Positions 1 through 64,000 of a stretch of DNA of 64,000 bases are shown here, piece by piece. This DNA comes from Lactococcus garvieae. GTDB taxonomy: Bacteria; Bacillota; Bacilli; Lactobacillales; Streptococcaceae. Every line of letters begins with the position of its first letter. Position 1 is the stretch's first letter. The notes under the pieces were generated by a model, which was not told the origin of the DNA, ran no database searches, and saw nothing but the letters and a program-made list of their open reading frames with translations. The stretch spans positions 310,001 to 374,000 of the forward strand of contig NZ_CP065691.1 in the NCBI RefSeq assembly GCF_016027715.1. Reading direction: 5' to 3'. A program made the position numbers and the translations under genes.

Positions 1-1164
1 GCTTTGGGTGTTCAAACAATTGAGATGGGCGTTCTTGGGGGTATTATTACCGGTATTATTGTTTACAACCTACACAAGAAATTCTATAACATTCAACTTT
101 CAGACAGCTTTGCTTTCTTTGGGGGAGCAAGATTCGTTCCTATTATTACAGCTTTAGTCATGTCTGTAGTGGGAATTCTTATTCCAATCATCTGGCCTCT
201 CTTTGCACTCCTTATCCGCGAAGTAGGGAACTTGATTCAAGGCGCAGGAATCTTTGGACCTTTCCTATTCTTCTCTGGTGAGCGCTTGCTTTTACCATTT
301 GGTTTGCATCACATCTTAGTAGCGACCATTCGTTTTACTCAAGCAGGAGGGTCAGCTCTTATTGATGGGCATGAAGTATATGGCGCTTTAAATATTTTCT
401 ATGCGGAACTTTCTAACCGTTTGCCAATTTCAGGTTCAGCAACAGCTTTCTTGTCACAAGGTAAAATGCCAACATTTATGTTTGGTCTTCCAGCAGCAGC
501 TCTTGCGATGTATCGTACAGCTAAACCAGAAAATCGTGCAAAAATAAAAGGGCTCTTGATTTCTGGGGTTATCGCAACTTTCGTTACAGGTATTACAGAA
601 CCAATTGAGTTTCTCTTCCTATTCATCAGTCCTTTCCTCTGGATTTTCCATGTGTTTATGACAGGTCTAGGAGCTATGGTCGTCAGCCTTCTCGGTGTGA
701 AAATCGGTAATACAGATGGAGGGGTCCTTGATTTCCTTATCTTTGGTGTAATGCAAGGTTCTTACACACAATGGTTCTTGATTCCTCTAGTTGGGGCTCT
801 GTGGTTCGCAGCCTACTATTTCATGTTCAAGAAAGTTATCCTTTGGAAAAACTTGAAAACACCAGGTCGTGAAGAAATTTTAGAGCCAGAATATTCAGAT
901 CAAGAAATGGCACACACAGGAGGCGCTTCGGGCTATAATGCAGAAGCAATATTGGCAGCCTTAGGTGGAAAAGAAAATATTGTCACTTTAGATAACTGTA
1001 TTACACGCCTACGATTGATATTGAATGATGGTGAAATTGTCGAAGATGACAAATTGAAGTCTTTAGGTGCATTAGGTGTTGTTCACCTAGATGATACCAG
1101 TGTTCAAGTTATTATTGGCACAAAAGTAACAACCGTCCGAAATGCTTTGGACAATTTGATTTAG
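1..1164 (+). CDS. malX: PTS EIICB, maltose/glucose-family permease, 5'-truncated by window
   Basis: Membrane component of a phosphoenolpyruvate sugar phosphotransferase system of the glucose/maltose (MalX, PtsG) family, which transports and phosphorylates a sugar. The frame is open to base 1, so the N-terminus lies outside. Hydrophobic IIC helices fill about residues 5-280 and include the family-type GITEP motif near residue 197. A IIB domain occupies the last 80 residues, with its phospho-acceptor cysteine in DNCITRLRL. No IIA domain is attached, so IIA must come from another protein. The next gene is malY-like, as in the E. coli malXY pair. The sugar is not certain; glucose, maltose or another alpha-glucoside are all possible. 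Confidence 0.85.
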   Translation, partial: ALGVQTIEMGVLGGIITGIIVYNLHKKFYNIQLSDSFAFFGGARFVPIITALVMSVVGILIPIIWPLFALLIREVGNLIQGAGIFGPFLFFSGERLLLPFGLHHILVATIRFTQAGGSALIDGHEVYGALNIFYAELSNRLPISGSATAFLSQGKMPTFMFGLPAAALAMYRTAKPENRAKIKGLLISGVIATFVTGITEPIEFLFLFISPFLWIFHVFMTGLGAMVVSLLGVKIGNTDGGVLDFLIFGVMQGSYTQWFLIPLVGALWFAAYYFMFKKVILWKNLKTPGREEILEPEYSDQEMAHTGGASGYNAEAILAALGGKENIVTLDNCITRLRLILNDGEIVEDDKLKSLGALGVVHLDDTSVQVIIGTKVTTVRNALDNLI

Positions 1165-1173
1165 AAGGGGAAC

Positions 1174-1204
1174 GGTAAAGCAAGACGATTTGTCTTGCTT
1201 TACC
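1174..1204 (+). promoter_or_regulatory. 13-bp hairpin between malX and malY, inserted between SD and start
   Basis: GGTAAAGCAAGAC (1174-1186) pairs perfectly with 1192-1204 around a 5-nt loop. No T-tract follows, so it is a poor terminator. The only good Shine-Dalgarno for malY, GAAGGGG at 1164-1170, lies upstream of the hairpin. Folding would bring it to about 13 nt from the malY ATG. It may tune or stabilise the downstream message. Confidence 0.55.
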
Positions 1205-1214
1205 ATTTAATGAT

Positions 1215-2384
1215 ATGACAGAATTTGATAAAATAATTGACCGTAAAGGTACCTTTTGTACTCAATGGGATTTTGTGGAAGATCGCTTTGGCCAGAAAGA
1301 TTTGTTGCCTTTTACCATCTCAGACACAGACTTTGCGATCCCTGAGACGGTTAACAAAGTGCTTCAAGAAAGACTCCAACACCCTATTTATGGATATACA
1401 CGTTGGAATCACAAACATTTCAAATCTGCTGTCACAAACTGGTATCGTAAACAATTCGAATTTGAAATTAATGAAGATTGGATTCTATATAGTCCAAGTG
1501 TGATTTACTCGCTCTCACAGCTGATTGAAATTAAATCTGAACCGGGACAAGGCATTGTACTTCAAACTCCAGCTTACGATGCTTTCTTTAAAACAGTGAC
1601 AGCAAATGAAAGACTATATGTTGAAAATCCTTTGATTTTTAAAGATGGAAAATACCATATTGATTTTCAAGACTTAGAGGAAAAACTATCAAATCCGAAT
1701 AATAAAATTCTCCTCTTTTGCTCGCCACATAATCCCACAGGACGTGTTTGGTCAAATGAAGAATTGGAAAAAGTTGCTTTGCTTTGTCAAAAGTATAATG
1801 TATTTCTGATTTCCGATGAAATTCATATGGATATTTTGCGTAAAGAAACCCAGCATCATCCCATTTTGCAATATGGTACGGAGAATGTAGCACTTTTAAC
1901 CTCGGCAAGTAAGACCTTTAACTTCCCAGGACTGATTTTTTCTTACCTCTTGTTGCCTGATGCGAAACTACGTGATACTTTTTGTAAACATTTAAAAGAC
2001 AAAGATGGACTTTCTTCTTGTAGTATCCTCGGAATGGAAGCTACAGTTGCAGCTTATCAAACGGCAGACATCTGGTTGGAAGAACTTAACACTTACTTGG
2101 ATGAATCAGTTGCCTTTACGAGACACTTTTTACAAGAAAATTTACCCCAAGTTAAACTCATAGAATCAGAAGCAACCTATCTTCTATGGATTGATGTATC
2201 AGGATTGGGTGTTTCGATGGATAGATTACAGAAAGCATTAATTAATGTTGGGAAAGTAGCAATCATGGATGGCCAAGTTTATGGTCAAAGTGGAAGAAAT
2301 TTCTTACGATTAAATATTGGCTGCTCAAGATTAAAAGTGAAAGATGGACTTGAACGCTTATTAAAAAGTATAAAATCACTATAA
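1215..2384 (+). CDS. malY: MalY/PatB-like PLP-dependent C-S lyase (aminotransferase fold I)
   Basis: 389-residue fold-type I PLP enzyme of the MalY/PatB cystathionine beta-lyase family. It cleaves C-S bonds of cystathionine or cysteine conjugates. Visible family marks are the N-terminal PFTISDTDF segment, CSPHNPTGRVW, SDEIHMD and the PLP-lysine motif SASKTFNFPGL near residue 235; length is normal. It sits 50 bp after the PTS gene and probably shares its transcript. In E. coli MalY also represses the maltose regulator MalT, but no MalT is seen here, so a metabolic role (methionine or aroma-thiol metabolism) is more likely. Confidence 0.85.
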   Translation: MTEFDKIIDRKGTFCTQWDFVEDRFGQKDLLPFTISDTDFAIPETVNKVLQERLQHPIYGYTRWNHKHFKSAVTNWYRKQFEFEINEDWILYSPSVIYSLSQLIEIKSEPGQGIVLQTPAYDAFFKTVTANERLYVENPLIFKDGKYHIDFQDLEEKLSNPNNKILLFCSPHNPTGRVWSNEELEKVALLCQKYNVFLISDEIHMDILRKETQHHPILQYGTENVALLTSASKTFNFPGLIFSYLLLPDAKLRDTFCKHLKDKDGLSSCSILGMEATVAAYQTADIWLEELNTYLDESVAFTRHFLQENLPQVKLIESEATYLLWIDVSGLGVSMDRLQKALINVGKVAIMDGQVYGQSGRNFLRLNIGCSRLKVKDGLERLLKSIKSL

Positions 2385-2425
2385 AATAAAAACCTTCAAA
2401 TCTTTTGAATGAAGGTTTTTATTTT
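2383..2425. terminator. Bidirectional terminator between malY and tetR
   Basis: A 16-bp inverted repeat (2383-2398 with 2410-2425) has A-tracts on the left and T-tracts on the right. It separates the convergent malY and TetR genes and can serve both. It overlaps the malY stop codon. Confidence 0.8.
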
Positions 2426-2442
2426 ATCGCAATACAGTAATA

Positions 2443-2973
2443 TTAGTGGATAAGATTGCTAAGAATTTTAGAAATTTCTGCAGGGGTTTCTTTACGTTTT
2501 CGTCGGATCCAAGCTTGAGTTAAACCAAAAATTGCATTTGCATAATAGGTCGCCGCATAGACTTTACCGAGGCGTCCTAAATTATTCCATTTTTCACCTT
2601 GTGGAAGGATGGAATGCTCTATCATACTTTTTAATTTCGCTTGCATAAATTGATGGATTTCTTTGCTTCCATTTTCGGAAAGAAGGGCAGCATAAATCTC
2701 ATTATGATTGAGAAATTCATAAGTTTCGAGCATCGTTTCTTGTAAATCTCCATCATTTTTTTCAAAAACATATTGAATAGTATTGAGCAATACTATTTGA
2801 TATTGTTCAATCATTTCGTACTTGTCTTGATAATGTGTATAAAAGCCACTACGACTAATTTTAGCAACTTTTACAAGCTCTGTTGTTGTAATCTGATCAA
2901 ATGTTTTCTCTTGTAAAAGTTGAGTCATTGCATCACGAAGGCGTGCTTTCGTACGTTCTTTTCTATTCTCCAC
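2443..2973 (-). CDS. TetR/AcrR-family transcriptional regulator
   Basis: 176-residue TetR-family protein. The N-terminal helix-turn-helix spans about residues 8-55, with the typical run TTTELVKVAKISRSGFYTHY followed by KYEMIEQ. The rest is a helical ligand-binding/dimer domain close to the TetR_C group seen in Firmicutes regulators. Start is GTG at 2973 with AAGGA upstream. It is convergent with malY and divergent from the MIP18 gene, with about 180 bp between, so the 2974-3155 intergenic region is a likely operator site. Target and effector are unknown. Confidence 0.85.
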   Translation of the reverse strand: MENRKERTKARLRDAMTQLLQEKTFDQITTTELVKVAKISRSGFYTHYQDKYEMIEQYQIVLLNTIQYVFEKNDGDLQETMLETYEFLNHNEIYAALLSENGSKEIHQFMQAKLKSMIEHSILPQGEKWNNLGRLGKVYAATYYANAIFGLTQAWIRRKRKETPAEISKILSNLIH

Positions 2974-3155
2974 GGTGTATCCTTTTCCTTATGAAGTTCA
3001 TGATAATAATTATTATAACATTTTTTAGACGTAGTGTCTATAAAATTATTTTGAGATAATAAAAATTTTTTATCTTATGGCTCTCGTCAAATTTTTAAAA
3101 TTATGATAGAATAACAATGTCAAATAGATTTTACAATGAGGACATGGAGAAATTT

Positions 3156-3494
3156 ATGAGCGAATCAAGCAAATATACAGATACACAAATAGAAGAAATT
3201 AAAACAAAAATTTTAGCTGCCCTAGAAACGGTGATTGACCCTGAGTTGGGAATTGATATTATTAATTTAGGACTGGTTTACGAAATTTCTTTTGAAGACA
3301 ACGGATTTACAGAAGTCAAGATGACTTTAACAACAATGGGGTGTCCTCTAGCAGATGTGCTTACAGACCAAATTCATGATGCACTTAAAGAAGTTGAAGA
3401 AGTAACCGAAATTAAAGTTAATCTTGTTTGGTATCCAGCGTGGACAGTAGATAAAATGAGCCGCTATGCGCGTATCGCTTTGGGTATTCGCTAA
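3156..3494 (+). CDS. MIP18/DUF59 (PaaD/SufT-like) iron-sulfur assembly protein, prophage integration target
   Basis: 112-residue DUF59 (MIP18, SufT-like) protein, a family linked to maturation or transfer of Fe-S clusters. Motifs seen are VIDPELGIDIINLGLVYEI and the conserved TTMGCPLAD cysteine. A longer frame starts at ATG 3117, but GGAGA at 3146-3150 favours ATG 3156, and a likely -10 (TGA-TAGAAT, 3104-3112) lies only 4 bp before ATG 3117. The last 60 bp are the prophage attL, so the C-terminal codons (PAWTVDKMSRYARIALGIR) are inferred to be phage-supplied. The protein sequence is unchanged, because all differences from the displaced copy at 31181-31240 are synonymous. The native terminator has been moved away with attR. 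Confidence 0.85.
   Translation: MSESSKYTDTQIEEIKTKILAALETVIDPELGIDIINLGLVYEISFEDNGFTEVKMTLTTMGCPLADVLTDQIHDALKEVEEVTEIKVNLVWYPAWTVDKMSRYARIALGIR
3435..3494 (+). other. attL: 60-bp left attachment repeat
   Basis: 60-bp direct repeat with 31181-31240, 53/60 identical. The longest identical stretches are GATAAAATGAGCCGCTA (17 bp) and GCGCGTATCGCTTT (14 bp). It coincides exactly with the end of the MIP18 gene. Crossover most likely falls within one of the identical stretches. Confidence 0.85.
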
Positions 3495-3548
3495 TATTGG
3501 TATAACTGGCTTTAAGAGAGTTTTGATAAAAATATTAACCTTTTAAAA

Positions 3549-3574
3549 GTACATTTAGTACGGTATCTAAGCCA
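3549..3574 (+). repeat. Candidate integrase arm-type site, left copy
   Basis: GTACATTTAGTA (3549-3560) followed by a half-conserved tail ending in AAGCCA. The same 12-mer and ending recur at 31076-31101, in the same orientation, on the other side of the att core in the circular form. Arm-site function is inferred. Confidence 0.45.
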
Positions 3575-3628
3575 TTTTTGAAAAAATATTTATTGTTGTT
3601 AAGTCTAGTAAAAACAGAGGAAAACAAC

Positions 3629-4603
3629 ATGGAAATTTCAATCCAATCAGCAATTCAAGAAATGCTTTTTGACAATAAAGCAAGAGGATTGTCGAAAAAT
3701 ACAATTATATTCAGAGAAAAAACACTAAAGGTTTTCTCTGTTTTTTTGTGCCAAAATGATATTTTAAACATTAACGAAATCAAATCAATTCATATAAAAC
3801 AATATTTAGTTAGCAGACTAGAATATGGCTACTCTGAGACTTCCGTTAATGCACATTTGAGAGCTATCAGAGCATTGTTTGCATACTGTGTTAATGAAGA
3901 ATACATGAGGTATGAGGAAGCGCCTATACACCGTGTTAAATGGATTAAAGAGAGACGAACTGTTATTAATACATTTACAGATGAAGAAGTTAAAATGATG
4001 CTCCAATATACAAGAAAACGAACTTTCAATAAAATCAAGAAAACGGGAAAAGGAAGAACTGGTTTTTGTACAAAATTTGTGAATGAGAGGAATTACTTAC
4101 TAATACTTATACTTACGGATACTGGTTTGAGGATAAATGAGGCTTTGAACTTAAAATTAGAAAACATTAACGATTCTCAAATTATTATTAAGAATGGTAA
4201 AGGTAAAAAAGACAGAATTGTGCATTGCTCACCACTTGTATATAAACAATATCTTAAATATACTAGAGCAAAAGATAATTATTTGGACAGTAATGGAATA
4301 ATTCCCATAGAGAATGTATTTGTAACTAAGTTTGGTAAAAAATATGATTATAGATTAGCAGAAAAAGAAATTTATAAAATAGGAAAAGCTGTGAACATTC
4401 GTGACAGTATCCGTATCTCACCTCATACTTTCCGTCACTACTTTACTCAGAAGTTAGTTAGGGAAAATGTTGATATATACATGATCCAAAAACTACTAGG
4501 TCATGCTAGTATTAAAACAACGGAGCTTTATCTTAGAAGCTTAAATATTGAAAATGAGATTAATAAGATGATTAAATATAGTCCTTTGCAGAATTTAGAT
4601 TAA
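3629..4603 (+). CDS. int: Phage integrase, tyrosine recombinase
   Basis: 324-residue tyrosine recombinase. An N-terminal SAM-like core-binding domain covers about residues 1-95, and the catalytic domain follows. The catalytic set is visible: arginine in TDTGLRINEAL, HTFRH (His-x-x-Arg) at SPHTFRHYF, the second histidine in LLGHASIKTT and the nucleophile tyrosine in ELYLR. ATG 3629 is chosen because AGAGG precedes it; a TTG 51 bp upstream has no ribosome site. It lies 135 bp from attL. There is no clear terminator after the MIP18 gene, so host read-through may express it in the lysogen. Confidence 0.92.
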   Translation: MEISIQSAIQEMLFDNKARGLSKNTIIFREKTLKVFSVFLCQNDILNINEIKSIHIKQYLVSRLEYGYSETSVNAHLRAIRALFAYCVNEEYMRYEEAPIHRVKWIKERRTVINTFTDEEVKMMLQYTRKRTFNKIKKTGKGRTGFCTKFVNERNYLLILILTDTGLRINEALNLKLENINDSQIIIKNGKGKKDRIVHCSPLVYKQYLKYTRAKDNYLDSNGIIPIENVFVTKFGKKYDYRLAEKEIYKIGKAVNIRDSIRISPHTFRHYFTQKLVRENVDIYMIQKLLGHASIKTTELYLRSLNIENEINKMIKYSPLQNLD

Positions 4604-4732
4604 ATAGCACATATATATTATGTGGAGTATTTGAATACAAAACATCAAAAGTAGTAAATGGAGAGGTGTTCCCAATTCTATTGAATTAAACTACCTTTTC
4701 TATATACTAAGAAATAGAGATAAGTTAAAAAA

Positions 4733-5035
4733 TTAGATGATAACCTGTTTTTAAGCACGACAGGACAGCGTATAAAGACAGTGGCTAACATTGAGTTAAT
4801 GATTACTCAAACAGGCTTAAAAGCCAATGTGAGAGGTTCTGTGAGGTGCTCACCTCATACCTTTAGACACTATTATACAGTCAAAAATATCCAACTAGGA
4901 CAAGATGTATTTACTATTAGTAAGTTATTGGGGCATAGTAATTTATCAATCACTCAAACATATATACAGTCTCTAACTAATGAACAATTAATTACTAAGG
5001 CTTTGAAATTTAGCCCACTGACAAATCTTGAATAA
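4733..5035 (+). pseudogene. C-terminal remnant of a second tyrosine recombinase
   Basis: The frame reads LFLSTTGQRIKTV, CSPHTFRHYYTVKN, LLGHSNLSITQTYIQS, that is the His-x-x-Arg, His and Tyr parts of an integrase catalytic domain. The core-binding domain and catalytic arginine I are missing. The apparent GTG start at 4781 is internal to the old domain. It is related to the C-terminus of the intact int upstream but clearly divergent. It looks like a relic of an earlier integrase or a recombination scar. Confidence 0.8.
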
Positions 5036-5112
5036 AAATTCATTATTTGCTATACTTGAAGCGAATGAACAAAGTTGTATATTCATTTTAATTTTATTAT
5101 AAGGAGAAGTTT

Positions 5113-5550
5113 ATGAAAAAGGTTGCAATTATTGGAATGGTTGCTTTATGTGGGATATCATTGAGTGCTTGTTCTCAGAACAAAGATTCAGCTGAGACAA
5201 AAGAAAGTACTACACAGAGTACCGAACAAAGTACAACAGAAATTACTGTACCAGAAAGAACTTTAACCTTAGATGAAAATGTGACAACGAATATTCTTGG
5301 TTATTTTAAGGTTGAGGGGCAAACAGAGCCTAACTCAGAATATACAGTTGATTATGGTACATTACATAAGGTTGAAACATCAGATGATTATGGAGGCATT
5401 TTAATTGGTTTGAGATTAAGTGATGATGTTATGGGTAGTCCTGTTTATGTCACTGTTAATGAGGGTACTGATAAGGAAATAAAAAAAGAGGCTTTTGCTA
5501 CTCATAGCTATGATTCATATATGAGAATTAAAAGAGCAAAAGGTGAATAA
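5113..5550 (+). CDS. Small lipoprotein, candidate superinfection-exclusion factor
   Basis: 145-residue lipoprotein. A signal peptide (residues 1-20) ends in the lipobox LSAC, with lipidation expected at Cys20. A Ser/Thr/Glu/Gln-rich linker (about 22-45) and a compact beta-rich C-terminal domain follow. AAGGAG precedes ATG 5113. The position just after int, in the lysogeny region, matches prophage lipoproteins such as Ltp of Streptococcus thermophilus TP-J34, which block DNA entry of related phages. The sequence itself is not one I recognise, so the exclusion role is inference from position and type. Confidence 0.75.
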   Translation: MKKVAIIGMVALCGISLSACSQNKDSAETKESTTQSTEQSTTEITVPERTLTLDENVTTNILGYFKVEGQTEPNSEYTVDYGTLHKVETSDDYGGILIGLRLSDDVMGSPVYVTVNEGTDKEIKKEAFATHSYDSYMRIKRAKGE

Positions 5551-5566
5551 TAAATAGTTAACAAAT

Positions 5567-5596
5567 AGTTCTTACTTAATTGTAAGAGCTTTTTTA
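5567..5596 (+). terminator. Terminator after the lipoprotein gene
   Basis: 9-bp stem (AGTTCTTAC with GTAAGAGCT), 6-nt loop and six Ts. Confidence 0.85.
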
Positions 5597-5640
5597 TTAT
5601 CATAAATTAAAACAGCCAATTTTTATATGTTAATTGAAGG

Positions 5641-5740
5641 TGGGTGAATTGAGCGACAGCGAAAGAGGGCTTTAGCCCTTAGAGGTTTTTTCCAAGCGTT
5701 AGCGAAACAGCACCGCAGGTGAGAAAGCCATGGCGCTATG
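5641..5740 (+). other. GC-rich structured non-coding island
   Basis: This 100-bp stretch is much richer in GC than its surroundings. It contains AGGGCTTTAGCCCT (self-complementary) and repeated AGCG/GCGA motifs that can pair with GGCGCT near 5733. No open frame is convincing. It could be a structured RNA, a replication or transfer site, or a fragment of a plasmid backbone. Confidence 0.35.
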
Positions 5741-5813
5741 TTATCTTCTCTTTCTATTTTATTCTCTTTCTTTTTCTTCTCTTTATACATACCTGTTTTG
5801 TTATGAAAAACAT

Positions 5814-5990
5814 AACTAAACAGAACAAACCAGTTCCTGTTTTCTTATCAATTTGATGACTAAACAGAACATCCAGTACCTATTCTCTTATCAAAAACAT
5901 AACAAAACAGGAACTGGTTTTTATTCTTATTGAAGATTTGCTTAGTCAGTTCCTAAAAGTGTAAAAAAAATTGACAGAAATAGGAACTGG
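5814..5990. promoter_or_regulatory. Cluster of five operator-like CCAGTTCCT sites
   Basis: Sites: 5828-5843 (AACCAGTTCCTGTTTT), 5873-5887 (CCAGTACCTATTCTC), 5904-5919 (exact reverse complement of the first, 16 bp), 5947-5954 (CAGTTCCT) and 5982-5990 (AGGAACTGG). The first two sit in a longer direct repeat, about 37 bp with ACTAAACAGAACA before and CTTATCAA after, with a 43-bp period, about four helical turns. The last site lies inside the spacer of a promoter. This looks like the operator region of a phage regulator that I cannot identify among the genes. Confidence 0.6.
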
Positions 5991-5997
5991 GTATAAT
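5971..5997 (+). promoter_or_regulatory. Rightward early promoter with operator in its spacer
   Basis: TTGACA (5971-5976) and TATAAT (5992-5997) with a short 15-bp spacer. The spacer contains AGGAACTGG, the operator-like motif. It faces the replication genes. Confidence 0.65.
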
Positions 5998-6044
5998 CCC
6001 AAGCCGTGGGCACACCAATTAGTATGTATATAGAAGAAAGACAA

Positions 6045-6151
6045 AACATAAAATAAACAAATTAAACACTTTAAAAGAGAATTGTAGCTGAGTTCTATAC
6101 TTTGTTGCTGGTTCTCAAATAAATCGTGTTATTTTTCATTTATTTTATGTT
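6045..6151. repeat. 13-bp inverted repeat in the early leader
   Basis: AACATAAAATAAA (6045-6057) is the reverse complement of TTTATTTTATGTT (6139-6151). The 80 bp between can form a smaller nested stem (GAGAA with TTCTC, GTAGC with GTTGC). It lies in the untranslated 5998-6484 leader. Confidence 0.4.
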
Positions 6152-6263
6152 TTTTGTTCCTGTTATATTAAGTTTTGACTACAAATATATTACAAGCGAA
6201 GGAAATCATCAATTATTTACACAAAAAGGCTGTGAAGACTTGGTATAACTGGTTTTATCAAAA

Positions 6264-6463
6264 CGTGTGAAAAACCTCTCGTAACCCTTATTATAGTGAA
6301 GGGGTAGATAATAACACGTGAAAAATCAGTTGAAACTATCTATTAAGTAGAGGGGTTAGTTAAAAAACACGTGAAAAACAGACCCAAACCCTTATTATAT
6401 TGAAGGGAGATTTAAAAAACGTGTGAAAAACTAGCCCTAACTATCTATTAAGTAGAGAGGTAA
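6264..6463 (+). repeat. Four tandem ~52-bp repeats upstream of the early genes
   Basis: Each unit starts with CRYGTGAAAAA (6264, 6315, 6368, 6420) and has a downstream AAC-C/T-rich segment with TTATTA or TATTAA. Units 1 and 3 resemble each other (CCCTTATTATA), as do 2 and 4 (CTATCTATTAAGTAG), so a two-unit block was duplicated. Spacings of 51, 53 and 52 bp are near five helical turns, which puts all sites on one face. They could be iterons for the Rep protein or operators for the 6485 protein. Confidence 0.7.
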
Positions 6464-6484
6464 AAAAGAATAGGAGAATTTATT

Positions 6485-6754
6485 ATGAAAAAACAAGTTA
6501 TTGCAGTTAATTACGAAAGTCAAATGTTTAAAGAGTTTGATTCATTAAAGAGTGCGAGTGAGTACTATGGAATTACTACATATAGAATAAGAAAACAGTG
6601 TAAAGAAAATCAAAAGTATACAAATAAAATGGATTTCTTCTTTGTAGATGATTATAAAGATGGAATGTTATTAGAGGAAATTGAAATTGTACGTAGTCGT
6701 GAGCGATTATTGAATCTAATCTTTGGAACAAAGAATATAGGAGTGGACAAATGA
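6485..6754 (+). CDS. Stand-alone NUMOD1-like DNA-binding protein
   Basis: 89 residues. Residues 5-42 (VIAVNYESQMFKEFDSLKSA followed by SEYYGIT) match the NUMOD1 helix-turn-helix repeat normally found attached to homing endonucleases; no nuclease domain is present. ATG has AGGAG upstream. It is the first gene after the 52-bp repeats and overlaps the next gene by 4 bp. A regulatory role on the repeats is possible; alternatively it is a remnant of a homing endonuclease. I do not know a characterised homologue. Confidence 0.55.
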   Translation: MKKQVIAVNYESQMFKEFDSLKSASEYYGITTYRIRKQCKENQKYTNKMDFFFVDDYKDGMLLEEIEIVRSRERLLNLIFGTKNIGVDK

Positions 6755-6951
6755 AAAATAATACAACAAATTTACGAGACAAAATGTTCTTTTGTTATAG
6801 CAAATATCTTAAGAATTTTCTTGAGAACGAAAAACACATTATTAGTGTTATGAGTGCAAATCACTTAAAAACAGGAAAAAGATTCTGGGTATTTGAATAT
6901 AACGAAGAATTAAAATCATCGCTAACAGAGTATGGCGAACAAAAGAATTAA
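6751..6951 (+). CDS. Hypothetical small early protein
   Basis: 66 residues, basic and aromatic-rich, no recognised domain and no membrane segment. The start overlaps the stop of the preceding gene (ATGA type), implying translational coupling. It is followed 23 bp later by the replication gene. Confidence 0.6.
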   Translation: MKNNTTNLRDKMFFCYSKYLKNFLENEKHIISVMSANHLKTGKRFWVFEYNEELKSSLTEYGEQKN

Positions 6952-6974
6952 TTATTAAAGAAAAGGTATTTATT

Positions 6975-8261
6975 ATGGTAGTTGAAAATTTCGTACAAAT
7001 CCCAAACAAGATGTTTGTGGACACAAACAATGATGAAAAATTAGTATACGTTAAGCTATTGCAATCTCAAATGGTTGGGTATCTTGACAAAGATAACAGA
7101 ACAACAATGACAACAGTTCCTGTGTTAGTAACATTACTTGGTTGGAATAAAAGTCAATACTCAAATAAGAAAGTTATAACAGCTTTGAATGGTCTCAAAG
7201 AAAAATATTATATCAACTTTGAATCAACAAAAGATGTATTCGTTGTTGGAATCAACAAATGGAATGACAAAGAGAAATATGAACTTGATGTTGACTGGAG
7301 AGAAAGTAATGTTACTTTTAGCGGACACACACAAATCAAATACAGTGTTATTGATAATTTGTTAGAAGGTAAAGATTTCACTATCTATTCTTATACAGAA
7401 TATCGAACAATGAAAACTCATCAATACAGAATTTGTTATGAGGAATGGGGAATGGTTCTAGGTCTTTCTAAAAGTAATGCTTTTAAGAATGTAAATGATT
7501 CAGAGGTAATTGTTAAAGTTTCACATGGTTACAACAAGAACACTAAGAAACGAGAAACAAACTCTTACTTGACTTTTGATAAAGCAGAGCTTGTAGAGGA
7601 GACAGCTAAGAAACCTACTTATGAGGCTCAAGATGAATCAGAGAAAGTTTCAGAACCTGTTGTTGATGATGTTTCAGAAACTAAAGATTATGATGTTGCA
7701 GATGAGAAAGTAGAGGAAACAGTGGCAGAAACAATTAGCGATGAGGATATCAAAGATATCAAAGAACAATGGAAAAAGATAACTGGTAACACACGTGAAC
7801 AAAACATCTTGAACAAGATGAACGACAAACGAGTATATACAATTGAACATATGAAACAAATTCAAGACTTTAATTATCCAATGTCTTTGGAAATGTATAA
7901 AGTAATTCAAGACACTGATGATTATTACATTCGTAAATATGGTAAAAAGAAATTGGCAAGCAAATTGTTTAAAGATAATCATGCTGACAAACTTAATGCA
8001 GAGATTCATAAAGAAAATATCAAAAAACAAGAGGATGCAGAGAAAAATAAATATCGTTTCAAGAAATTCCTTTTGAAATATAGTAATGGTAAAACACAAT
8101 GGTTGGATTTTGAAACATTCTCAGATTGGAAAAAGATGAAACTGATTCAAGGTGATGATGATTACGGTTATGGATTTACCTCAGCAATGGTTGATGATGA
8201 AGGGCAAGGTGGTATTGTCAAAGTGTTGAGCTATAATGAGGCTATGAAATTTGTAGATTAG
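6975..8261 (+). CDS. Replication initiator-like protein (winged-helix)
   Basis: 428 residues. The N-terminus (about 1-85, NFVQIPNKMFVDT, VYVKLLQSQMVGYLD, TTVPVLVTLLGWNKSQYSNKK) resembles the winged-helix domain of phage and plasmid replication initiators. The middle (about 100-195) may be a second winged-helix module. An acidic Glu/Val-rich linker spans about 205-260, and a basic helical C-terminal part follows. Upstream lie AAAGG and the 52-bp repeats, a plausible origin. No helicase or primase is encoded nearby, so host replisome recruitment is implied. Assigned by pattern, not by a specific match. Confidence 0.6.
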   Translation: MVVENFVQIPNKMFVDTNNDEKLVYVKLLQSQMVGYLDKDNRTTMTTVPVLVTLLGWNKSQYSNKKVITALNGLKEKYYINFESTKDVFVVGINKWNDKEKYELDVDWRESNVTFSGHTQIKYSVIDNLLEGKDFTIYSYTEYRTMKTHQYRICYEEWGMVLGLSKSNAFKNVNDSEVIVKVSHGYNKNTKKRETNSYLTFDKAELVEETAKKPTYEAQDESEKVSEPVVDDVSETKDYDVADEKVEETVAETISDEDIKDIKEQWKKITGNTREQNILNKMNDKRVYTIEHMKQIQDFNYPMSLEMYKVIQDTDDYYIRKYGKKKLASKLFKDNHADKLNAEIHKENIKKQEDAEKNKYRFKKFLLKYSNGKTQWLDFETFSDWKKMKLIQGDDDYGYGFTSAMVDDEGQGGIVKVLSYNEAMKFVD

Positions 8262-8290
8262 TAAGTAGAAAGTAAATAGGAGAAATTATT

Positions 8291-8863
8291 ATGATGAACA
8301 AAGAACAAGAATTGATGAACAGAATCGCACAAGCACAACTTGAAGAATCTAAATTGGTTGAGGAATGGAAAGAGATTGAGGGATTTGATGGTTACATGAT
8401 TAGTAATCTCGGTCGTGTGATGAGTCTTAAGTATGGTAGAAAAAAATTTCTTAAAGGTGGTACAGCAGGTGATAACCGTACATATAAGAATGTTAAGCTC
8501 AATAAAGATGGAAAACAATATACTAGACTAGTTCATAGACTAGTCGCTGAGGCTTTTATTCCTAACCCTGAGGGCAAGAAAGAGATTAATCATATTAATC
8601 CAATGGATACTCACAACAACACTGTAGCGAACATTGAATGGTGTACACGTAGAGAAAACCTTGAACATGGTATGTGTATGGAAAAATCAGCAAAAGCTAG
8701 ACAAAAGAAAATCAAAGTTTTCATTAGTGAGTTTGATTCAATTGAATTTGAGTCTTGTAAAGAACTTTATGCTCAGTTAGAGATTTCTAAAACAGCTGTT
8801 ACTAATGCTATGAAAAAAGGTGTGACTTACAAAGGTATGAGATTTGAAAAGGTTGGTGCTTAA
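8291..8863 (+). CDS. Free-standing homing endonuclease (NUMOD4-HNH-NUMOD1)
   Basis: 190 residues. Residues about 24-60 are a NUMOD4 motif (EEWKEIEGFDGYMISNLGRV). An HNH nuclease follows, with VHRLVAEAFIPNP, EINHINPMDTHNNTVANIEW and CTRRENLEH. A C-terminal NUMOD1-like repeat (about 145-187) resembles the 6485 protein. AGGAG precedes ATG. Such proteins cut intronless relatives at a nearby site and spread by repair; no intron is seen here. It interrupts the early region between rep and small genes. Confidence 0.88.
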   Translation: MMNKEQELMNRIAQAQLEESKLVEEWKEIEGFDGYMISNLGRVMSLKYGRKKFLKGGTAGDNRTYKNVKLNKDGKQYTRLVHRLVAEAFIPNPEGKKEINHINPMDTHNNTVANIEWCTRRENLEHGMCMEKSAKARQKKIKVFISEFDSIEFESCKELYAQLEISKTAVTNAMKKGVTYKGMRFEKVGA

Positions 8864-8864
8864 G

Positions 8865-9002
8865 ATGGATTGGTTAGATACAAAAGAAAGTGTTCGTGTT
8901 TACAAAAAGATTATGAAAAAGAATATTAAGTATGATGAAAAGATTCGCTTGTGGGAACAAGAACTTAAAATTCATGGTGTAGTTGAGAAAGAAGTATTTT
9001 AG
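8865..9002 (+). CDS. Small hypothetical protein (45 aa)
   Basis: 45 codons starting 1 nt after the preceding stop (TAAGATG). The product, MDWLDTKESVRVYKKIM onward, is highly charged and probably helical. Phase and tight spacing support a real early gene; function unknown. Confidence 0.45.
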   Translation: MDWLDTKESVRVYKKIMKKNIKYDEKIRLWEQELKIHGVVEKEVF

Positions 9003-9016
9003 AAAGAGGAATGTTT

Positions 9017-9112
9017 ATGTTTAAGAAATTTACAAAGATGCAAGCAAAGTTGAACGAACAAGAAAAATTAGCTCAAGCAATCGAGGATAAATTAGAAAAG
9101 ATGGGGTACTAA
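9017..9112 (+). CDS. Very small charged protein (31 aa)
   Basis: ATG 9017 has AAAGAGGA 6 nt upstream. The 31-residue product is a single amphipathic, Lys/Glu/Gln-rich helix (begins MFKKFTKMQAKLNEQEK). Function unknown. Confidence 0.4.
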   Translation: MFKKFTKMQAKLNEQEKLAQAIEDKLEKMGY

Positions 9113-9179
9113 GAATGAGAGTAAAGAATGGATTCTCATAAGATTATAGGTGAATAGTTTTAATAGGAGAGGTTAGATA

Positions 9180-10145
9180 ATGATTAGTATTAAAGAAAAA
9201 GAGTTATTGATTAAAGAGATTATTGCGTTAACTGATACAGACCTTATGTATCTCAAAGAGTTAGATAGCGATGTTGATTATGATTGGAAGTATTTTGTTG
9301 CTTATAGGATTCGTGCAATGATTATGAAAAGGACATTAGAGCATAATCAACGTACAGCGATGTTCGCTGGTAAAGAACAGGCTGAACGCTTTGAGATGTT
9401 GAATGGTTATGTTTCTACATTATATGATGTAGATTATATTAGAAATGTTATTGATTGGGATGCAATATTTGTAGACCATGATTATCGCAGTGTTGCTGAA
9501 AATAAAGAGGATGTTATCAGAGTATTCGGCTATGAGGGATTCATAGAGTTCTTGGAATTAGTGGTTGAGTTTGATTTCATGAATAAGAATAGTGAGACCT
9601 TCAAAAATTTGTATAATGACTTTAGTTATGATATGCTTCCACTATTCAGGAAAGCACTGAGTAGAGCACTTGATTCTACAGACTTTACATTAAGTAACAG
9701 AGAGATAGCTACTTATGTTAATAAGGTTGTTGCTCATAAGTATTATGACTTAAAGCTTGAAAGCGATGGTAAGATAAGAGTTAAACACGGTGACAAATAT
9801 TATTACCCAGTTGCTAAGTTCAACGAGGAACAGGATGCTTGGATGTTGTTTATGAATAGAACATTTAGTTATATTGGTGTTGAACCATTAGAGGATGTAC
9901 TTACTAAGAAACAGTTCGAGTTCTTAAAGAGTGCATATGAGATATCTCAGAGCCACTATGAGAATAGAGATAAAGATTTCTTCAGATGGAATCATAAAGG
10001 CAGAATGATTGTTAACAAGAATTGTTTGGCAAAAGAGATTGGTGTGAGTGAACCTAACTACACTCAAACAATGAAAAGAATCAATCAAAGAATTGATATT
10101 GTGTGGGCTGACTTATTAAAAGCTGGCTTAAAGAAAATTGCATAA
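9180..10145 (+). CDS. Hypothetical early protein (321 aa)
   Basis: 321 residues, helical, acidic to neutral, no signal or membrane segment. GGAGAGG lies before the ATG. I do not recognise a family. The C-terminal stretch (SEPNYTQTMKRINQRIDIVWADL) looks like a helix-turn-helix-type end. Being the largest unassigned gene between replication and packaging modules, it could be a replication partner or a late regulator; this is inference from place only. Confidence 0.65.
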   Translation: MISIKEKELLIKEIIALTDTDLMYLKELDSDVDYDWKYFVAYRIRAMIMKRTLEHNQRTAMFAGKEQAERFEMLNGYVSTLYDVDYIRNVIDWDAIFVDHDYRSVAENKEDVIRVFGYEGFIEFLELVVEFDFMNKNSETFKNLYNDFSYDMLPLFRKALSRALDSTDFTLSNREIATYVNKVVAHKYYDLKLESDGKIRVKHGDKYYYPVAKFNEEQDAWMLFMNRTFSYIGVEPLEDVLTKKQFEFLKSAYEISQSHYENRDKDFFRWNHKGRMIVNKNCLAKEIGVSEPNYTQTMKRINQRIDIVWADLLKAGLKKIA

Positions 10146-10163
10146 AAGAAAGAGGGAAAGAAT

Positions 10164-10454
10164 ATGATTATTTTAATTTTGTTATTGGTTGGATTGGCAA
10201 CAGCAGGGATTGCACTTGGTAAAGGTTATGGCGGTAAAGAGGTAGTCAAATATTTCTTTAAGGGTATGCTGGTTTATGGATTCATTAAAGCAATTAAGAT
10301 GCCAAAGAAAGAAATGGAATTGACAGACTATATCAGCTTTAGTGTTGCTAAAGAGAAAGACAAAGCAAAGATTGCTGAGTATGAGGAACTTGGTTATGAG
10401 GTGGTTAGTATGAACGCTTTGATGACAAGAGTAACAATGAGAAAAGTTAAATAA
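10164..10454 (+). CDS. Small membrane-anchored protein
   Basis: 96 residues. An N-terminal hydrophobic segment (about 1-20, glycine-rich end) is followed by a second short hydrophobic stretch and a soluble C-terminal domain of about 45 residues (ELTDYISFSV, EEYEVV-like strands). AAGAGGGAAAG precedes ATG. Function unknown. Confidence 0.6.
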   Translation: MIILILLLVGLATAGIALGKGYGGKEVVKYFFKGMLVYGFIKAIKMPKKEMELTDYISFSVAKEKDKAKIAEYEELGYEVVSMNALMTRVTMRKVK

Positions 10455-10464
10455 GAATGATAAG

Positions 10465-10490
10465 AGAACAGCTTAGGTTGTTCTTTTTTT
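10465..10490 (+). terminator. Terminator ending the first early transcript
   Basis: AGAACA pairs with TGTTCT around an 8-nt loop, followed by seven Ts. Confidence 0.7.
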
Positions 10491-10581
10491 ATTACTCTTT
10501 TGTTATATGTTTGTTATGTTTTGTTAATAAGTGTAGTATTATTAATATATAGTGAGAGAAAGAATAAGAGAGGGAAAGAGA

Positions 10582-10800
10582 ATGAAACTAGAAATTACAG
10601 TTGATATTAAAAGTATTAATTATTCTGTAGTCAAGATTGGATTATTTGATTTTAATATATTCAATCATAAACAAAGAACTAAAGATAATGTTATACACAT
10701 TATTACTATTGAGACCTGTAAGAATAACAGTATCACAGAGACATTTGATACAAGGTCAAAAGCGATGGCTAGAATGAATGAGCTATCAAAGTATATGTAG
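10582..10800 (+). CDS. Small hypothetical protein (72 aa)
   Basis: ATG 10582 is chosen over an upstream GTG because GAGGGAAAGAG precedes it. The 72-residue product is beta-rich at the N-terminus (MKLEITVDIKSINYSVVKIG) with a short helix at the end. No recognised domain. Confidence 0.55.
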   Translation: MKLEITVDIKSINYSVVKIGLFDFNIFNHKQRTKDNVIHIITIETCKNNSITETFDTRSKAMARMNELSKYM

Positions 10801-10814
10801 AGGAGAAAGAGAAT

Positions 10815-10979
10815 ATGAAATTAGCAATTGAACAAGAAATTAATTTACGACAACGAGATGGTGAAACAGATGTTGACCACATCACTCGTATTGAATATGA
10901 AACTGGTAATGATGAGATGGAACAGGGTGAGGCTGTTCGATTAGTAGATTTGCTGAAAGAGTATGGAGGTAGTAAATAA
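10815..10979 (+). CDS. Small acidic protein (54 aa)
   Basis: 54 residues, begins MKLAIEQEINLRQRDGETDV; acidic, no membrane segment. AGGAGAAAGAG lies upstream and the stop overlaps the ATG of the next gene by one base. Unknown function. Confidence 0.55.
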   Translation: MKLAIEQEINLRQRDGETDVDHITRIEYETGNDEMEQGEAVRLVDLLKEYGGSK

Positions 10980-11185
10980 TGTTTGGGATTTTAATTAATG
11001 CATTGATTGTGTTGGCAATTGTATTTGTGATTGCAATGATTGTTATTGTAGTGTTTGCGACAATACAAACAATTAAAGGAAAGCGTAAGACTGAACAGGT
11101 TATCAATAAGACTTTCAATATTGATAGTTCAAATCCAGATGATTTAGTTAAGTTGATGAAAGAAAAGATTAATGAGGATTTTTAA
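10979..11185 (+). CDS. Small membrane protein (68 aa)
   Basis: 68 residues with one N-terminal transmembrane helix (about 4-28, Ile/Val/Ala-rich) and a basic then acidic cytoplasmic tail. It is coupled to the previous gene. A single-span architecture is compatible with a small holin or an envelope-modifying protein, but its early position and lack of a lysin partner argue against lysis. Confidence 0.55.
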   Translation: MFGILINALIVLAIVFVIAMIVIVVFATIQTIKGKRKTEQVINKTFNIDSSNPDDLVKLMKEKINEDF

Positions 11186-11237
11186 TATGCCATGTGAAGA
11201 TTGGTTCTATGAAGATTAAATTGTTTTGACAACAGTA

Positions 11238-11295
11238 AGCTGTAAGGGTTAAGGTTGGTTCGATTCCAACAACAGCTATAAGCACTTAAGTGCTT
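11238..11295 (+). ncRNA. tRNA-like minihelix unit 1 plus hairpin
   Basis: AGCTGT (11238-11243) pairs with ACAGCT (11272-11277). Inside lies a 10-nt linker containing GGGTT and a T-arm, GTTGG-TTCGATT-CCAAC (11254-11270). A78 takes the place of a discriminator base; no CCA is encoded. No D-stem and no anticodon arm are present. A perfect 16-nt palindrome (AAGCACTTAAGTGCTT, 11280-11295) follows. Canonical tRNA is excluded by length. Confidence 0.7.
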
Positions 11296-11363
11296 TATCT
11301 AAGTTTACTATTACATTCCTCCTATTATGTTATGTGAACTAGAGACATACCCACTATGTTTCT

Positions 11364-11429
11364 TAGATACCCTAGGTAGGTCAATGTGGGTTCGATACCC
11401 ACTGTATCTATTGCTTGTAATGAGCAAGC
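11364..11429 (+). ncRNA. tRNA-like minihelix unit 2 plus hairpin
   Basis: TAGATAC (11364-11370) pairs over 7 bp with GTATCTA (11404-11410). The linker is 15 nt with AGGTAGG. T-arm: GTGGG-TTCGATA-CCCAC (11386-11402). The following hairpin is GCTTG (11413-11417) with CAAGC (11425-11429) and a 7-nt loop. Stem sequences differ from unit 1, but the fold is identical. Confidence 0.72.
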
Positions 11430-11461
11430 CATTTAATAACTCCTACTTTACTACTATGGTA

Positions 11462-11521
11462 AGCAACATTGGTTTAACTACAGTTCGACTCTGTAGGTTG
11501 CTATTGGATTTAATAATCCAA
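11462..11521 (+). ncRNA. tRNA-like minihelix unit 3 plus hairpin
   Basis: AGCAAC (11462-11467) pairs with GTTGCT (11497-11502). The linker ATTGGTTTAAC carries GGTTT. T-arm: TACAG-TTCGACT-CTGTA (11479-11495), extendable by a C-G pair. The discriminator position is A11503. The next base begins a 7-bp hairpin, TTGGATT with AATCCAA (11504-11521). Confidence 0.72.
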
Positions 11522-11552
11522 AGTTCTTTTATTCCTTATTTATTTCTCTTAG

Positions 11553-11623
11553 TAGCTGTGATGGTTCGTTAGAAAGAGTTCGATTCTCTTTGCAGTTATT
11601 GGTTAGACATAAGAGCTAACCAA
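11553..11623 (+). ncRNA. tRNA-like minihelix unit 4 plus hairpin
   Basis: AGCTGTG (11554-11560) pairs with TGCAGTT (11591-11597), including G-U pairs; T11553-A11598 can extend it. The linker carries ATGGTTCGTTAG. T-arm: AAGAG-TTCGATT-CTCTT (11574-11590). The hairpin starts immediately: TTGGTTAG (11599-11606) with CTAACCAA (11616-11623), 8 bp. Confidence 0.72.
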
Positions 11624-11627
11624 ACTT

Positions 11628-11673
11628 TATTCTTTTTTTATTTCTATTCTTTTTTTATTTCTATTCTTTTTTC
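11628..11673 (+). repeat. Pyrimidine-rich 17-bp tandem repeat
   Basis: TATTCTTTTTTTATTTC occurs at 11628-11644 and 11645-11661, with a partial third copy to 11673. It follows unit 4 directly and precedes the terminator. It could be an unwinding or loading element, or slippage product. Confidence 0.7.
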
Positions 11674-11678
11674 TTCTT

Positions 11679-11724
11679 AAGAGTACAGGAATGTTTGTGA
11701 GACAAATGTTCCCAACTCTTTTTT
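11679..11724 (+). terminator. Strong terminator after the tRNA-like array
   Basis: Two-part stem: AAGAGT (11679-11684) with ACTCTT (11715-11720), and GGAATGTTTGT (11688-11698) with 11702-11712 including two G-T wobbles, then six Ts. It places the 3' end of the structured transcript. Confidence 0.85.
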
Positions 11725-12046
11725 GTTTTGTTTGAATGAGATAAATAAATTTATTTATTTGAGTAAGCACAACAGTATAAAAATTTCTGGAAAGAAATAA
11801 AAAAATAAAAAAGAAAATAAAATGGGAAAGATTTTTTGGAAAAGAAAATAAAAATAAAAAAATAATTCCCCCCGTTGAGAAAATTTTTCGAGAGAGTTTT
11901 ATGCACGAGAGAGCCATCGGAAAATCTCTCTCAGAAAATTGACCCCTCAAATAATTTCCAACAAAATCAGTAATAAACCAAGATTATCTCTTGGAATCTT
12001 ATTAAATCTAAGAGAATCCTAAGACACTTAGAGAAAGGACAGCGAA
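11725..12046. other. Non-coding packaging-start region, candidate cos
   Basis: This 320-bp AT-rich block upstream of the terminase small subunit has no gene. It has an 18-bp palindrome around 11750 (ATAAATAAATTTATTTAT), a C-run (CCCCCCG, 11868-11874), direct repeats CGAGAGAG at 11889 and 11906, and their partial inverse ATCTCTCTC at 11924-11932. An inverted repeat CCAAGA/TCTTGG follows near 11979-11995. This position and the nearby HNH gene suit a cos site, but the cut cannot be located from sequence alone. Confidence 0.4.
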
Positions 12047-12571
12047 ATGAGCAAGATTGATGAATTGAATAGTGAAAACGTTACAGCAGAAATTATTAAG
12101 AAAATTGAATCTGGAGCTACAGATATGAAAATATATAAAGCTCTCGGTGTCACAAACAAAACTTTTGATAAGTGGAAAGCTGAACATCAAGAGGAGTATG
12201 AGTTAGCGAAACAAAATGCTCACATCATCGCTCTCACCAAAGTTGAGGCTAAGCTAAACAAAAAAGTCCGTGGTGGATGGCGCAGAAAAGAAAAGTATGA
12301 GGTTGTCGATGGTGAGGAAATACTTGTATCTGTTGAGAGACAACAAGTTGACCCTTCTGAGAATGCTATCATCTTTTGGTTACGTTCTCATGCACCAGAA
12401 ATTTATGACCGTGCAACTATGAAACGATTAGAGCTAGAGGAAAAATCTACTGAGAATATTCAAGATATTATAAAGAAATTATCTGAGTTCAATGTTAACA
12501 ACTATACAAAAGATAACGTTGAGGTTACAGAGGATGAGATTAACAAGTTATTAGAGGAGGATTCAGAATGA
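12047..12571 (+). CDS. Terminase small subunit
   Basis: 174 residues. An N-terminal helix-turn-helix (about 15-55, IKKIESGATDMKIYKALGVT) binds packaging-site DNA. The middle part and the stretch about residues 105-125 (DPSENAIIFWLRSHAPEIYD) are typical of phage small-terminase/DNA-binding proteins. AGAAAGGA lies upstream. It forms a complex with the large subunit encoded 190 bp downstream. Confidence 0.82.
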   Translation: MSKIDELNSENVTAEIIKKIESGATDMKIYKALGVTNKTFDKWKAEHQEEYELAKQNAHIIALTKVEAKLNKKVRGGWRRKEKYEVVDGEEILVSVERQQVDPSENAIIFWLRSHAPEIYDRATMKRLELEEKSTENIQDIIKKLSEFNVNNYTKDNVEVTEDEINKLLEEDSE

Positions 12572-12738
12572 ATGATTTTATATTAGATGCAGTTCCAGAG
12601 ATTCAAGAGTTTGTTGGTGATGAATTGCTAAGTATTGATATACCTGATATTCAAGAAACCGTAGAGATAATTGATGAGGCAGTTGATGTTGATTTCAAAG
12701 ACGAATTACAATTCAATCTTCCTAAAATCAATAGTTAG
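12568..12738 (+). CDS. Small acidic protein between terminase genes (56 aa)
   Basis: 56 residues, strongly acidic (many Asp/Glu), begins MNDFILDAVPEIQEFVGDEL. Its ATG overlaps the terminase small-subunit stop, and GAGGAGG lies just upstream. Acidic composition could mean DNA mimicry or a packaging accessory; unknown. Confidence 0.55.
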   Translation: MNDFILDAVPEIQEFVGDELLSIDIPDIQETVEIIDEAVDVDFKDELQFNLPKINS

Positions 12739-12762
12739 ATATGGATAGAAAGGAATGATAGG

Positions 12763-14391
12763 TTGAAGTATTTAAAAGAGTATCTAGAATACAACAAAGA
12801 AAATAATATTCGTATGAATAAAGACATACGTAGACAGATTCAAAAACAGATACGTATTCATAAAAAATATATCTATCATCCTGAAAAAGTAGAACAAGCA
12901 ATTGACTTTATTGAAAGTAATTTCATGTTAACAACTGGTCAATTACAAGGCATTACGTTGTTACCGCCTCAAAAATGGTGGTATGAATTAATGCTTGGTT
13001 ACTACATGATTGATGAAAATGGCGATGAGGTCTTGTTAGTTAACGAGGTCTTTTTAAATGTCGGTCGTGGAACTGGTAAATCAACACTTATGGCAACACG
13101 AGTACTTGACTGGATGATTCTTGGTGGTCAGTTTGGTGGAACAAGTCAAATTATTGCCTATGATAACAACCAAGCAAAACATGTGTTTGACCAAGTAAGA
13201 GACCAAAGTAGAGCATCACTCTTGTTATCTGAAATGGATGATTTCAATATGTTCAACTCTACTAAACAAGGTCTTAAGTTTGAATCTATGAACACTAAGT
13301 TTGGTAAACAAACAAATGATGTTAATAGAGCACAAGGTGGTGATACTAGTTTGAATGTCTTTGATGAGGTTCATGTTTACAAAGATGACATCACAGAGGC
13401 TGTTAACAAAGGTTCTCGTATGAAACAAAAGAACTGGCAATCAATCTATATCACAAGTGGTGGAACAACTCGTAAGGGTCTGTATGACAAGCTTATCAAG
13501 CGTTTCACTAGTGATGCTGAATTTGAAAATGATAGGTCAGTATCTTTGATTTATAGACTTGAGAATGTAGACCAAGTTAAAGATAAACGTAACTGGTCAA
13601 TGGCTTTACCTCTGATTGGTAAGTTACCACGTTGGTCATCTGTAGAGGAAGAATATGAATTATCTAAAGGAGACCCAGCGTTACAAGTTAAGTTTCTAGC
13701 AATGTCAATGGGGATTGCAATGAATGATGTTCATGGTTACTTTACAGCTGGTGAGGTTATGAAACGTGAGTTTGATATGAATGTCTTTAGAAATGCCAAG
13801 ACATACGTTGGCATTGACTTAGCATTACACGGTGATTTAACATCAATTGCTTTTCTTACTCGTAAAGATGAAAGCTATTACTTACACACAATCAACTTTA
13901 CTACTCGTAAAGAGTTTGACAATCTCGATTATGACTTGCAAGAGCTATATATGAGATTTGAGGAAGAGGGGTCACTTATCATTCTTGACACTGGGAATGA
14001 TTATATGAAAGCAAAAGACCTCATCCCTTACATGGCTAAATTTAAGAAAGACACAGGATGTATATTCTCAATGGTTGGTTATGACAGAGCTAGATATGAG
14101 GTTCTTGAGAAACTAATTGAAAAGTTTTTCTTTGATAAAGACGGTGATAAACAGAAAGAGGTTCGACAAGGTTTTGCAATGTCTGATTACATCAAGATAT
14201 TTAAGTCTCAGATGAAACAAGGTGAGATTTATCATAACCAAGAATTACTTGAATGGTCGTTCATGAATGTTGCTGTGAAGGTCGGAACAAGTGATGACTT
14301 AATGTTTAAAAAGACAACTAACAGCAAAAAGATTGACCCACCAGTTGCTAGTGTCATAGCTCTACAAACCATGCTTAGAGATGAGTATTAA
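12763..14391 (+). CDS. terL: Terminase large subunit
   Basis: 542 residues, the usual length. The N-terminal ATPase has a Walker A at VGRGTGKSTLMA (about 103-114) and a Walker B-like NVFDEVHVYKD (about 197-207). The C-terminal nuclease has VGIDLALHGDLTS (first Asp) and LIILDTGNDY. Terminase_1/HK97-type packaging motor, acting at the portal. Start is TTG 12763 with AAAGGAA upstream; TTG starts recur in this phage. Confidence 0.93.
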   Translation: MKYLKEYLEYNKENNIRMNKDIRRQIQKQIRIHKKYIYHPEKVEQAIDFIESNFMLTTGQLQGITLLPPQKWWYELMLGYYMIDENGDEVLLVNEVFLNVGRGTGKSTLMATRVLDWMILGGQFGGTSQIIAYDNNQAKHVFDQVRDQSRASLLLSEMDDFNMFNSTKQGLKFESMNTKFGKQTNDVNRAQGGDTSLNVFDEVHVYKDDITEAVNKGSRMKQKNWQSIYITSGGTTRKGLYDKLIKRFTSDAEFENDRSVSLIYRLENVDQVKDKRNWSMALPLIGKLPRWSSVEEEYELSKGDPALQVKFLAMSMGIAMNDVHGYFTAGEVMKREFDMNVFRNAKTYVGIDLALHGDLTSIAFLTRKDESYYLHTINFTTRKEFDNLDYDLQELYMRFEEEGSLIILDTGNDYMKAKDLIPYMAKFKKDTGCIFSMVGYDRARYEVLEKLIEKFFFDKDGDKQKEVRQGFAMSDYIKIFKSQMKQGEIYHNQELLEWSFMNVAVKVGTSDDLMFKKTTNSKKIDPPVASVIALQTMLRDEY

Positions 14392-14402
14392 GAGGTAGAG
14401 AA

Positions 14403-14690
14403 ATGATTAATTACAACGCAAAATCAGTGAGAACAAGCGGTTTCTATTCTGATAAAAGATGGATTAAAACAAGAGATGCTATTCGTAAACGTGATAATTC
14501 AACATGTCAAAACTGTGGTGACTATACAGCTGAAAAGTTTGAGGTTGACCACAAGCAGGAGCTAACTATGGAAAACGTTAGAGATTGGAACATAGCATAT
14601 AATCCTGACAACTTATGGTTATTATGTTTTGCTTGCCACAAGCGGAAAACAGTACGTGATAAGCAGAGCAATGACAGATTATTTTATTAG
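14403..14690 (+). CDS. HNH endonuclease next to terminase
   Basis: 95 residues. HNH/ββα-metal domain with two CxxC-type pairs: CQNCGDY and CFACHKR, plus FEVDHKQELT and NPDNLWLLC. In cos phages of the HK97 type a gene in this place is needed with terminase for specific cos cleavage. It lies 12 bp after terL and before the portal, so this is the likely role rather than homing. Confidence 0.88.
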   Translation: MINYNAKSVRTSGFYSDKRWIKTRDAIRKRDNSTCQNCGDYTAEKFEVDHKQELTMENVRDWNIAYNPDNLWLLCFACHKRKTVRDKQSNDRLFY

Positions 14691-14704
14691 AAAGGAGAAA
14701 CACA

Positions 14705-15826
14705 TTGGAACTAAAATTATTTGGTAAAACAGTTAAGATTCAAAGTTCAGAACTTGACCAAGATACACAACGTGCAAAAATGTGGAACGATGAAATAGTT
14801 AACGCTACAAGTGGTTTCTATAACAACATCTCAAGCAAGATTGCAACAGAGTTATCAAAAGTTAATTTCCAACATGTTAAGTACAAGAAAAACGATGGTG
14901 GACTTGATACTTTAACAAGTATGGATGGTTCTGACCTTGATGAGGTTCTCAACTGGAAACCTAAAGGGCACTTAAACTCTACAGATTTCTGGTTCACAGT
15001 TACTAAAAAGTTATTGACTACTCGCAAAGTTTATATTGAGCCTGTACTTGATAAAGAGGGTAACTTGACTGACCTCAAATTACTTGGCTCAGATGACAAG
15101 ATTGATACTAAAGAAACAATCAATCTGGTAAGTCCATTTTTTATTAATGAGAATACAAGCATTTTAGATTCAACTCTTTCAAGCATTGCAACCAAGCTTA
15201 AACAAGGTCGTATGAGAGGGATGATTAAAGTTAATGCAATTGTTGATACTGAAACTGATGAGTTTAAAGAAAAAGCAACTAAGACACTAAATACAATGCA
15301 AGAGGTTAGCTCTTACAATGGTTTAGGTGTTATGGACGATAAGTCTGAGGTTGTTGAATTTAAAAACTCTTACTCAGTTCTCAATGATGAGGAAATTGCT
15401 TTGATTAAATCTGAACTATTAAGTTCTTACTTTATGTCAGAGAAAATCTTGACTGGTGAACCTAGCCAAGAGGAACAAATTTATTTCTATCAATCAACAA
15501 TTATTCCGTTACTTGCTCAACTTGAAAAAGAATTAAGCTTTAAGCTTATTTCAGAAACTCGTAGACGTAAGGTTAAAGGGAATATCTATTATGAGCGTAT
15601 TATCATTGATAATCAATTATTCAAATTCGCTAGTCTTAAAGATATGTTGGACTTGTACCACGAAAATACACAAGCCCCAATCATGACAGTGAATGAGTTC
15701 AAAGTCCTTATTGGTTTAGAACCAACTGAGGGTGGAGATGTTTACTTAACGAATTTAAACTCAAAAGTTATTAAAAACTTTAGTGACTTAGAGGTTAATG
15801 CAAATCCTGACGGAAAGGAGGACTAA
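14705..15826 (+). CDS. Portal protein (HK97 family)
   Basis: 373 residues, in the range for HK97-type portals. It forms the dodecameric ring at one capsid vertex through which DNA enters. Family-like segments include GFYNNISSKIATELSKV near the start, ILTGEPSQEEQIYFYQSTIIP (about 255-275) and the C-terminal PIMTVNEFKVLIGLEP. Start TTG 14705 follows AAAGGAG. The next gene follows by 3 bp. Confidence 0.87.
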   Translation: MELKLFGKTVKIQSSELDQDTQRAKMWNDEIVNATSGFYNNISSKIATELSKVNFQHVKYKKNDGGLDTLTSMDGSDLDEVLNWKPKGHLNSTDFWFTVTKKLLTTRKVYIEPVLDKEGNLTDLKLLGSDDKIDTKETINLVSPFFINENTSILDSTLSSIATKLKQGRMRGMIKVNAIVDTETDEFKEKATKTLNTMQEVSSYNGLGVMDDKSEVVEFKNSYSVLNDEEIALIKSELLSSYFMSEKILTGEPSQEEQIYFYQSTIIPLLAQLEKELSFKLISETRRRKVKGNIYYERIIIDNQLFKFASLKDMLDLYHENTQAPIMTVNEFKVLIGLEPTEGGDVYLTNLNSKVIKNFSDLEVNANPDGKED

Positions 15827-15829
15827 CAC

Positions 15830-16345
15830 TTGAAATTAGTTGAAAATATCGCAAAAGTTGAGTTGGTTGAAAACGAAAGTGGTGATAAATCTATTCGTGC
15901 AATTGCAAGTTACGTTCACAAAACAAACAACAATGATTTGTATTTGGACGGTGATGTAATTGAATTTAAACGTGAGGTTTACCCATTCTTATTCAATCAT
16001 GGTAAATCAGCTGATGATTTCCTTGGTGAATCTCGTACTCATTATGATGCAGAGCTTGATGCTTACGTATCAGATATTAATGTTTATGAAAACCGTCCTG
16101 AAATTATCAAAGCTATTGAAAATGGTGTTTATGATTCTGTTTCAATTTCTTACTACATTACTGAATATACATTTGGGGATGAGGATGAAATCATTGTTAA
16201 ACATGCAATCATGAATGAAGTATCACTCGTTTCCGTTGGTGCTGACCCTGGGGCTAAACTTATGAATAATGAGTTAGCTGAGGAACGTACAGCATTCATT
16301 GAGGCACGAAATCAATTGAAGGAGATTAAAGCTCAATATGAATAA
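15830..16345 (+). CDS. Prohead protease (HK97/S78 family)
   Basis: 171 residues. Serine protease that matures the procapsid by removing the delta domain of the capsid protein. The catalytic histidine is in PFLFNHGKSADDFLG (about residue 62) and the serine in YDSVSISYYI (about 105). Start TTG with AAAGGAGG. Its end overlaps the capsid gene by 8 bp, so translation is coupled. Confidence 0.88.
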   Translation: MKLVENIAKVELVENESGDKSIRAIASYVHKTNNNDLYLDGDVIEFKREVYPFLFNHGKSADDFLGESRTHYDAELDAYVSDINVYENRPEIIKAIENGVYDSVSISYYITEYTFGDEDEIIVKHAIMNEVSLVSVGADPGAKLMNNELAEERTAFIEARNQLKEIKAQYE

Positions 16346-17480
16346 ACTTGACCGTATCGAACTTGAAAAATCTATTAAAGATTTGCAAGCTCGCAATAAT
16401 GAAATTAAAGGTTTGATTCTTGCAGAAAACTCAGTAGACTCAGCAAAAATTCTTGATGCTGAATTTAAAGAGAACGAAGCAAAAATCAACAGTGCACAAA
16501 TCAAATTAGAAGAAAATTCTAAAATCAAAGGAGAACCTACTATGTCTAAATATCTTGAAACTCAAAACTCATCACGTGACTTTATCAACATCTTGAAAAC
16601 TGCTGGCGACAAAGATGCTGTTATGAACGCTTGGAACGCTAAACTTGCAGAAAATGACCTCAAAGTTGAGGACAAAGGATTGGTATTACCAAAACGTTTG
16701 GTTGACTCAATCGAAACTGCTCTTACTGAAACTAACCCAGTATTCAAAGTATTCCAATTGACTCACGTTGGTGCTTTGCTTGTTCAAAAAGGTTTGAAAT
16801 CAACTGATGAGGCTAAAGTACACGTTGAGGGAACTGAAAAAGTATTGCAAAACGCTGTATTGACTGCTGACTCTATCACTCCACAACTTATCTACAAAGC
16901 TCAATCAATCTCTACTCGTAACAAAGAAATTCTTGAAAACTTTGAAGAAGTTTACGCTGTGGTAGTTGCTGAACTTACACAAGCTATCGTAAACAAAGCT
17001 GTTGACTTGGCTCTTGTTGAAGGTAAAGGTAATGCTGATGGTTTCCTTGCAATCATGAACGAAACTGATACTGAAAAAGTTAAAGAAATCACTGCTGAAA
17101 AACTTGTTGATGGTATTGAAGATGCTACTGACTTTGTACGTGGTCGTGAAGGTCGTAAATTCCTTATCGTAACTGCTGAACAACGTAAAGCTTTGCTTAA
17201 AGAAGTACGTGCGTTGGTTGCACCAGCTCGTGTGCGTAATGACGATGCTGAAATCGCAAGTGAGGTTGGTGTTGATGAACTTATCGTTTACACTGGCTCT
17301 AAAGCTATCAAACCAATCGTTATCGTTGACCAAGCTTACAAAATCGACATGAAAGATTTGACTAAAGTTGATGCCTTCGAATGGAAAACTAACGGAAACG
17401 TTATCCTTATGGAATCACTTTCAGCTGGTAAAATGAACAAAATCAAAGGTGCTGCCTTCGTAACTGTGACTGCACCCTAA
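16338..17480 (+). CDS. Major capsid protein (HK97 fold) with N-terminal delta domain
   Basis: 380 residues. Residues about 1-70 are a charged coiled coil that acts as built-in scaffold and is expected to be cut near the KGEPTMSKYL region. The rest is an HK97-type capsid fold (SVLPK-like segment LVLPKRLVDSIETALTETNP, and LVDGIEDATDFVRGREG). Codon use shifts to a high-expression pattern after the delta part (GGT, GAA, CGT). The gene ends CCC-TAA followed by a hairpin, indicating programmed frameshifting (see next). Confidence 0.92.
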   Translation: MNKLDRIELEKSIKDLQARNNEIKGLILAENSVDSAKILDAEFKENEAKINSAQIKLEENSKIKGEPTMSKYLETQNSSRDFINILKTAGDKDAVMNAWNAKLAENDLKVEDKGLVLPKRLVDSIETALTETNPVFKVFQLTHVGALLVQKGLKSTDEAKVHVEGTEKVLQNAVLTADSITPQLIYKAQSISTRNKEILENFEEVYAVVVAELTQAIVNKAVDLALVEGKGNADGFLAIMNETDTEKVKEITAEKLVDGIEDATDFVRGREGRKFLIVTAEQRKALLKEVRALVAPARVRNDDAEIASEVGVDELIVYTGSKAIKPIVIVDQAYKIDMKDLTKVDAFEWKTNGNVILMESLSAGKMNKIKGAAFVTVTAP

Positions 17481-17637
17481 GCAACCCCTTAATAGGGGTT
17501 TAGAGACTGAAACTGTAGAGTTAAGCAGTATGTCAGTGGATAACAGTACTAAAAAAGAAATAATGGCAAGTCTCGATGCTCAAAGAATAGATTATAAAAC
17601 ATCTATGACAAAAGCAGAGTTACTTGCTCTTGTGTAA
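17479..17637 (+). CDS. +1 frameshift extension of the capsid protein with HeH/LEM domain
   Basis: From the last capsid codons GCA CCC TAA, a one-base forward slip at CCC-T enters a frame open from 17470 to the stop at 17635. The extension is about 52 residues. Its end (STKKEIMASLDAQRIDYK, then SMTKAELLALV) is a HeH/LEM-like helical domain often found at the ends of phage structural proteins. A hairpin AACCCC-TTAATA-GGGGTT (17483-17500) starts 2 nt past the stop codon. An internal ATG at 17530 has no ribosome site, which argues against a separate gene. Confidence 0.65.
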   Translation, partial: KQPLNRGLETETVELSSMSVDNSTKKEIMASLDAQRIDYKTSMTKAELLALV

Positions 17638-17655
17638 CAGAAAGGGGATAACCTT

Positions 17656-17919
17656 ATGTTAGATTACATCAAAACATACTGTGGCATTCCCTTGAATGTT
17701 GCTTTATACGACAAAACAATTGAAATGAATAAATCAATTGCTTTAAAAAGATTACAAATTGCTGGTGTTTCTACTGATGAGACAAATGAGATTGTACAAC
17801 AATATGTTGCTACATTCTGTAGATTCCAATTGGTATCAGAACCAAGTAGAGTCTTTGTTGATGCTGAAACATCAAGAATGAAAGAGATGCTCGAATTACT
17901 TACTTATGGAGGTGTTTAA
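17656..17919 (+). CDS. Head-tail connector (adaptor, gp6-like)
   Basis: 87 residues, all-helical, in the position of HK97 gp6 / SPP1 gp15-type adaptors that dock under the portal. Begins MLDYIKTYCGIPLNVALYDK. AAAGGGG upstream. Its stop overlaps the next start by one base. Assigned from size, helicity and gene order. Confidence 0.72.
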   Translation: MLDYIKTYCGIPLNVALYDKTIEMNKSIALKRLQIAGVSTDETNEIVQQYVATFCRFQLVSEPSRVFVDAETSRMKEMLELLTYGGV

Positions 17920-18233
17920 TGATATTTTCACAAGTCACAATCGAGTTAGCTGTTACTGAGAAAAAACCTAATGGTGCTGAGAAACAAGTTATCAAACCTA
18001 TTGATTTGCCAGTTAAGAAAGAGCGAATCACTCAAAATAGACTTGATGAGTTCTCTATGCAAGGTTTAAAGAAAGTATCACGTTATTCTCTTAATAACAT
18101 TGGTGAGTATGAGGATGCAATATTTGACTACTTTACTGATGAAAAAGGTAATAGGTACAAACGTACACTTTGGGAAAGAGACCCTAAAACAAACAAAATG
18201 ATTCTAGAGGGAGAAATCGCTAATGGCTTATAA
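17919..18233 (+). CDS. Head-closure/stopper-like protein
   Basis: 104 residues, beta-rich, with DLPVKKERITQNRLDEFSM and a C-terminal strand pair. Place after the adaptor and size fit the stopper/head-closure family. It overlaps the following gene by 11 bp. No direct motif is decisive. Confidence 0.6.
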   Translation: MIFSQVTIELAVTEKKPNGAEKQVIKPIDLPVKKERITQNRLDEFSMQGLKKVSRYSLNNIGEYEDAIFDYFTDEKGNRYKRTLWERDPKTNKMILEGEIANGL

Positions 18234-18561
18234 TTCATACATAGAGTGGAAACAAGCTGTTGATAAGATTGGATTTGCTGACATTATCTTAGGTGTCAAA
18301 GACACAGTTGAACCAAACACAGTATACATCCAAGTTTCTGATTCAAAAGTAGTTGGCTCTGATAACTTTAAATTTGTCATTGGTTATTCTTACAGCGTTG
18401 TAGCAAGTGTTCCAGAGGTTGATAGTCACTTAGTTAAAGAATTATCTGAATTACTTGATTCTGGACTAGAGATGGTAAATTTCTCTGAGACAAGCCACTT
18501 GTACAATTTCTCTGGAACTATTTATCTACCTGTTGGGTCTAAAGGTGATGCATTTGAGTAA
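18223..18561 (+). CDS. Neck / tail terminator-like protein
   Basis: 112 residues, mixed alpha-beta (MAYNSYIEWKQAVDKIGFAD, then alternating strands such as FKFVIGYSYSVVASV). Size and place suggest the tail terminator or completion protein that caps the tail tube. Its end overlaps the gp10-like gene. Confidence 0.55.
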   Translation: MAYNSYIEWKQAVDKIGFADIILGVKDTVEPNTVYIQVSDSKVVGSDNFKFVIGYSYSVVASVPEVDSHLVKELSELLDSGLEMVNFSETSHLYNFSGTIYLPVGSKGDAFE

Positions 18562-18922
18562 AGATAATCTAGACATTAAAGCAATCAGTGAACAGTTAGC
18601 AAATGATGTTACTGATAGAGTTGCTGACTTCATTGAGACTCAAACAAAAGCTGAGGCTCAGAAAGCAAGTCGTAGACAAAAAAGATTTAGAGCACATGGT
18701 AAAACTTATACCTATGCTAAATATCGTAATACTGGTCAACTTGCTCGTAACTTAAAGATAGACAAAAAAGGCAAATACAAAGTTGTACATGATGGTAGAC
18801 GGTCTGATTATTCAGATGGTTCATACCACGGAATGTATTTCTTAGTTGAGAAAAAAGGTGAACGTGCGATTCAACAAATTCTCAAGAATGCAAAAGTCTA
18901 TACAGAATCTACAAAACTATAG
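18548..18922 (+). CDS. HK97 gp10-like tail completion protein
   Basis: 124 residues from ATG 18548. It has the HK97-gp10 family pattern: an early helix (EQLANDVTDRVADFIETQ), a basic arginine-rich middle (RRQKRFR), TYAKYRNTGQLARNLKI and a conserved Tyr-His-Gly (SYHGMYFLVEKKGERA). Start is uncertain: TTG 18554 would have AAAGG at better spacing. Joins head and tail. Confidence 0.8.
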   Translation: MHLSKDNLDIKAISEQLANDVTDRVADFIETQTKAEAQKASRRQKRFRAHGKTYTYAKYRNTGQLARNLKIDKKGKYKVVHDGRRSDYSDGSYHGMYFLVEKKGERAIQQILKNAKVYTESTKL

Positions 18923-18937
18923 AAAGAAGGCATATAC

Positions 18938-19612
18938 ATGGCTTTAAATTTAAAATATGATGACCGCAAAATCTTTTGGGGTAACGAAGGATTGCTTGTT
19001 GGTAAGATTGACACAGCTGGTTCTAAACCAACTGCTAAAGACATCAAATTAGCTACTGGTATGGTATCTGCATCTGCTATGGAAGACCAAGCTGAAACAG
19101 CTAATTTCCCAGCAGACAACAAGCCTGACCACGGTTCTAAAAAGGGTTCAACACTCTTACAAGGTGAAATGGTATTCATGCAAATTGACGAACCTGTTGG
19201 CGAGGGATTGCTTGGACAAGTTAAATCTGAAAATGGTTTAGGTTGGGTACCAACTGGTAACTACACAGACCACATTGTACAATACGTTAACCGTGCAATG
19301 AAAAAGACTGCTGATGGTGAAGTTATCAATGGTTATAAAATCATCGTTTACCCAGCACTTAAAGCAACTGGTGAGGGAACATCTGAGAGCGAGACTGATT
19401 CGACAGACGGTGTTGACCCAATTTCTTACACAATTCCATTGCAAGCTACTGCAACACCTGCTTACAAATCTGGTAACTATCAACCAGCTGAAATGAAATA
19501 TGAGGTTTGGGGCAAGCAAGCTGAGGAATTTGAAAAAATGATGGAAGAACAACTTTTCATTATGTTCCCAGATACAGTTATCGCTGGCGGTACTGTAGAA
19601 ACAGGCAAATAA
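18938..19612 (+). CDS. Major tail protein (tail tube)
   Basis: 224 residues. Beta-rich tube subunit; begins MALNLKYDDRKIFWGNEGLL and contains YTDHIVQYVNRAM and ATATPAYKSGNYQPAEMKYEVWG. An acidic Ser/Thr stretch near 147-157 (EGTSESETDSTDG) looks like a surface loop. AGAAAGAAGG upstream. High-expression codon use like the capsid gene. Confidence 0.85.
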   Translation: MALNLKYDDRKIFWGNEGLLVGKIDTAGSKPTAKDIKLATGMVSASAMEDQAETANFPADNKPDHGSKKGSTLLQGEMVFMQIDEPVGEGLLGQVKSENGLGWVPTGNYTDHIVQYVNRAMKKTADGEVINGYKIIVYPALKATGEGTSESETDSTDGVDPISYTIPLQATATPAYKSGNYQPAEMKYEVWGKQAEEFEKMMEEQLFIMFPDTVIAGGTVETGK

Positions 19613-19648
19613 TCACAAATTTATTAAAGAAGAAAGAGGTATAAACCT

Positions 19649-19927
19649 ATGACACAATTATCACCTGCACGTAAATTCAAACTGATTACAGGAAAAGACA
19701 TTTTTAAAGCGAGTAAAGAACTCGAAAAAGTAATGCAAGATGAAGAATCAAATGACACTACTGAGGCGGTAGAGTTTGTTCAATATGGTTTGTATCTCGC
19801 TTTTTATAATCCAGATTTGACTAAAGCTAAGAAAGAGTTCTCTGAGTTCCTTGAAACTGGTGAGCTTGATACTGAGCAAGAAACTATTAAATCATTGATG
19901 GAAAAATTCAAAGCCACTTTCGGCTAA
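19649..19927 (+). CDS. Tail assembly chaperone (gpG-like)
   Basis: 92 residues, acidic, helical; MTQLSPARKFKLITGKDIFKASKELEKV is like Gram-positive siphophage chaperones that lie between major tail and tape-measure genes. AGAAAGAGG upstream. No slippery heptamer joins it to the next gene, which is 60 bp away in the same frame. Confidence 0.72.
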   Translation: MTQLSPARKFKLITGKDIFKASKELEKVMQDEESNDTTEAVEFVQYGLYLAFYNPDLTKAKKEFSEFLETGELDTEQETIKSLMEKFKATFG

Positions 19928-19987
19928 TAGAGGGAATGGCGGTACTTAGCGGTATCGCTTTTTCTTTTGGTTTAGAAAGGGGATTAT

Positions 19988-20473
19988 ATGAAATTAAAAG
20001 ATGCGATTAGATACTATGAGCTAACTGGCTCAGATATTTTAGCTGACATAGAAAAACAATCTAAATATGTCACAGCTTTAGATTTTGGTTATGTTTTTGA
20101 TGATTTCACTGAGGTTATGGAAGGATTATATGACAACTTATTGTTGTTATGGTGTGATTCTCATGAGATTACTGATGAAACAGTATTACCAACTAAAGAG
20201 GAATTGTCTGGATTGTATTTACATTCTATTCCAAAGCAGGAATCAGAAAGCACTACCCAAGAATTTGAAATGCCAAGTAAATTTGCTCTAAAAGTCAAGC
20301 GAAAAGAAGAGAATAAAATTGTTCTTTTACTTGTTTCTATACTCACCGCAGAGATGAGCATAGAGCAGTTTTATGACATGGAAATTGAGACGGTAGTTGA
20401 AATTATCAATGCTTATGGTGAAAAAATGGAAGCTGAACAGAAAAAACGTAAGAAAAACAAGCATAAGCTTTAA
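19988..20473 (+). CDS. Second tail assembly chaperone (gpGT-like)
   Basis: 161 residues. Helical N-terminal half and a lysine-rich C-terminus (EKMEAEQKKRKKNKHKL). Place directly before the tape-measure gene. It starts from its own ATG with AGAAAGGGG, so here the second chaperone seems to be made as a separate protein rather than by frameshift. Confidence 0.62.
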   Translation: MKLKDAIRYYELTGSDILADIEKQSKYVTALDFGYVFDDFTEVMEGLYDNLLLLWCDSHEITDETVLPTKEELSGLYLHSIPKQESESTTQEFEMPSKFALKVKRKEENKIVLLLVSILTAEMSIEQFYDMEIETVVEIINAYGEKMEAEQKKRKKNKHKL

Positions 20474-20483
20474 TAGCAAAAGG

Positions 20484-20584
20484 CGAAGGAATGTGACAAC
20501 CATAGGATTTCTTGATGAAGGAAAAGAAATATTCAACAATATTACTATTTTCTTGATTTTTGGGAGACGAAGGAATGTGACAAC
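20484..20584 (+). repeat. 17-bp direct repeats in the chaperone/tape-measure gap
   Basis: CGAAGGAATGTGACAAC occurs at 20484-20500 and 20568-20584, 84 bp apart. The 218-bp gap (20474-20691) has no convincing gene; short frames repeat RRRNVTT. It may be the scar of an insertion or of a lost frame of the second chaperone. Confidence 0.6.
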
Positions 20585-20691
20585 AGAGCCATTCAATTAA
20601 AAGAAAAATTAAAAAAAGTTCTTTTAATATTTTGAGAGAAGAATTTGGAAATGAGAGAACAAAAACAAATTTGAAAAGGAGGTTATAAACT

Positions 20692-23184
20692 ATGAGTTCA
20701 AATGCAAAGTTTGAAGTAGAGATTTATGGTAATACAGCCAAATTTGAGAACTCCTTAAAAGGTATAAACTCTGCAATGACCAGCTTAAGAGGTGAGGCAA
20801 GTCAATTAAGAAAAGACTTAAAACTTGACCCAACTAATACTGCTAAGATGGCTCAATTGCAAAGAAACTATACTCAACAACTTGAACAAACTAAAAACAA
20901 AGCTAGTCAATTAAAAACTGAACTAGCTGGAATTGATAAGTCTACACCTGACGGACAAAAGAAATTCATTCAACTTTCTAAGTCTTTACAAGACAGCGAA
21001 CTAAAAGCAAACTACCTTGAGAAAGACATCAAACAACTTGATAATTCTATTTCAAATGGTAAGTATGAGGTTAATTTAAAAACTGATAAGGCTGAGGGTC
21101 AAGTCAGTAAAGTTAAAACTAGTTTTAGTGCCTTACGTGAGGTTGCTACAGGTGCTCTTAGACAAATAGGTTCTAGTATAACAAATGCACTCGGAAACAA
21201 AATGGGTGACTGGATAAGTGACACAATGGCAACTCAAAAAGCCATGAACTCACTTAAGAATACAATGAACTTTGCTGGTGTTGGTAGCGAGTTTGATTCT
21301 TTAAGTAAGCGTATGGGTCAAGTTGCAGTAGATACAAATGCTAATACAGAGGACACTCTAAAACTAGCATCAACATTTGTTGGTCTTGGTGATAATGCTC
21401 AAACAGCTGGTGATAAAGTTGAAAATATTGTTAAAGCCAACCAAGCATTTGGTGGTTCTGGTGAGGACTTAAAAGGTGTTGTACAAGCTTACGGTCAAAT
21501 GTCAGCAAGTGGTAAGGTCACTGCTGAGAACATTAATCAGTTGACTGATAACAATACAGCACTTGGTGCATCACTTAAGAAAACAGTAATGGACATGAAC
21601 CCACAACTGAAACAATATGGTTCATTTGCTGAGGCATCATCTAAAGGTGCTGTGTCTGTTGAGATGCTTGATAAAGCTTTAGCACAATTAGGTAAAGCAG
21701 GTGGTGGCGGTGTTGAGACAATTGGTGATGCTTTTGCAAGTTTAGATGAAACAATCGCTCTTGCATTACTACCAACTCTTGATGAAATAACACCACTTGT
21801 TACAGATATTGTAAATGGCATAGCAGATGCTCTGCCAGATATCTTGTCTAAGTTGACAGACTTAGCTAAATTCTTAAAAGAAAACTGGGATTGGCTAAGT
21901 AAGGTGGCAATTGCTGTAGGGGCTGTAGCTATTGCATTCGGAATATTTAATGCAGTCATGGGTATAGCAAGTACTGTTATGACAGTGTTTGGTGTAAGTA
22001 TGGGTGTTGCTTTCGGATGGATAGGGATTATAATCGCAGCGATTGCAGGACTTATTGCTGTAGGTGTTCTTATCTGGCAAAACTGGCAAACAATTGCTGA
22101 CTTTGCTGTTTCAATCTGGGGTGGCATTAAAGAGTTCTTTGCTGGTTTAGGTGTTTGGTTTAGTGAATTATGGCAAGGCATCACAGAAACAGCAATGAAT
22201 GTTTGGAACGGTGTTGGTGAGTTTATCACAGTAATCTGGGATGGAATCAAAGCCTATTTCTCAACACTCGTTGAGTTCTATTCAGCATTATTTAGTGCTG
22301 TTGGTTCTGTGATATCTACAGCATGGAATGCAATTGTTCAATTTGCACAAACAGCATTCAACAATATCGTTACTTTCTTTACACCACTTGGAAATGTATT
22401 TAAAGCACTGTTTGACTTAGTTGTTGCAGTGTTCAGACTTGGATGGGAAATTATCAAAGCTCTTGCACGTGGTGCATGGATGGGTATTCAAGCTATCTGG
22501 TCTGGTTTGGTAGGATTCTTTACACCAATCTGGAATGCAGTATCAAATATAGTCAATATCGTATTTCAAGCAATTGGTAACTTTGCTCGTAGTGCTTGGA
22601 ATGTAATAGTTTCAGTATTTAGCGTTGTTGCTGGATGGTTTGGTGGTGTATTTAATGCAGTCAGAAATGTTGTTTCTGGTGTATTTAGAACATTCGGTAG
22701 TTTTGCATCAAGTGCCTGGGGTTCTATTCGTGGAATCTTTAGTGGTGTTGCAGGATTCTTCTCATCAATATTTAGTAGCGTGAGAAACGTTGTAAGTAAT
22801 GCATTCAGCGCTTTTGGAAACATTGCAAGTGGTGCATACAATGCCGTTACAGGTGTGTTCAGCGGAATCGGAAGTTTCTTTTCAAATGTATTTGGTGGTG
22901 TAAGAGATATCGTTGACAATGTTCTAGGTGGTATCACAAACACAATCAATGGAATAACTGGTGCTATCAATGGTGTAGCTGGTAAAGTAAGTAAATTATT
23001 TGGTGGCTCAACAGTTACTGTAGCACGTGAGTTTGCTGACCTGCAAGCACGTGGACTTGTTCAAAACAGTTCAAGTAAAGAAACAACAAATTATCAAAAT
23101 ACATTCAATATTCAAGCTGGAAACAAAGATACAACTGCTTTAGCACGTGCTATCAGACGTGAGTTTGAATTAGGAAGGGCATAG
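20692..23184 (+). CDS. Tape measure protein
   Basis: 830 residues. An N-terminal coiled coil (about 1-145, SLRGEASQLRKDLKLDPTN) is typical of siphophage tape measures. A PhageMin-tail domain spans about 165-370. Hydrophobic segments lie at about 400-460, followed by many Trp/Phe/Gly-rich repeats (patterns SAWN, FSGVAGFF, VRNVVS) from 480 to 770. It sets tail length and sits in the tube lumen. No peptidase or lysozyme domain is visible. At roughly 1.5 Å per residue a tail of about 120 nm is expected, as an inference. GGAGG upstream. Confidence 0.92.
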   Translation: MSSNAKFEVEIYGNTAKFENSLKGINSAMTSLRGEASQLRKDLKLDPTNTAKMAQLQRNYTQQLEQTKNKASQLKTELAGIDKSTPDGQKKFIQLSKSLQDSELKANYLEKDIKQLDNSISNGKYEVNLKTDKAEGQVSKVKTSFSALREVATGALRQIGSSITNALGNKMGDWISDTMATQKAMNSLKNTMNFAGVGSEFDSLSKRMGQVAVDTNANTEDTLKLASTFVGLGDNAQTAGDKVENIVKANQAFGGSGEDLKGVVQAYGQMSASGKVTAENINQLTDNNTALGASLKKTVMDMNPQLKQYGSFAEASSKGAVSVEMLDKALAQLGKAGGGGVETIGDAFASLDETIALALLPTLDEITPLVTDIVNGIADALPDILSKLTDLAKFLKENWDWLSKVAIAVGAVAIAFGIFNAVMGIASTVMTVFGVSMGVAFGWIGIIIAAIAGLIAVGVLIWQNWQTIADFAVSIWGGIKEFFAGLGVWFSELWQGITETAMNVWNGVGEFITVIWDGIKAYFSTLVEFYSALFSAVGSVISTAWNAIVQFAQTAFNNIVTFFTPLGNVFKALFDLVVAVFRLGWEIIKALARGAWMGIQAIWSGLVGFFTPIWNAVSNIVNIVFQAIGNFARSAWNVIVSVFSVVAGWFGGVFNAVRNVVSGVFRTFGSFASSAWGSIRGIFSGVAGFFSSIFSSVRNVVSNAFSAFGNIASGAYNAVTGVFSGIGSFFSNVFGGVRDIVDNVLGGITNTINGITGAINGVAGKVSKLFGGSTVTVAREFADLQARGLVQNSSSKETTNYQNTFNIQAGNKDTTALARAIRREFELGRA

Positions 23185-23192
23185 AAAAACAA

Positions 23193-24662
23193 ATGGTAAG
23201 ACAATATAAAATTCATACAAATTTAGACAGTGATGAAAACAAGACATTTGATATGACCAATGGTCTTATCAGATTCTATGAACCATCTAATCTTGGTTTG
23301 AATATATCATCAAATATCTGGTCTACTCAAGGAATAGGTGTTTTGGGTAATAGTAATATTACTCATCCACCAATTGATTTCAAACTAGAAACTTTTGGAA
23401 ATGACTTACATGAAAATTATCAAATATTTAATGAGTTTATCAATTCAATAATTAAAGAAAAATACATAACACTTGAGTACACGAGTGAGCTAGGAACTTA
23501 CTATGCTGATATCAAAATGTCTGAGGTTAGTAAGACGGAGGGGTATGGTTTTAATGGTACTTTCTCAGAAAAAATCTCATTTGACCCAATTACAATGTGG
23601 TACGTATATGAACAAGTTAAACTCAAAATTCTTGAAAATGGAAAAATAGTTGATAATACAAAAATATATACAAATGGAAATACAACTGTTTCAGATATTC
23701 CTGCAAACGATTTTGGTGATAATTTATTAAATAATTCCACATGGAACTTAGGAAAAGGCGATTGGACATTTACAGTAGGTACTGGTGCTAATTTTGAGAT
23801 TCAACAGCCAGATAAAGATAAACCACGCAGTAATATCGTACATGCAATGCCTTTAGCTACTGGAACTCAACAGATTAGTAACTTGCCACATCCTGTACAA
23901 ATCACAGCTGGTCAACAAATTACTTTGTCGTTTGATTTCAAAGAAAACAAAATACCAGATAGAAATGCGACTATGTTTGCATTGCGAGTTTTCCCAGAAA
24001 ATAACACATCTAATACTCAGGCGAACTCATTATGGTATGAAAATATCGTACATTCAAGTGTTGCTACAGATTGGGCAACTAATCCAATCTTAGAATGGAA
24101 ACGTTTCAGCTATACATTCACACCAACTGCTGATGGATGGCTAGACCCAGTTGTTTATGATTCTGATACATCTGGAACTCATGAGTCTTGGTTCAGAGAG
24201 CTTAAATTAGAATATGGTGAGTCTGCAACTGAGTGGACACCTAGCAAAAAAGACAAAGCTCAATTGAAATACACATATGACTATACATACTATGGAGAGG
24301 ATAATATTGAACGTTTCTCTAAATGGGAAATCAAAGATGATATTTTTTCAATGGTTGTTAAAATGATACCAGCTAAAAACAATAGCACAAAGGATAAAGG
24401 CATTCGATTCTTAGATGCTAAAAGCAATGAATACACAGCGTTTCTGTTTAATCTAAATACCACAAATGTTACATCAATACAGATAAACACAGACATTAAT
24501 GATGAATACTATATAGCAAATGTTGGTGATGATTATATTAATATATTCTCTAATCTAAATTTCCAAAAGTTTAGAACACGTATATTCCAAAAAGGAACAA
24601 TGGAATTGATTGATGTTACAGAATTAGAAATGAATGTAAAAAGAAAGGTAGAATTTGTATGA
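23193..24662 (+). CDS. Distal tail protein with inserted carbohydrate-binding-like domain (evolved Dit)
   Basis: 489 residues, about twice a minimal Dit. The N-terminal part (about 1-165) and last 120 residues look like Dit. Between (about 175-355) is a beta-sandwich-like insertion: NLLNNSTWNLGKGDWTF, QQITLSFDFKENK, WKRFSYTFTPTADGW and the ending LKLEYGESATEWTPS. That ending is characteristic of CBM-type jelly-roll modules on phage tails. Such evolved Dits in lactic phages help bind cell-wall saccharides. Confidence 0.8.
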   Translation: MVRQYKIHTNLDSDENKTFDMTNGLIRFYEPSNLGLNISSNIWSTQGIGVLGNSNITHPPIDFKLETFGNDLHENYQIFNEFINSIIKEKYITLEYTSELGTYYADIKMSEVSKTEGYGFNGTFSEKISFDPITMWYVYEQVKLKILENGKIVDNTKIYTNGNTTVSDIPANDFGDNLLNNSTWNLGKGDWTFTVGTGANFEIQQPDKDKPRSNIVHAMPLATGTQQISNLPHPVQITAGQQITLSFDFKENKIPDRNATMFALRVFPENNTSNTQANSLWYENIVHSSVATDWATNPILEWKRFSYTFTPTADGWLDPVVYDSDTSGTHESWFRELKLEYGESATEWTPSKKDKAQLKYTYDYTYYGEDNIERFSKWEIKDDIFSMVVKMIPAKNNSTKDKGIRFLDAKSNEYTAFLFNLNTTNVTSIQINTDINDEYYIANVGDDYINIFSNLNFQKFRTRIFQKGTMELIDVTELEMNVKRKVEFV

Positions 24663-25762
24663 TGCTTGAATATAACTTATATGATAATTTTAATCCAAAT
24701 AAATATGCAGTTCCATGTGAAAATCCAAGTGCCCCAAACGTTCCAGCAATTAAAAGACTTCCATTACCAAAACCAAAAGCACGTGGTGTGGCTATGAACT
24801 ATGAACTATGGCAAACAGGCTATAAAACAACGAGCTATGCCACTCTTTCAACGAAAGTTGATGTTGGTGATGTTGTTCAAATACTATTAAATGAACCAGC
24901 ACAATATGTTAATAATAAGACCATTCGTGATGAGGAGAAAGAACATATTTTATATATTGTTAAGGATGTCGATGACGATAGAGTTTCTTTGCAAAATTAC
25001 TACTGGTATGCTATCGAGGGTGTTGAATACCCTATTTCTCAATATAGAACATCGACAGCTAGTGGAATGTTGAGTGATTGCTGGAATATACTTGATTCTA
25101 GATTAGTAGATGGGGCTAGTTATATTTATTATGCTGACAGTATCGCTAATCTAAAATTAAATGTTAAGTCTGAAACAACAGATTCTATATCTGTAGCTAA
25201 GAAAATTTTTAAAGCATTGAAAGTACAACCATATGTTAGGTACAATTTGATAAAAAATAGGATTGAAGTTGATTATGGTGGTCGTAGTGATAAAGAGTTT
25301 ACTACTCGTATTGATGGAAAAAATAATGTAACCATCGAGACAGAGGTTGATATAGAACGTTCTAATTATAATTACTTATCAGCTTATATTAAAGATTCTC
25401 AAGGTCTATACAATCCTTGGCAAGACTTATATACGCTGGATGATAAAAATAATGTTATTAACCTTAAAAAATATACTGGTGATGGTTCTGATTTGCCATC
25501 AATGAGAGTTACAAAAACAGTGTTTTATGATGATGGTGTACCAACAGATGGTGAAATACGTGCTGAAATTTCTCAATCATCATTTATCTCAAATATATAT
25601 TTTAATCAAAGCGATTTACAAAAATTGTATGTCAATGATAGAGTTAATCTCTGGTATGATGGCACTAGTTATACAGGTCACATTGCTGATAGATGTTTTA
25701 GCGATATTAATGGCATATTTACAGATAGACTATTATTCGTAGAAAGAGGTCAAAGACAATGA
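24659..25762 (+). CDS. Tail-associated baseplate hub protein (Tal N-terminal-like)
   Basis: 367 residues, overlapping the Dit stop by 4 bp. The first 380 or so residues of tail-associated (Tal, gp27-like) hub proteins fit this length. There is no C-terminal peptidoglycan hydrolase domain. Segments ASGMLSDCWNILDSR and IRVDYGGRSDKEFTTRI-like match hub folds in a general way. Assigned mainly by order. Confidence 0.7.
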   Translation: MMLEYNLYDNFNPNKYAVPCENPSAPNVPAIKRLPLPKPKARGVAMNYELWQTGYKTTSYATLSTKVDVGDVVQILLNEPAQYVNNKTIRDEEKEHILYIVKDVDDDRVSLQNYYWYAIEGVEYPISQYRTSTASGMLSDCWNILDSRLVDGASYIYYADSIANLKLNVKSETTDSISVAKKIFKALKVQPYVRYNLIKNRIEVDYGGRSDKEFTTRIDGKNNVTIETEVDIERSNYNYLSAYIKDSQGLYNPWQDLYTLDDKNNVINLKKYTGDGSDLPSMRVTKTVFYDDGVPTDGEIRAEISQSSFISNIYFNQSDLQKLYVNDRVNLWYDGTSYTGHIADRCFSDINGIFTDRLLFVERGQRQ

Positions 25763-26169
25763 TTTATAAAGCAACTCTGGGTGGTAAATATTCCATAGAC
25801 AATTTCATTGATAAGGTTGAACTTAGATTTGACCACGAACTTATATTACCAGCTGATGTTTATAAATTAGACTGGAATACAGTCATCGTTGACACAAAAT
25901 TACAGTTTCCAGTAAATCAACCTGTTTCTATGGGGGGCTATCCAACTGGTAGCATAGGCGGAAAAAGTTTTAGATTATTGGAGGTATCAATTACTAATTA
26001 CCCAGTATTTGATAATTCTATGATTACAGAGATTATCTATCACGATGATGATAAAAATAAACCAACAATAGAATCCATCTTAGACGGTTCTTACTTAAGT
26101 GTTGTTGCTGAGCCAAAGAAATATGAACTTATGGTTATCGAACAACCAAAATTCAATAAAGGAGAATAA
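25759..26169 (+). CDS. Small baseplate protein
   Basis: 136 residues, beta-rich; begins MIYKATLGGKYSIDNFIDKV and contains SMGGYPTGSIGGKSFRLLEV. It overlaps the hub gene by 4 bp and is followed after 2 bp by the receptor-binding candidate. Probably links hub and receptor-binding protein. Not recognised as a family. Confidence 0.55.
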   Translation: MIYKATLGGKYSIDNFIDKVELRFDHELILPADVYKLDWNTVIVDTKLQFPVNQPVSMGGYPTGSIGGKSFRLLEVSITNYPVFDNSMITEIIYHDDDKNKPTIESILDGSYLSVVAEPKKYELMVIEQPKFNKGE

Positions 26170-26171
26170 CA

Positions 26172-27035
26172 ATGACAATTAGAAATTATACATTCTTTAG
26201 TCCAACAGGAACAGAATTTCCAGTCTCAGCAAACGCTGATGCTAAACTATATTCAATGCTATCAAGTGTAGCCTACAGTGGTAGTGCAATGGTTAAAGTA
26301 TGGGAAAGTTCAAATACAGTAGGTCTTAATGGTATCATTAAAAATGCAAGCTTTATTATTGCTGGGAGATATTTTGAGATTCTAGATGAGGTATTTCCTC
26401 TACAACCAAATTCTCGTAACTATATTATGGCTACTGTTGACCCATCAGACACAGTTAATCCAGTAAAATTATCTGTTGAACAGACAGATACTAGTACATC
26501 TGTTGATATCAATAATAATGATGGCGTTATTAAGAAATATGTTTATATCTTTGAAACAAATTCAACTAGTGTCACAGCATCATTGATTCCAAATGCCACT
26601 AAAGATAAAACATACTTTACTACTATAACATCAACATCATTAACAGCAACCGAAATTACAACATCAAATAGAATTAAATATCCTAATGATGTTGATAAAG
26701 GTCGTATTACACCAGATACAAAATGGACTTGGAACGCTGATTATTACAGAGTTCTTGACGGTATCTTATATATTCACATTGAAGGTTCGAGACCAAAAGC
26801 TCCTTTGACAGGTGAATCTTATCCTGTCGTTGGAAAATTACCTGCTGAGATTGCTAGTAGATTAGAAACAGATACACGATTTATGTGGTCTAACTATCAA
26901 GGTGGTGGTAAACCTTACGCTGGGGGGATTGAAAGAGCTGGAAACATTCGTTTATATCTCTCACCATCATCTGATACTTTGCAAACTAATCATCGTTTTA
27001 GTGCTGATATATCAATCCCACTCAAAGGCATTTAA
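26172..27035 (+). CDS. Candidate receptor-binding protein
   Basis: 287 residues. The N-terminal part (1-110) looks like a baseplate shoulder. A Thr/Ser-rich linker (about 135-170) follows, with a C-terminal beta-rich head (WTWNADYYRVLDGILYIHIE to the end) of the kind that forms trimeric receptor-binding heads in lactococcal phages. It is the last tail gene. The saccharide receptor is unknown. Confidence 0.62.
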   Translation: MTIRNYTFFSPTGTEFPVSANADAKLYSMLSSVAYSGSAMVKVWESSNTVGLNGIIKNASFIIAGRYFEILDEVFPLQPNSRNYIMATVDPSDTVNPVKLSVEQTDTSTSVDINNNDGVIKKYVYIFETNSTSVTASLIPNATKDKTYFTTITSTSLTATEITTSNRIKYPNDVDKGRITPDTKWTWNADYYRVLDGILYIHIEGSRPKAPLTGESYPVVGKLPAEIASRLETDTRFMWSNYQGGGKPYAGGIERAGNIRLYLSPSSDTLQTNHRFSADISIPLKGI

Positions 27036-27073
27036 TCGTAAACGAATTTAAAATTTAGAAAGAAAATCCCCTT

Positions 27074-27403
27074 ATGATAATGATACTAAAGCTCTTATTT
27101 ATATCAGTGTTAGTGTTAGCAATATTATTCGTAACATGGGTCAAAGATAGAGAGAATATGAATCCACCTCTGAAACGTAGAGTGGTCATAGACTTAACGA
27201 CAATTGTAATCTTTTGGCTCTTGTTTCTAGGATTTATTGTTATTGGTAACGGTGAATATGACAAATCAATCACATCAATAATTGACTTAGCGTTGCTGTT
27301 TTTCACAACACGACTAGTCCAACTTGTAGCAATTATGAACCCTATGGTTCAAGAGCTAATTGCATTCATAAAAAATAGAGGAAGTGGAAACGAGAATAAA
27401 TAG
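27074..27403 (+). CDS. Holin-like membrane protein
   Basis: 109 residues with three hydrophobic segments (about 3-21, 38-58, 66-90) and a charged Asn/Lys-rich tail, a holin-like layout. It is the last gene before the late terminator. No endolysin follows, so a lysis role is only inferred from topology and position. Confidence 0.6.
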   Translation: MIMILKLLFISVLVLAILFVTWVKDRENMNPPLKRRVVIDLTTIVIFWLLFLGFIVIGNGEYDKSITSIIDLALLFFTTRLVQLVAIMNPMVQELIAFIKNRGSGNENK

Positions 27404-27417
27404 AGAACAAGGGATTT

Positions 27418-27443
27418 AGAGAGTAGAAATACTCTCTTTTTTG
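27418..27443 (+). terminator. Late-operon terminator
   Basis: AGAGAGT (27418-27424) pairs with ACTCTCT (27431-27437), 6-nt loop, then a T-run. It closes the late transcript directly after the holin-like gene. The stretch 27444-27688 holds nothing recognisable. Confidence 0.85.
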
Positions 27444-27688
27444 GTTTGTTAACACCTTTATGAAAATATATTTAAAAATCTAGGGTTACAATAAAAAATA
27501 GGCACTTTTCATATTTGTAAAAGAGAATAATTTAGTCATGTTTAATAACTTCAGAGGTATACTTCATACTTTAAGTGAGAGGATAAAGGGTTAGCTATTA
27601 CAATTTTTTCCTTCTTCAAATAAATATTTAACATTTAAATAATAAAAATTTTTTTATTGATTGTTCAATGTATTTTAATTAATTATTA

Positions 27689-27722
27689 AAAAAGACATGT
27701 ACTTATAAGTACATGTCTTTTT
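27689..27722 (-). terminator. Terminator of the methyltransferase gene
   Basis: A perfect 34-bp palindrome centred at 27705/27706 with A and T ends. The last methyltransferase codons (DMYL-stop) form one arm, so the coding end doubles as terminator. Confidence 0.82.
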
Positions 27723-29010
27723 CATTAACGATTTTGTCGAGTTCATCGCCAATTCTTTTGACAATCCCTGTAACCAAAGCATTTCCCATGAAAAACATTC
27801 TCATCCGAGTGCTTACTTCCGAGATTATTCCATTCTCATCTTTTTTAAACTTTGTCCAATTGTCTGGAAAGTCTTGGATTCTTTCAGCTTCAATTGGTGT
27901 TAGTAAGCGATAGCGATTGTTAATCTTTAAAAAGTGAGTTGAACGATTGACAGACCCTTCACTTGTCAACATGGTTCTAGCTGGTAAATCTAAGCTATCA
28001 TAGGGAGACATCCCACCTTCTGAATAAATCCATTTATGCCCATCAGGTGTCGTTCTTTCAATTTTTTTAGCACCACGTAGATATTTATATTTTTCTAATT
28101 TATCCTCATCAGTAACATAAAATTCTTCTGGGATATACTTTTCATCTTGTATAATATCTTTGAGGGGGATGGGAGTTTCTTTTATTGGTTCAGTATCAAT
28201 AGTAAAGTAACGACCATGGCGCATTATACCAGTATTCCATACAGTACCAGTAAATTCATCTGAAACTTTTACAACATCATTAGATAATTCATAAAATGCT
28301 GAGCGATTTTTATATGGCTCTTTTTTTATAGGAAACTGACGTGCAAATAACCCTTTATTGAATATATAATCATCATATAAGCCCTCGATGTCAGTTAAAT
28401 CACTTATTTTAGATTCAAACTCTAAATCCATTTTTTTAGCAAATCTTGTATCATTTTTATAAACATAAAAGAAGACACGGCGTCTTCTTTGAGCGCGTCC
28501 GTAATCAGCAGCATTAATCACACGCCATTCGACCGAATAATCTAAAGAATTGAAAGCAGATAGCATAATCGCAAAATCACGTCCTCTTTGATTTGATGGA
28601 GATTTTAATAATCTGTCAACATTTTCTAAAATTAGGTATTTAGGTTTAATAAATCTCACAGCTCTTATGATTTGCCAAAAAAGGACACCTTTTTTACCTT
28701 CTATTCCCATCTCATTCTTCTTGGAACGAGCAACGGAGTAGTCTTGACATGGAAAACCTCCAACAATCATATTCACTCCATTATTGTACATTTCTTTGAA
28801 TTTTTTGTCGGGGATAAGTTCGACATCAATATTAATATGTTCCATATCAGGAAAGTTATGAACGCCGACTTCATAAGCATCTTGGGATTTTCTAGATGGC
28901 TCATATTGATTAGAATAGATTGTTTTATAAAGTTCTTCATTTGAATTATTTAAACCCAAAATGAATCCACCTACTCCATCAAACATTGAAAATATTTTTA
29001 ATTTTTCCAT
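27703..29010 (-). CDS. DNA cytosine-5 methyltransferase (type II R-M, Sau3AI-like)
   Basis: 435 residues. C5-methyltransferase motifs in order: I FSMFDGVGGF (about 7-16), IV with catalytic cysteine GGFPCQDYSVA (about 86), VI ENVDRLL, VIII QRRRRVFFY, a variable target-recognition region about 215-340, and late motifs IX-X including RLLTPIEAERIQDFP and FFMGNALV. It is divergent from the partner nuclease, whose family indicates GATC with m5C modification. In lactococci LlaKR2I is a known Sau3AI isoschizomer. Starts ATG 29010 with AAGGAAG upstream. Confidence 0.9.
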   Translation of the reverse strand: MEKLKIFSMFDGVGGFILGLNNSNEELYKTIYSNQYEPSRKSQDAYEVGVHNFPDMEHINIDVELIPDKKFKEMYNNGVNMIVGGFPCQDYSVARSKKNEMGIEGKKGVLFWQIIRAVRFIKPKYLILENVDRLLKSPSNQRGRDFAIMLSAFNSLDYSVEWRVINAADYGRAQRRRRVFFYVYKNDTRFAKKMDLEFESKISDLTDIEGLYDDYIFNKGLFARQFPIKKEPYKNRSAFYELSNDVVKVSDEFTGTVWNTGIMRHGRYFTIDTEPIKETPIPLKDIIQDEKYIPEEFYVTDEDKLEKYKYLRGAKKIERTTPDGHKWIYSEGGMSPYDSLDLPARTMLTSEGSVNRSTHFLKINNRYRLLTPIEAERIQDFPDNWTKFKKDENGIISEVSTRMRMFFMGNALVTGIVKRIGDELDKIVNEKDMYL

Positions 29011-29187
29011 AGACTTCCTTTTAAAATTTTATAGATATACTATTATAGAACAAAATTGGAAAAAGATCAAGTGATAGATTTTATAAGTTGTGGTTTTAAC
29101 ATATATATTTTTTTGAAAAAAAACTAATACTGTTATAAAATAATAGATAAGAAATTAGGTAAAATATAGGAAACGTAGGAACATATT

Positions 29188-30708
29188 ATGTGTGAAAAAA
29201 AATGGAGTTCAGTTGAAGAAGTACATAACCGTGGAAAAGAAGCAATAAATAAACAAATTTTTGAGCTTGTAAAAGATGAAACTGTGGAAAAATATTGGAA
29301 TAATACTAAAAATAAAGGATGGATTGGAAATTCTATTGAGTCAGACTGGTTTAAAATTCCCAATAATTCAAGACATGAGGCTGACATCCCATATCTAAAT
29401 TTAGAAATTAAAGTTACGCCTATAAAAAAGAACTCAAAAGGCTGGGTTGCCAAGGAGAGGCTTGTTTTAAATATTTTTGATTTCAATGACGAATATAAGC
29501 GTACTTTTGAAACAGCATCATTTATGGAGAAAACAGCATTAACAGAAATGTTGTATTATGAATTTAAGCAAGATGTACCAAGCCCTGATTTATTTATACG
29601 ACAAGCAGTTTTATTAAAATTAAAAGATTTACCTAAAGAAGATTTATTAATCATAAAAAATGATTGGCAAACAATTGTTAATAAAATTAGAGAAGGTAAA
29701 GCAGAAGAGTTGTCAGATTCTTTGACACAATATCTAGGAGCTACGACTAAAGGTGGGAAAAGTGAAAAGAACATGACTACCCAACCATTCTCTCATAAAA
29801 AAGCACATCGCCGTTCATTTACATTAAAGACGAATTATATGAGCTTTCTTGCAAAAAAATTTATGAGTGAGGATTATAAAGAGTCTGAAAGAGTTATTTC
29901 AGATTCTAATTTATTAAGGGAGAATAGTTTTGAAGAAATAATTTTATCTAAGTTTAAACCATACATTGGAAAAACGAAACAAGAACTTGGGAATGAATTT
30001 GGAGTGAAAATTCACTCAAAAAATGATAAAGCAAGCAGTCGAATAATTGCAAGTAAAATATTGAATTTATCAGATGATATTGAGAAAACAGAAGAATTTA
30101 GAAAAGCGAATATTTCGTTAAAAATTGTCACAGTTAATCCGAACTCTAGAACTAGAGGAACAAATCTTCCAAAGACAACAGAAGGTTTTAAGTTGCAAAA
30201 CTGGAATGATGAATTTTGTGATATAGAAATAGAATTTGAAGATTCACAATTATATCGTTATTTAACCGAAACAAGATTTTTACTAGCTGTATTTGAAGAA
30301 ACAAAAAATGGAGATGTATTCAAAGGCTGTAAGTTTTGGAATGTCCCAGTTTCAGATGTATATGGAAAAATACAAGAAGTTTATGATGATACAAAGTGTA
30401 AATTAAAATCAGGCGTTGAACTTACCTATAAATCAGGTAATTATAAAAAAGGTTATAAGGTCGAGAATAACTTTATTAATATGTCAGATGAAATGATTGC
30501 ACATATTCGTCCAGATGCTATTGATAGTGAGGGGGCATATAACGGAGATTTTAATCAAAAGAATGCTATGGCACTGCCTCGCAAATCTAGATGGGTAAAC
30601 CGTCCTCCAGAACGTGCAGGGGAACTGACTTTTGACTACATGATAAAACAGGCGTACTGGCTAAACCCTACTTATCTTTATCAAGCTGTAAAAGAGTTTT
30701 TTGAGTAA
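29188..30708 (+). CDS. Type II restriction endonuclease, Sau3AI/MutH-like
   Basis: 506 residues, near the 489 of Sau3AI. The N-terminal MutH-like domain holds the catalytic D-ExK pattern in HEADIPYLNLEIKVTP (about residues 64-79). The second, C-terminal MutH-like half (about 250-490, YIGKTKQELGNEFG and CDIEIEFEDSQ) lacks a clear second ExK, as expected for the allosteric half of Sau3AI. Predicted target GATC. Divergent from the methyltransferase with 177 bp between, which contains one GATC at 29065. Confidence 0.85.
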   Translation: MCEKKWSSVEEVHNRGKEAINKQIFELVKDETVEKYWNNTKNKGWIGNSIESDWFKIPNNSRHEADIPYLNLEIKVTPIKKNSKGWVAKERLVLNIFDFNDEYKRTFETASFMEKTALTEMLYYEFKQDVPSPDLFIRQAVLLKLKDLPKEDLLIIKNDWQTIVNKIREGKAEELSDSLTQYLGATTKGGKSEKNMTTQPFSHKKAHRRSFTLKTNYMSFLAKKFMSEDYKESERVISDSNLLRENSFEEIILSKFKPYIGKTKQELGNEFGVKIHSKNDKASSRIIASKILNLSDDIEKTEEFRKANISLKIVTVNPNSRTRGTNLPKTTEGFKLQNWNDEFCDIEIEFEDSQLYRYLTETRFLLAVFEETKNGDVFKGCKFWNVPVSDVYGKIQEVYDDTKCKLKSGVELTYKSGNYKKGYKVENNFINMSDEMIAHIRPDAIDSEGAYNGDFNQKNAMALPRKSRWVNRPPERAGELTFDYMIKQAYWLNPTYLYQAVKEFFE

Positions 30709-31075
30709 CATGTATTTATTTCATCAATTGATGAATTTGGTTTTGTCTTTTGGTTTTTTCTTCTTCAAAAAGATGTCTGTAAACTATCAGAAGAGTTTTA
30801 AGTATGTTTTCGAGAGTAACGGAACTAGCTTTCGTGACTGGATTCCCTTTTTTCTATACTCTTAATTATATATTCTCTTTTTTGTTATGAAAGTCAGAAA
30901 CTCAATTTTATATGGAGAAATAGTTGCACAACAACAATAGTTCCAGAAAAAAATGGCTTTGATTTAAAAAATTACAAACTTAATTAACTCTATTGATTTA
31001 TAATACGGAATTTGAACGAAATTTTTAAACCAGTTTGAGGTAAGAAGTAAAAGAGTCTTTAGAACTTTCTTTATG

Positions 31076-31101
31076 GTACATTTAGTATACATTCCAAGCC
31101 A
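31076..31101 (+). repeat. Candidate integrase arm-type site, right copy
   Basis: GTACATTTAGTA (31076-31087) and trailing AAGCCA repeat the left copy at 3549-3574 in the same orientation, 80-105 bp before attR. Confidence 0.45.
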
Positions 31102-31109
31102 CATATTAC

Positions 31110-31138
31110 TTGACTATTAAAGTTTACTAGCCTATAAT
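31110..31138 (+). promoter_or_regulatory. Outward-facing promoter at the prophage right end
   Basis: TTGACT (31110-31115), 17-bp spacer, TATAAT (31133-31138). In the integrated state it reads into attR and the displaced terminator at 31264. In the excised circle it lies upstream of attP and int. Confidence 0.7.
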
Positions 31139-31180
31139 TATTGTTATAACAACAAATAAAAAATAACTTTCAAAAATATT

Positions 31181-31240
31181 CCAGCATGGACTGTCGATAA
31201 AATGAGCCGCTACGCGCGTATCGCTTTAGGGATTCGTTAA
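31181..31240 (+). other. attR: displaced 3' end of the MIP18 gene
   Basis: Encodes the same PAWTVDKMSRYARIALGIR-stop as attL with 7 base differences, all synonymous. It is headless: no start or upstream coding. It is followed by the native terminator of the host gene. Confidence 0.85.
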
Positions 31241-31263
31241 GAAATAAATTTTAAAATAGGACC

Positions 31264-31292
31264 AAAGACCGAGCAAAGCGCGGTCTTTTTTT
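31264..31292 (+). terminator. Original MIP18 gene terminator
   Basis: AAAGACCG pairs with CGGTCTTT (31281-31288) around a 9-nt loop, then a T-run. Probably served the MIP18 gene before integration. Confidence 0.85.
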
Positions 31293-31300
31293 GGTAAAAT
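31292..31300 (+). promoter_or_regulatory. Extended -10 just upstream of the LiaF-like gene
   Basis: TGG-TAAAAT ends 6 bp before ATG 31307, so transcription is expected to begin at or near the start codon. This suggests a leaderless message. Confidence 0.5.
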
Positions 31301-31306
31301 AGGGGT

Positions 31307-31927
31307 ATGAGTAGACGGATAAAAACTTTTATTATTATTGAAATATGTATTATAGCAGCCTTGCTTATTCATGTTCTAAAATCGCCATACTTTCTCTTAC
31401 TGCTTGCCTTTGCTGTAACTTTTAGTGTTTTATCTCAAAAGATTACCTTCCTTCGACCAGTTTCCGCAGTGCTGTGGATTTTTCTCACTGTGATGTTGTT
31501 GACAGCAGGTTGGTTTTGGCTTGCTCTCCTTTTCCCGATTCTTGTAGGGATTAGCTTCTGGAAAAAACAGGGACAGGGTGAATTCAATTATGACCCTCAA
31601 AACTACCCCGATAGAGACAATGCAAAAGATATTACTCGTGCAAATGGGAATGATGTTATTGATCTCTATGATATAAAATTTAGGCCAGAAGGGAATAATC
31701 TCAATATCAAAAAATCAGCGGGAAATACTAAAATCATTGTACCTGAAGATGTAGCCATTGCATTAGAAATTACGGTGCATAATGGTGTGGTCAAAATTTT
31801 TGATGAAGAAGCTGAGATTAATCCAAGTAATTTACGCCATTTTTCTGATGTAGCTCAAGGCACCCAAAAACGTATTCGTATCAAGATTCAAGTTGAAACT
31901 GGGAATGTTGAGGTGGTTAAAGGATGA
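31307..31927 (+). CDS. LiaF-like membrane regulator of cell-envelope stress
   Basis: 206 residues. Hydrophobic N-terminal helices (about 8-90) and a soluble C-terminal beta domain (about 120-206, NLNIKKSAGNTKIIVPEDVAIAL) of the LiaF/VraT 'cell wall-active antibiotics response' type. In relatives it inhibits the sensor kinase until envelope damage. Its stop overlaps the kinase start by 4 bp. First gene of a three-gene unit. Confidence 0.83.
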   Translation: MSRRIKTFIIIEICIIAALLIHVLKSPYFLLLLAFAVTFSVLSQKITFLRPVSAVLWIFLTVMLLTAGWFWLALLFPILVGISFWKKQGQGEFNYDPQNYPDRDNAKDITRANGNDVIDLYDIKFRPEGNNLNIKKSAGNTKIIVPEDVAIALEITVHNGVVKIFDEEAEINPSNLRHFSDVAQGTQKRIRIKIQVETGNVEVVKG

Positions 31928-32904
31928 AAAAATCTATCATTAAAACCTTTACTGTCCTTTTCCTGATTATTGTTTTAGTTGATATTTTGTTGTTCTCCAT
32001 TACAAGCGGTGTTTCAACTGCTAGTATTATGGGAGAAATTGCTAATAATTTCTATGGTATATGGATTTTTCTATCGGTAGCTGGTCTCTTAGCGCTGGTT
32101 TTTACCTTTTTTAATTATCTGGAAAATAGTAAAATAAAGAAAAATTTCTATGATGATATTCAACGCTTAAGTCAAAACCAAGAACCAGAGCATCAGGAAC
32201 TTCAAGATTTGCATAAACGTTTGAAAGAAATGTCCATTGAATTACAGGAGCTTTCTAGTCAAAAGTCTGCAAATAAAGCAGAAATTATTGAGACAGAAAG
32301 AAAGAGAATTTCACGTGAACTTCATGACTCAGTGAGTCAAGAACTCTTTGCTGCCACGATGATTCTGTCTTCAGTGACAGGAAGTGAAGCAGAAAATACA
32401 AATTTAACTCAAGATCAAATTTTGACTCAAACACGTTTGGTTTTGAAAATCTTGCACGAAGCCCAAAATGAAATGCGCGCCTTATTATTGCACCTCAGAC
32501 CGATTGAGTTAGACGGAAAATCTCTGTCAGCTGGACTAAATTCTTTAACGGATGAACTTCAAGCTAAAATTTCTGCTAATATTAATGTGAAGCTCAGTGA
32601 TATTCAAGCTTCTTCAAATATAGAAGACAATCTTTTTCGAATGGCGCAAGAAATACTCAGTAATACCCTGAGACACTCACAAGCTGATAATATTGAAGTA
32701 CTCCTGAGAGAACAATATGATAATATTATCTTAAGGATAGCTGATGATGGCGTAGGATTTGATACCCGCGACAGCAAATCAGCCAGTTATGGCCTTGTTA
32801 ATATCAAAGAACGGGCGCTTCTTCTTGGCGGTGAGGTCAAGATTTCGAGTGCTCCCAATCAAGGAACTAGTGTAGAAATACGTATTCCTCAAGTTAATCA
32901 ATAA
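31924..32904 (+). CDS. cesS: Sensor histidine kinase CesS/LiaS
   Basis: 326 residues. Two transmembrane helices (about 8-28, 45-65) with a short extracellular loop, a coiled coil (about 75-120), a HisKA_3 dimerisation domain with phospho-histidine in RKRISRELHDSVSQEL (about 139), and HATPase_c with NTLRHSQA, ADDGVGFD and SYGLVNIKERA. Intramembrane-sensing NarL-type kinase. In L. lactis CesS responds to lipid II-binding bacteriocins and lysozyme. Confidence 0.92.
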   Translation: MKKSIIKTFTVLFLIIVLVDILLFSITSGVSTASIMGEIANNFYGIWIFLSVAGLLALVFTFFNYLENSKIKKNFYDDIQRLSQNQEPEHQELQDLHKRLKEMSIELQELSSQKSANKAEIIETERKRISRELHDSVSQELFAATMILSSVTGSEAENTNLTQDQILTQTRLVLKILHEAQNEMRALLLHLRPIELDGKSLSAGLNSLTDELQAKISANINVKLSDIQASSNIEDNLFRMAQEILSNTLRHSQADNIEVLLREQYDNIILRIADDGVGFDTRDSKSASYGLVNIKERALLLGGEVKISSAPNQGTSVEIRIPQVNQ

Positions 32905-32921
32905 AAAGATAAAAGGAAAAA

Positions 32922-33557
32922 ATGGATAAAATAAAATTACTTATAGTTGATGATCATCAGATGGTTCGTCTTGGATTATCAAGTTTCATGAGTATTCAAC
33001 CTGACATTGAAGTAGTTGGAGAAGCTGCTGATGGAGAATCTGGCTATCTCAAAGCTCAAAATCTTAAACCAGATGTAATCTTGATGGATTTAGTCATGGA
33101 CCGCTTGGATGGCATCGGGGCAACACAGAAGATATTGGCGGAAACGCCAGAGCAGAAGATACTGATATTGACCAGTTTTTTGGATGATGAAAAGGTGTTC
33201 CCTGCTTTGGCTGCAGGAGCAAAGGGTTATATTTTAAAAACTTCCCAAGCAGCTGAAATTGCAAATGCGGTCCGTAAAGTGGCAAGCGGAGAAGATGTCT
33301 TATCACAGGCTGTGAAAGAAAAAATAAGCCAACAAAAGCATCGTAAACCAGAACTTTATGATAATCTTTCAAAAAGAGAAATGGAAGTTCTCAAAATACT
33401 CGCTCAAGGTTTATCAAATCAAGAAATTGCGGATCGTCTTTTTATAAGTCTAAAGACGGTTAAAACACACGTGTCCAATATTTTCAATAAACTCGAAGTG
33501 AACGACCGTACCCAGGCAACAATTTATGCGATTCAGCACAAGCTTGTTGATCAATAA
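32922..33557 (+). CDS. cesR: Response regulator CesR/LiaR
   Basis: 211 residues. Receiver with DDHQ (Asp 9-10), phospho-acceptor Asp in [10 protein letters not shown] (about 55) and Lys in ILKTSQAAE; LuxR-type helix-turn-helix at 148-205 ([20 protein letters not shown]). AAAAGGA upstream, 17 bp after cesS. Activates envelope-stress genes. Confidence 0.93.
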
Positions 33558-33626
33558 AGTCATTCAAAAAGAGCCTATGTTTTTAGGCATATACGCCCAT
33601 GAGGGGAAGCAGATTTACTGCTTTTC

Positions 33627-33635
33627 TGTTATAAT
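33627..33635 (+). promoter_or_regulatory. Extended -10 directly before the Cof gene
   Basis: TGT-TATAAT (33627-33635) ends 6 bp before ATG 33642. No Shine-Dalgarno is present. A leaderless transcript is likely. Confidence 0.55.
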
Positions 33636-33641
33636 AGAAAA

Positions 33642-34445
33642 ATGAAAGATTTAATTGAAAAAGCTTCAAATATCAAAATTATTTTCTTTGATATTGATGA
33701 TACCTTACGCGATTTGAAGACCGGTTTTATCCCAGAAAGCTTGCCTTATATCTTTGATAGTTTGCGCAAAAAGGGAATAAAAACGGGTATTGCAACTGGG
33801 CGAAACTATTTCAATGTCCTTCCAGAAATTCGTAACCTGAAACCAGATTTTTTTGTGACAATCAATGGGGCTTCTGTTCAAAATAAGGAACAAGAAATAA
33901 TCTATAAAAATCTCTTAGATAAGCCCACAATCGAAGAAATTATTACTTGGTTAAAGAGCGAAAATGCTGACTATCTCTTTGTTGGGAACGACAATCTTAA
34001 AGCTTCGAAATGGGAAGGACTACCTGAGCAGGTCATACCAAAAGATTACGGCAGACTTGAAGTGGCTCCTGACTATTACAAAACAAATGATGTTTACCAG
34101 ATGCTTACAATATCTGATCACGATCAAGACTTGGTTTTACCTTCTCCACTAGTAGACAAGGTTAGAATGGTACGCTGGCACCCAAATTCTTCAGATATAG
34201 TACCTCTTTTAGGAAGTAAAGCAAACGGCTGTATGAAGGTTTTAGAGTATCTGAACCTGACATCAGAAAATATGATGAATTTTGGAGACGAGCTTAATGA
34301 TAAAGAGCTTTTTGACTTAGCGGGTTTATCAGTTGCGATGAAGATATCTCATCCTGAAATATTAGCTAAGGCGGATTACGTTACTGATACGGTTCAGAAT
34401 GATGGTATCTTGAAAGCATTGCAAAAGTTACAAATAATCAATTAA
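33642..34445 (+). CDS. Cof/HAD-family sugar-phosphate phosphatase
   Basis: 267 residues. HAD motif I FFDIDDTLRD (Asp 18 and 20), motif II GIATGRN, motif III lysine in the GSKANG region, motif IV NFGDELNDKELF. A Cof-type C2B cap spans about 85-195. Such enzymes dephosphorylate sugar phosphates, FMN or PLP; substrate not predictable here. No ribosome site precedes ATG 33642 and a -10 box is immediately upstream, so it is probably leaderless. Confidence 0.88.
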   Translation: MKDLIEKASNIKIIFFDIDDTLRDLKTGFIPESLPYIFDSLRKKGIKTGIATGRNYFNVLPEIRNLKPDFFVTINGASVQNKEQEIIYKNLLDKPTIEEIITWLKSENADYLFVGNDNLKASKWEGLPEQVIPKDYGRLEVAPDYYKTNDVYQMLTISDHDQDLVLPSPLVDKVRMVRWHPNSSDIVPLLGSKANGCMKVLEYLNLTSENMMNFGDELNDKELFDLAGLSVAMKISHPEILAKADYVTDTVQNDGILKALQKLQIIN

Positions 34446-34507
34446 ACTTACAAAAATGAAAGTCTCATCATGTGGGATTTTTGATAAAATTTAGAAAAGA
34501 GAAACAA

Positions 34508-35098
34508 ATGACTTATCCACAACTTAACCTTGACCAACACGAAGGCACAACAGCGATTATTCATACAAATCATGGAGACATGACTGTGAAGCTTTTTGAT
34601 GAAGTAGCCCCTAAAACAGTTAAAAACTTTGTTGAATTGAGTAAAAATGGCTATTATGATGGTATTATTTTCCACCGTATTATCAAAGACTTTATGATCC
34701 AAGGTGGTGATCCTACAGGTACTGGTATGGGTGGCGAATCAATCTATGGTGAAAAGTTTGAAGACGAATTCTCACAAGATGTGTTCAACATTCGCGGTGC
34801 TTTGTCAATGGCAAATGCTGGTCCTAATACAAATGGCAGCCAGTTCTTTGTGGTACAAAATCAAAACCTCCCTTATCCTAAATCAGCTTTAGTTGAAGGA
34901 GGATGGCCTGAAGAAGTTGCTGAACTTTATACACAAGGGGGAACACCACACCTTGATGGACGCCATACAGTCTTTGGCCAACTTGCAGATGAAGCATCAT
35001 TTGAAGTTCTAGATAAAATTGCAGGTGTGCGCGTGGGCATGCAAGACCGTCCAGTGGATGATGTTGTGATTGAAAATATTGAAATTATCGAGAAATAA
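34508..35098 (+). CDS. ppiB: Peptidyl-prolyl cis-trans isomerase, cyclophilin type
   Basis: 196 residues, cytoplasmic (no signal peptide). Cyclophilin motifs: [19 protein letters not shown] with the catalytic arginine, [18 protein letters not shown] and HTVFGQL. A longer insertion (about 125-145) is normal for streptococcal and lactococcal forms. ATG 34508 follows AAAGAGAAAC; the longer frame from 34472 has no site. Speeds proline isomerisation in folding. The S1 gene starts 1 bp after its stop. Confidence 0.9.
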
Positions 35099-35099
35099 A

Positions 35100-35495
35100 A
35101 TGATTGATAAATCAGTAAAAATTGGTGATAAAGTCACTGCTGAAATTATTGGCTTACAAGATTATGGTGCTTTTGTTAAATTTTCGGATCGAGAAAATAA
35201 AGAGCACAAGGGCTTGATTCATATTTCGGAAGTTCAATCAGGTTTTGTCAAAAATATCCGTGAAGTTATAAAAGTAGGACAACAGGTCGAGTCACAAATC
35301 ATTGATATTGATGAGTACAATGGCAAAGTCAGTCTCTCTATTCGTAGTCTTGAAGAAAATCCGCAAAATCATTATTTTTATCGTAAAAAAAGATTCACAG
35401 ATTCCCGTGATAAGATTGGTTTTAAAAGCTTAGCTGATAAAAGAGAGCTCTGGATTAAAGAAGGCGAGGACTATCTAAGAGAAAGAGCAAACTAA
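35100..35495 (+). CDS. S1-domain RNA-binding protein (YugI/CvfD-like)
   Basis: 131 residues. One S1 domain (about 5-75: GDKVTAEIIGLQDYGAFVKF, GLIHISEV, VGQQVESQIIDID, GKVSLSIRS) and a basic C-terminal tail. Related to B. subtilis YugI and pneumococcal CvfD, ribosome-associated post-transcriptional regulators. Start ATG 35100 is nearly coupled to ppiB. Confidence 0.85.
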   Translation: MIDKSVKIGDKVTAEIIGLQDYGAFVKFSDRENKEHKGLIHISEVQSGFVKNIREVIKVGQQVESQIIDIDEYNGKVSLSIRSLEENPQNHYFYRKKRFTDSRDKIGFKSLADKRELWIKEGEDYLRERAN

Positions 35496-35512
35496 ATTCA
35501 AACGAGGTGAAG

Positions 35513-36118
35513 ATGAACAACAATGTCTTAAAATATACCAAACGTGTTTTTAACGTGATTACGATTTTGGGTTTTATTGCTACTATTGTTGGTAGTGTTT
35601 ACCTCTGGCATCTTGGGGTGTTTCAAGATCAAGAAACCTTGAAAAGTCTGATAACGGCGCACGCCTTTCTTGGACCGATAATTTTTTTCTGCATGCAAAT
35701 TATCCAAGTTATTATCCCAATAATACCAGGAGGCTTGACTATAGCAGCTGGTGTCTTAATTTTTGGACCTGTCTGGGGCTTTATCTATAATTATCTAGGT
35801 ATTGTTATTGGATCAGTGATACTTTTCCATCTGGGACGAAAATACGGTCAGTCCTTAGTTCAAGTCTTTGTTAAAGAAAAAACTTACAACAAATATATGG
35901 CTTGGTTAGAAAAAGGACAAAAACGTTTTAATATCGCTTTCCTCCTACTTATTTTGTCCCCCATTGCTCCAGATGATGCTTTGGTTCTTATCGCAAGTCA
36001 AACACGAATGAGTTGGAAATTTTTCAACTGTGTCATGATACTATGTAAGCCACTTCCGATTTTATTCTACTCTTACGCTTTGATTTTTGGAGGGAATTTA
36101 CTGGGAAATCTGTTCTAA
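35513..36118 (+). CDS. TVP38/TMEM64 (VTT-domain) membrane protein
   Basis: 201 residues with about five hydrophobic segments. The VTT/DedA-like core carries QVIIPIIPGGLTIAAGVLIFGP, the central GSVILFHLGRKYG and the late LSPIAPDDALVLIASQTRM. DedA-superfamily members move lipids or undecaprenyl phosphate, but the role of this subgroup is unclear. ATG 35513 with GAGGTG upstream. Confidence 0.82.
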   Translation: MNNNVLKYTKRVFNVITILGFIATIVGSVYLWHLGVFQDQETLKSLITAHAFLGPIIFFCMQIIQVIIPIIPGGLTIAAGVLIFGPVWGFIYNYLGIVIGSVILFHLGRKYGQSLVQVFVKEKTYNKYMAWLEKGQKRFNIAFLLLILSPIAPDDALVLIASQTRMSWKFFNCVMILCKPLPILFYSYALIFGGNLLGNLF

Positions 36119-36140
36119 TGAGCAATCTGAATAATAATTA

Positions 36141-36169
36141 AAAATGGTTTTGCGGAAGCAACCATTTTT
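36141..36169 (+). terminator. Terminator after the VTT gene
   Basis: AAAATGGTT with AACCATTTT around a 10-nt loop, then Ts. Confidence 0.8.
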
Positions 36170-36222
36170 ATGTAAATAATGTATAATATAGCTTAGATAC
36201 TTTCTAGTGATGGAGCTTCATT

Positions 36223-37536
36223 TTGAATAATAAAACAAATACAATAAATAAAAAGAAAAAGCTGACGAAAAATAAGTTGACATTTGACAGTCGCATTGAC
36301 TATGCGCTGATATTACCAGCCTTTCTTTTAACAGTTATTGGACTATATGCTATTTGGGTAGCAGTAAGCCACGACTATCCAACGCAAGCAACGCAAATGG
36401 TTGGGCAGCAAGGCACATGGATAATCGTTGGTGTCATACTAGCTCTGATTGTTATGCATATGGATTCCAGACTGCTTTGGAATCTCACACCGGTGCTTTA
36501 TGGCCTTGGTCTCATATTGATGGTCTTACCCCTATTTTTTTATAGCCCTTCCATGTATGCATTAACCGGGTCTAAAAACTGGGTTGCCTTCCATAACACC
36601 AACCTTTTTCAGCCTTCGGAGATGATGAAAATAGCGTATATATTATTTTTATCAAAGATTGTGGTTTCCTTTCAGAACAAGTTGAAAAAGCGTTACCTTA
36701 AAGATGATTTTATTTTGATTGGTCAAATTGGTTTGGCGACAGTGCCGATTGCTGTTCTTGCGGGACTTCAGAAGGACTTTGGTACCTTTATGGTGTTCCT
36801 CGTCATTGCCTCAGGTATTATCTTAGTTTCAGGTGTATCTTGGAAAATTATTTTGCCTGTTATTCTTGCTGCCATTCTTGTTGGGGTAGGAATTGTGGCT
36901 ATGGTTATGGACCCGAAAGGCCAAGAATTGTTGGGACACGTTTTTAGTCAGTACCAAATCAACCGTTTCCTTGCATGGCTGCACCCCTTTGAATACACGC
37001 AGACTTTCTCACTGCAACAATCCCGTGCCTTAATTGCTATTGGTGTGGGAGGCCTCTTTGGACGTGGCTTTGGTGTAGCAAATATCAACGTGCCTGTTCG
37101 AGAATCAGATATGATCTTCACAGTAATCGGCGAAGGTTTTGGCTTTGTTGGTGCTACTTTTGTAATCTTGCTCTATTTCATTCTCATTTATCGCATGATT
37201 CGTGTGACCTTTCAATCAAATAATCAGTTCTATACCTTTATTTCAACAGGAATTATCATGATGATTCTTTTCCATGTGTTTGAAAATATTGGAGCAGCTA
37301 TCGGTTTAGTTCCTTTGACGGGGATACCCCTTCCATTTATTTCACAAGGAGGTTCAGCCCTTATCAGTAACATTATTGGGCTGGGACTCGTTCTTTCAAT
37401 GAAATACAATCAACTTCCAGAATTTATTACGGTTCGTGAAGCTGGACGTAAGTCGTTAGAAAATAAAAAAGCCCGACTCTCGCGCTCTTCTCAAAAAAGA
37501 GTAAAAGCAACTAAAAACCGTCGAACTACACGATGA
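36223..37536 (+). CDS. FtsW/RodA/SpoVE-family peptidoglycan polymerase
   Basis: 437 residues with about ten transmembrane helices. SEDS marks: NLFQPSEMMKIAYILFLSK, GLQKDFGTFMVFL (catalytic Asp region), QQSRALIAIGVGGLFGRGFG, VRESDMIFTVIGEGFGFVG and GIPLPFISQGGSALI. Lipid II glycosyltransferase of division or elongation; the sequence does not let me choose ftsW or rodA surely. TTG start with TGGAG upstream. Basic C-terminal tail (about 400-437). Confidence 0.88.
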   Translation: MNNKTNTINKKKKLTKNKLTFDSRIDYALILPAFLLTVIGLYAIWVAVSHDYPTQATQMVGQQGTWIIVGVILALIVMHMDSRLLWNLTPVLYGLGLILMVLPLFFYSPSMYALTGSKNWVAFHNTNLFQPSEMMKIAYILFLSKIVVSFQNKLKKRYLKDDFILIGQIGLATVPIAVLAGLQKDFGTFMVFLVIASGIILVSGVSWKIILPVILAAILVGVGIVAMVMDPKGQELLGHVFSQYQINRFLAWLHPFEYTQTFSLQQSRALIAIGVGGLFGRGFGVANINVPVRESDMIFTVIGEGFGFVGATFVILLYFILIYRMIRVTFQSNNQFYTFISTGIIMMILFHVFENIGAAIGLVPLTGIPLPFISQGGSALISNIIGLGLVLSMKYNQLPEFITVREAGRKSLENKKARLSRSSQKRVKATKNRRTTR

Positions 37537-37539
37537 TAT

Positions 37540-37573
37540 AAAAAAAGTTTTTCCTTGAGAAAAGCTTTTTTTA
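37540..37573 (+). terminator. Terminator after the SEDS gene
   Basis: A-rich/T-rich stem (AAAAAGTTTTTC with GAAAAGCTTTTT) followed by Ts. Confidence 0.7.
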
Positions 37574-37704
37574 TTTCTAAAATATGGTATTGAAAAACGG
37601 AGGCTGACAATAAGAAAAGTTCGATAATTTTCTAAGCTATAAATTTCACATACTTCACAAAATGTGATAGTCTATAATTAAGGAAACAGAGGAGGAAATT
37701 AAAA

Positions 37705-38136
37705 ATGAAATATGCAGTAAGATATGCTTCACGTGGTGGAAATACACGTGCAGTTGCAGATGTGATTGCTGATAAAATCAATGTAAAAGCAGAACGTATC
37801 TCGGAACCTTTAGAGGAAGAAGTGGATGTTTTATTTCTCGGAGCTGGTGTATGGTTTGCATCTGTAACTAAAGATATGAAAGAGTATCTCGCAGCTTTAG
37901 ATAGCGGAAAAATTAAGCAAATTGTGGCTTTTTCAACTTCCGGTCACTTGGAGTCAGCCATCAAAAAAATTACTGCAGCAGCAAAAGAAAAAGGAATTAA
38001 AGTTAATCCAGAATCTTTTGATTTACACATGAATATGCAAGGGATTACGTTTTTTGCACCTGCAGGTGGTGATTTAACACAAGAACAAGTGCGAGAAGTT
38101 GACGCTTTTGTGGATAAAGTAGTTACCAAATTGTAA
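37705..38136 (+). CDS. Flavodoxin family protein
   Basis: 143 residues. FMN phosphate-binding loop ASRGGNTRAVADVIAD (about 8-23), second loop VLFLGAGVWFASVTKDMKEYL and FSTSGHLESAIKKI. Single-domain electron carrier of the flavodoxin_4 kind. GAGGAGG precedes the ATG; a TATAAT box lies near 37673. Confidence 0.87.
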   Translation: MKYAVRYASRGGNTRAVADVIADKINVKAERISEPLEEEVDVLFLGAGVWFASVTKDMKEYLAALDSGKIKQIVAFSTSGHLESAIKKITAAAKEKGIKVNPESFDLHMNMQGITFFAPAGGDLTQEQVREVDAFVDKVVTKL

Positions 38137-38161
38137 TTGCAATTAATTGGCCTTTTATTGG

Positions 38162-38190
38162 AAAGCTCCAAAATTTTGGAGCTTTTTTCT
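38162..38190 (+). terminator. Terminator after flavodoxin gene
   Basis: Perfect stem AAAGCTCCAAAA with TTTTGGAGCTTT followed by Ts. Confidence 0.85.
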
Positions 38191-38361
38191 TTTTCTCTCA
38201 GGTTTGAGGAGCACTTTTAATCCCAGTAAATACGGTAATCATTTTGTTTATTTGGTAATCAAAAATAAGCAAAAGTAATTATTTTGATAGACTAATGAAA
38301 ATAATTGTGATAGAATGGTAACAATCATATGTAAACCTTGAGGAGGTAGAATTAACTTTTT

Positions 38362-39540
38362 ATGAAAAAGAAATTAATTATGACATTGATGCTTTCGACA
38401 GTGATATTGACTGCAGGGGCTCCTTTGGCTACTGTAGCAGCTGATTCAACGGAGCAAAAGATTGCAGAACAAGATTCAAAAATTTCGGCTATAAAAGACG
38501 AGGCAGCTAAAGCACAATCACAAGTAGATGCTGTAGAAGCACAAGTTGGAACATTGAAAGAAAAGCAAGTTTCAATGGAAAAAGAAGTTGAAAAATTGTT
38601 AAGCCAACAGAAACAACAGTCTGAACAGATTCAAGAGTTAAACAAAAATATTAAAGAACGTCATGAAGGATTAGAGGCACAAGCACGTAGTGCTCAAACT
38701 GAGGGCTCAGCAACAAACTATATCTCAGCAGTATTGGACTCAAAATCTTTGACTAATGCAATACAAAAAATTACTGCCATGGCTACTGTTGCCGATGCTA
38801 ACAAAGCGATGATTGAAGAGCAAGAGAAAGACCAAAAAAATATCCAAGAAAAGCTCAAAGATAATCAAGCTAAATATGAAAAAGTAACAAAATTACAACA
38901 AGATTTAAGTAGTCAAGCGGATGAGCTAGCAACCCAAGAAGCAAAACTTAAAGTAGCTCAGCTTAGCTACCAAGCAACGGTGACTTCTGAAGAAGGTAAA
39001 AAGCAAGAATTACTGAGCCAAAAAGCTGAAGCTGAGCGTGCAGCACAAGCAGCAGCAGAGGCTCAAAAGTTGGCCGAGCAACAATTATTACTCTCACAGC
39101 AAGAGAAACCAAAAGAAGAAACAGTTGAAAATATTCCTGAACCAGTAGTGCCACCAGTGACGGGTGGAGACAAGGTGGACCCCCCTATTGTAAATCCAGG
39201 TCCAACTCCTCCACCTACCAATAATCAAAATCCATATCCATGGGGACAATGTACTTGGGGAGTTTGGGAGTACTTCGGTGGAAGCATTCCAACATATGCT
39301 GGGAATGCTGGTGACTGGGTAGTTTATGCTAATAGTGGACCTGCCGTAGGTACAATCGCTGTATTCCCTCCAGGTAATCAAGGTGCAGGTGGTGTAGGTC
39401 ACGTTGCGGTTGTAACTGCAGTTAATGGTAGCACCCTTACTATTTCCGAAACTAACTTCTCAGGCCCTAATGGTGGTGGACTAGGAATTCGGACGACCCG
39501 TGAAGTTTCTTCTGCAGGTGTAAGGTTTATACGCCCCTAA
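38362..39540 (+). CDS. usp45: Usp45/PcsB-like secreted CHAP-domain hydrolase
   Basis: 392 residues. Signal peptide about 1-27 (cleavage after ATVAA), a long coiled coil (about 30-225) with RHEGLEAQARSAQTEGSATNY close to Usp45, a Pro-rich linker (about 255-290) and a C-terminal CHAP amidase domain: catalytic Cys in PWGQCTWGVWEYF, His in GVGHVAVV. The major secreted lactococcal protein; works at the division septum. Linker is shorter and less Ser-rich than in L. lactis Usp45. GAGGAGG upstream. Confidence 0.92.
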   Translation: MKKKLIMTLMLSTVILTAGAPLATVAADSTEQKIAEQDSKISAIKDEAAKAQSQVDAVEAQVGTLKEKQVSMEKEVEKLLSQQKQQSEQIQELNKNIKERHEGLEAQARSAQTEGSATNYISAVLDSKSLTNAIQKITAMATVADANKAMIEEQEKDQKNIQEKLKDNQAKYEKVTKLQQDLSSQADELATQEAKLKVAQLSYQATVTSEEGKKQELLSQKAEAERAAQAAAEAQKLAEQQLLLSQQEKPKEETVENIPEPVVPPVTGGDKVDPPIVNPGPTPPPTNNQNPYPWGQCTWGVWEYFGGSIPTYAGNAGDWVVYANSGPAVGTIAVFPPGNQGAGGVGHVAVVTAVNGSTLTISETNFSGPNGGGLGIRTTREVSSAGVRFIRP

Positions 39541-39545
39541 TATAA

Positions 39546-39567
39546 AGGCAAGTTTTTCTTGCTTTTT
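39546..39567 (+). terminator. Terminator after usp45
   Basis: GCAAG-TTTTT-CTTGC followed by seven Ts. Confidence 0.8.
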
Positions 39568-39662
39568 TTATTTTAAAGTAAGTCTTCTTATTATTTTCAT
39601 ATACTCTCTTAATAAGGTATACTAAATTAAAAGGTTATCATTTTTATTTGAGGAGGAAGAAA

Positions 39663-40562
39663 ATGCTAGAAGTGAAAAATCTCCGTAAAACATTTGGAGA
39701 GCTTGTTGCAGTGGATGACCTGAGTTTCAGGATAGAAGATGGAGAGATTTTAGGATTTATCGGACAAAATGGATCAGGAAAAACAACGACATTTCGACTT
39801 ATATTGGACTTTTTAATGCAAGATGAAGGAAGTGTTTTATGGAATGGGAAGCCATTATCTAGCAAAGAATATGATATTATAGGTTATTTGCCAGAAGAGA
39901 GAGGACTCTATCCGAAAGACAGTATTGAAACACAGCTTCGTTTTTTTGGACAGCTGAGAGGAAAAACTCGAAAAGAAATCGATGAAAAAATCGATTATTG
40001 GATGGAAAAATTTGAAGTAAAAGGAAAACGAACAGATAAGGTAAAAACTTTGTCAAAAGGTAATCAACAAAAAGTGCAACTTATTGCGACACTTATCCAT
40101 GAGCCAAAGCTTGTTATCTTAGACGAACCCTTTTCAGGTTTGGACCCCGTTAATGCTGAATTGCTGAAAACAGCTGTTGCTGAACTACGTGAACAACAGG
40201 TATGTGTTGTCTTTTCAGATCATAACATGATGAATGTTGAAAAAATGGTTGATAAGATGATTATGGTAAAAGATGGCAAGAAGATACTGGATGGAACGGT
40301 AGATGCGGTACGTCAAAGTTTTGGGCGTACAAAAGTATTTATAGAAGCACCAGTATCCCAAGCAGAACTGTCGAGTCTTGAGGGGGTAAAAGAAGTTACG
40401 CTGCAGCGAAATGGTGCTTATGAGCTGACTTTATCAAATGAAGAAGCAGGGAAAGGAGTCTTTGACTATGTTACAAAATCAGGCTATATCCACATGTTTT
40501 CTCAACAGCCTCCAACCTTAGAAGAAATATTCAAAATGAAGGCAGGTGAGATTTATGAATAG
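39663..40562 (+). CDS. ABC transporter ATP-binding protein (NatA/EcsA-like)
   Basis: 299 residues. Walker A GQNGSGKTTTFRL (about 37), Q-loop YLPEERGLYP, signature LSKGNQQKVQLI, Walker B KLVILDEPFSGLDP, H-loop SDHNM. C-terminal domain (about 220-299, DUF4162-like) as in Na+ or drug exporters. ATG 39663 with GAGGAGG. Overlaps the permease gene by 8 bp. Confidence 0.92.
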   Translation: MLEVKNLRKTFGELVAVDDLSFRIEDGEILGFIGQNGSGKTTTFRLILDFLMQDEGSVLWNGKPLSSKEYDIIGYLPEERGLYPKDSIETQLRFFGQLRGKTRKEIDEKIDYWMEKFEVKGKRTDKVKTLSKGNQQKVQLIATLIHEPKLVILDEPFSGLDPVNAELLKTAVAELREQQVCVVFSDHNMMNVEKMVDKMIMVKDGKKILDGTVDAVRQSFGRTKVFIEAPVSQAELSSLEGVKEVTLQRNGAYELTLSNEEAGKGVFDYVTKSGYIHMFSQQPPTLEEIFKMKAGEIYE

Positions 40563-41826
40563 TAAATTCTGGACAATCGTAAAAGAAGTTTTTCGGAAGA
40601 ATGTGAAATCCGTTGCTTTTTTGGTCATGGTTTTTCTTCCCCTTCTCATAGGTTTAGCCATTTATGTGATTGCTAGAGTAGCAGATGGCGGGTCAGGAAA
40701 TGTTGATAATATTGCTGTAGTCACCGCAGACAAAAATATTGGAGCTGCTCTTACAGAAGTTAAAGGTGATATCCACTATGAAGTTATGGACAGGTCAGAA
40801 GCCAACCAGAAGCTTAAAGACGAGGATGTTGGTGCTATCTTAGTTCTTGACGTTCAAAAGGAAAAAATTAAGGCTAATTTAGAAACCACTCGTTCTCTAG
40901 ACATGTCTAGTCAGATGACAATTTCTCAGACTCTAACGTCCATCCAGCAGAGTTTATTTGCTGCACAGCTTGGTCTCTCTCCAGCTGAAAAGGCCCAGCT
41001 CCTCACACCAGCTACCTTAGATTCAGTTCATATCGAATTTGATGCAGACGGTAATCGAATACAAGGCACTGATTATTCTGGATTGAGACAAGTCATTGCT
41101 ACAGTACTTATCGTTATGATTTGGATTTTTGTAGCGACCTACGGCAGTATTGTCGCTCAAGAAATAGCCAGTGAAAAAGGCACACGTATCATGGAAGTTA
41201 TTCTTTCAAGTGTGAAAGCTGAAACGCACTTTTATGGTAAGCTTGTGGGGATTATTCTCGTTTGTATGCTGAATGTTGTAGCTTATGCTTTTCAGATTGG
41301 TGTCGGATATTTTATTTTTAAAGATAACGATATGGTACGACATTTCTTAGAAGGGTTGAATCTTCAGGAAGTATTTACAGGTCAATTTTGGCTGGTCATT
41401 CCTATTGTCATTCTAGGGATACTTCTGTTTACATTCTTAGCGGCTTTATCAGGATCTTTGATTTCACGTGTAGAAGATGTCCCTAAAGCTCAGACGCCGA
41501 TGACGATGATTGGCTTACTTGGCTATATGCTTTCGGTTATTTTTGCCTCGCAACCAGATAATATTATAATGACAGTGACAAGTTATATACCATTTATTTC
41601 AAGCTTTGTGCTACCTATGCAGATAGCCACAGGGGTTGCCAGTAATTTACAGGTGTGGATTTCAATGGGAATTATGTTTGTCACAATGCTGTTCATCCTT
41701 TTATTCTCAGCACGATTATATAAATCTAATGTATTGATCTATAGCAGTGGAGGCTTACTCAAAGTTTTAAAACAGTCTATCAATAATCTTAAAAATGAAG
41801 ACAGACTAAAGAATAAAATGAATTAA
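40555..41826 (+). CDS. ABC-2 type permease (NatB/YhaP-like)
   Basis: 423 residues. One N-terminal transmembrane helix, a large extracellular domain (about 45-175) and five C-terminal helices (about 180-400), with the ABC-2 signature EIASEKGTRIMEVILSSV. Partner of the preceding ATPase; sodium, peptide or drug export is possible. Starts ATG 40555. Confidence 0.88.
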   Translation: MNSKFWTIVKEVFRKNVKSVAFLVMVFLPLLIGLAIYVIARVADGGSGNVDNIAVVTADKNIGAALTEVKGDIHYEVMDRSEANQKLKDEDVGAILVLDVQKEKIKANLETTRSLDMSSQMTISQTLTSIQQSLFAAQLGLSPAEKAQLLTPATLDSVHIEFDADGNRIQGTDYSGLRQVIATVLIVMIWIFVATYGSIVAQEIASEKGTRIMEVILSSVKAETHFYGKLVGIILVCMLNVVAYAFQIGVGYFIFKDNDMVRHFLEGLNLQEVFTGQFWLVIPIVILGILLFTFLAALSGSLISRVEDVPKAQTPMTMIGLLGYMLSVIFASQPDNIIMTVTSYIPFISSFVLPMQIATGVASNLQVWISMGIMFVTMLFILLFSARLYKSNVLIYSSGGLLKVLKQSINNLKNEDRLKNKMN

Positions 41827-41856
41827 AAAAACAGAGCAGTGATATGCTCTGTTTTT
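41825..41856. terminator. Bidirectional terminator between ABC operon and spx-like gene
   Basis: AAAAAACAGAGCA with TGCTCTGTTTTTT around a 6-nt loop, between convergent genes. Confidence 0.85.
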
Positions 41857-41858
41857 TA

Positions 41859-42293
41859 TTAACTTGCATGGATATGGAAGTCACGTTCCATAACAATGTC
41901 CCGAATGTTTTGACTGATGTCGCTTAATCTTACTTGACGTACAGGCCGAGGAAGAAATTTACGAATATCATCATCATTGTAACCAATCTGCAGTCTTTTT
42001 TCATCGAGAATTAGAGGGCGACGTAGAATGGAACGATTTTCTTTCATGATGGTAATCATAGTATTCAGTGAGAAGTGCTCCAAATCTAATGCCAAGCTTT
42101 TGTATGCACGGCTTCTTTTTGAAATAATCTCTTCAGTGCCATTTTCTGTTAAGGCAAGGATTTCAAGGAAATCTTCTTTTTTAATGTCATCGGTCAGAAG
42201 ATTTATTTCTCGAAAGTCTACATCATTATCCATTAACCATTTTTTGGCCTTTTGACTGGAACTACAACCTGCAACTGTATATATTTTTATCAT
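41859..42293 (-). CDS. Spx/ArsC-family protein with CxxS active site
   Basis: 144 residues, thioredoxin-like. N-terminal IKIYTVAGCSSSQKAKKWL gives a C10-x-x-S13 site in place of the CxxC disulfide switch of B. subtilis Spx. The RPLI loop (about 92-95) is present, with the basic stretch RLQIGYN next to it. Lactococci have several Spx paralogues that bind RNA polymerase alpha subunits. The redox switch is probably missing or works by mixed disulfides. GGGGGACGAG upstream. Confidence 0.85.
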   Translation of the reverse strand: MIKIYTVAGCSSSQKAKKWLMDNDVDFREINLLTDDIKKEDFLEILALTENGTEEIISKRSRAYKSLALDLEHFSLNTMITIMKENRSILRRPLILDEKRLQIGYNDDDIRKFLPRPVRQVRLSDISQNIRDIVMERDFHIHAS

Positions 42294-42382
42294 CTCGTCC
42301 CCCTTACCGAAAAAATCTTATTTATTTCTAATCTATATATGGATTAATTATAACATTTTTTAGAAAAGTGTCAAGAGGATTT

Positions 42383-42541
42383 TTAATTAAAATTTAATTG
42401 TAATTGGATAGTAAAGATAAATAATGCAAAAACAACAATAAATAAAGAGGTTGTAGTGAATTTCATTGTCTTAAATATAAACTCAATTGTGATATTGTGA
42501 TTTATTTCTCTTTTGTTTTTATCATATAGAAAACGCTTCAT
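42383..42541 (-). CDS. Possible small membrane protein (52 aa)
   Basis: A 52-codon frame: basic N-terminal half (begins MKRFLYDKNKREINHN) and one hydrophobic helix (SLFIVVFALFIFTIQL). No strong ribosome site is seen. It is the only credible frame in the 550-bp gap before carB. Could be chance in AT-rich DNA. Confidence 0.3.
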   Translation of the reverse strand: MKRFLYDKNKREINHNITIEFIFKTMKFTTTSLFIVVFALFIFTIQLQLNFN

Positions 42542-42608
42542 ATTTAATCGAATTCTTATTCTATTTAAACCTAATGAAAAATGTACTTGCTTACGTAAAA
42601 GTTTTCGT

Positions 42609-42637
42609 TTGACTGCTTCTTAAGAAAATGATATCCT
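42609..42637 (+). promoter_or_regulatory. carB promoter
   Basis: TTGACT (42609-42614), 17-bp spacer, TATCCT (42632-42637), 26 bp before the PyrR-binding loop. Confidence 0.65.
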
Positions 42638-42662
42638 ACTAAGGATAAAACTTTTAAACTGG

Positions 42663-42770
42663 TCCAGAGAGGCTAGCAAGGTTGTGAACATGAATATTAG
42701 ACTCTTTTTTCAAAAAGGGTATACTCTATCTTCTTTACACCTGCTCTTCTTGCAGGTGTTTTTTCTTAGA
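42663..42770 (+). promoter_or_regulatory. PyrR-dependent attenuator leader of carB
   Basis: TCCAGAGAGGCTAGCAAGG (42663-42681) is the conserved PyrR-binding anti-antiterminator loop. A terminator follows: ACACCTGC (42737-42744) with GCAGGTGT (42752-42759) and a T-run. With UMP or UTP, PyrR binds and favours termination. A twin of this leader precedes pyrK. Confidence 0.9.
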
Positions 42771-42847
42771 CAAAGGAAGGAACATTTGCGTTTAGAGGGA
42801 GGTAAAGTTTATATCACAGCTGTTTGGAATTTAGAAATGGAGACATC

Positions 42848-45800
42848 ATGCCAAAACGTACGGATATTAAAAAAATCATGATTATTGGTTCAGGACCAAT
42901 TGTTATTGGCCAAGCTGCCGAATTTGATTATGCAGGAACACAAGCCTGTTTAGCGCTTAAAGAAGAAGGTTACCAAGTTGTACTCGTTAATTCAAATCCA
43001 GCGACGATTATGACAGATCGTGAGATTGCCGACAAGGTTTATATCGAACCGATTACTTTAGAGTTTGTCAGCAAGATTCTTCGCAAAGAAAGACCTGATG
43101 CTTTATTGCCAACTCTTGGTGGACAAACCGGACTAAATATGGCTATGGAACTAGCAGAGAGCGGCATTTTAGAAGAACTTTCGGTTGAACTTTTAGGTAC
43201 AAAGCTATCAGCCATTGACAAGGCAGAAGATAGAGAACTTTTTAAGGAACTTTGTGAAGATATAGGAGAGCCACTTTGTGAGTCGGAAATAGCGACGAGC
43301 GTTGAAGAGGCAGTGGTACAAGCGCAAAGTATAGGATACCCCATCATTGTACGTCCAGCGTTTACTATGGGTGGAACAGGTGGTGGAATCTGTGATAATG
43401 AAGCAGAGCTCCGCGAAACTGTAGCAAATGGCTTAAAACTTTCACCTGTGACTCAGTGTTTGATTGAGAAATCAATAGCTGGCTACAAAGAGATTGAGTA
43501 CGAAGTAATGCGTGACTCTGCTGACAATGCAATTGTTGTCTGCAATATGGAGAATTTTGACCCCGTAGGAATCCATACGGGTGACTCTATTGTCTTCGCG
43601 CCAAGTCAAACCTTATCAGATGTCGAATATCAAATGTTACGTGATGCATCATTGAAAATCATCCGAGCATTGAAGATAGAAGGTGGCTGTAATGTACAAC
43701 TGGCATTAGATCCGCATTCCTATAAATATTATGTTATCGAAGTTAATCCACGTGTCTCACGCTCATCTGCCTTAGCTTCTAAAGCTACAGGTTATCCTAT
43801 TGCTAAAATGTCTGCTAAAATCGCAGTAGGTATGACCTTAGATGAAATTATTAACCCTGTAACTAATACGACCTACGCCTTGTTTGAGCCTGCCTTAGAC
43901 TATGTTGTTTCTAAAATCGCTCGTTTTCCTTTTGACAAGTTTGAGAATGGGGACCGAAACCTAGGCACACAAATGAAAGCGACGGGGGAAGTCATGGCTA
44001 TCGGTCGTAATATTGAAGAGAGCCTTCTTAAAGCCGTACGCTCTCTCGAAATAGGTGTGTGTCATAATCGTCTAGAAGGATTAGAAGAAGTATCAGAAGA
44101 GCTCCTATATCAGAAAATCATTAAAGCTCAAGATGATCGACTTTTCTATATTTCGGAGGCTATCCGTCGTGGAATTCCAATCGAAGAGATTGCATCTTTG
44201 AGTAAAATTGATATCTTTTTCTTGGACAAGTTACTCCATATAGTAGAAATCGAAAAAGAATTAGAACTGAATGTTTTTGAGCCAGAAATTTTGAAAATTG
44301 CGAAGAAAAATGGCTTTTCCGACCGTGAAATCGCGCGTTTATGGAATGTCACAGAAACAGAAGTACGTCGACGTCGAAAAGACGGAGAAATTCTCCCTGT
44401 TTATAAAATGGTGGACACTTGTGCTGCTGAATTTGAGAGTAGTACGCCTTATTTCTATTCATCTTATGCGTGGGAAAATGAATCTGTCAAATCTGAGAAA
44501 GAAAAAATCCTTGTTCTAGGTTCTGGTCCGATTCGCATTGGTCAAGGGGTTGAGTTTGATTATGCTACAGTTCACTCGGTGAAAGCTATTCAGGCTTTGG
44601 GTTATGAAGCTATTATTGTAAATAGTAATCCTGAAACAGTTTCGACAGACTTCTCCATTTCTGACAAACTCTACTTTGAACCATTGACTTTTGAAGATGT
44701 CATGAATATCATTGACTTAGAAGAACCTAAAGGGGTGATTGTCCAGTTTGGAGGACAGACAGCTATCAATTTAGCTGAACCATTGGAAAAGGCTGGCGTT
44801 CAAATCTTAGGTACACAGGTGGCTGACCTTGACCGCGCGGAGGATCGTGATTCATTTGAAAAAGCTTTGTCTGATTTAGATATCCCACAACCGCCAGGGG
44901 CCACAGCCACAAACGAAGAAGAAGCAGTTGCGAATGCTGACAAGATTGGCTATCCGGTACTGCTACGTCCATCCTTTGTCTTGGGTGGTCGTGCAATGGA
45001 GATTATCGATAATGAAACAGACTTGCGCAACTATATGAATCGTGCAGTCAAAGCTTCACCTGAGCATCCTGTCCTAGTGGATAGCTATCTGACAGGTCAA
45101 GAATGTGAGGTTGATGCTATTTGTGATGGAACAGATGTCTTGCTGCCAGGAATTATGGAACATATTGAGCGTGCAGGCGTTCACTCAGGTGACTCAATGG
45201 CTGTCTACCCTCCTCAAACATTTAGTCCTGAAATTATTGAAACAATCGTTGACTATACAAAACGATTGGCTAAAGGACTGAATTGTATCGGTATGATGAA
45301 TATTCAGTTTGTTATCCATGAAGAAAAAGTATATGTTATCGAAGTCAATCCTCGTGCTTCAAGGACTGTACCATTTTTATCTAAAGTTACAGGTATCCCA
45401 ATGGCACAGCTTGCTACACAGATGATTTTAGGAAAAACTTTGGCTGAATTAGGTTATGAGTCAGGACTTGCTCCAGAATCTGAACTTGTTCATATTAAAG
45501 CCCCTGTCTTTAGCTTTAGCAAGTTAGCCAAAGTAGATAGTATGCTTGGCCCAGAAATGAAATCCACTGGAGAAGTGATGGGCTCAGATACTACACTAGA
45601 AAAAGCACTTTATAAATCTTTTGAAGCTTCAAAACTCCATATGGCAGATTATGGATCGATTCTCTTTACGATTGCTGACGAAGATAAAGCCGAGGGACTC
45701 GACATGGCTCGGAGATTCGCGGATATCGGTTATTCTTTAGTTGCAACTTCAGGTACAGCGCAGTATTTAAAAACTGCAGGTTTATATGTAAGAGAAGTTG

Positions 45801-46033
45801 GCAAAATCACGGAAGAAGCGGAAGAAACAGTTTTGGATGATATTCGTCAAGGCCGTGTACAAGCTATTGTTAACACTATGGGAAGCAAGCGTATATCCAC
45901 AACGGAAACCGATGGTTTCTTGATTCGTCAAGAGGCAATCAGTCGTGGAATTCCATTATTTACTGCGTTAGATACTGCGGAAGCTATCTTACGCGTAATG
46001 GAAAGCCGCTCATTTACGATGAATGTTATCTAA
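42848..46033 (+). CDS. carB: Carbamoyl-phosphate synthase large chain
   Basis: 1061 residues. Two ATP-grasp synthetase halves; the first begins [20 protein letters not shown], the second [19 protein letters not shown] (about 545). Oligomerisation domain between, and an MGS-like allosteric domain in the last 120 residues ([10 protein letters not shown]). Makes carbamoyl phosphate for pyrimidines and arginine. carA is not adjacent, as known for lactococci. ATG 42848 with GGAG upstream, under the PyrR leader. Confidence 0.97.
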
Positions 46034-46035
46034 CA

Positions 46036-46066
46036 TAAAAAGGCATGCTCTCAGCAGCCTTTTTTA
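46036..46066 (+). terminator. carB terminator
   Basis: AAAAGGC with GCCTTTT around a loop, then Ts. Confidence 0.8.
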
Positions 46067-46099
46067 TTTCTTCAATAGATGGTAACGCTCGCCATCTTT

Positions 46100-46108
46100 T
46101 GATACAAT
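46100..46108 (+). promoter_or_regulatory. Extended -10 before the rluE-like gene
   Basis: TGA-TACAAT ends 4 bp before ATG 46113. No ribosome site is seen; the message is probably leaderless, possibly starting at the second ATG (46116). Confidence 0.5.
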
Positions 46109-46112
46109 AGAA

Positions 46113-46649
46113 ATGATGATATTACTATTTAACAAACCATTTGATGTGCTCACTAAATTTACAGATGCAGAAGGCAGAAAAACTCTGAAAGACTATATTG
46201 ATTTGCCAAATGTATATGCTGCGGGACGATTAGATAAAGACAGTGAAGGCCTTCTCTTATTGACTGATGACGGAAAGTTAAACCATCGCCTGACCGATCC
46301 AAAATCAAAATCTTACAAGACATATCTTGTACAAGTCGAGGGAGAGTTTACAGAGGAAGCTGCTCAAAAATTGCGCGCGGGTGTCCTTCTGAAAGACGGG
46401 AAAACTTTGCCAGCCAAGGTTAAACTTACGGATGAGCCTGATTGGCTTTGGGAGCGTACACTACCTATTCGCGAACGAAAATCAATACCAACAAGTTGGG
46501 TTGAAATATCGATCAAAGAAGGAAAAAATCGACAAGTCCGACGAATGACAGCCCATGTAGGATTTCCGACTTTACGGCTGATACGGACGAAGATTGGTGC
46601 CTATGAGTTGGGGGATCTCCCTTCTGGGGCATACAAAATAATAAAATAA
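46113..46649 (+). CDS. Pseudouridine synthase, RsuA/RluE family
   Basis: 178 residues, no S4 domain, which is the RluE-like layout. Catalytic Asp in [19 protein letters not shown], start motif [11 protein letters not shown], late motif [15 protein letters not shown]. Modifies a uridine in rRNA (RluE: 23S U2457 in E. coli). The start lies 4 bp after a likely -10 box. Confidence 0.88.
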
Positions 46650-46671
46650 AAAAGAGCTTTTGCTCTTTTTT
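46648..46671. terminator. Bidirectional terminator
   Basis: AAAAAAGAGC-TTTT-GCTCTTTTTT between convergent genes. Confidence 0.85.
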
Positions 46672-46674
46672 GTT

Positions 46675-47472
46675 TTAGAAGCTACGTCCACCTCCTGAAC
46701 CACCTCCACCAGAGAAGCCGCCTCCACTGGAGTTATTATTTCGTGGAATCCGACGAGTTGTGATAAAGGAATTAACAAGAGTATCGGTACGTTTTGATAA
46801 ATTAAGCTCACCATTTTCCTGGTAGCGGTAGTTCCAACGGGCGCCTAGTTTCAACTGATAACGAGAAACAAGAACGATGACAAAGGCTGTAGCTGAGACG
46901 AGAGCGATTATAACAGCAATCAAGATATAACCAGGGCGGAAGGACCGGTGAAAGGTAACTGCACCCGTATCAGGATTAACAGTATACTTACGTCCTCCGG
47001 GGATACCTTCTTGATAATAATGATGGACTTGTCCATAGAAACTTTCAACAGCTTGGGTATAGTTGCCATCCGTCAACTGGGGTTGGACAACATCAAGAAT
47101 GGATTCAATACGTGAAGAAGTAATATAATACTTCAAGTTCCCTGTCGCCCAAATATATATTTCCCGTTGCCCCATATCAATGAGTAAAACGATGCCGTTA
47201 TTTCCTTGACCGACCTGATTAGCCAAATAATTCATGGCAAAATCTTTTGGTTTTTCGGTATTAGTCGTTGTTGTAACAACAAAAACGCCAGCCTTGGTTT
47301 CTTCGGCGAGAGTTGTAGCTTCTTGTTTTAGTCCCTGCAATGGGGCGTTTAAGACGCCTGCCTGATCGTCAATACCCACTTGCTGTGCCATTCCAACTTT
47401 TGGGAAAGCAAAAAGCAAGATAAAAGTGATTGAGACAAAAAATATATGAAGAAGCATTGTTTTCTTTTTCAT
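46675..47472 (-). CDS. ydjH: TPM-domain membrane protein (YgcG/YdjH-like)
   Basis: 265 residues from ATG 47472. Signal peptide about 1-30, TPM_phosphatase domain about 33-150 (VGIDDQAGVLNAPLQGL, LLIDMGQREIYIWATG), one transmembrane helix about 185-205 and a low-complexity end with Gly-Gly-Ser repeats (GGGFSGGGGSGGG). Overlaps the zinc-ribbon gene. In B. subtilis YdjH works with YdjG and YdjI in the PspA membrane-stress set. Confidence 0.82.
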   Translation of the reverse strand: MKKKTMLLHIFFVSITFILLFAFPKVGMAQQVGIDDQAGVLNAPLQGLKQEATTLAEETKAGVFVVTTTTNTEKPKDFAMNYLANQVGQGNNGIVLLIDMGQREIYIWATGNLKYYITSSRIESILDVVQPQLTDGNYTQAVESFYGQVHHYYQEGIPGGRKYTVNPDTGAVTFHRSFRPGYILIAVIIALVSATAFVIVLVSRYQLKLGARWNYRYQENGELNLSKRTDTLVNSFITTRRIPRNNNSSGGGFSGGGGSGGGRSF

Positions 47473-48566
47473 GATATAAACCACCCCACAATCACACCTA
47501 ATAGAAGTACAGCAATAAAGATAAGAACTGCCACAAGTCCGACTTTTTTCTTATCTACGGGGAGAATCCCAGACGTTTTTCCTGTTTGGCCATTCATCGC
47601 ATAGTAAAAAAGTTTATCACTATTTTTTTGGCGGTAGGTTACAAGCCAAAGAGGCAGTAAAACATAATCGCTTTGAAGTTGCGTGATAGTTTGGTCAGAT
47701 TGGACGCTGGTGACGGCAGTATAACCTTGAACTGTATCACGCATCAGTGCCTCGGAATATTGCTGAAGTTCACTATCCACTATTTCCTTTATCTCAGCGA
47801 ATTCAATATCCCTTTTTTCTGTTAGGAAACCAGAGAGGTATTGATTTTTGAAAGACACAGCTTTAGACAAATCAAAAGGTTGAACAGCTCCGACCATTTT
47901 TTCAGGCTCATTTTTTTTCAAAGCATTTTTTACTAAATCTTGAAAAGAACTACTCCCTTCGCGAACAATCTGATACTGTTTAGTTTCTGTGTATTCTAAA
48001 TCGCCAACAATCCAGACACGTATATTATGGGCACGTGCTTGTAACTGCCCTTGGAGATCCGCTCCGACAACCCAGTAGGGAAAGTAGACACCTTGGAGTT
48101 GCTTGATTTGTTTTTTATCAAAGAAGTCCTTCGGCACAAACTTCTTTTTGCCTACCCATTCTAGAAAAGCCTCCTCGGCTTCTTTTTGTTCAATTTGAAA
48201 AGGGAGAACTTTTTCAGGTAAAAACTTTCCAGATAAGCGTTCGGATAGAACGACTGGATTATGACAGTAATAGCAAAATGTTGAAGCAGTTGTTGCTTCG
48301 GTAACAATCTCGGCACCACAGGAGGGGCATATAAAGAGAGCGACTTCATCCTCAACTGCTTCATTACTTTGAGCGGCTGCCGGTTCATCTGCAAGAACAC
48401 CTTCAGAAATTCCCTTATCTTGTTGTTTGGCTTCAAAGTCACTGACTTCTTGTTCAGTAAAAGTAGATAAACAATACTGGCAATGAAAACGTTGACTCTT
48501 AGGATCAAAAAGAAGCGGTCCCCCACAGTTAGGACAGAGATGAGTGAGAACCGTTGATTGGCTCAT
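47469..48566 (-). CDS. ydjG: Zinc-ribbon membrane protein (YdjG-like)
   Basis: 365 residues. Two zinc ribbons at the N-terminus: CPNCGGPLLF with CQYC (about 11-33) and CPSCGAEI with CYYC (about 80-100). A soluble beta domain follows, and a single C-terminal transmembrane helix (about 343-363). The TFIIB-type ribbon family in B. subtilis ydjG. Translationally linked to ydjH and 20 bp from ydjI. Confidence 0.85.
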   Translation of the reverse strand: MSQSTVLTHLCPNCGGPLLFDPKSQRFHCQYCLSTFTEQEVSDFEAKQQDKGISEGVLADEPAAAQSNEAVEDEVALFICPSCGAEIVTEATTASTFCYYCHNPVVLSERLSGKFLPEKVLPFQIEQKEAEEAFLEWVGKKKFVPKDFFDKKQIKQLQGVYFPYWVVGADLQGQLQARAHNIRVWIVGDLEYTETKQYQIVREGSSSFQDLVKNALKKNEPEKMVGAVQPFDLSKAVSFKNQYLSGFLTEKRDIEFAEIKEIVDSELQQYSEALMRDTVQGYTAVTSVQSDQTITQLQSDYVLLPLWLVTYRQKNSDKLFYYAMNGQTGKTSGILPVDKKKVGLVAVLIFIAVLLLGVIVGWFIS

Positions 48567-48587
48567 GGATTACCTCTTTTCCTATAG

Positions 48588-49820
48588 TTATAATGGCTTA
48601 GCAACAAAGGGTTGTCCGCATTCTGGACAGAATTTAGGTACCCCATTGGCTAAGTTAACGATCGCATTACAAGCAGAACATGCCATTTCTATTTTCATAG
48701 CAGCAGTTTCAGCTTCAGGCTTTTTTTCACCACAGTTTGAACAGAATTTTCCTGTGTTTTCTGTACCACAGGCTGAACAAGTCCAGTTATTTTCGGAATT
48801 TTGAGTTGCTTTTTCTTGTTGAGCCATTTGCGCTTGATTTGAAGCACTTGCCTGACCTAGGACGTCCCCCGCTTGGTTCATACCCATGCCCATACCCATG
48901 AAAGCTTGCATAGCCCCGCCAGAGTTACTTCCGGCGGCTTCGATACCACGAGCGACAGCGCCTTGCATATAACCTTCACGGACACCTGGATCACCCAGCA
49001 TCGCACCTTGGTTACGCATATTGATCAATTTTTGGCTATCCTCTGTGTAGCTAATCGAGCTGACAGCTACAGCAACAACTTCAATCCCACGAAGTTTACG
49101 CCATTCTTCATCAAGGGTATCTGCCATGTATTTTGAGAGTTCGACAGATTTAGAAGGAAGGAAAGAAACACGCTCACCTTGGGCAGAATAAAGGTTGATT
49201 GAAGTATTTAATGCTGTTAAAAATTCTTGGAGATATTGTTCATTAATATCTGAAATTTCCACTTGGGTTTGATTCTTAGGAATAGCGTTCGCATAGAACA
49301 AGATTGGATCAGTAATTCTCATTGAATATGTCCCATGTGTGCGTAAGAAAAGTTCTGCATTATAGAAATTATCAAAATATTGTAGCGGTGTAGCTGTACC
49401 AAACTTAATGCCTTTAATCTCTTGAAGATTAATATAAAATACTTCTTGTTTCTGAGGCGTAACGCCGCCAAACTTGAAACGGAAAAAGGCTTCCTGTACA
49501 GATTCTTTGAGCCCACCATTAAACATAGAAGGAGCTGTATCATTTTTTACAGTATAATAACCTTCTTCAGCTGTATAATCAATAATTTTACCGCCATCAA
49601 CCAGGAGCATCATCATATTTGGATAGACATGGACTACAGAACCATCTGTAATAACATCAGCAGTTCCTTTACGATTGCTTCCACGTTTATCGTCTTTGCG
49701 GACCATAACGCCTTTGGTCATTACCGTTTGATCGGACATATCTTCTGGTTCAATGACCTCAAGCCATTGATCTGCAAGTGTACCTCCGATACTGCTTGTT
49801 GCTGCTTTAATAATACCCAT
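48588..49820 (-). CDS. ydjI: SPFH/Band-7 virion-core-like protein with C-terminal zinc ribbons (YdjI-like)
   Basis: 410 residues from ATG 49820, chosen because AAGGAG lies before it. SPFH domain about 30-285 (VVHVYPNMMMLLVDGGKI, YTEDSQKLINMRNQGAML), a Gly/Met/Ala-rich hinge, and two zinc ribbons (CSACGTENTGKFCSNCG and CSACNAIV, CPECG). YdjI in B. subtilis recruits PspA to stressed membrane. First gene of the three-gene unit. Confidence 0.88.
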   Translation of the reverse strand: MGIIKAATSSIGGTLADQWLEVIEPEDMSDQTVMTKGVMVRKDDKRGSNRKGTADVITDGSVVHVYPNMMMLLVDGGKIIDYTAEEGYYTVKNDTAPSMFNGGLKESVQEAFFRFKFGGVTPQKQEVFYINLQEIKGIKFGTATPLQYFDNFYNAELFLRTHGTYSMRITDPILFYANAIPKNQTQVEISDINEQYLQEFLTALNTSINLYSAQGERVSFLPSKSVELSKYMADTLDEEWRKLRGIEVVAVAVSSISYTEDSQKLINMRNQGAMLGDPGVREGYMQGAVARGIEAAGSNSGGAMQAFMGMGMGMNQAGDVLGQASASNQAQMAQQEKATQNSENNWTCSACGTENTGKFCSNCGEKKPEAETAAMKIEMACSACNAIVNLANGVPKFCPECGQPFVAKPL

Positions 49821-49911
49821 ATTTTTCTCCTTCATCTATTTAATTTACACGCTTTCATTATAACATAGAATAGAGGTAAAATTTTACTGCTTTAGTTGTA
49901 TTTATTGTTTC

Positions 49912-49940
49912 TTGAAATTCCTTCGAATTTAGGTTATAAT
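49912..49940 (+). promoter_or_regulatory. pyrK promoter
   Basis: TTGAAA (49912-49917), 17-bp spacer, TATAAT (49935-49940). Confidence 0.8.
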
Positions 49941-49961
49941 ACTTTAAAACCTTTAACTTAG

Positions 49962-50086
49962 TCCAGAGAGGCTAGCAAGGATACGATTAATTATATCTAT
50001 TTTCCGACATGAATTTTTATGATTTGTGCAGAAATAGATAGACTCTTTTTGTACACCTGCAGTTTATACTCTGCAGGTGTTTTTTC
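49962..50086 (+). promoter_or_regulatory. PyrR-dependent attenuator leader of pyrK-pyrDB-pyrF
   Basis: TCCAGAGAGGCTAGCAAGG (49962-49980), identical to the carB leader, and a terminator ACACCTGCAG (50053-50062) with CTGCAGGTGT (50071-50080) plus T-run. Same PyrR attenuation. Confidence 0.9.
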
Positions 50087-50140
50087 TTCAACTTGCAGAT
50101 CTATCGGATAACACAATGTTTTTTACAGAAGGAGGAAGTG

Positions 50141-52573
<2,433 letters not shown>

Positions 52574-52577
52574 GAAA

Positions 52578-52612
52578 AGAAAAAGCTTTGAGAGAACTCA
52601 AGGCTTTTAAAG
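52578..52612. terminator. Bidirectional terminator pyrF/rsmG
   Basis: AAAAGCTTTGAG with CTCAAGGCTTTT around AGAA, between convergent genes. Confidence 0.75.
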
Positions 52613-53320
52613 TGGTTTTTTATTTGGAGTACCGGCTTTACGTGGGTATTTTTTTGGTGTTTCTTTTTTCTTTTCGATAATTGCAATATGCCGCTCGTCC
52701 CCGTTTGGAAGTTGATAATCAATTTGCTCAATAAATTTGCTTCCTAAGACAGCGATAGCATTTTTGGCGTCGGAAAGTTCTTCGTCGAATTTTGCTGCTT
52801 TAAGTGAAAGTAAGCGCCCATTTTTTTTAAGAAAAGGAATGGTAAGCTCAGAGAGCACGCTCAGGCGGGCAACTGCACGAGCTGTAACAATATCAAACTG
52901 TCCGCGATAAGCAAGATCTTGACCAAAATCTTCAGCACGTCCGTGTAATAAAGTGATATGATCAAGTCCTAACTCATTAGCTAATAGTGACAGAAAGTTG
53001 ATACGTTTATTTAAGGAATCAATAATTGTAACTTGCAATTCAGGAAAAATAATTTTCATTGGCAAGCTTGGAAAACCAGCACCAGCACCAATATCAAGGA
53101 TTTTTATTGCCTCATTATTGATAAGCTTATATAAAATTGGAGCGATAGAGTCATAAAAATGTTTGAGAAAAACTTCCTTCTTCTCTGTGATTGCTGTGAG
53201 GTTAATTTTTTCATTCCACTCCACTAAAAGCTCAAAGTAGCGTTCAAATTGTTCTTTTTGCTGCTGACTTAAAAAGATGTCAAAAGTTTCAAGTTGAGTA
53301 TAAAATTCTTCAGGTTTCAT
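52607..53320 (-). CDS. rsmG: 16S rRNA 7-methylguanosine methyltransferase RsmG
   Basis: 237 residues. GidB motifs: [10 protein letters not shown], the SAM loop [17 protein letters not shown] and [15 protein letters not shown]. Methylates G527 of 16S rRNA. A basic tail ([16 protein letters not shown]) follows. It abuts the prenyl-synthase gene. Confidence 0.93.
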
Positions 53321-54280
53321 TTATAGGTTCCGTTCCAAAAGTTTTTTTGTGACACTACTGATGTTCGCGCGTGTCTCGCCTTCAGGGAGTTTATTAATAA
53401 GATTGAGTGCTCTGTTTGTGTATTCTTGAGCTAATTCTTTTGTTTTATTAAGTGCTTCAGATTCGTGAATGAAGTTATAAACTTCATCAAACTTTTCCTC
53501 TTGAATCAAAGTTTTGACACGTTCAGGATCAATTTCTAGAGCAAAGAGAACTGGTGCCGAAAAAATACCTTGCTTAATATCTTCGTGTACGGGTTTACCT
53601 AGAGTTTGGCTATCACTCGCGTAATCCAGATAATCATCCATAATTTGGAAAGCAATACCGATATCCATACCGATATTATAAGCCAAATCAGATAAGCGCA
53701 CTTGCTTCATAATCAACGGCGCAATTGATGAAGACATGGCGAAAAGTTCGCCTGTTTTACCCGAAATATTTTGAATATAGTCATCAAGCGTCTGATCAAA
53801 ATCAAAATGCTTGTTCAATTGACCAAGCTCGCCTCCCAATAGTCTTTCGATTGAACCAATATTTTTGGTTAAATTTGGAAGGTCAAGAGAGTATTTGGAA
53901 AGAAGTTTAAAGACAGCGACAAAGAGATAATCCCCTGCATATACGGCAATAGATGGATCGTATTTTTTTGAGAGAGTTTCGACACCTCGTCGTGTATCAG
54001 CTTGGTCTACAATATCATCATGAATAAGTGTCGCGGTATGCAACATCTCAACACTAGCTGATAAAGCAATTTTTCGCTTGTTATCCATGCTTGTAAGATC
54101 TGCAAACATCAGTAAATAAGCAGGGCGCAACATTTTTCCACCCGCATCAAATAAATCAAAAATAGCAGACTTAATGTCTTCGTTTTTGATCCCGACCTGT
54201 TGTTTCATCAATTTTTGTACTTTTAATAATGAAGTTTCTAATTTTGGATATTCTGACCAAATTGTATGTTTCACGTCCAT
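53321..54280 (-). CDS. Long-chain polyprenyl diphosphate synthase
   Basis: 319 residues. First Asp-rich motif LIHDDIVDQADTRRG (about 85-100) and second FQIMDDYLDYASD (about 210-222); KTGELFAMSSSIAP precedes the latter. Head-to-tail trans-prenyltransferase for the menaquinone side chain (heptaprenyl/nonaprenyl type). Overlaps the Gx transporter gene. Confidence 0.9.
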   Translation of the reverse strand: MDVKHTIWSEYPKLETSLLKVQKLMKQQVGIKNEDIKSAIFDLFDAGGKMLRPAYLLMFADLTSMDNKRKIALSASVEMLHTATLIHDDIVDQADTRRGVETLSKKYDPSIAVYAGDYLFVAVFKLLSKYSLDLPNLTKNIGSIERLLGGELGQLNKHFDFDQTLDDYIQNISGKTGELFAMSSSIAPLIMKQVRLSDLAYNIGMDIGIAFQIMDDYLDYASDSQTLGKPVHEDIKQGIFSAPVLFALEIDPERVKTLIQEEKFDEVYNFIHESEALNKTKELAQEYTNRALNLINKLPEGETRANISSVTKKLLERNL

Positions 54281-54801
54281 TTTTTACTTTCTTTGATAAA
54301 TAATAACTGAATTGGTGCAACCCGCTGAATGATCTGGTTTCCACCAATGCCTATCGCAAAGCCGGCTAGCATGCCAAAAAAAGCTAGCCAAGGTAGATAG
54401 AGCATGACAGCACTTGCTCCTGCTAAAAGAGAAGCAACCGCGAGCTGACCGAGATTGTGGAAAAAGCCTCCCACAACAGATATACCGATGAGAGAGACGC
54501 GCTTAGGGCCCAATTTTTTCATCAGGTACATTGCTAAAAGGCTTAAAATGGCTCCCGCAGCGGAATAGATAAAAACAGAGAATCCTGTGAATAAGGCAGT
54601 AATAAGGAGACGTAAAACCTGCATTGTCCAAACTTTACGCCAATTTAAAGTGAAGATTGCTATAATCATGACTAAGTTAGCCAATCCAACTTTTGCTCCC
54701 GGAGCAAAAGCAAAAAAAGCAGGTATCCAACTTTCAAAAATCCCCATCACAACTGCTACGGCTGTGAGTAGAGCCACATAGATATTTTCTTTTACATTCA
54801 T
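54271..54801 (-). CDS. Gx transporter family membrane protein (HepT component I-like)
   Basis: 176 residues with about five transmembrane helices; FAPGAKVGLANLVMIIAIF and GISVVGGFFHNLGQLAVA are marks of the Gx transporter family, often annotated as heptaprenyl diphosphate synthase component I. Neighbours suggest a link to quinone or flavin/heme electron transfer. Confidence 0.82.
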   Translation of the reverse strand: MNVKENIYVALLTAVAVVMGIFESWIPAFFAFAPGAKVGLANLVMIIAIFTLNWRKVWTMQVLRLLITALFTGFSVFIYSAAGAILSLLAMYLMKKLGPKRVSLIGISVVGGFFHNLGQLAVASLLAGASAVMLYLPWLAFFGMLAGFAIGIGGNQIIQRVAPIQLLFIKESKKWT

Positions 54802-55193
54802 CCGCTATAATCCACTCCAGAATTTTCTTGTTCACCAATAACTTTAATGACTAAATTATGAGGTAAGCAGACAATTGTGTCTCCAACTTTTGAGACAAAT
54901 CCTCTTTCTACATCAATTTGGTCGCGACAAGAAGCCTTGACGACAGCTATTGCTCCATCTTTCACTTGAATTTCATTGTAATCCCCGTCTTTAGAGTGAT
55001 AAGTCCATGTCTGATTTTTGTGCAAATCAAATGTTTTTATCACTTTACCTTCAACACGAAGTTGAGCTTCTGTGCCCGAACCATTACTGGGTAAAAGGAA
55101 AAAAACAGAAAAAGAAGCAAAAAACAAGACAATAATAATGACAATATCTAGAGCTTTAATTTTGATTTCTTTGAAAAATTTCATCCTTTCCAT
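54798..55193 (-). CDS. NusG domain II-containing extracytoplasmic protein
   Basis: 131 residues. One N-terminal transmembrane helix (about 13-33) and an outside NusG_II domain (IVVKASCRDQIDVERGFVSKVGDTIVCLPHNLVIKV) with the conserved cysteine pair. Nearly always found next to the Gx transporter; thought to act in extracellular electron transfer or FMN transfer. Start could be ATG 55184. Confidence 0.83.
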   Translation of the reverse strand: MERMKFFKEIKIKALDIVIIIVLFFASFSVFFLLPSNGSGTEAQLRVEGKVIKTFDLHKNQTWTYHSKDGDYNEIQVKDGAIAVVKASCRDQIDVERGFVSKVGDTIVCLPHNLVIKVIGEQENSGVDYSG

Positions 55194-55256
55194 AATAGCA
55201 TAAATTAGCCAAAATAAGAAGCTTAGAATAATTTTCTTTCAAGTTTACAAGAGTTA

Positions 55257-55294
55257 ACAAAAAGCTGTCTGCACGAATGCTAGACAGCTTTTTG
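55257..55294 (-). terminator. galU terminator
   Basis: 14-bp stem (ACAAAAAGCTGTCT with AGACAGCTTTTTGT) with 10-nt loop. Confidence 0.85.
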
Positions 55295-56221
55295 TTATTT
55301 TTCGATTGTTGTTTCAGTTTTTGCAAGTTCTTTAGCTTTTGCGATGATATAATCATGCAATTCTTCCTTAATTTGTGGGTGATTAAGTCCGTATTCGATA
55401 GTTGTTTCAACGAAACCAAATTTATCCCCTACATCATAACGTTTACCAGTAAATTCATGTGCAAAAACGCGTTGTGTTTTGTTCAATGTTTCAATAGCAT
55501 CTGTCAATTGAATTTCATTACCTGCACCAGGTTTTTGTTTTTCTAACACTTGGAAAATTTCTGGTGTAAGTAGATAGCGACCGATGATTGCAAGATCAGA
55601 AGGTGCATCCTCAACGGCTGGTTTTTCAACAAATTCAGCTACATTGTAAAGGCCTTTAGAAACTTCCCCTTCAGGAGCGATAACACCATATTTATCAACA
55701 TCTTCATGAGGCACTTTCATAACCGCAATGGTAGAAGCATGGGTTTTTTCATAATCAGAAATTAATTCTTTTGTAAGAGGTGTACCATCGCCCATGATAT
55801 TCATGAGATCATCACCAAGCATAACAACGAATGGCTCATTCCCCACAAATGCTTTGGCTTGGAGAACAGCATGGCCAAGTCCCATAGGATGACTTTGACG
55901 AATAAAATGAAGATTGATATCCGTTGTTTCTTCAACCAACTTAAGAAGTTCTGTTTTTCCTTTTTCTTTTAGGTTCTGTTCCAATTCGATATTTGAATCA
56001 AAGTGATCTTCGATTGGACGTTTTGCCTTGCCTGTAACGATAAGAATATCTTCGATACCAGATTTTAAGGCTTCCTCAACGATAAATTGAATTGTTGGTT
56101 TATCAACAATAGGTAACATTTCCTTAGCCAAGGCTTTTGTAGCTGGAAGGAAGCGCGTTCCTAAACCAGCAGCAGGGATGATTGCTTTTCTTACTTTTTG
56201 TTTTGGATTAACTTTAGTCAT
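55295..56221 (-). CDS. galU: UTP-glucose-1-phosphate uridylyltransferase
   Basis: 308 residues. Nucleotide-binding [25 protein letters not shown]-type start, [25 protein letters not shown] and [21 protein letters not shown]. Makes UDP-glucose for cell-wall polysaccharide and galactose use. Follows gpsA by 43 bp. Confidence 0.95.
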
Positions 56222-56264
56222 TTGGAAGATGGTTCTCCTTTTATTATTTCTTACTTATTTATTC

Positions 56265-57284
56265 TTAAATGCTGAATTCATTTTCGGTACGTGTTTCACG
56301 GCGCATAATATCTAAAATTCCTTCACGCGCATCCATATTTTCATAAAGAACTTTGTAGATTGTTTCTGTAATTGGCATATCAATATTCATGCTTTGAGAA
56401 AGTTCATAAGCAGCTTTTGTTGTTGAAACGCCTTCAATTACCATGCCCATATTAGCCTCAATATCGGAAAGTTTTTCACCACGACCCAGTGCATCACCAG
56501 CTCGCCAATTTCGTGAATGAATAGAAGTTCCGGTAACAATTAAATCACCGACCCCAGAAAGACCACTGTACGTGAGAGGCTTTGCACCCATGGCAACACC
56601 AAGACGGGTAATTTCGGCTAAACCACGGGTGATGATAGCAGCTTTTGCATTATCACCAAATCCCAGGCCATGTAAAGCTCCTGCGCCGACAGCGATGATA
56701 TTTTTTAAAGCACCTGCGGTCTCAACCCCAATCACATCTGTATTTGTATAGAGGCGGAAGTAATCATTTGAAAATAGTTCTTGTACATATTTTGCAGTAT
56801 CTAAATCATTTGATGCAGCAGAAATTAAAGTTATATCACGTTTGATTGTTTCTTCAGCATGTGAAGGCCCAGAGACAACTACGATTTCACTTCGATATTT
56901 GGCAGGTATTTCTTCTTCAAGGATTGAAGAAATACGTTCATGAGTTCCCTGTTCGAGACCTTTAGAAGCGTGCATGATTGTTACTTTATGCTTGAGTACT
57001 TGAGCAACTTGCTGCGCAACTAATCGCGTTACTTTTGTTGGAACAACAAAGAGGACAGCAGCAACATCATCCAAGGCAGCTTCAAGGTCTGTATAAGCTG
57101 AAATATCAGAATTTAAACTGATACCTTTGAAATAACGTTCATTGGTGTGCTTCTCGTTTATCTCAGCAATTTGGTCAACATTATTTCCCCAAATACGAAC
57201 TTCATGTCCATTATCATTTAGAACTTGCGAAAGAGCAGTTCCCCATGATCCAGGGCCAAGCACGGCAATTTTTTGTGGATTCAT
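56265..57284 (-). CDS. gpsA: Glycerol-3-phosphate dehydrogenase [NAD(P)+]
   Basis: 339 residues. Rossmann start [48 protein letters not shown], catalytic Lys in [32 protein letters not shown]. Supplies sn-glycerol-3-phosphate for phospholipids and teichoic acids. Confidence 0.95.
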
Positions 57285-57525
57285 ATCTTTTCCTTTACTA
57301 GTTTGTCACAGCTTCTAAAAGCTTATTACCCCTTCATTTTAACATAATACAGAGTAAAATTCATTGAGGATATAAAAATCACCTCAAATAAAAGGACACT
57401 TTTCAAGATATGACAGAATAAGAACAGTAATGTTCTACGAAAAATGAGAAAACGTTTTTATTTGAAAAAAATTCATTGTATAATAAAAATGAAATCTTTT
57501 AGTGATTGAAGGAAGAGGATTCAAA

Positions 57526-58023
57526 ATGAAAATCAGAGCATTAGAAAGAACAGATTTAAAAAATATTCATATTATTAATAATGAAGCGCAGACCATGCAC
57601 CTGTGGTTTCAAGAGCCATATGAATCATTAGATGAACTCACTTCTCTCTATGACAAACATATCCATAGTATGGATGAACGCCGCTTTGTTGTTGACGTTG
57701 ACGATGAATTCGCGGGGATTGTTGAACTTATGGATATTAATTATATTCATCGAACCTGTGAAATTCAGCTCATTATTACCGAAGAATACTCTGGTCGTGG
57801 CTTAGCTCAAGAAGCTTTCCACCAAGCACTAGGATATGCTTTTAAAGTCTTAAATATGCATAAAGTGTATCTCTGGGTGGATGTTGATAATGCGCCTGCA
57901 GTCCATATATATGAAAAAGTTGGCTTTAAGATAGAAGGTACAATGAAGGAACATTTTTTTGCTAATGGGAGTTATCACGACAGTCATTTTATGGGCCTTT
58001 TGAAAAAGGATTACTGGAATTAA
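57526..58023 (+). CDS. GNAT-family N-acetyltransferase (SpeG/RimJ-like)
   Basis: 165 residues from ATG 57526 (AGAGG upstream). GNAT fold with acetyl-CoA loop in ITEEYSGRGLAQEAFHQAL and the late KVGFKIEGTMKEHFFANGSYHD. Close in layout to SpeG spermidine acetyltransferases (CEIQLIITEEY), but the substrate is not certain. Confidence 0.85.
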   Translation: MKIRALERTDLKNIHIINNEAQTMHLWFQEPYESLDELTSLYDKHIHSMDERRFVVDVDDEFAGIVELMDINYIHRTCEIQLIITEEYSGRGLAQEAFHQALGYAFKVLNMHKVYLWVDVDNAPAVHIYEKVGFKIEGTMKEHFFANGSYHDSHFMGLLKKDYWN

Positions 58024-58041
58024 TTTTTTAAGAAATAATAA

Positions 58042-58066
58042 AAAATCCCAATTATTCTGGGATTTT
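58042..58066. terminator. Bidirectional terminator
   Basis: AAAATCCCA with TGGGATTTT around 7 nt, between convergent genes. Confidence 0.82.
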
Positions 58067-59683
58067 ATTTTTTGCTGTTAAGTCTAACAGAAACTCATTA
58101 ATACTCGGATAAAAGGTTGAACCTTCTGGGAGATCCGTAATACCGACTCTTCTAAACGATTCAATTAACTTGTTACTCATTGAAGAAAAAACGACTTTTC
58201 TGTTGTGACTAATAAAATCTTCATGCGTATCAATTAATAACTTAAGAGAAGTAACATCAATCATGGGTACCCCCCTTAAAGAGAAGGCGATATTAGTATC
58301 AGCGGGCAATGCATCAATTATTTGTTTCAACTTATTGCTGGTCAAAAAGAATAGGGGACCAGAAATATAAATGACGGTCCATTCGTCAAATATTTCTTGA
58401 TGCAGTTGATTAATACGATGTGGCTCAATCCGAGAAATACTTATCTCAATTTGAGAAATTTTAATAATAAAAAGTATAAATCCAATACCAATTCCTACTA
58501 ATATGGCAGTGCTCAAGTCAAAAGCGACGGTAATAATCATTGTTACAAAAAATTCAATCATCCCCCCTTTTAACTTGTTTTGAAATAAAAAGCGGATGGC
58601 TTCCCACTCATTCATCCGAACCCCAGTCATGATGAGAACGCCAGCAAGGGCACTGAGGGGGATATGCATCATAAAGGGAGCAAATAAAAACATTGATAAA
58701 AGTAAGATAAGCGCGTGAATAGTACTCGTAATCCGGGTTTGTGCTCCAGACTTTATCGCTACACTTGTTCTTGCTATAGCAGCTGTTGCGGGAATTCCGC
58801 CAAAAAAGGGCAATATTAGGTTCCCGACTCCCTGCGCAACAAGTTCTTGATTATTATCTATTGGATGATTTACGGCTCTACCGGCAGATGCACCGCAGAG
58901 TAAACTTTCGATCATCCCAAGGACTGCAATACTAAAGGCTGGTATAATTAAGGCTTTGATATTTTCATAATTTATTGCTGATAAATGAAGGCGCTCTGCT
59001 GGGAGAAGCGTGGTGGGGATTTTTCCAACAACCGGTATATTAAAGTTCAGTAATATAACAGCAAAAGTTGAGATAAGTATTGCTAACAAAGAAGCTGGCA
59101 TTTTTTGTCCCCATGATTTCGGATAAAAAACCATGAGCAATATAGTTAAAATACCAATCAGAGTTGAAGTATAATCAATATTTAAAGCAAAAATAGATTG
59201 CAGGAGTTCAAAAAAAGTTCCTTTAAAATGTTCGATTCCAAAAAAGTTTTTAATTTGCCCACTTGCGATAATTATAGCAATTCCTGAAGTGAACCCAGTG
59301 ATAACTGGCGAAGGAATTAAGGAAATCATGTTGCCAAAGCGAAGAAGTCCAGCAAGGAGCAGGAGAATTCCTGCCATGAATGTTGCAATGAAGATGCCAT
59401 TGATACCATATGCACTAACGAGTGAAATTAAAATGGCAGCCATAGCACCCGTAGGACCAGAAATTTGATAGTAGGCTCCAGATAAAGAACCAATAGTGAT
59501 ACCAGCGATAATTGCTGTTACAAGTCCAGCAGCTGCAGTAGTCCCACTGGATACCCCAAAAGCAAGTGCCAGTGGCAGAGCAACCGCAGCAACAGTAATC
59601 CCTGCCATTACATCTTGCATGAGCTTTTTCTGATTGTATCCTTTAAATTCTGAACGGATAATACATAAATAATTTTTAAACAT
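58052..59683 (-). CDS. SulP-family anion transporter with STAS domain
   Basis: 543 residues. About twelve membrane helices (25-410) with ALPLALAFGVSSG, SISGPTGA-like QISGPTGAMAAIL and GGIPATAAIARTSVAIKSGAQTR. C-terminal STAS domain about 430-540 (GVPMIDVTSLKLLIDTHE). Moves sulfate, bicarbonate or dicarboxylates by family; not decidable here. Confidence 0.9.
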   Translation of the reverse strand: MFKNYLCIIRSEFKGYNQKKLMQDVMAGITVAAVALPLALAFGVSSGTTAAAGLVTAIIAGITIGSLSGAYYQISGPTGAMAAILISLVSAYGINGIFIATFMAGILLLLAGLLRFGNMISLIPSPVITGFTSGIAIIIASGQIKNFFGIEHFKGTFFELLQSIFALNIDYTSTLIGILTILLMVFYPKSWGQKMPASLLAILISTFAVILLNFNIPVVGKIPTTLLPAERLHLSAINYENIKALIIPAFSIAVLGMIESLLCGASAGRAVNHPIDNNQELVAQGVGNLILPFFGGIPATAAIARTSVAIKSGAQTRITSTIHALILLLSMFLFAPFMMHIPLSALAGVLIMTGVRMNEWEAIRFLFQNKLKGGMIEFFVTMIITVAFDLSTAILVGIGIGFILFIIKISQIEISISRIEPHRINQLHQEIFDEWTVIYISGPLFFLTSNKLKQIIDALPADTNIAFSLRGVPMIDVTSLKLLIDTHEDFISHNRKVVFSSMSNKLIESFRRVGITDLPEGSTFYPSINEFLLDLTAKNKIPE

Positions 59684-59972
59684 TCTAATTCCTTTACTTT
59701 TTAAGCACAGTATTCTATCTTATCAAAGATAATTGAGGTAAGCAAATAATTATTTAGTTTAATTAAAGAGAAGTATAGCTCTGTTTTATCAACCACATCA
59801 TAAAGATATACTTAAATATATTGTGCCTTACTTTCTTAAAACTCAAATTAGAAATCATACGAAAGTCTGAAAAGTTTCCTTTAGAATGTGATAAAATTAG
59901 AGTATAGCCAGTTGGCTGATGAAATAAGAAAAGAAAGCTTGTTATAACAGGAAACAAGAATGGAGGCTAAAA
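59684..59972. other. Intergenic region between divergent SulP and XpaC genes
   Basis: AT-rich, 289 bp. Only weak promoter-like boxes and no gene are visible. Confidence 0.5.
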
Positions 59973-60551
59973 ATGCATATGACAGGAATGATGATGGACG
60001 GGATCCCTAGTTTTATACGGATAATTCTAATTCTATTAGTGGCACTTTGGCTTATAAGCTTATTTAGAAGAAAATCTAATAAAAAAGAGAGCACGGCAAA
60101 AAAGCCCGCACGTAAAGAAAATATACGGCGTTATCAAGAAGCAGGGCTTTCTGAAAGTGATATCGAAATTTTTCGTGAAACTTTAGGAGATGCTAAAGAA
60201 AATATCGAAAAATGGGAAGCAAATACTAAGAAAAACGATGAGCTAGAGGTTGTCGAATCTGTAACAGGTGGACTAGAAGCAAGTAAACTTCTCTTCAAGC
60301 ACATTGTGCAAAACCCAACCCAGTTGACAAAACAAAATGATTTCCTCTATAAGGATTTACCAAATATGGTAAAATTAACAGAGAAATACCTAGAGATGCA
60401 GAAGCAATCTGTTAAGACACAGGAAGTAAGTCGAGATATGGATGAAACACTACTTCTGATTAAAACACTATCTGCTAATTTTTCGAAGAACTATCATGAA
60501 ATTTTGATGGATGATGTGAATGTTATTAAACATGAGGTAAAATTTGATTAA
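59973..60551 (+). CDS. XpaC-like protein (5-bromo-4-chloroindolyl phosphate hydrolysis family)
   Basis: 192 residues. One N-terminal transmembrane helix (about 10-30), a basic linker, and a helical XpaC_family domain (RRYQEAGLSESDIEIFRETL, FLYKDLPNMVKLTEKYLEM). Almost always next to TelA, as here with 9 bp between. Probably a membrane-linked partner of TelA in envelope stress. Confidence 0.85.
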   Translation: MHMTGMMMDGIPSFIRIILILLVALWLISLFRRKSNKKESTAKKPARKENIRRYQEAGLSESDIEIFRETLGDAKENIEKWEANTKKNDELEVVESVTGGLEASKLLFKHIVQNPTQLTKQNDFLYKDLPNMVKLTEKYLEMQKQSVKTQEVSRDMDETLLLIKTLSANFSKNYHEILMDDVNVIKHEVKFD

Positions 60552-60560
60552 GGAGTAGCA

Positions 60561-61733
60561 ATGGAAAACCCTATTTTAGATGAATTAATTAATGATGACA
60601 AGGTTGTGAAAGAAGCGGAAGCACTCTCGGAAAGTCAGAAAACAGAACTGGTCGATATGCACCAGAGAGCTTCTCTCAGGGCGATAGATGCGCTAAGTCC
60701 TGAGGAGTTAGCTAAGGCTAAAGAATTATCGAAACAGTTGGATGAAAATAGCTCACAGTCAGTGATTGCATATGGTGCCAAAGCACAAGATAAAATTTCG
60801 GCTTTTTCACAGAGTGTTCTGGATAAAGTTCAAGCACAAGATTTAGGTGAAGTGGGCGGCTCTTTGACGGATCTGATGTACAATCTTCAACAAGCCAATC
60901 CCAATGAACTTGTGGCTGAAAACAAGAGTGTCTTCCAAAAGATGTTTGGTAAGGTCAAAAAATCAATTTTTGAAGTGACGCAAAAATATCAAAAAATTGG
61001 AGCCGGTATCGATAAAATTTCGGCTAAACTCAATAATGAACAGCAAGGCTTGTTACAAGACAATGAAATGTTGGATAAGCTTTATGATGAGAATTTAAAC
61101 TATTTTAAAGCGCTGAATGTTTACATTGCAGGTGCTGAGTTTAAGGTCGAAGAACTGGAACAAGAGATTATCCCAGCAGCTCGCCAAGAAGCTCAAGGAG
61201 CTGGTGATGACGGGGCATTAGCTGTCCAAAAAGTTAGTGATCTTGAGGCCTACAAAAATCGATTGGATAAGCGCGCCCATGATTTACGTTTAGCGCGTCA
61301 GTTGACAATTCAACAGGCACCGCAAATTCGTTTAATCCAAAACACGAACCAAGAATTGGCAGAAAAGATTCAAACTTCAATCAATACCGCAATCCCCCTA
61401 TGGAAAAATCAAGTAGCTATTGCATTGACTTTGCTTAAGCAAAAAGATGCTTTAGCCAGTCAACGTATTGTTTCAGAAACGACAAATGATTTACTTCGTA
61501 AAAATTCAGAAATGCTTAAATCATCAACGATTGAAGCAGCAGAGGAAAATGAACGTGGCTTAATTGATGTAGAAACTTTGAAAGTGACACAGCAAAATCT
61601 AATTGATACAATTCAAGAAACTATGCGGATTCAATCAGATGGCCGTCAAAAACGTCAACAGACTGAACAAGAATTAGTAAAAATGGAAGACGAAATCAAA
61701 CAAAAATTATTGGAACTTTCCAACAAAAAATAA
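60561..61733 (+). CDS. TelA/KlaA-like toxic anion resistance family protein
   Basis: 390 residues, helical and coiled. Family marks: VIAYGAKAQDKISAFSQSVL, LTDLMYNLQQANPNE, YKNRLDKRAHDLRLARQLTI and LLRKNSEMLKSSTIEAAEENERG. Named for tellurite resistance in plasmids, and linked in Firmicutes to cell-wall antibiotic and nisin tolerance. Confidence 0.9.
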   Translation: MENPILDELINDDKVVKEAEALSESQKTELVDMHQRASLRAIDALSPEELAKAKELSKQLDENSSQSVIAYGAKAQDKISAFSQSVLDKVQAQDLGEVGGSLTDLMYNLQQANPNELVAENKSVFQKMFGKVKKSIFEVTQKYQKIGAGIDKISAKLNNEQQGLLQDNEMLDKLYDENLNYFKALNVYIAGAEFKVEELEQEIIPAARQEAQGAGDDGALAVQKVSDLEAYKNRLDKRAHDLRLARQLTIQQAPQIRLIQNTNQELAEKIQTSINTAIPLWKNQVAIALTLLKQKDALASQRIVSETTNDLLRKNSEMLKSSTIEAAEENERGLIDVETLKVTQQNLIDTIQETMRIQSDGRQKRQQTEQELVKMEDEIKQKLLELSNKK

Positions 61734-61737
61734 AAGA

Positions 61738-61779
61738 AAAAAGTCAAGTATTGATATATACCAATTCTTGACTTTTTTT
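61738..61779 (+). terminator. Terminator after telA-like gene
   Basis: AAAAGTCAAG pairs with CTTGACTTTT across a 17-nt loop, followed by Ts. Confidence 0.7.
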
Positions 61780-61830
61780 ATAGTGAGTGTTAAAATGTTA
61801 GTGAATACAAAGTATTGGAGGAGTCCTTTT

Positions 61831-62982
61831 ATGACTTACTATATTAAAGCAGACAAATTTTTCTATCCTTATGAAGTAAAAACAGGTGGTTTCTTGCAAA
61901 TCACAGACGGTAAATTTGGTAATTGGATGGCAGAAGCTCCAGCTGACGCTGAGATTCTAGATTATTCTGGTCAATCTATTGCCCCTGGTCTGGTAGATAC
62001 ACACATCCATGGTTTTGGTGGAGCAGATACAAACGACCGTAAGATTGAAGGGATCGTTCAAACAATGAGTGAAGGGCTTCTTGCAGCAGGTGTGACAAGT
62101 TTCTTCCCGACTGCTGTAACTGCTAGCCACGAAGAATTATTAGAAATTGCTGATGAGATTGGTTCAAATGTGGAGAAAGCAGCGGGTGCTAAGATTCGTG
62201 GACTTTTCTTTGAAGGCCCTTATTTTACAGAAGAATACAAAGGTGCCCAAAATCCTAAGTACATGCGAGACCCATCTTACAGTGAACTCGCTGAATATGG
62301 AGTAGCAGCAAAAGGATTGCCAATCAAAATTGGGATTGCTCCTGAACGTGAAGGTTCAACTGCATTTGTAAAAGAAGCTGTGGAGCATGGTTTCACCATC
62401 GCACTGGGTCACTCAAACGCCACATATGCTGATGCTGTAGCTGCTGTACAAGCGGGAGCAACAATGTGGGTTCATGCTTTCAACGGTATGCGTGGTCTTA
62501 ACCATCGCGAACCAGGTATGGTTGGAGCAGTGTTTAACTTGCCAAATACTTATGCAGAACTTATCTGTGACGGCTTCCACGTTCGTCCAGAAGCTTGTCA
62601 GATATTAATGCGTGAAAAAGGTACAGATCATGTCGTTCTGATTACTGATTCAATGCGTGCGGCTGGCTTAAGTGATGGTGAATATTATCTTGGTGAATTC
62701 CCTGTTATTGTTAAAGACGGTGCTGCACGTTTGAAAGAAGGGGGTAATCTTGCGGGTTCTATCCTTCTCCTTAAAGATGCAGTGAAAAATGTTGTGGATT
62801 GGCAAATTGCAACACCAGCAGAAGCTGTAAAAATGGCTTCACTCAATGCGGCTAAATCTACAAAAATTGACGATGTCTGTGGCCAAATCAAAGAAGGTTT
62901 AGAGGCAGACTTTATTGTTCTTGATAATAATCTGGAACTTGTTGCAACTTATCTGGATGGAGAAAAACGTTATCAAGCATAA
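61831..62982 (+). CDS. nagA: N-acetylglucosamine-6-phosphate deacetylase
   Basis: 383 residues. Amidohydrolase with VDTHIHGFGG metal motif, FEGPYF, GHSNATYADA, HAFNGMRGLNHREPG and catalytic Asp in ITDSMRAAG. Releases acetate from GlcNAc-6-P for NagB. ATG 61831 follows GGAGGAG; a longer frame is spurious. Confidence 0.95.
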   Translation: MTYYIKADKFFYPYEVKTGGFLQITDGKFGNWMAEAPADAEILDYSGQSIAPGLVDTHIHGFGGADTNDRKIEGIVQTMSEGLLAAGVTSFFPTAVTASHEELLEIADEIGSNVEKAAGAKIRGLFFEGPYFTEEYKGAQNPKYMRDPSYSELAEYGVAAKGLPIKIGIAPEREGSTAFVKEAVEHGFTIALGHSNATYADAVAAVQAGATMWVHAFNGMRGLNHREPGMVGAVFNLPNTYAELICDGFHVRPEACQILMREKGTDHVVLITDSMRAAGLSDGEYYLGEFPVIVKDGAARLKEGGNLAGSILLLKDAVKNVVDWQIATPAEAVKMASLNAAKSTKIDDVCGQIKEGLEADFIVLDNNLELVATYLDGEKRYQA

Positions 62983-62989
62983 ATAAAGA

Positions 62990-63014
62990 AAAATTACCTT
63001 TTAGGTAATTTTTT
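62990..63014 (+). terminator. nagA terminator
   Basis: AAATTACC-TTTT-AGGTAATTTTTT-like stem with T-run. Confidence 0.8.
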
Positions 63015-63109
63015 GGTTTTTACCGGCTTTTATAATTGGAAAAAATAACTTTTAGACACTCAGTTTATTTTTGTAAGCTGAAAACCATTACATTTAAAAA
63101 ACCATAAAT

Positions 63110-63132
63110 AAAAACGCTGTCATAGCGTTTTT
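63110..63132 (+). other. 9-bp hairpin in the pfkA upstream region
   Basis: AAAAACGCT (63110-63118) and AGCGTTTTT (63124-63132) around GTCAT. Could be a second terminator or an operator. A probable pfkA -10 (TATAAT) lies near 63159. Confidence 0.5.
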
Positions 63133-63209
63133 AAGAGATTTTTTTCTCTTATCGTGATATAATAAACATGAAATAAAAATTGAACTTTAAATTTGCTCTT
63201 GCAAATTAA

Positions 63210-64000
<791 letters not shown>

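Follow-up and report, generated by a model that had tools for sequence, protein, structure and literature searches.

Anticodon-less tRNA-like units in phages and prophages of lactic acid bacteria, with a possible part in RNA processing at operon boundaries

Four tRNA-like units before the terminase gene of a Lactococcus garvieae prophage

The window, by which we mean the whole 64,000-nucleotide stretch of Lactococcus garvieae DNA analysed here (contig NZ_CP065691.1, positions 310,001 to 374,000), includes a prophage in which four short tRNA-like units (U1 to U4) lie between the last upstream small ORFs and terS, the gene for the terminase small subunit, a placement also found in 936 phages. 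Positions are numbered within the window, as follows.

11238 to 11278, + strand: U1; acceptor AGCTGTA / AACAGCT, linker AGGGTTAAG, T arm GTTGG-TTCGATT-CCAAC, discriminator A
11280 to 11295, + strand: stem-loop directly 3' of U1 (AAGCAC-ttaa-GTGCTT)
11365 to 11410, + strand: U2; acceptor AGATACC / TGTATCT, GG in the linker, T arm GTGGG-TTCGATA-CCCAC, discriminator A
11413 to 11429, + strand: stem-loop directly 3' of U2 (GCTTG...CAAGC)
11462 to 11503, + strand: U3; acceptor AGCAACA / GGTTGCT, linker TTGGTTTAAC, T arm TACAG-TTCGACT-CTGTA, discriminator A
11504 to 11521, + strand: stem-loop directly 3' of U3 (TTGGATT-taat-AATCCAA)
11554 to 11598, + strand: U4; acceptor AGCTGTG / TGCAGTT, GG in the linker, T arm AAGAG-TTCGATT-CTCTT, discriminator A
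11599 to 11623, + strand: stem-loop directly 3' of U4 (TTGGTTAG...CTAACCAA); relatives pair with a different inner stem
12047 to 12571, + strand: terS, terminase small subunit

Four anticodon-less units had been claimed in the initial annotation, and all were present as described, both by direct reading and in a scan with an explicit definition. The units measure 41-46 nt, begin with AG, and consist of a 7-nt acceptor strand with six positions paired, a linker of 9, 14, 10, and 13 nt in U1, U2, U3, and U4, respectively, with GG in each, and a T arm with a 5-bp stem (6 bp in U3 if extended) and a TTCGANN loop, the discriminator A being followed by T. The seventh acceptor position is a mismatch in U1 to U3 (A-A, C-T, and A-G) and G-U in U4, as had been noticed for three of the four, and the 3' strand from the T loop to the discriminator is exactly 12 nt in all four units, as in tRNA. 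Behind every unit, 0 to 2 nt past its discriminator, stands a stem-loop; the initial annotation described the units correctly and omitted these stem-loops, though its end at 11623 includes the last one. Its remark that none of the units encodes CCA is true of them but not special, because 14 of the 15 distinct host tRNA genes checked also have no CCA after the gene (the 15th was unreadable).

A strict definition comprising the 12-nt acceptor-T stack, the GG linker, the TTCGANN loop, and the A discriminator gave four matches on the + strand and none on the - strand of the window. No match occurred in 5000 dinucleotide-shuffled copies of the 480-bp region, and a single one was seen when both strands of 60 shuffled copies of the whole window were scanned. 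The array stretch also folds better than its own shuffles (z -3.46). Single-sequence minimum-free-energy predictions returned the expected fold in U1 and U3 and a different or weak one in U2 and U4, for which the fold therefore rests on comparison.

Established families did not account for the array. ARAGORN called neither a tRNA nor a tmRNA in the window, and Rfam, at gathering and at permissive thresholds across the window and the related loci, assigned tRNA only to genuine tRNAs and nothing to the units, which is in line with the earlier statement that no described family with this layout was known; matches to TtnuHACA5, Flavo-1, and CRISPR-DR6 were far below threshold and were rejected as chance. 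With respect to tRNA genes (RF00005), all four units have the 12-nt acceptor-T stack with six acceptor pairs, and their linkers of 9-14 nt are too short for an anticodon arm or a D stem. The only match to tmRNA (RF00023) was a 17-nt T-arm match at 9 bits, against a threshold of 47. Fragments left at attachment sites likewise do not fit, the 5' acceptor strands being present and the array region being without a second match in the host genome. The window units and their relatives do share the features of the family that we propose, a phage operon-boundary tRNA-like element: an acceptor-T stack, a TTCRA loop, a linker with GG and no anticodon arm, a location between phage genes, and, clear in some groups of units, a stem-loop behind. 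Among the truncated units from other phages described below, none reached the Rfam gathering threshold (best, 936 slot 4, with 27.5 vs 29), and ARAGORN mostly skipped them, calling two long or odd ones as dubious tRNAs (L130; TP901-1, L213 989-1076).

Other features of the window were recorded alongside. A 10-codon micro-ORF (MPCEDWFYED, 11187-11219) directly precedes the array, and MPCEDFYYD occurs at the matching place in all five related prophages that carry units. Two PyrR binding sites were identified by Rfam at 42647-42767 and 49946-50087.

Units in related prophages and in other phages of lactic acid bacteria

Searching viral contigs with the window terS (12047) yielded seven relatives, of which five (L003, L004, L005, L006, and L008) had units upstream; in a Lactococcus hircilactis contig, terS was 61% identical to that of the window. 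The best conserved unit in these prophages is U4, which is nearly invariant. The stem of U3, AGCAAC/GTTGCT in the window, reads AGTAAT/ATTATT or AGCAAT/ATTGTT in its counterparts (in L003-L006), i.e., pairs 3 and 6 have changed on both sides, and these loci were found via terS and not via structure. Hence, orthologous units change their stems in step, on both sides, which bears out the earlier claim that pairing is under selection. In an alignment of seven sequences, 100% of cells pair, compared with 42-61% when the partners are slid, and both partners have changed at 7 of the 11 pairs, although this alignment mixes units 2, 3, and 4 and thus supports the fold rather than a count of events. 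The covariance-model search of phage genomes that had been suggested was also run and found units beyond the window prophage, and a model built without U1 and U3 recovered both (E values of 5.6e-6 for U1 and 8.9e-5 for U3). The related prophages have a further-upstream unit with a hairpin resembling an anticodon arm (L003, about 5328-5384; recognized by eye). The array had no BLASTN match in 50,697 phage records, a scan for the unit-4 pattern returned five already-known contigs and nothing more, and the gene at 9180-10145 had no relatives in the viral contigs.

Remote relatives of the window terS (about 28%) occur in lactococcal 936/Skunavirus phages, where the gene order is that of the window: a small membrane-type ORF, a non-coding interval, and terS. 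In sk1, this interval holds a tRNA-Trp, a second tRNA-like gene, and two truncated units. Within the sk1 record (L013, NC_001835), positions 27890-27908, annotated as "putative terminator for middle transcripts", correspond to the T arm of the slot-3 unit. In an end-enriched RNA-seq study of sk1 infection (PMC10986495, GSE231968), middle genes had been switched on only in part by 15 min. We followed such slots in 63 contigs of 936 type (L033-L095), located through the neighbouring RuvC gene, and compared the length of the middle that lies between acceptor and T arm. The middle of the tRNA-Trp slot is 39 nt in most phages and 16 nt in two (L061 and L084), in which the anticodon arm is gone; that of the tRNA-Pro slot goes from 40 to 23 nt, and that of the TAGGATA slot from 40 to 37 and 27 nt. 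Slot 4 has a middle of 36 nt in two contigs (L022 and L067) versus 15-18 nt elsewhere, slot 3 occurs with 26-27, 20-22, and 7 nt, and slot 5 (23 nt) has no whole-tRNA member among those seen, with one of its pairs appearing as C-G, T-G, and T-A. The anticodon arm was lost separately in the tRNA-Trp, tRNA-Pro, and other 936 slots, with acceptor and T arm still paired. To judge from these slots, the truncated 936 units derive from tRNA genes by deletion of the middle, which happened several times, and the acceptor-T half persists. This goes against the earlier argument that such units did not arise from tRNA genes by arm loss, given the anticodon arm deleted in two contigs of the tRNA-Trp slot and slot 4 occurring both ways; arm loss from intact tRNAs, which had been named as grounds for refutation, thus removes an independent origin for the units and leaves the question of function untouched.

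Because a pairing-based scan is blind to broken units, remnants were sought by BLAST and by linker anchors. Slots 4 and 5 and the tRNA slots proved nearly always paired; for example, slot 4, when picked by its linker anchor, keeps 6 or 7 acceptor pairs except in two rows with a foreign 5' strand. In roughly 14 of the 63 contigs of 936 type, slots 3 and 4 are fused through their common T-arm sequence and acceptor pairing is lost, which indicates that single units are expendable. Accordingly, to say that stems keep pairing everywhere would be too strong. The fusion site in the interval after RuvC (L033-L095) is a recombination hot spot. Separately, ARAGORN finds a tmRNA, unannotated in the record, at 440-785 of Lactococcus phage AM8 (L025, KY554773), with the tag VKTKLNIIANTQLAVA; its neighbours are tRNAs and two truncated units.

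Late leaders of P335-type phages offered a test anchored on a feature outside the units. A unit of the form AGCAAG...CTTGCTA is found in 38 viral contigs, including ul36, mostly behind an alt-like gene. The alt-terS interval of TP901-1 holds a tRNA-Lys, a long unit, and a second unit, that of ul36 one short unit, and that of CAP a tRNA-Lys alone; in all three, the same hairpin (AGGTTGTCC...GGGCAGCCT TTTATT) follows and then terS. The late promoter of TP901-1 has reportedly been studied and its start site placed at 13073, which we take to lie upstream of the tRNA-Lys, the units, and the hairpin, so that the units would be in the TP901-1 late leader. Viral contigs were then searched for the downstream hairpin alone and the preceding sequence was classified, which gave, among the matches listed, 56 P335-type leaders, none fetched before. 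A tRNA-like 3' end stands 9, 14, 15, or 16 nt before the hairpin in 48 of these 56 listed leaders, made up of 16 whole tRNAs, 18 truncated units, 2 long units, and 12 bare minihelices, and the slot is without a unit in the remaining 8; the truncated and long units together are the 20 of the 56 without a normal cloverleaf. As the leaders are related by descent and recombination, the 56 are not independent events; counted as distinct 120-nt contexts among the matches listed, 38 of 46 have a tRNA-like 3' end. The bare minihelix (AGCTTGTTAGGG-TTCGACT-CCCTGACTTGCT-A) is a 12-nt stack with two U-U mismatches. Whole tRNA, anticodon-less unit, and minihelix at one slot and spacing point to the acceptor-T half as the part that is kept, and the truncated units and bare minihelices show that this slot can do without an anticodon. 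Where the slot lacks a canonical T arm (L175, L181, L185, L186, L194, L198, and others), the leaders have other structured-looking blocks in the last 70 nt before the hairpin, mostly ending in GCTA.

Beyond these groups, the placement of the units "in the prophage" by the initial annotation is correct and yet not private to it, as relatives occur in many phages of lactic acid bacteria and in a number of other Lactobacillales elements. Four prophages, from three genomes that include the window's own (G000:C2:434238), carry a lysin-type unit 8-9 nt past the stop codon of the endolysin gene, with a stem-loop behind it, and five more such units were found in viral contigs; BLASTN of the lysin-type unit gave no match. 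Covariation of the hairpin behind these units is weak (one two-sided pair, no better than shuffles), and hence we do not claim that it is conserved as a structure. In general, the downstream stem-loop is clear in window-type, lysin-type, and P335 units and not in all others. Lactococcus prophages have units between a DUF722/late-activator gene and terS, and similar ones precede terS-like genes in prophages of the same family (L128 and L141) or lie near phage-like genes in other families. Units also occur upstream of endolysin genes (L118 and L099). Others lie close to genes that by eye resemble cro (L100), a HicAB pair (L144), and a zeta toxin gene (L137). One contig (L099, from G012) has three copies of a tRNA-like unit at about 657, 1841, and 2911, i.e., roughly 1.1-1.2 kb apart, at least two of them before an endolysin-like gene. 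The many matches of 72 nt from family and order model searches were ordinary tRNAs where checked with ARAGORN and were discarded, as were two model matches that are tmRNA tails (L132 and L133). The seventh-pair mismatch was dropped as a family trait because seven pairs are present both in 936 slot 4 and in whole tRNAs.

A possible role as processing marks, and other readings

Full tRNAs are the default substrates of bacterial RNase P and RNase Z, which counts against such short units as substrates. RNase Z trims CCA-less tRNA precursors. An RNase Z gene is present in the host genome. RNase P measures the stack of T stem and acceptor, requiring a T-loop-like structure and apparently managing without the D loop (reviewed in PMC4919913); the parts kept in the units are the parts so measured, which supports a role as punctuation for RNA processing. 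Such punctuation was one of the jobs proposed initially, and in light of slot exchange and boundary position it would be the best reading of the wider evidence. We see an even chance that the units derive from tRNAs as their top halves and are kept because they punctuate RNA processing at the boundaries of phage operons. The broader statement, that they form a widespread, tRNA-reduced class of phage RNA which recruits the host's tRNA-maturing enzymes and so sets mRNA ends at these boundaries, we would put slightly short of even.

Under this punctuation reading, a transcribed unit would adopt the shape of a 12-bp stack with an elbow like that of tRNA, to be cleaved on its 5' side by host RNase P and 3' of the discriminator (after nucleotide 73) by host RNase Z. 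After the latter cut, the downstream RNA would start with a defined 5' end at the stem-loop or a few nucleotides ahead of it, the stem-loop could shield this new end from a 5' exonuclease, and the anticodon arm, not being needed, could be lost by deletion. Transcription, cleavage, and an effect on RNA stability are what we infer here from sequence. Around the predicted cuts, N74 is T in 35 of 38 varied units, as in most host tRNAs checked, although position 74 was part of the models used and the figure is biased to that extent; among these 38 units, 25 have T at N-1 and 27 have A at N73. The positions before terS and, in four prophages, 8-9 nt past the endolysin stop are boundaries of the expected kind, whereas some units upstream of endolysin genes, upstream of a cro-like gene, or near toxin genes count against punctuation, as do bare minihelices with two U-U mismatches. 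The 8 of 56 leaders without a unit, among the matches listed, together with the roughly 14 of 63 fusions, imply that no single unit is essential.

The units might instead be tRNA pseudogenes, i.e., decaying phage tRNAs that lost the anticodon arm first by chance and are otherwise drifting, which we regard as unlikely. The descent of the truncated 936 units from whole tRNAs and the common slot 3-4 fusions with broken acceptors would suit decay, as would the tRNA sets of phages, which differ among close relatives, including the described 936 tRNAs (PMC8050962). Drift, however, would not readily explain why the middle was deleted and yet acceptor and T arm stayed paired even in the never-whole slot 5, or the acceptor pairs of slot 4 when picked by linker anchor, or the tRNA-like end at fixed spacing in 48 of the 56 hairpin-anchored leaders listed, or the similar units in unrelated phage groups. 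The fixed distance to the hairpin and the operon-boundary position are also not needed by decoys, in which abundant acceptor-T minihelices would soak up host T-arm enzymes or the defence proteins and toxins that target the T arm or acceptor end of tRNA; moreover, one unit per transcript, as in ul36, seems few for the purpose. Decoys, whose targets could include MenT/AbiE-type nucleotidyltransferases, CapRel-type enzymes, and tail-cleaving nucleases, are in our view rather improbable. AbiE-type systems do occur in lactococci, which counts for decoys, and several different units per phage would make a suitable decoy set. Attack on the acceptor end of tRNA is furthermore a known strategy of toxins and defence systems (MenT3, PMC11541572; Cas12a3, PMC12851939).

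Two further readings dispense with cutting. Unit and stem-loop together could form a stable cap, a pause, or a weak terminator that protects a 3' or 5' end; scans for terminator-like signals pick out the T arms of U2 and U3, that of slot 3 is entered in the sk1 record as a terminator of the middle operon, and units stand 8-9 nt past endolysin genes. For that purpose a plain hairpin would be enough, and neither the 12-nt stack, TTCGANN, and GG linker nor the exchange with whole tRNAs would be needed; a U-run directly after the T stems is absent, the U-rich tract in the window starting several nt past the U4 stem-loop. We judge this quite improbable. Highly improbable, in our assessment, is a role at the DNA level, in which the conserved GGTTCGATTCC blocks would serve between modules as sites of recombination or of homing endonucleases. 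The slot 3-4 fusions did arise by T-arm recombination, and in the window, as in some P335 phages, the interval is flanked by HNH genes, but compensatory acceptor changes and elbow features would go unexplained, and the T arms of U2 and U3 differ in sequence and have the same structure. A packaging RNA (pRNA-like) role, raised because of the adjacent terS, was set aside since units also follow endolysin genes.

If the punctuation reading is true, many phages of lactic acid bacteria, among them the well-known laboratory and dairy phages sk1, TP901-1, and ul36, use stripped-down tRNAs for a purpose that is not decoding, and what preserves some phage "tRNA genes" may be their processing sites and not translation. 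The whole tRNA, anticodon-less unit, and bare minihelix form a natural series at one site, from which the minimal in-cell substrate of RNase P and RNase Z could be read from evolution.

Relation to known tRNA-like elements

In mascRNA/MALAT1 and in herpesvirus TMERs, a tRNA-like element at a transcript boundary serves as a processing mark, and TMERs have hairpins directly 3' of the tRNA-like part, like the units. These elements differ from the units in being eukaryotic and in retaining more of the cloverleaf, so the likeness is one of layout and implies no relation in sequence. It is conceivable, at a little under an even chance, that the units are the bacterial-virus counterpart of these marks, with the stages between whole tRNA and bare minihelix all present in one slot. 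In the open-licence papers searched, we found no description of the truncated units.

Closer at hand, phage tRNA genes such as the tRNA-Trp and tRNA-Pro of 936 phages share slots, acceptor-T architecture, and the lack of an encoded CCA with the units, some of which, when truncated, appear to be their deletion products. Unlike them, the units have no anticodon arm and no D stem and cannot decode, and those of the window are not called by ARAGORN or Rfam. The tRNA-like domain of tmRNA, which the initial annotation had invoked, is indeed similar in anatomy, with an acceptor stem, a T arm, and a stemless D loop, whereas the units are without a P2 helix or a tag reading frame and are 41-46 nt long vs several hundred. 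Integration leaves partial tRNA genes, consisting of the T arm and the 3' acceptor strand, at integration sites (PMC9897764); the window units differ in having both acceptor strands, and their region matches nothing else in the host genome. Similar in setting is the late leader of TP901-1 (alt-terS), which like the window has tRNA-like units (two) and a terminator-like hairpin before terS, and also a tRNA-Lys, while the window prophage comes from a different phage lineage, and its units are four in number, short, and each backed by a separate stem-loop. Together, tRNA-like RNA elements are already known as a kind, and the units are a variant of it.
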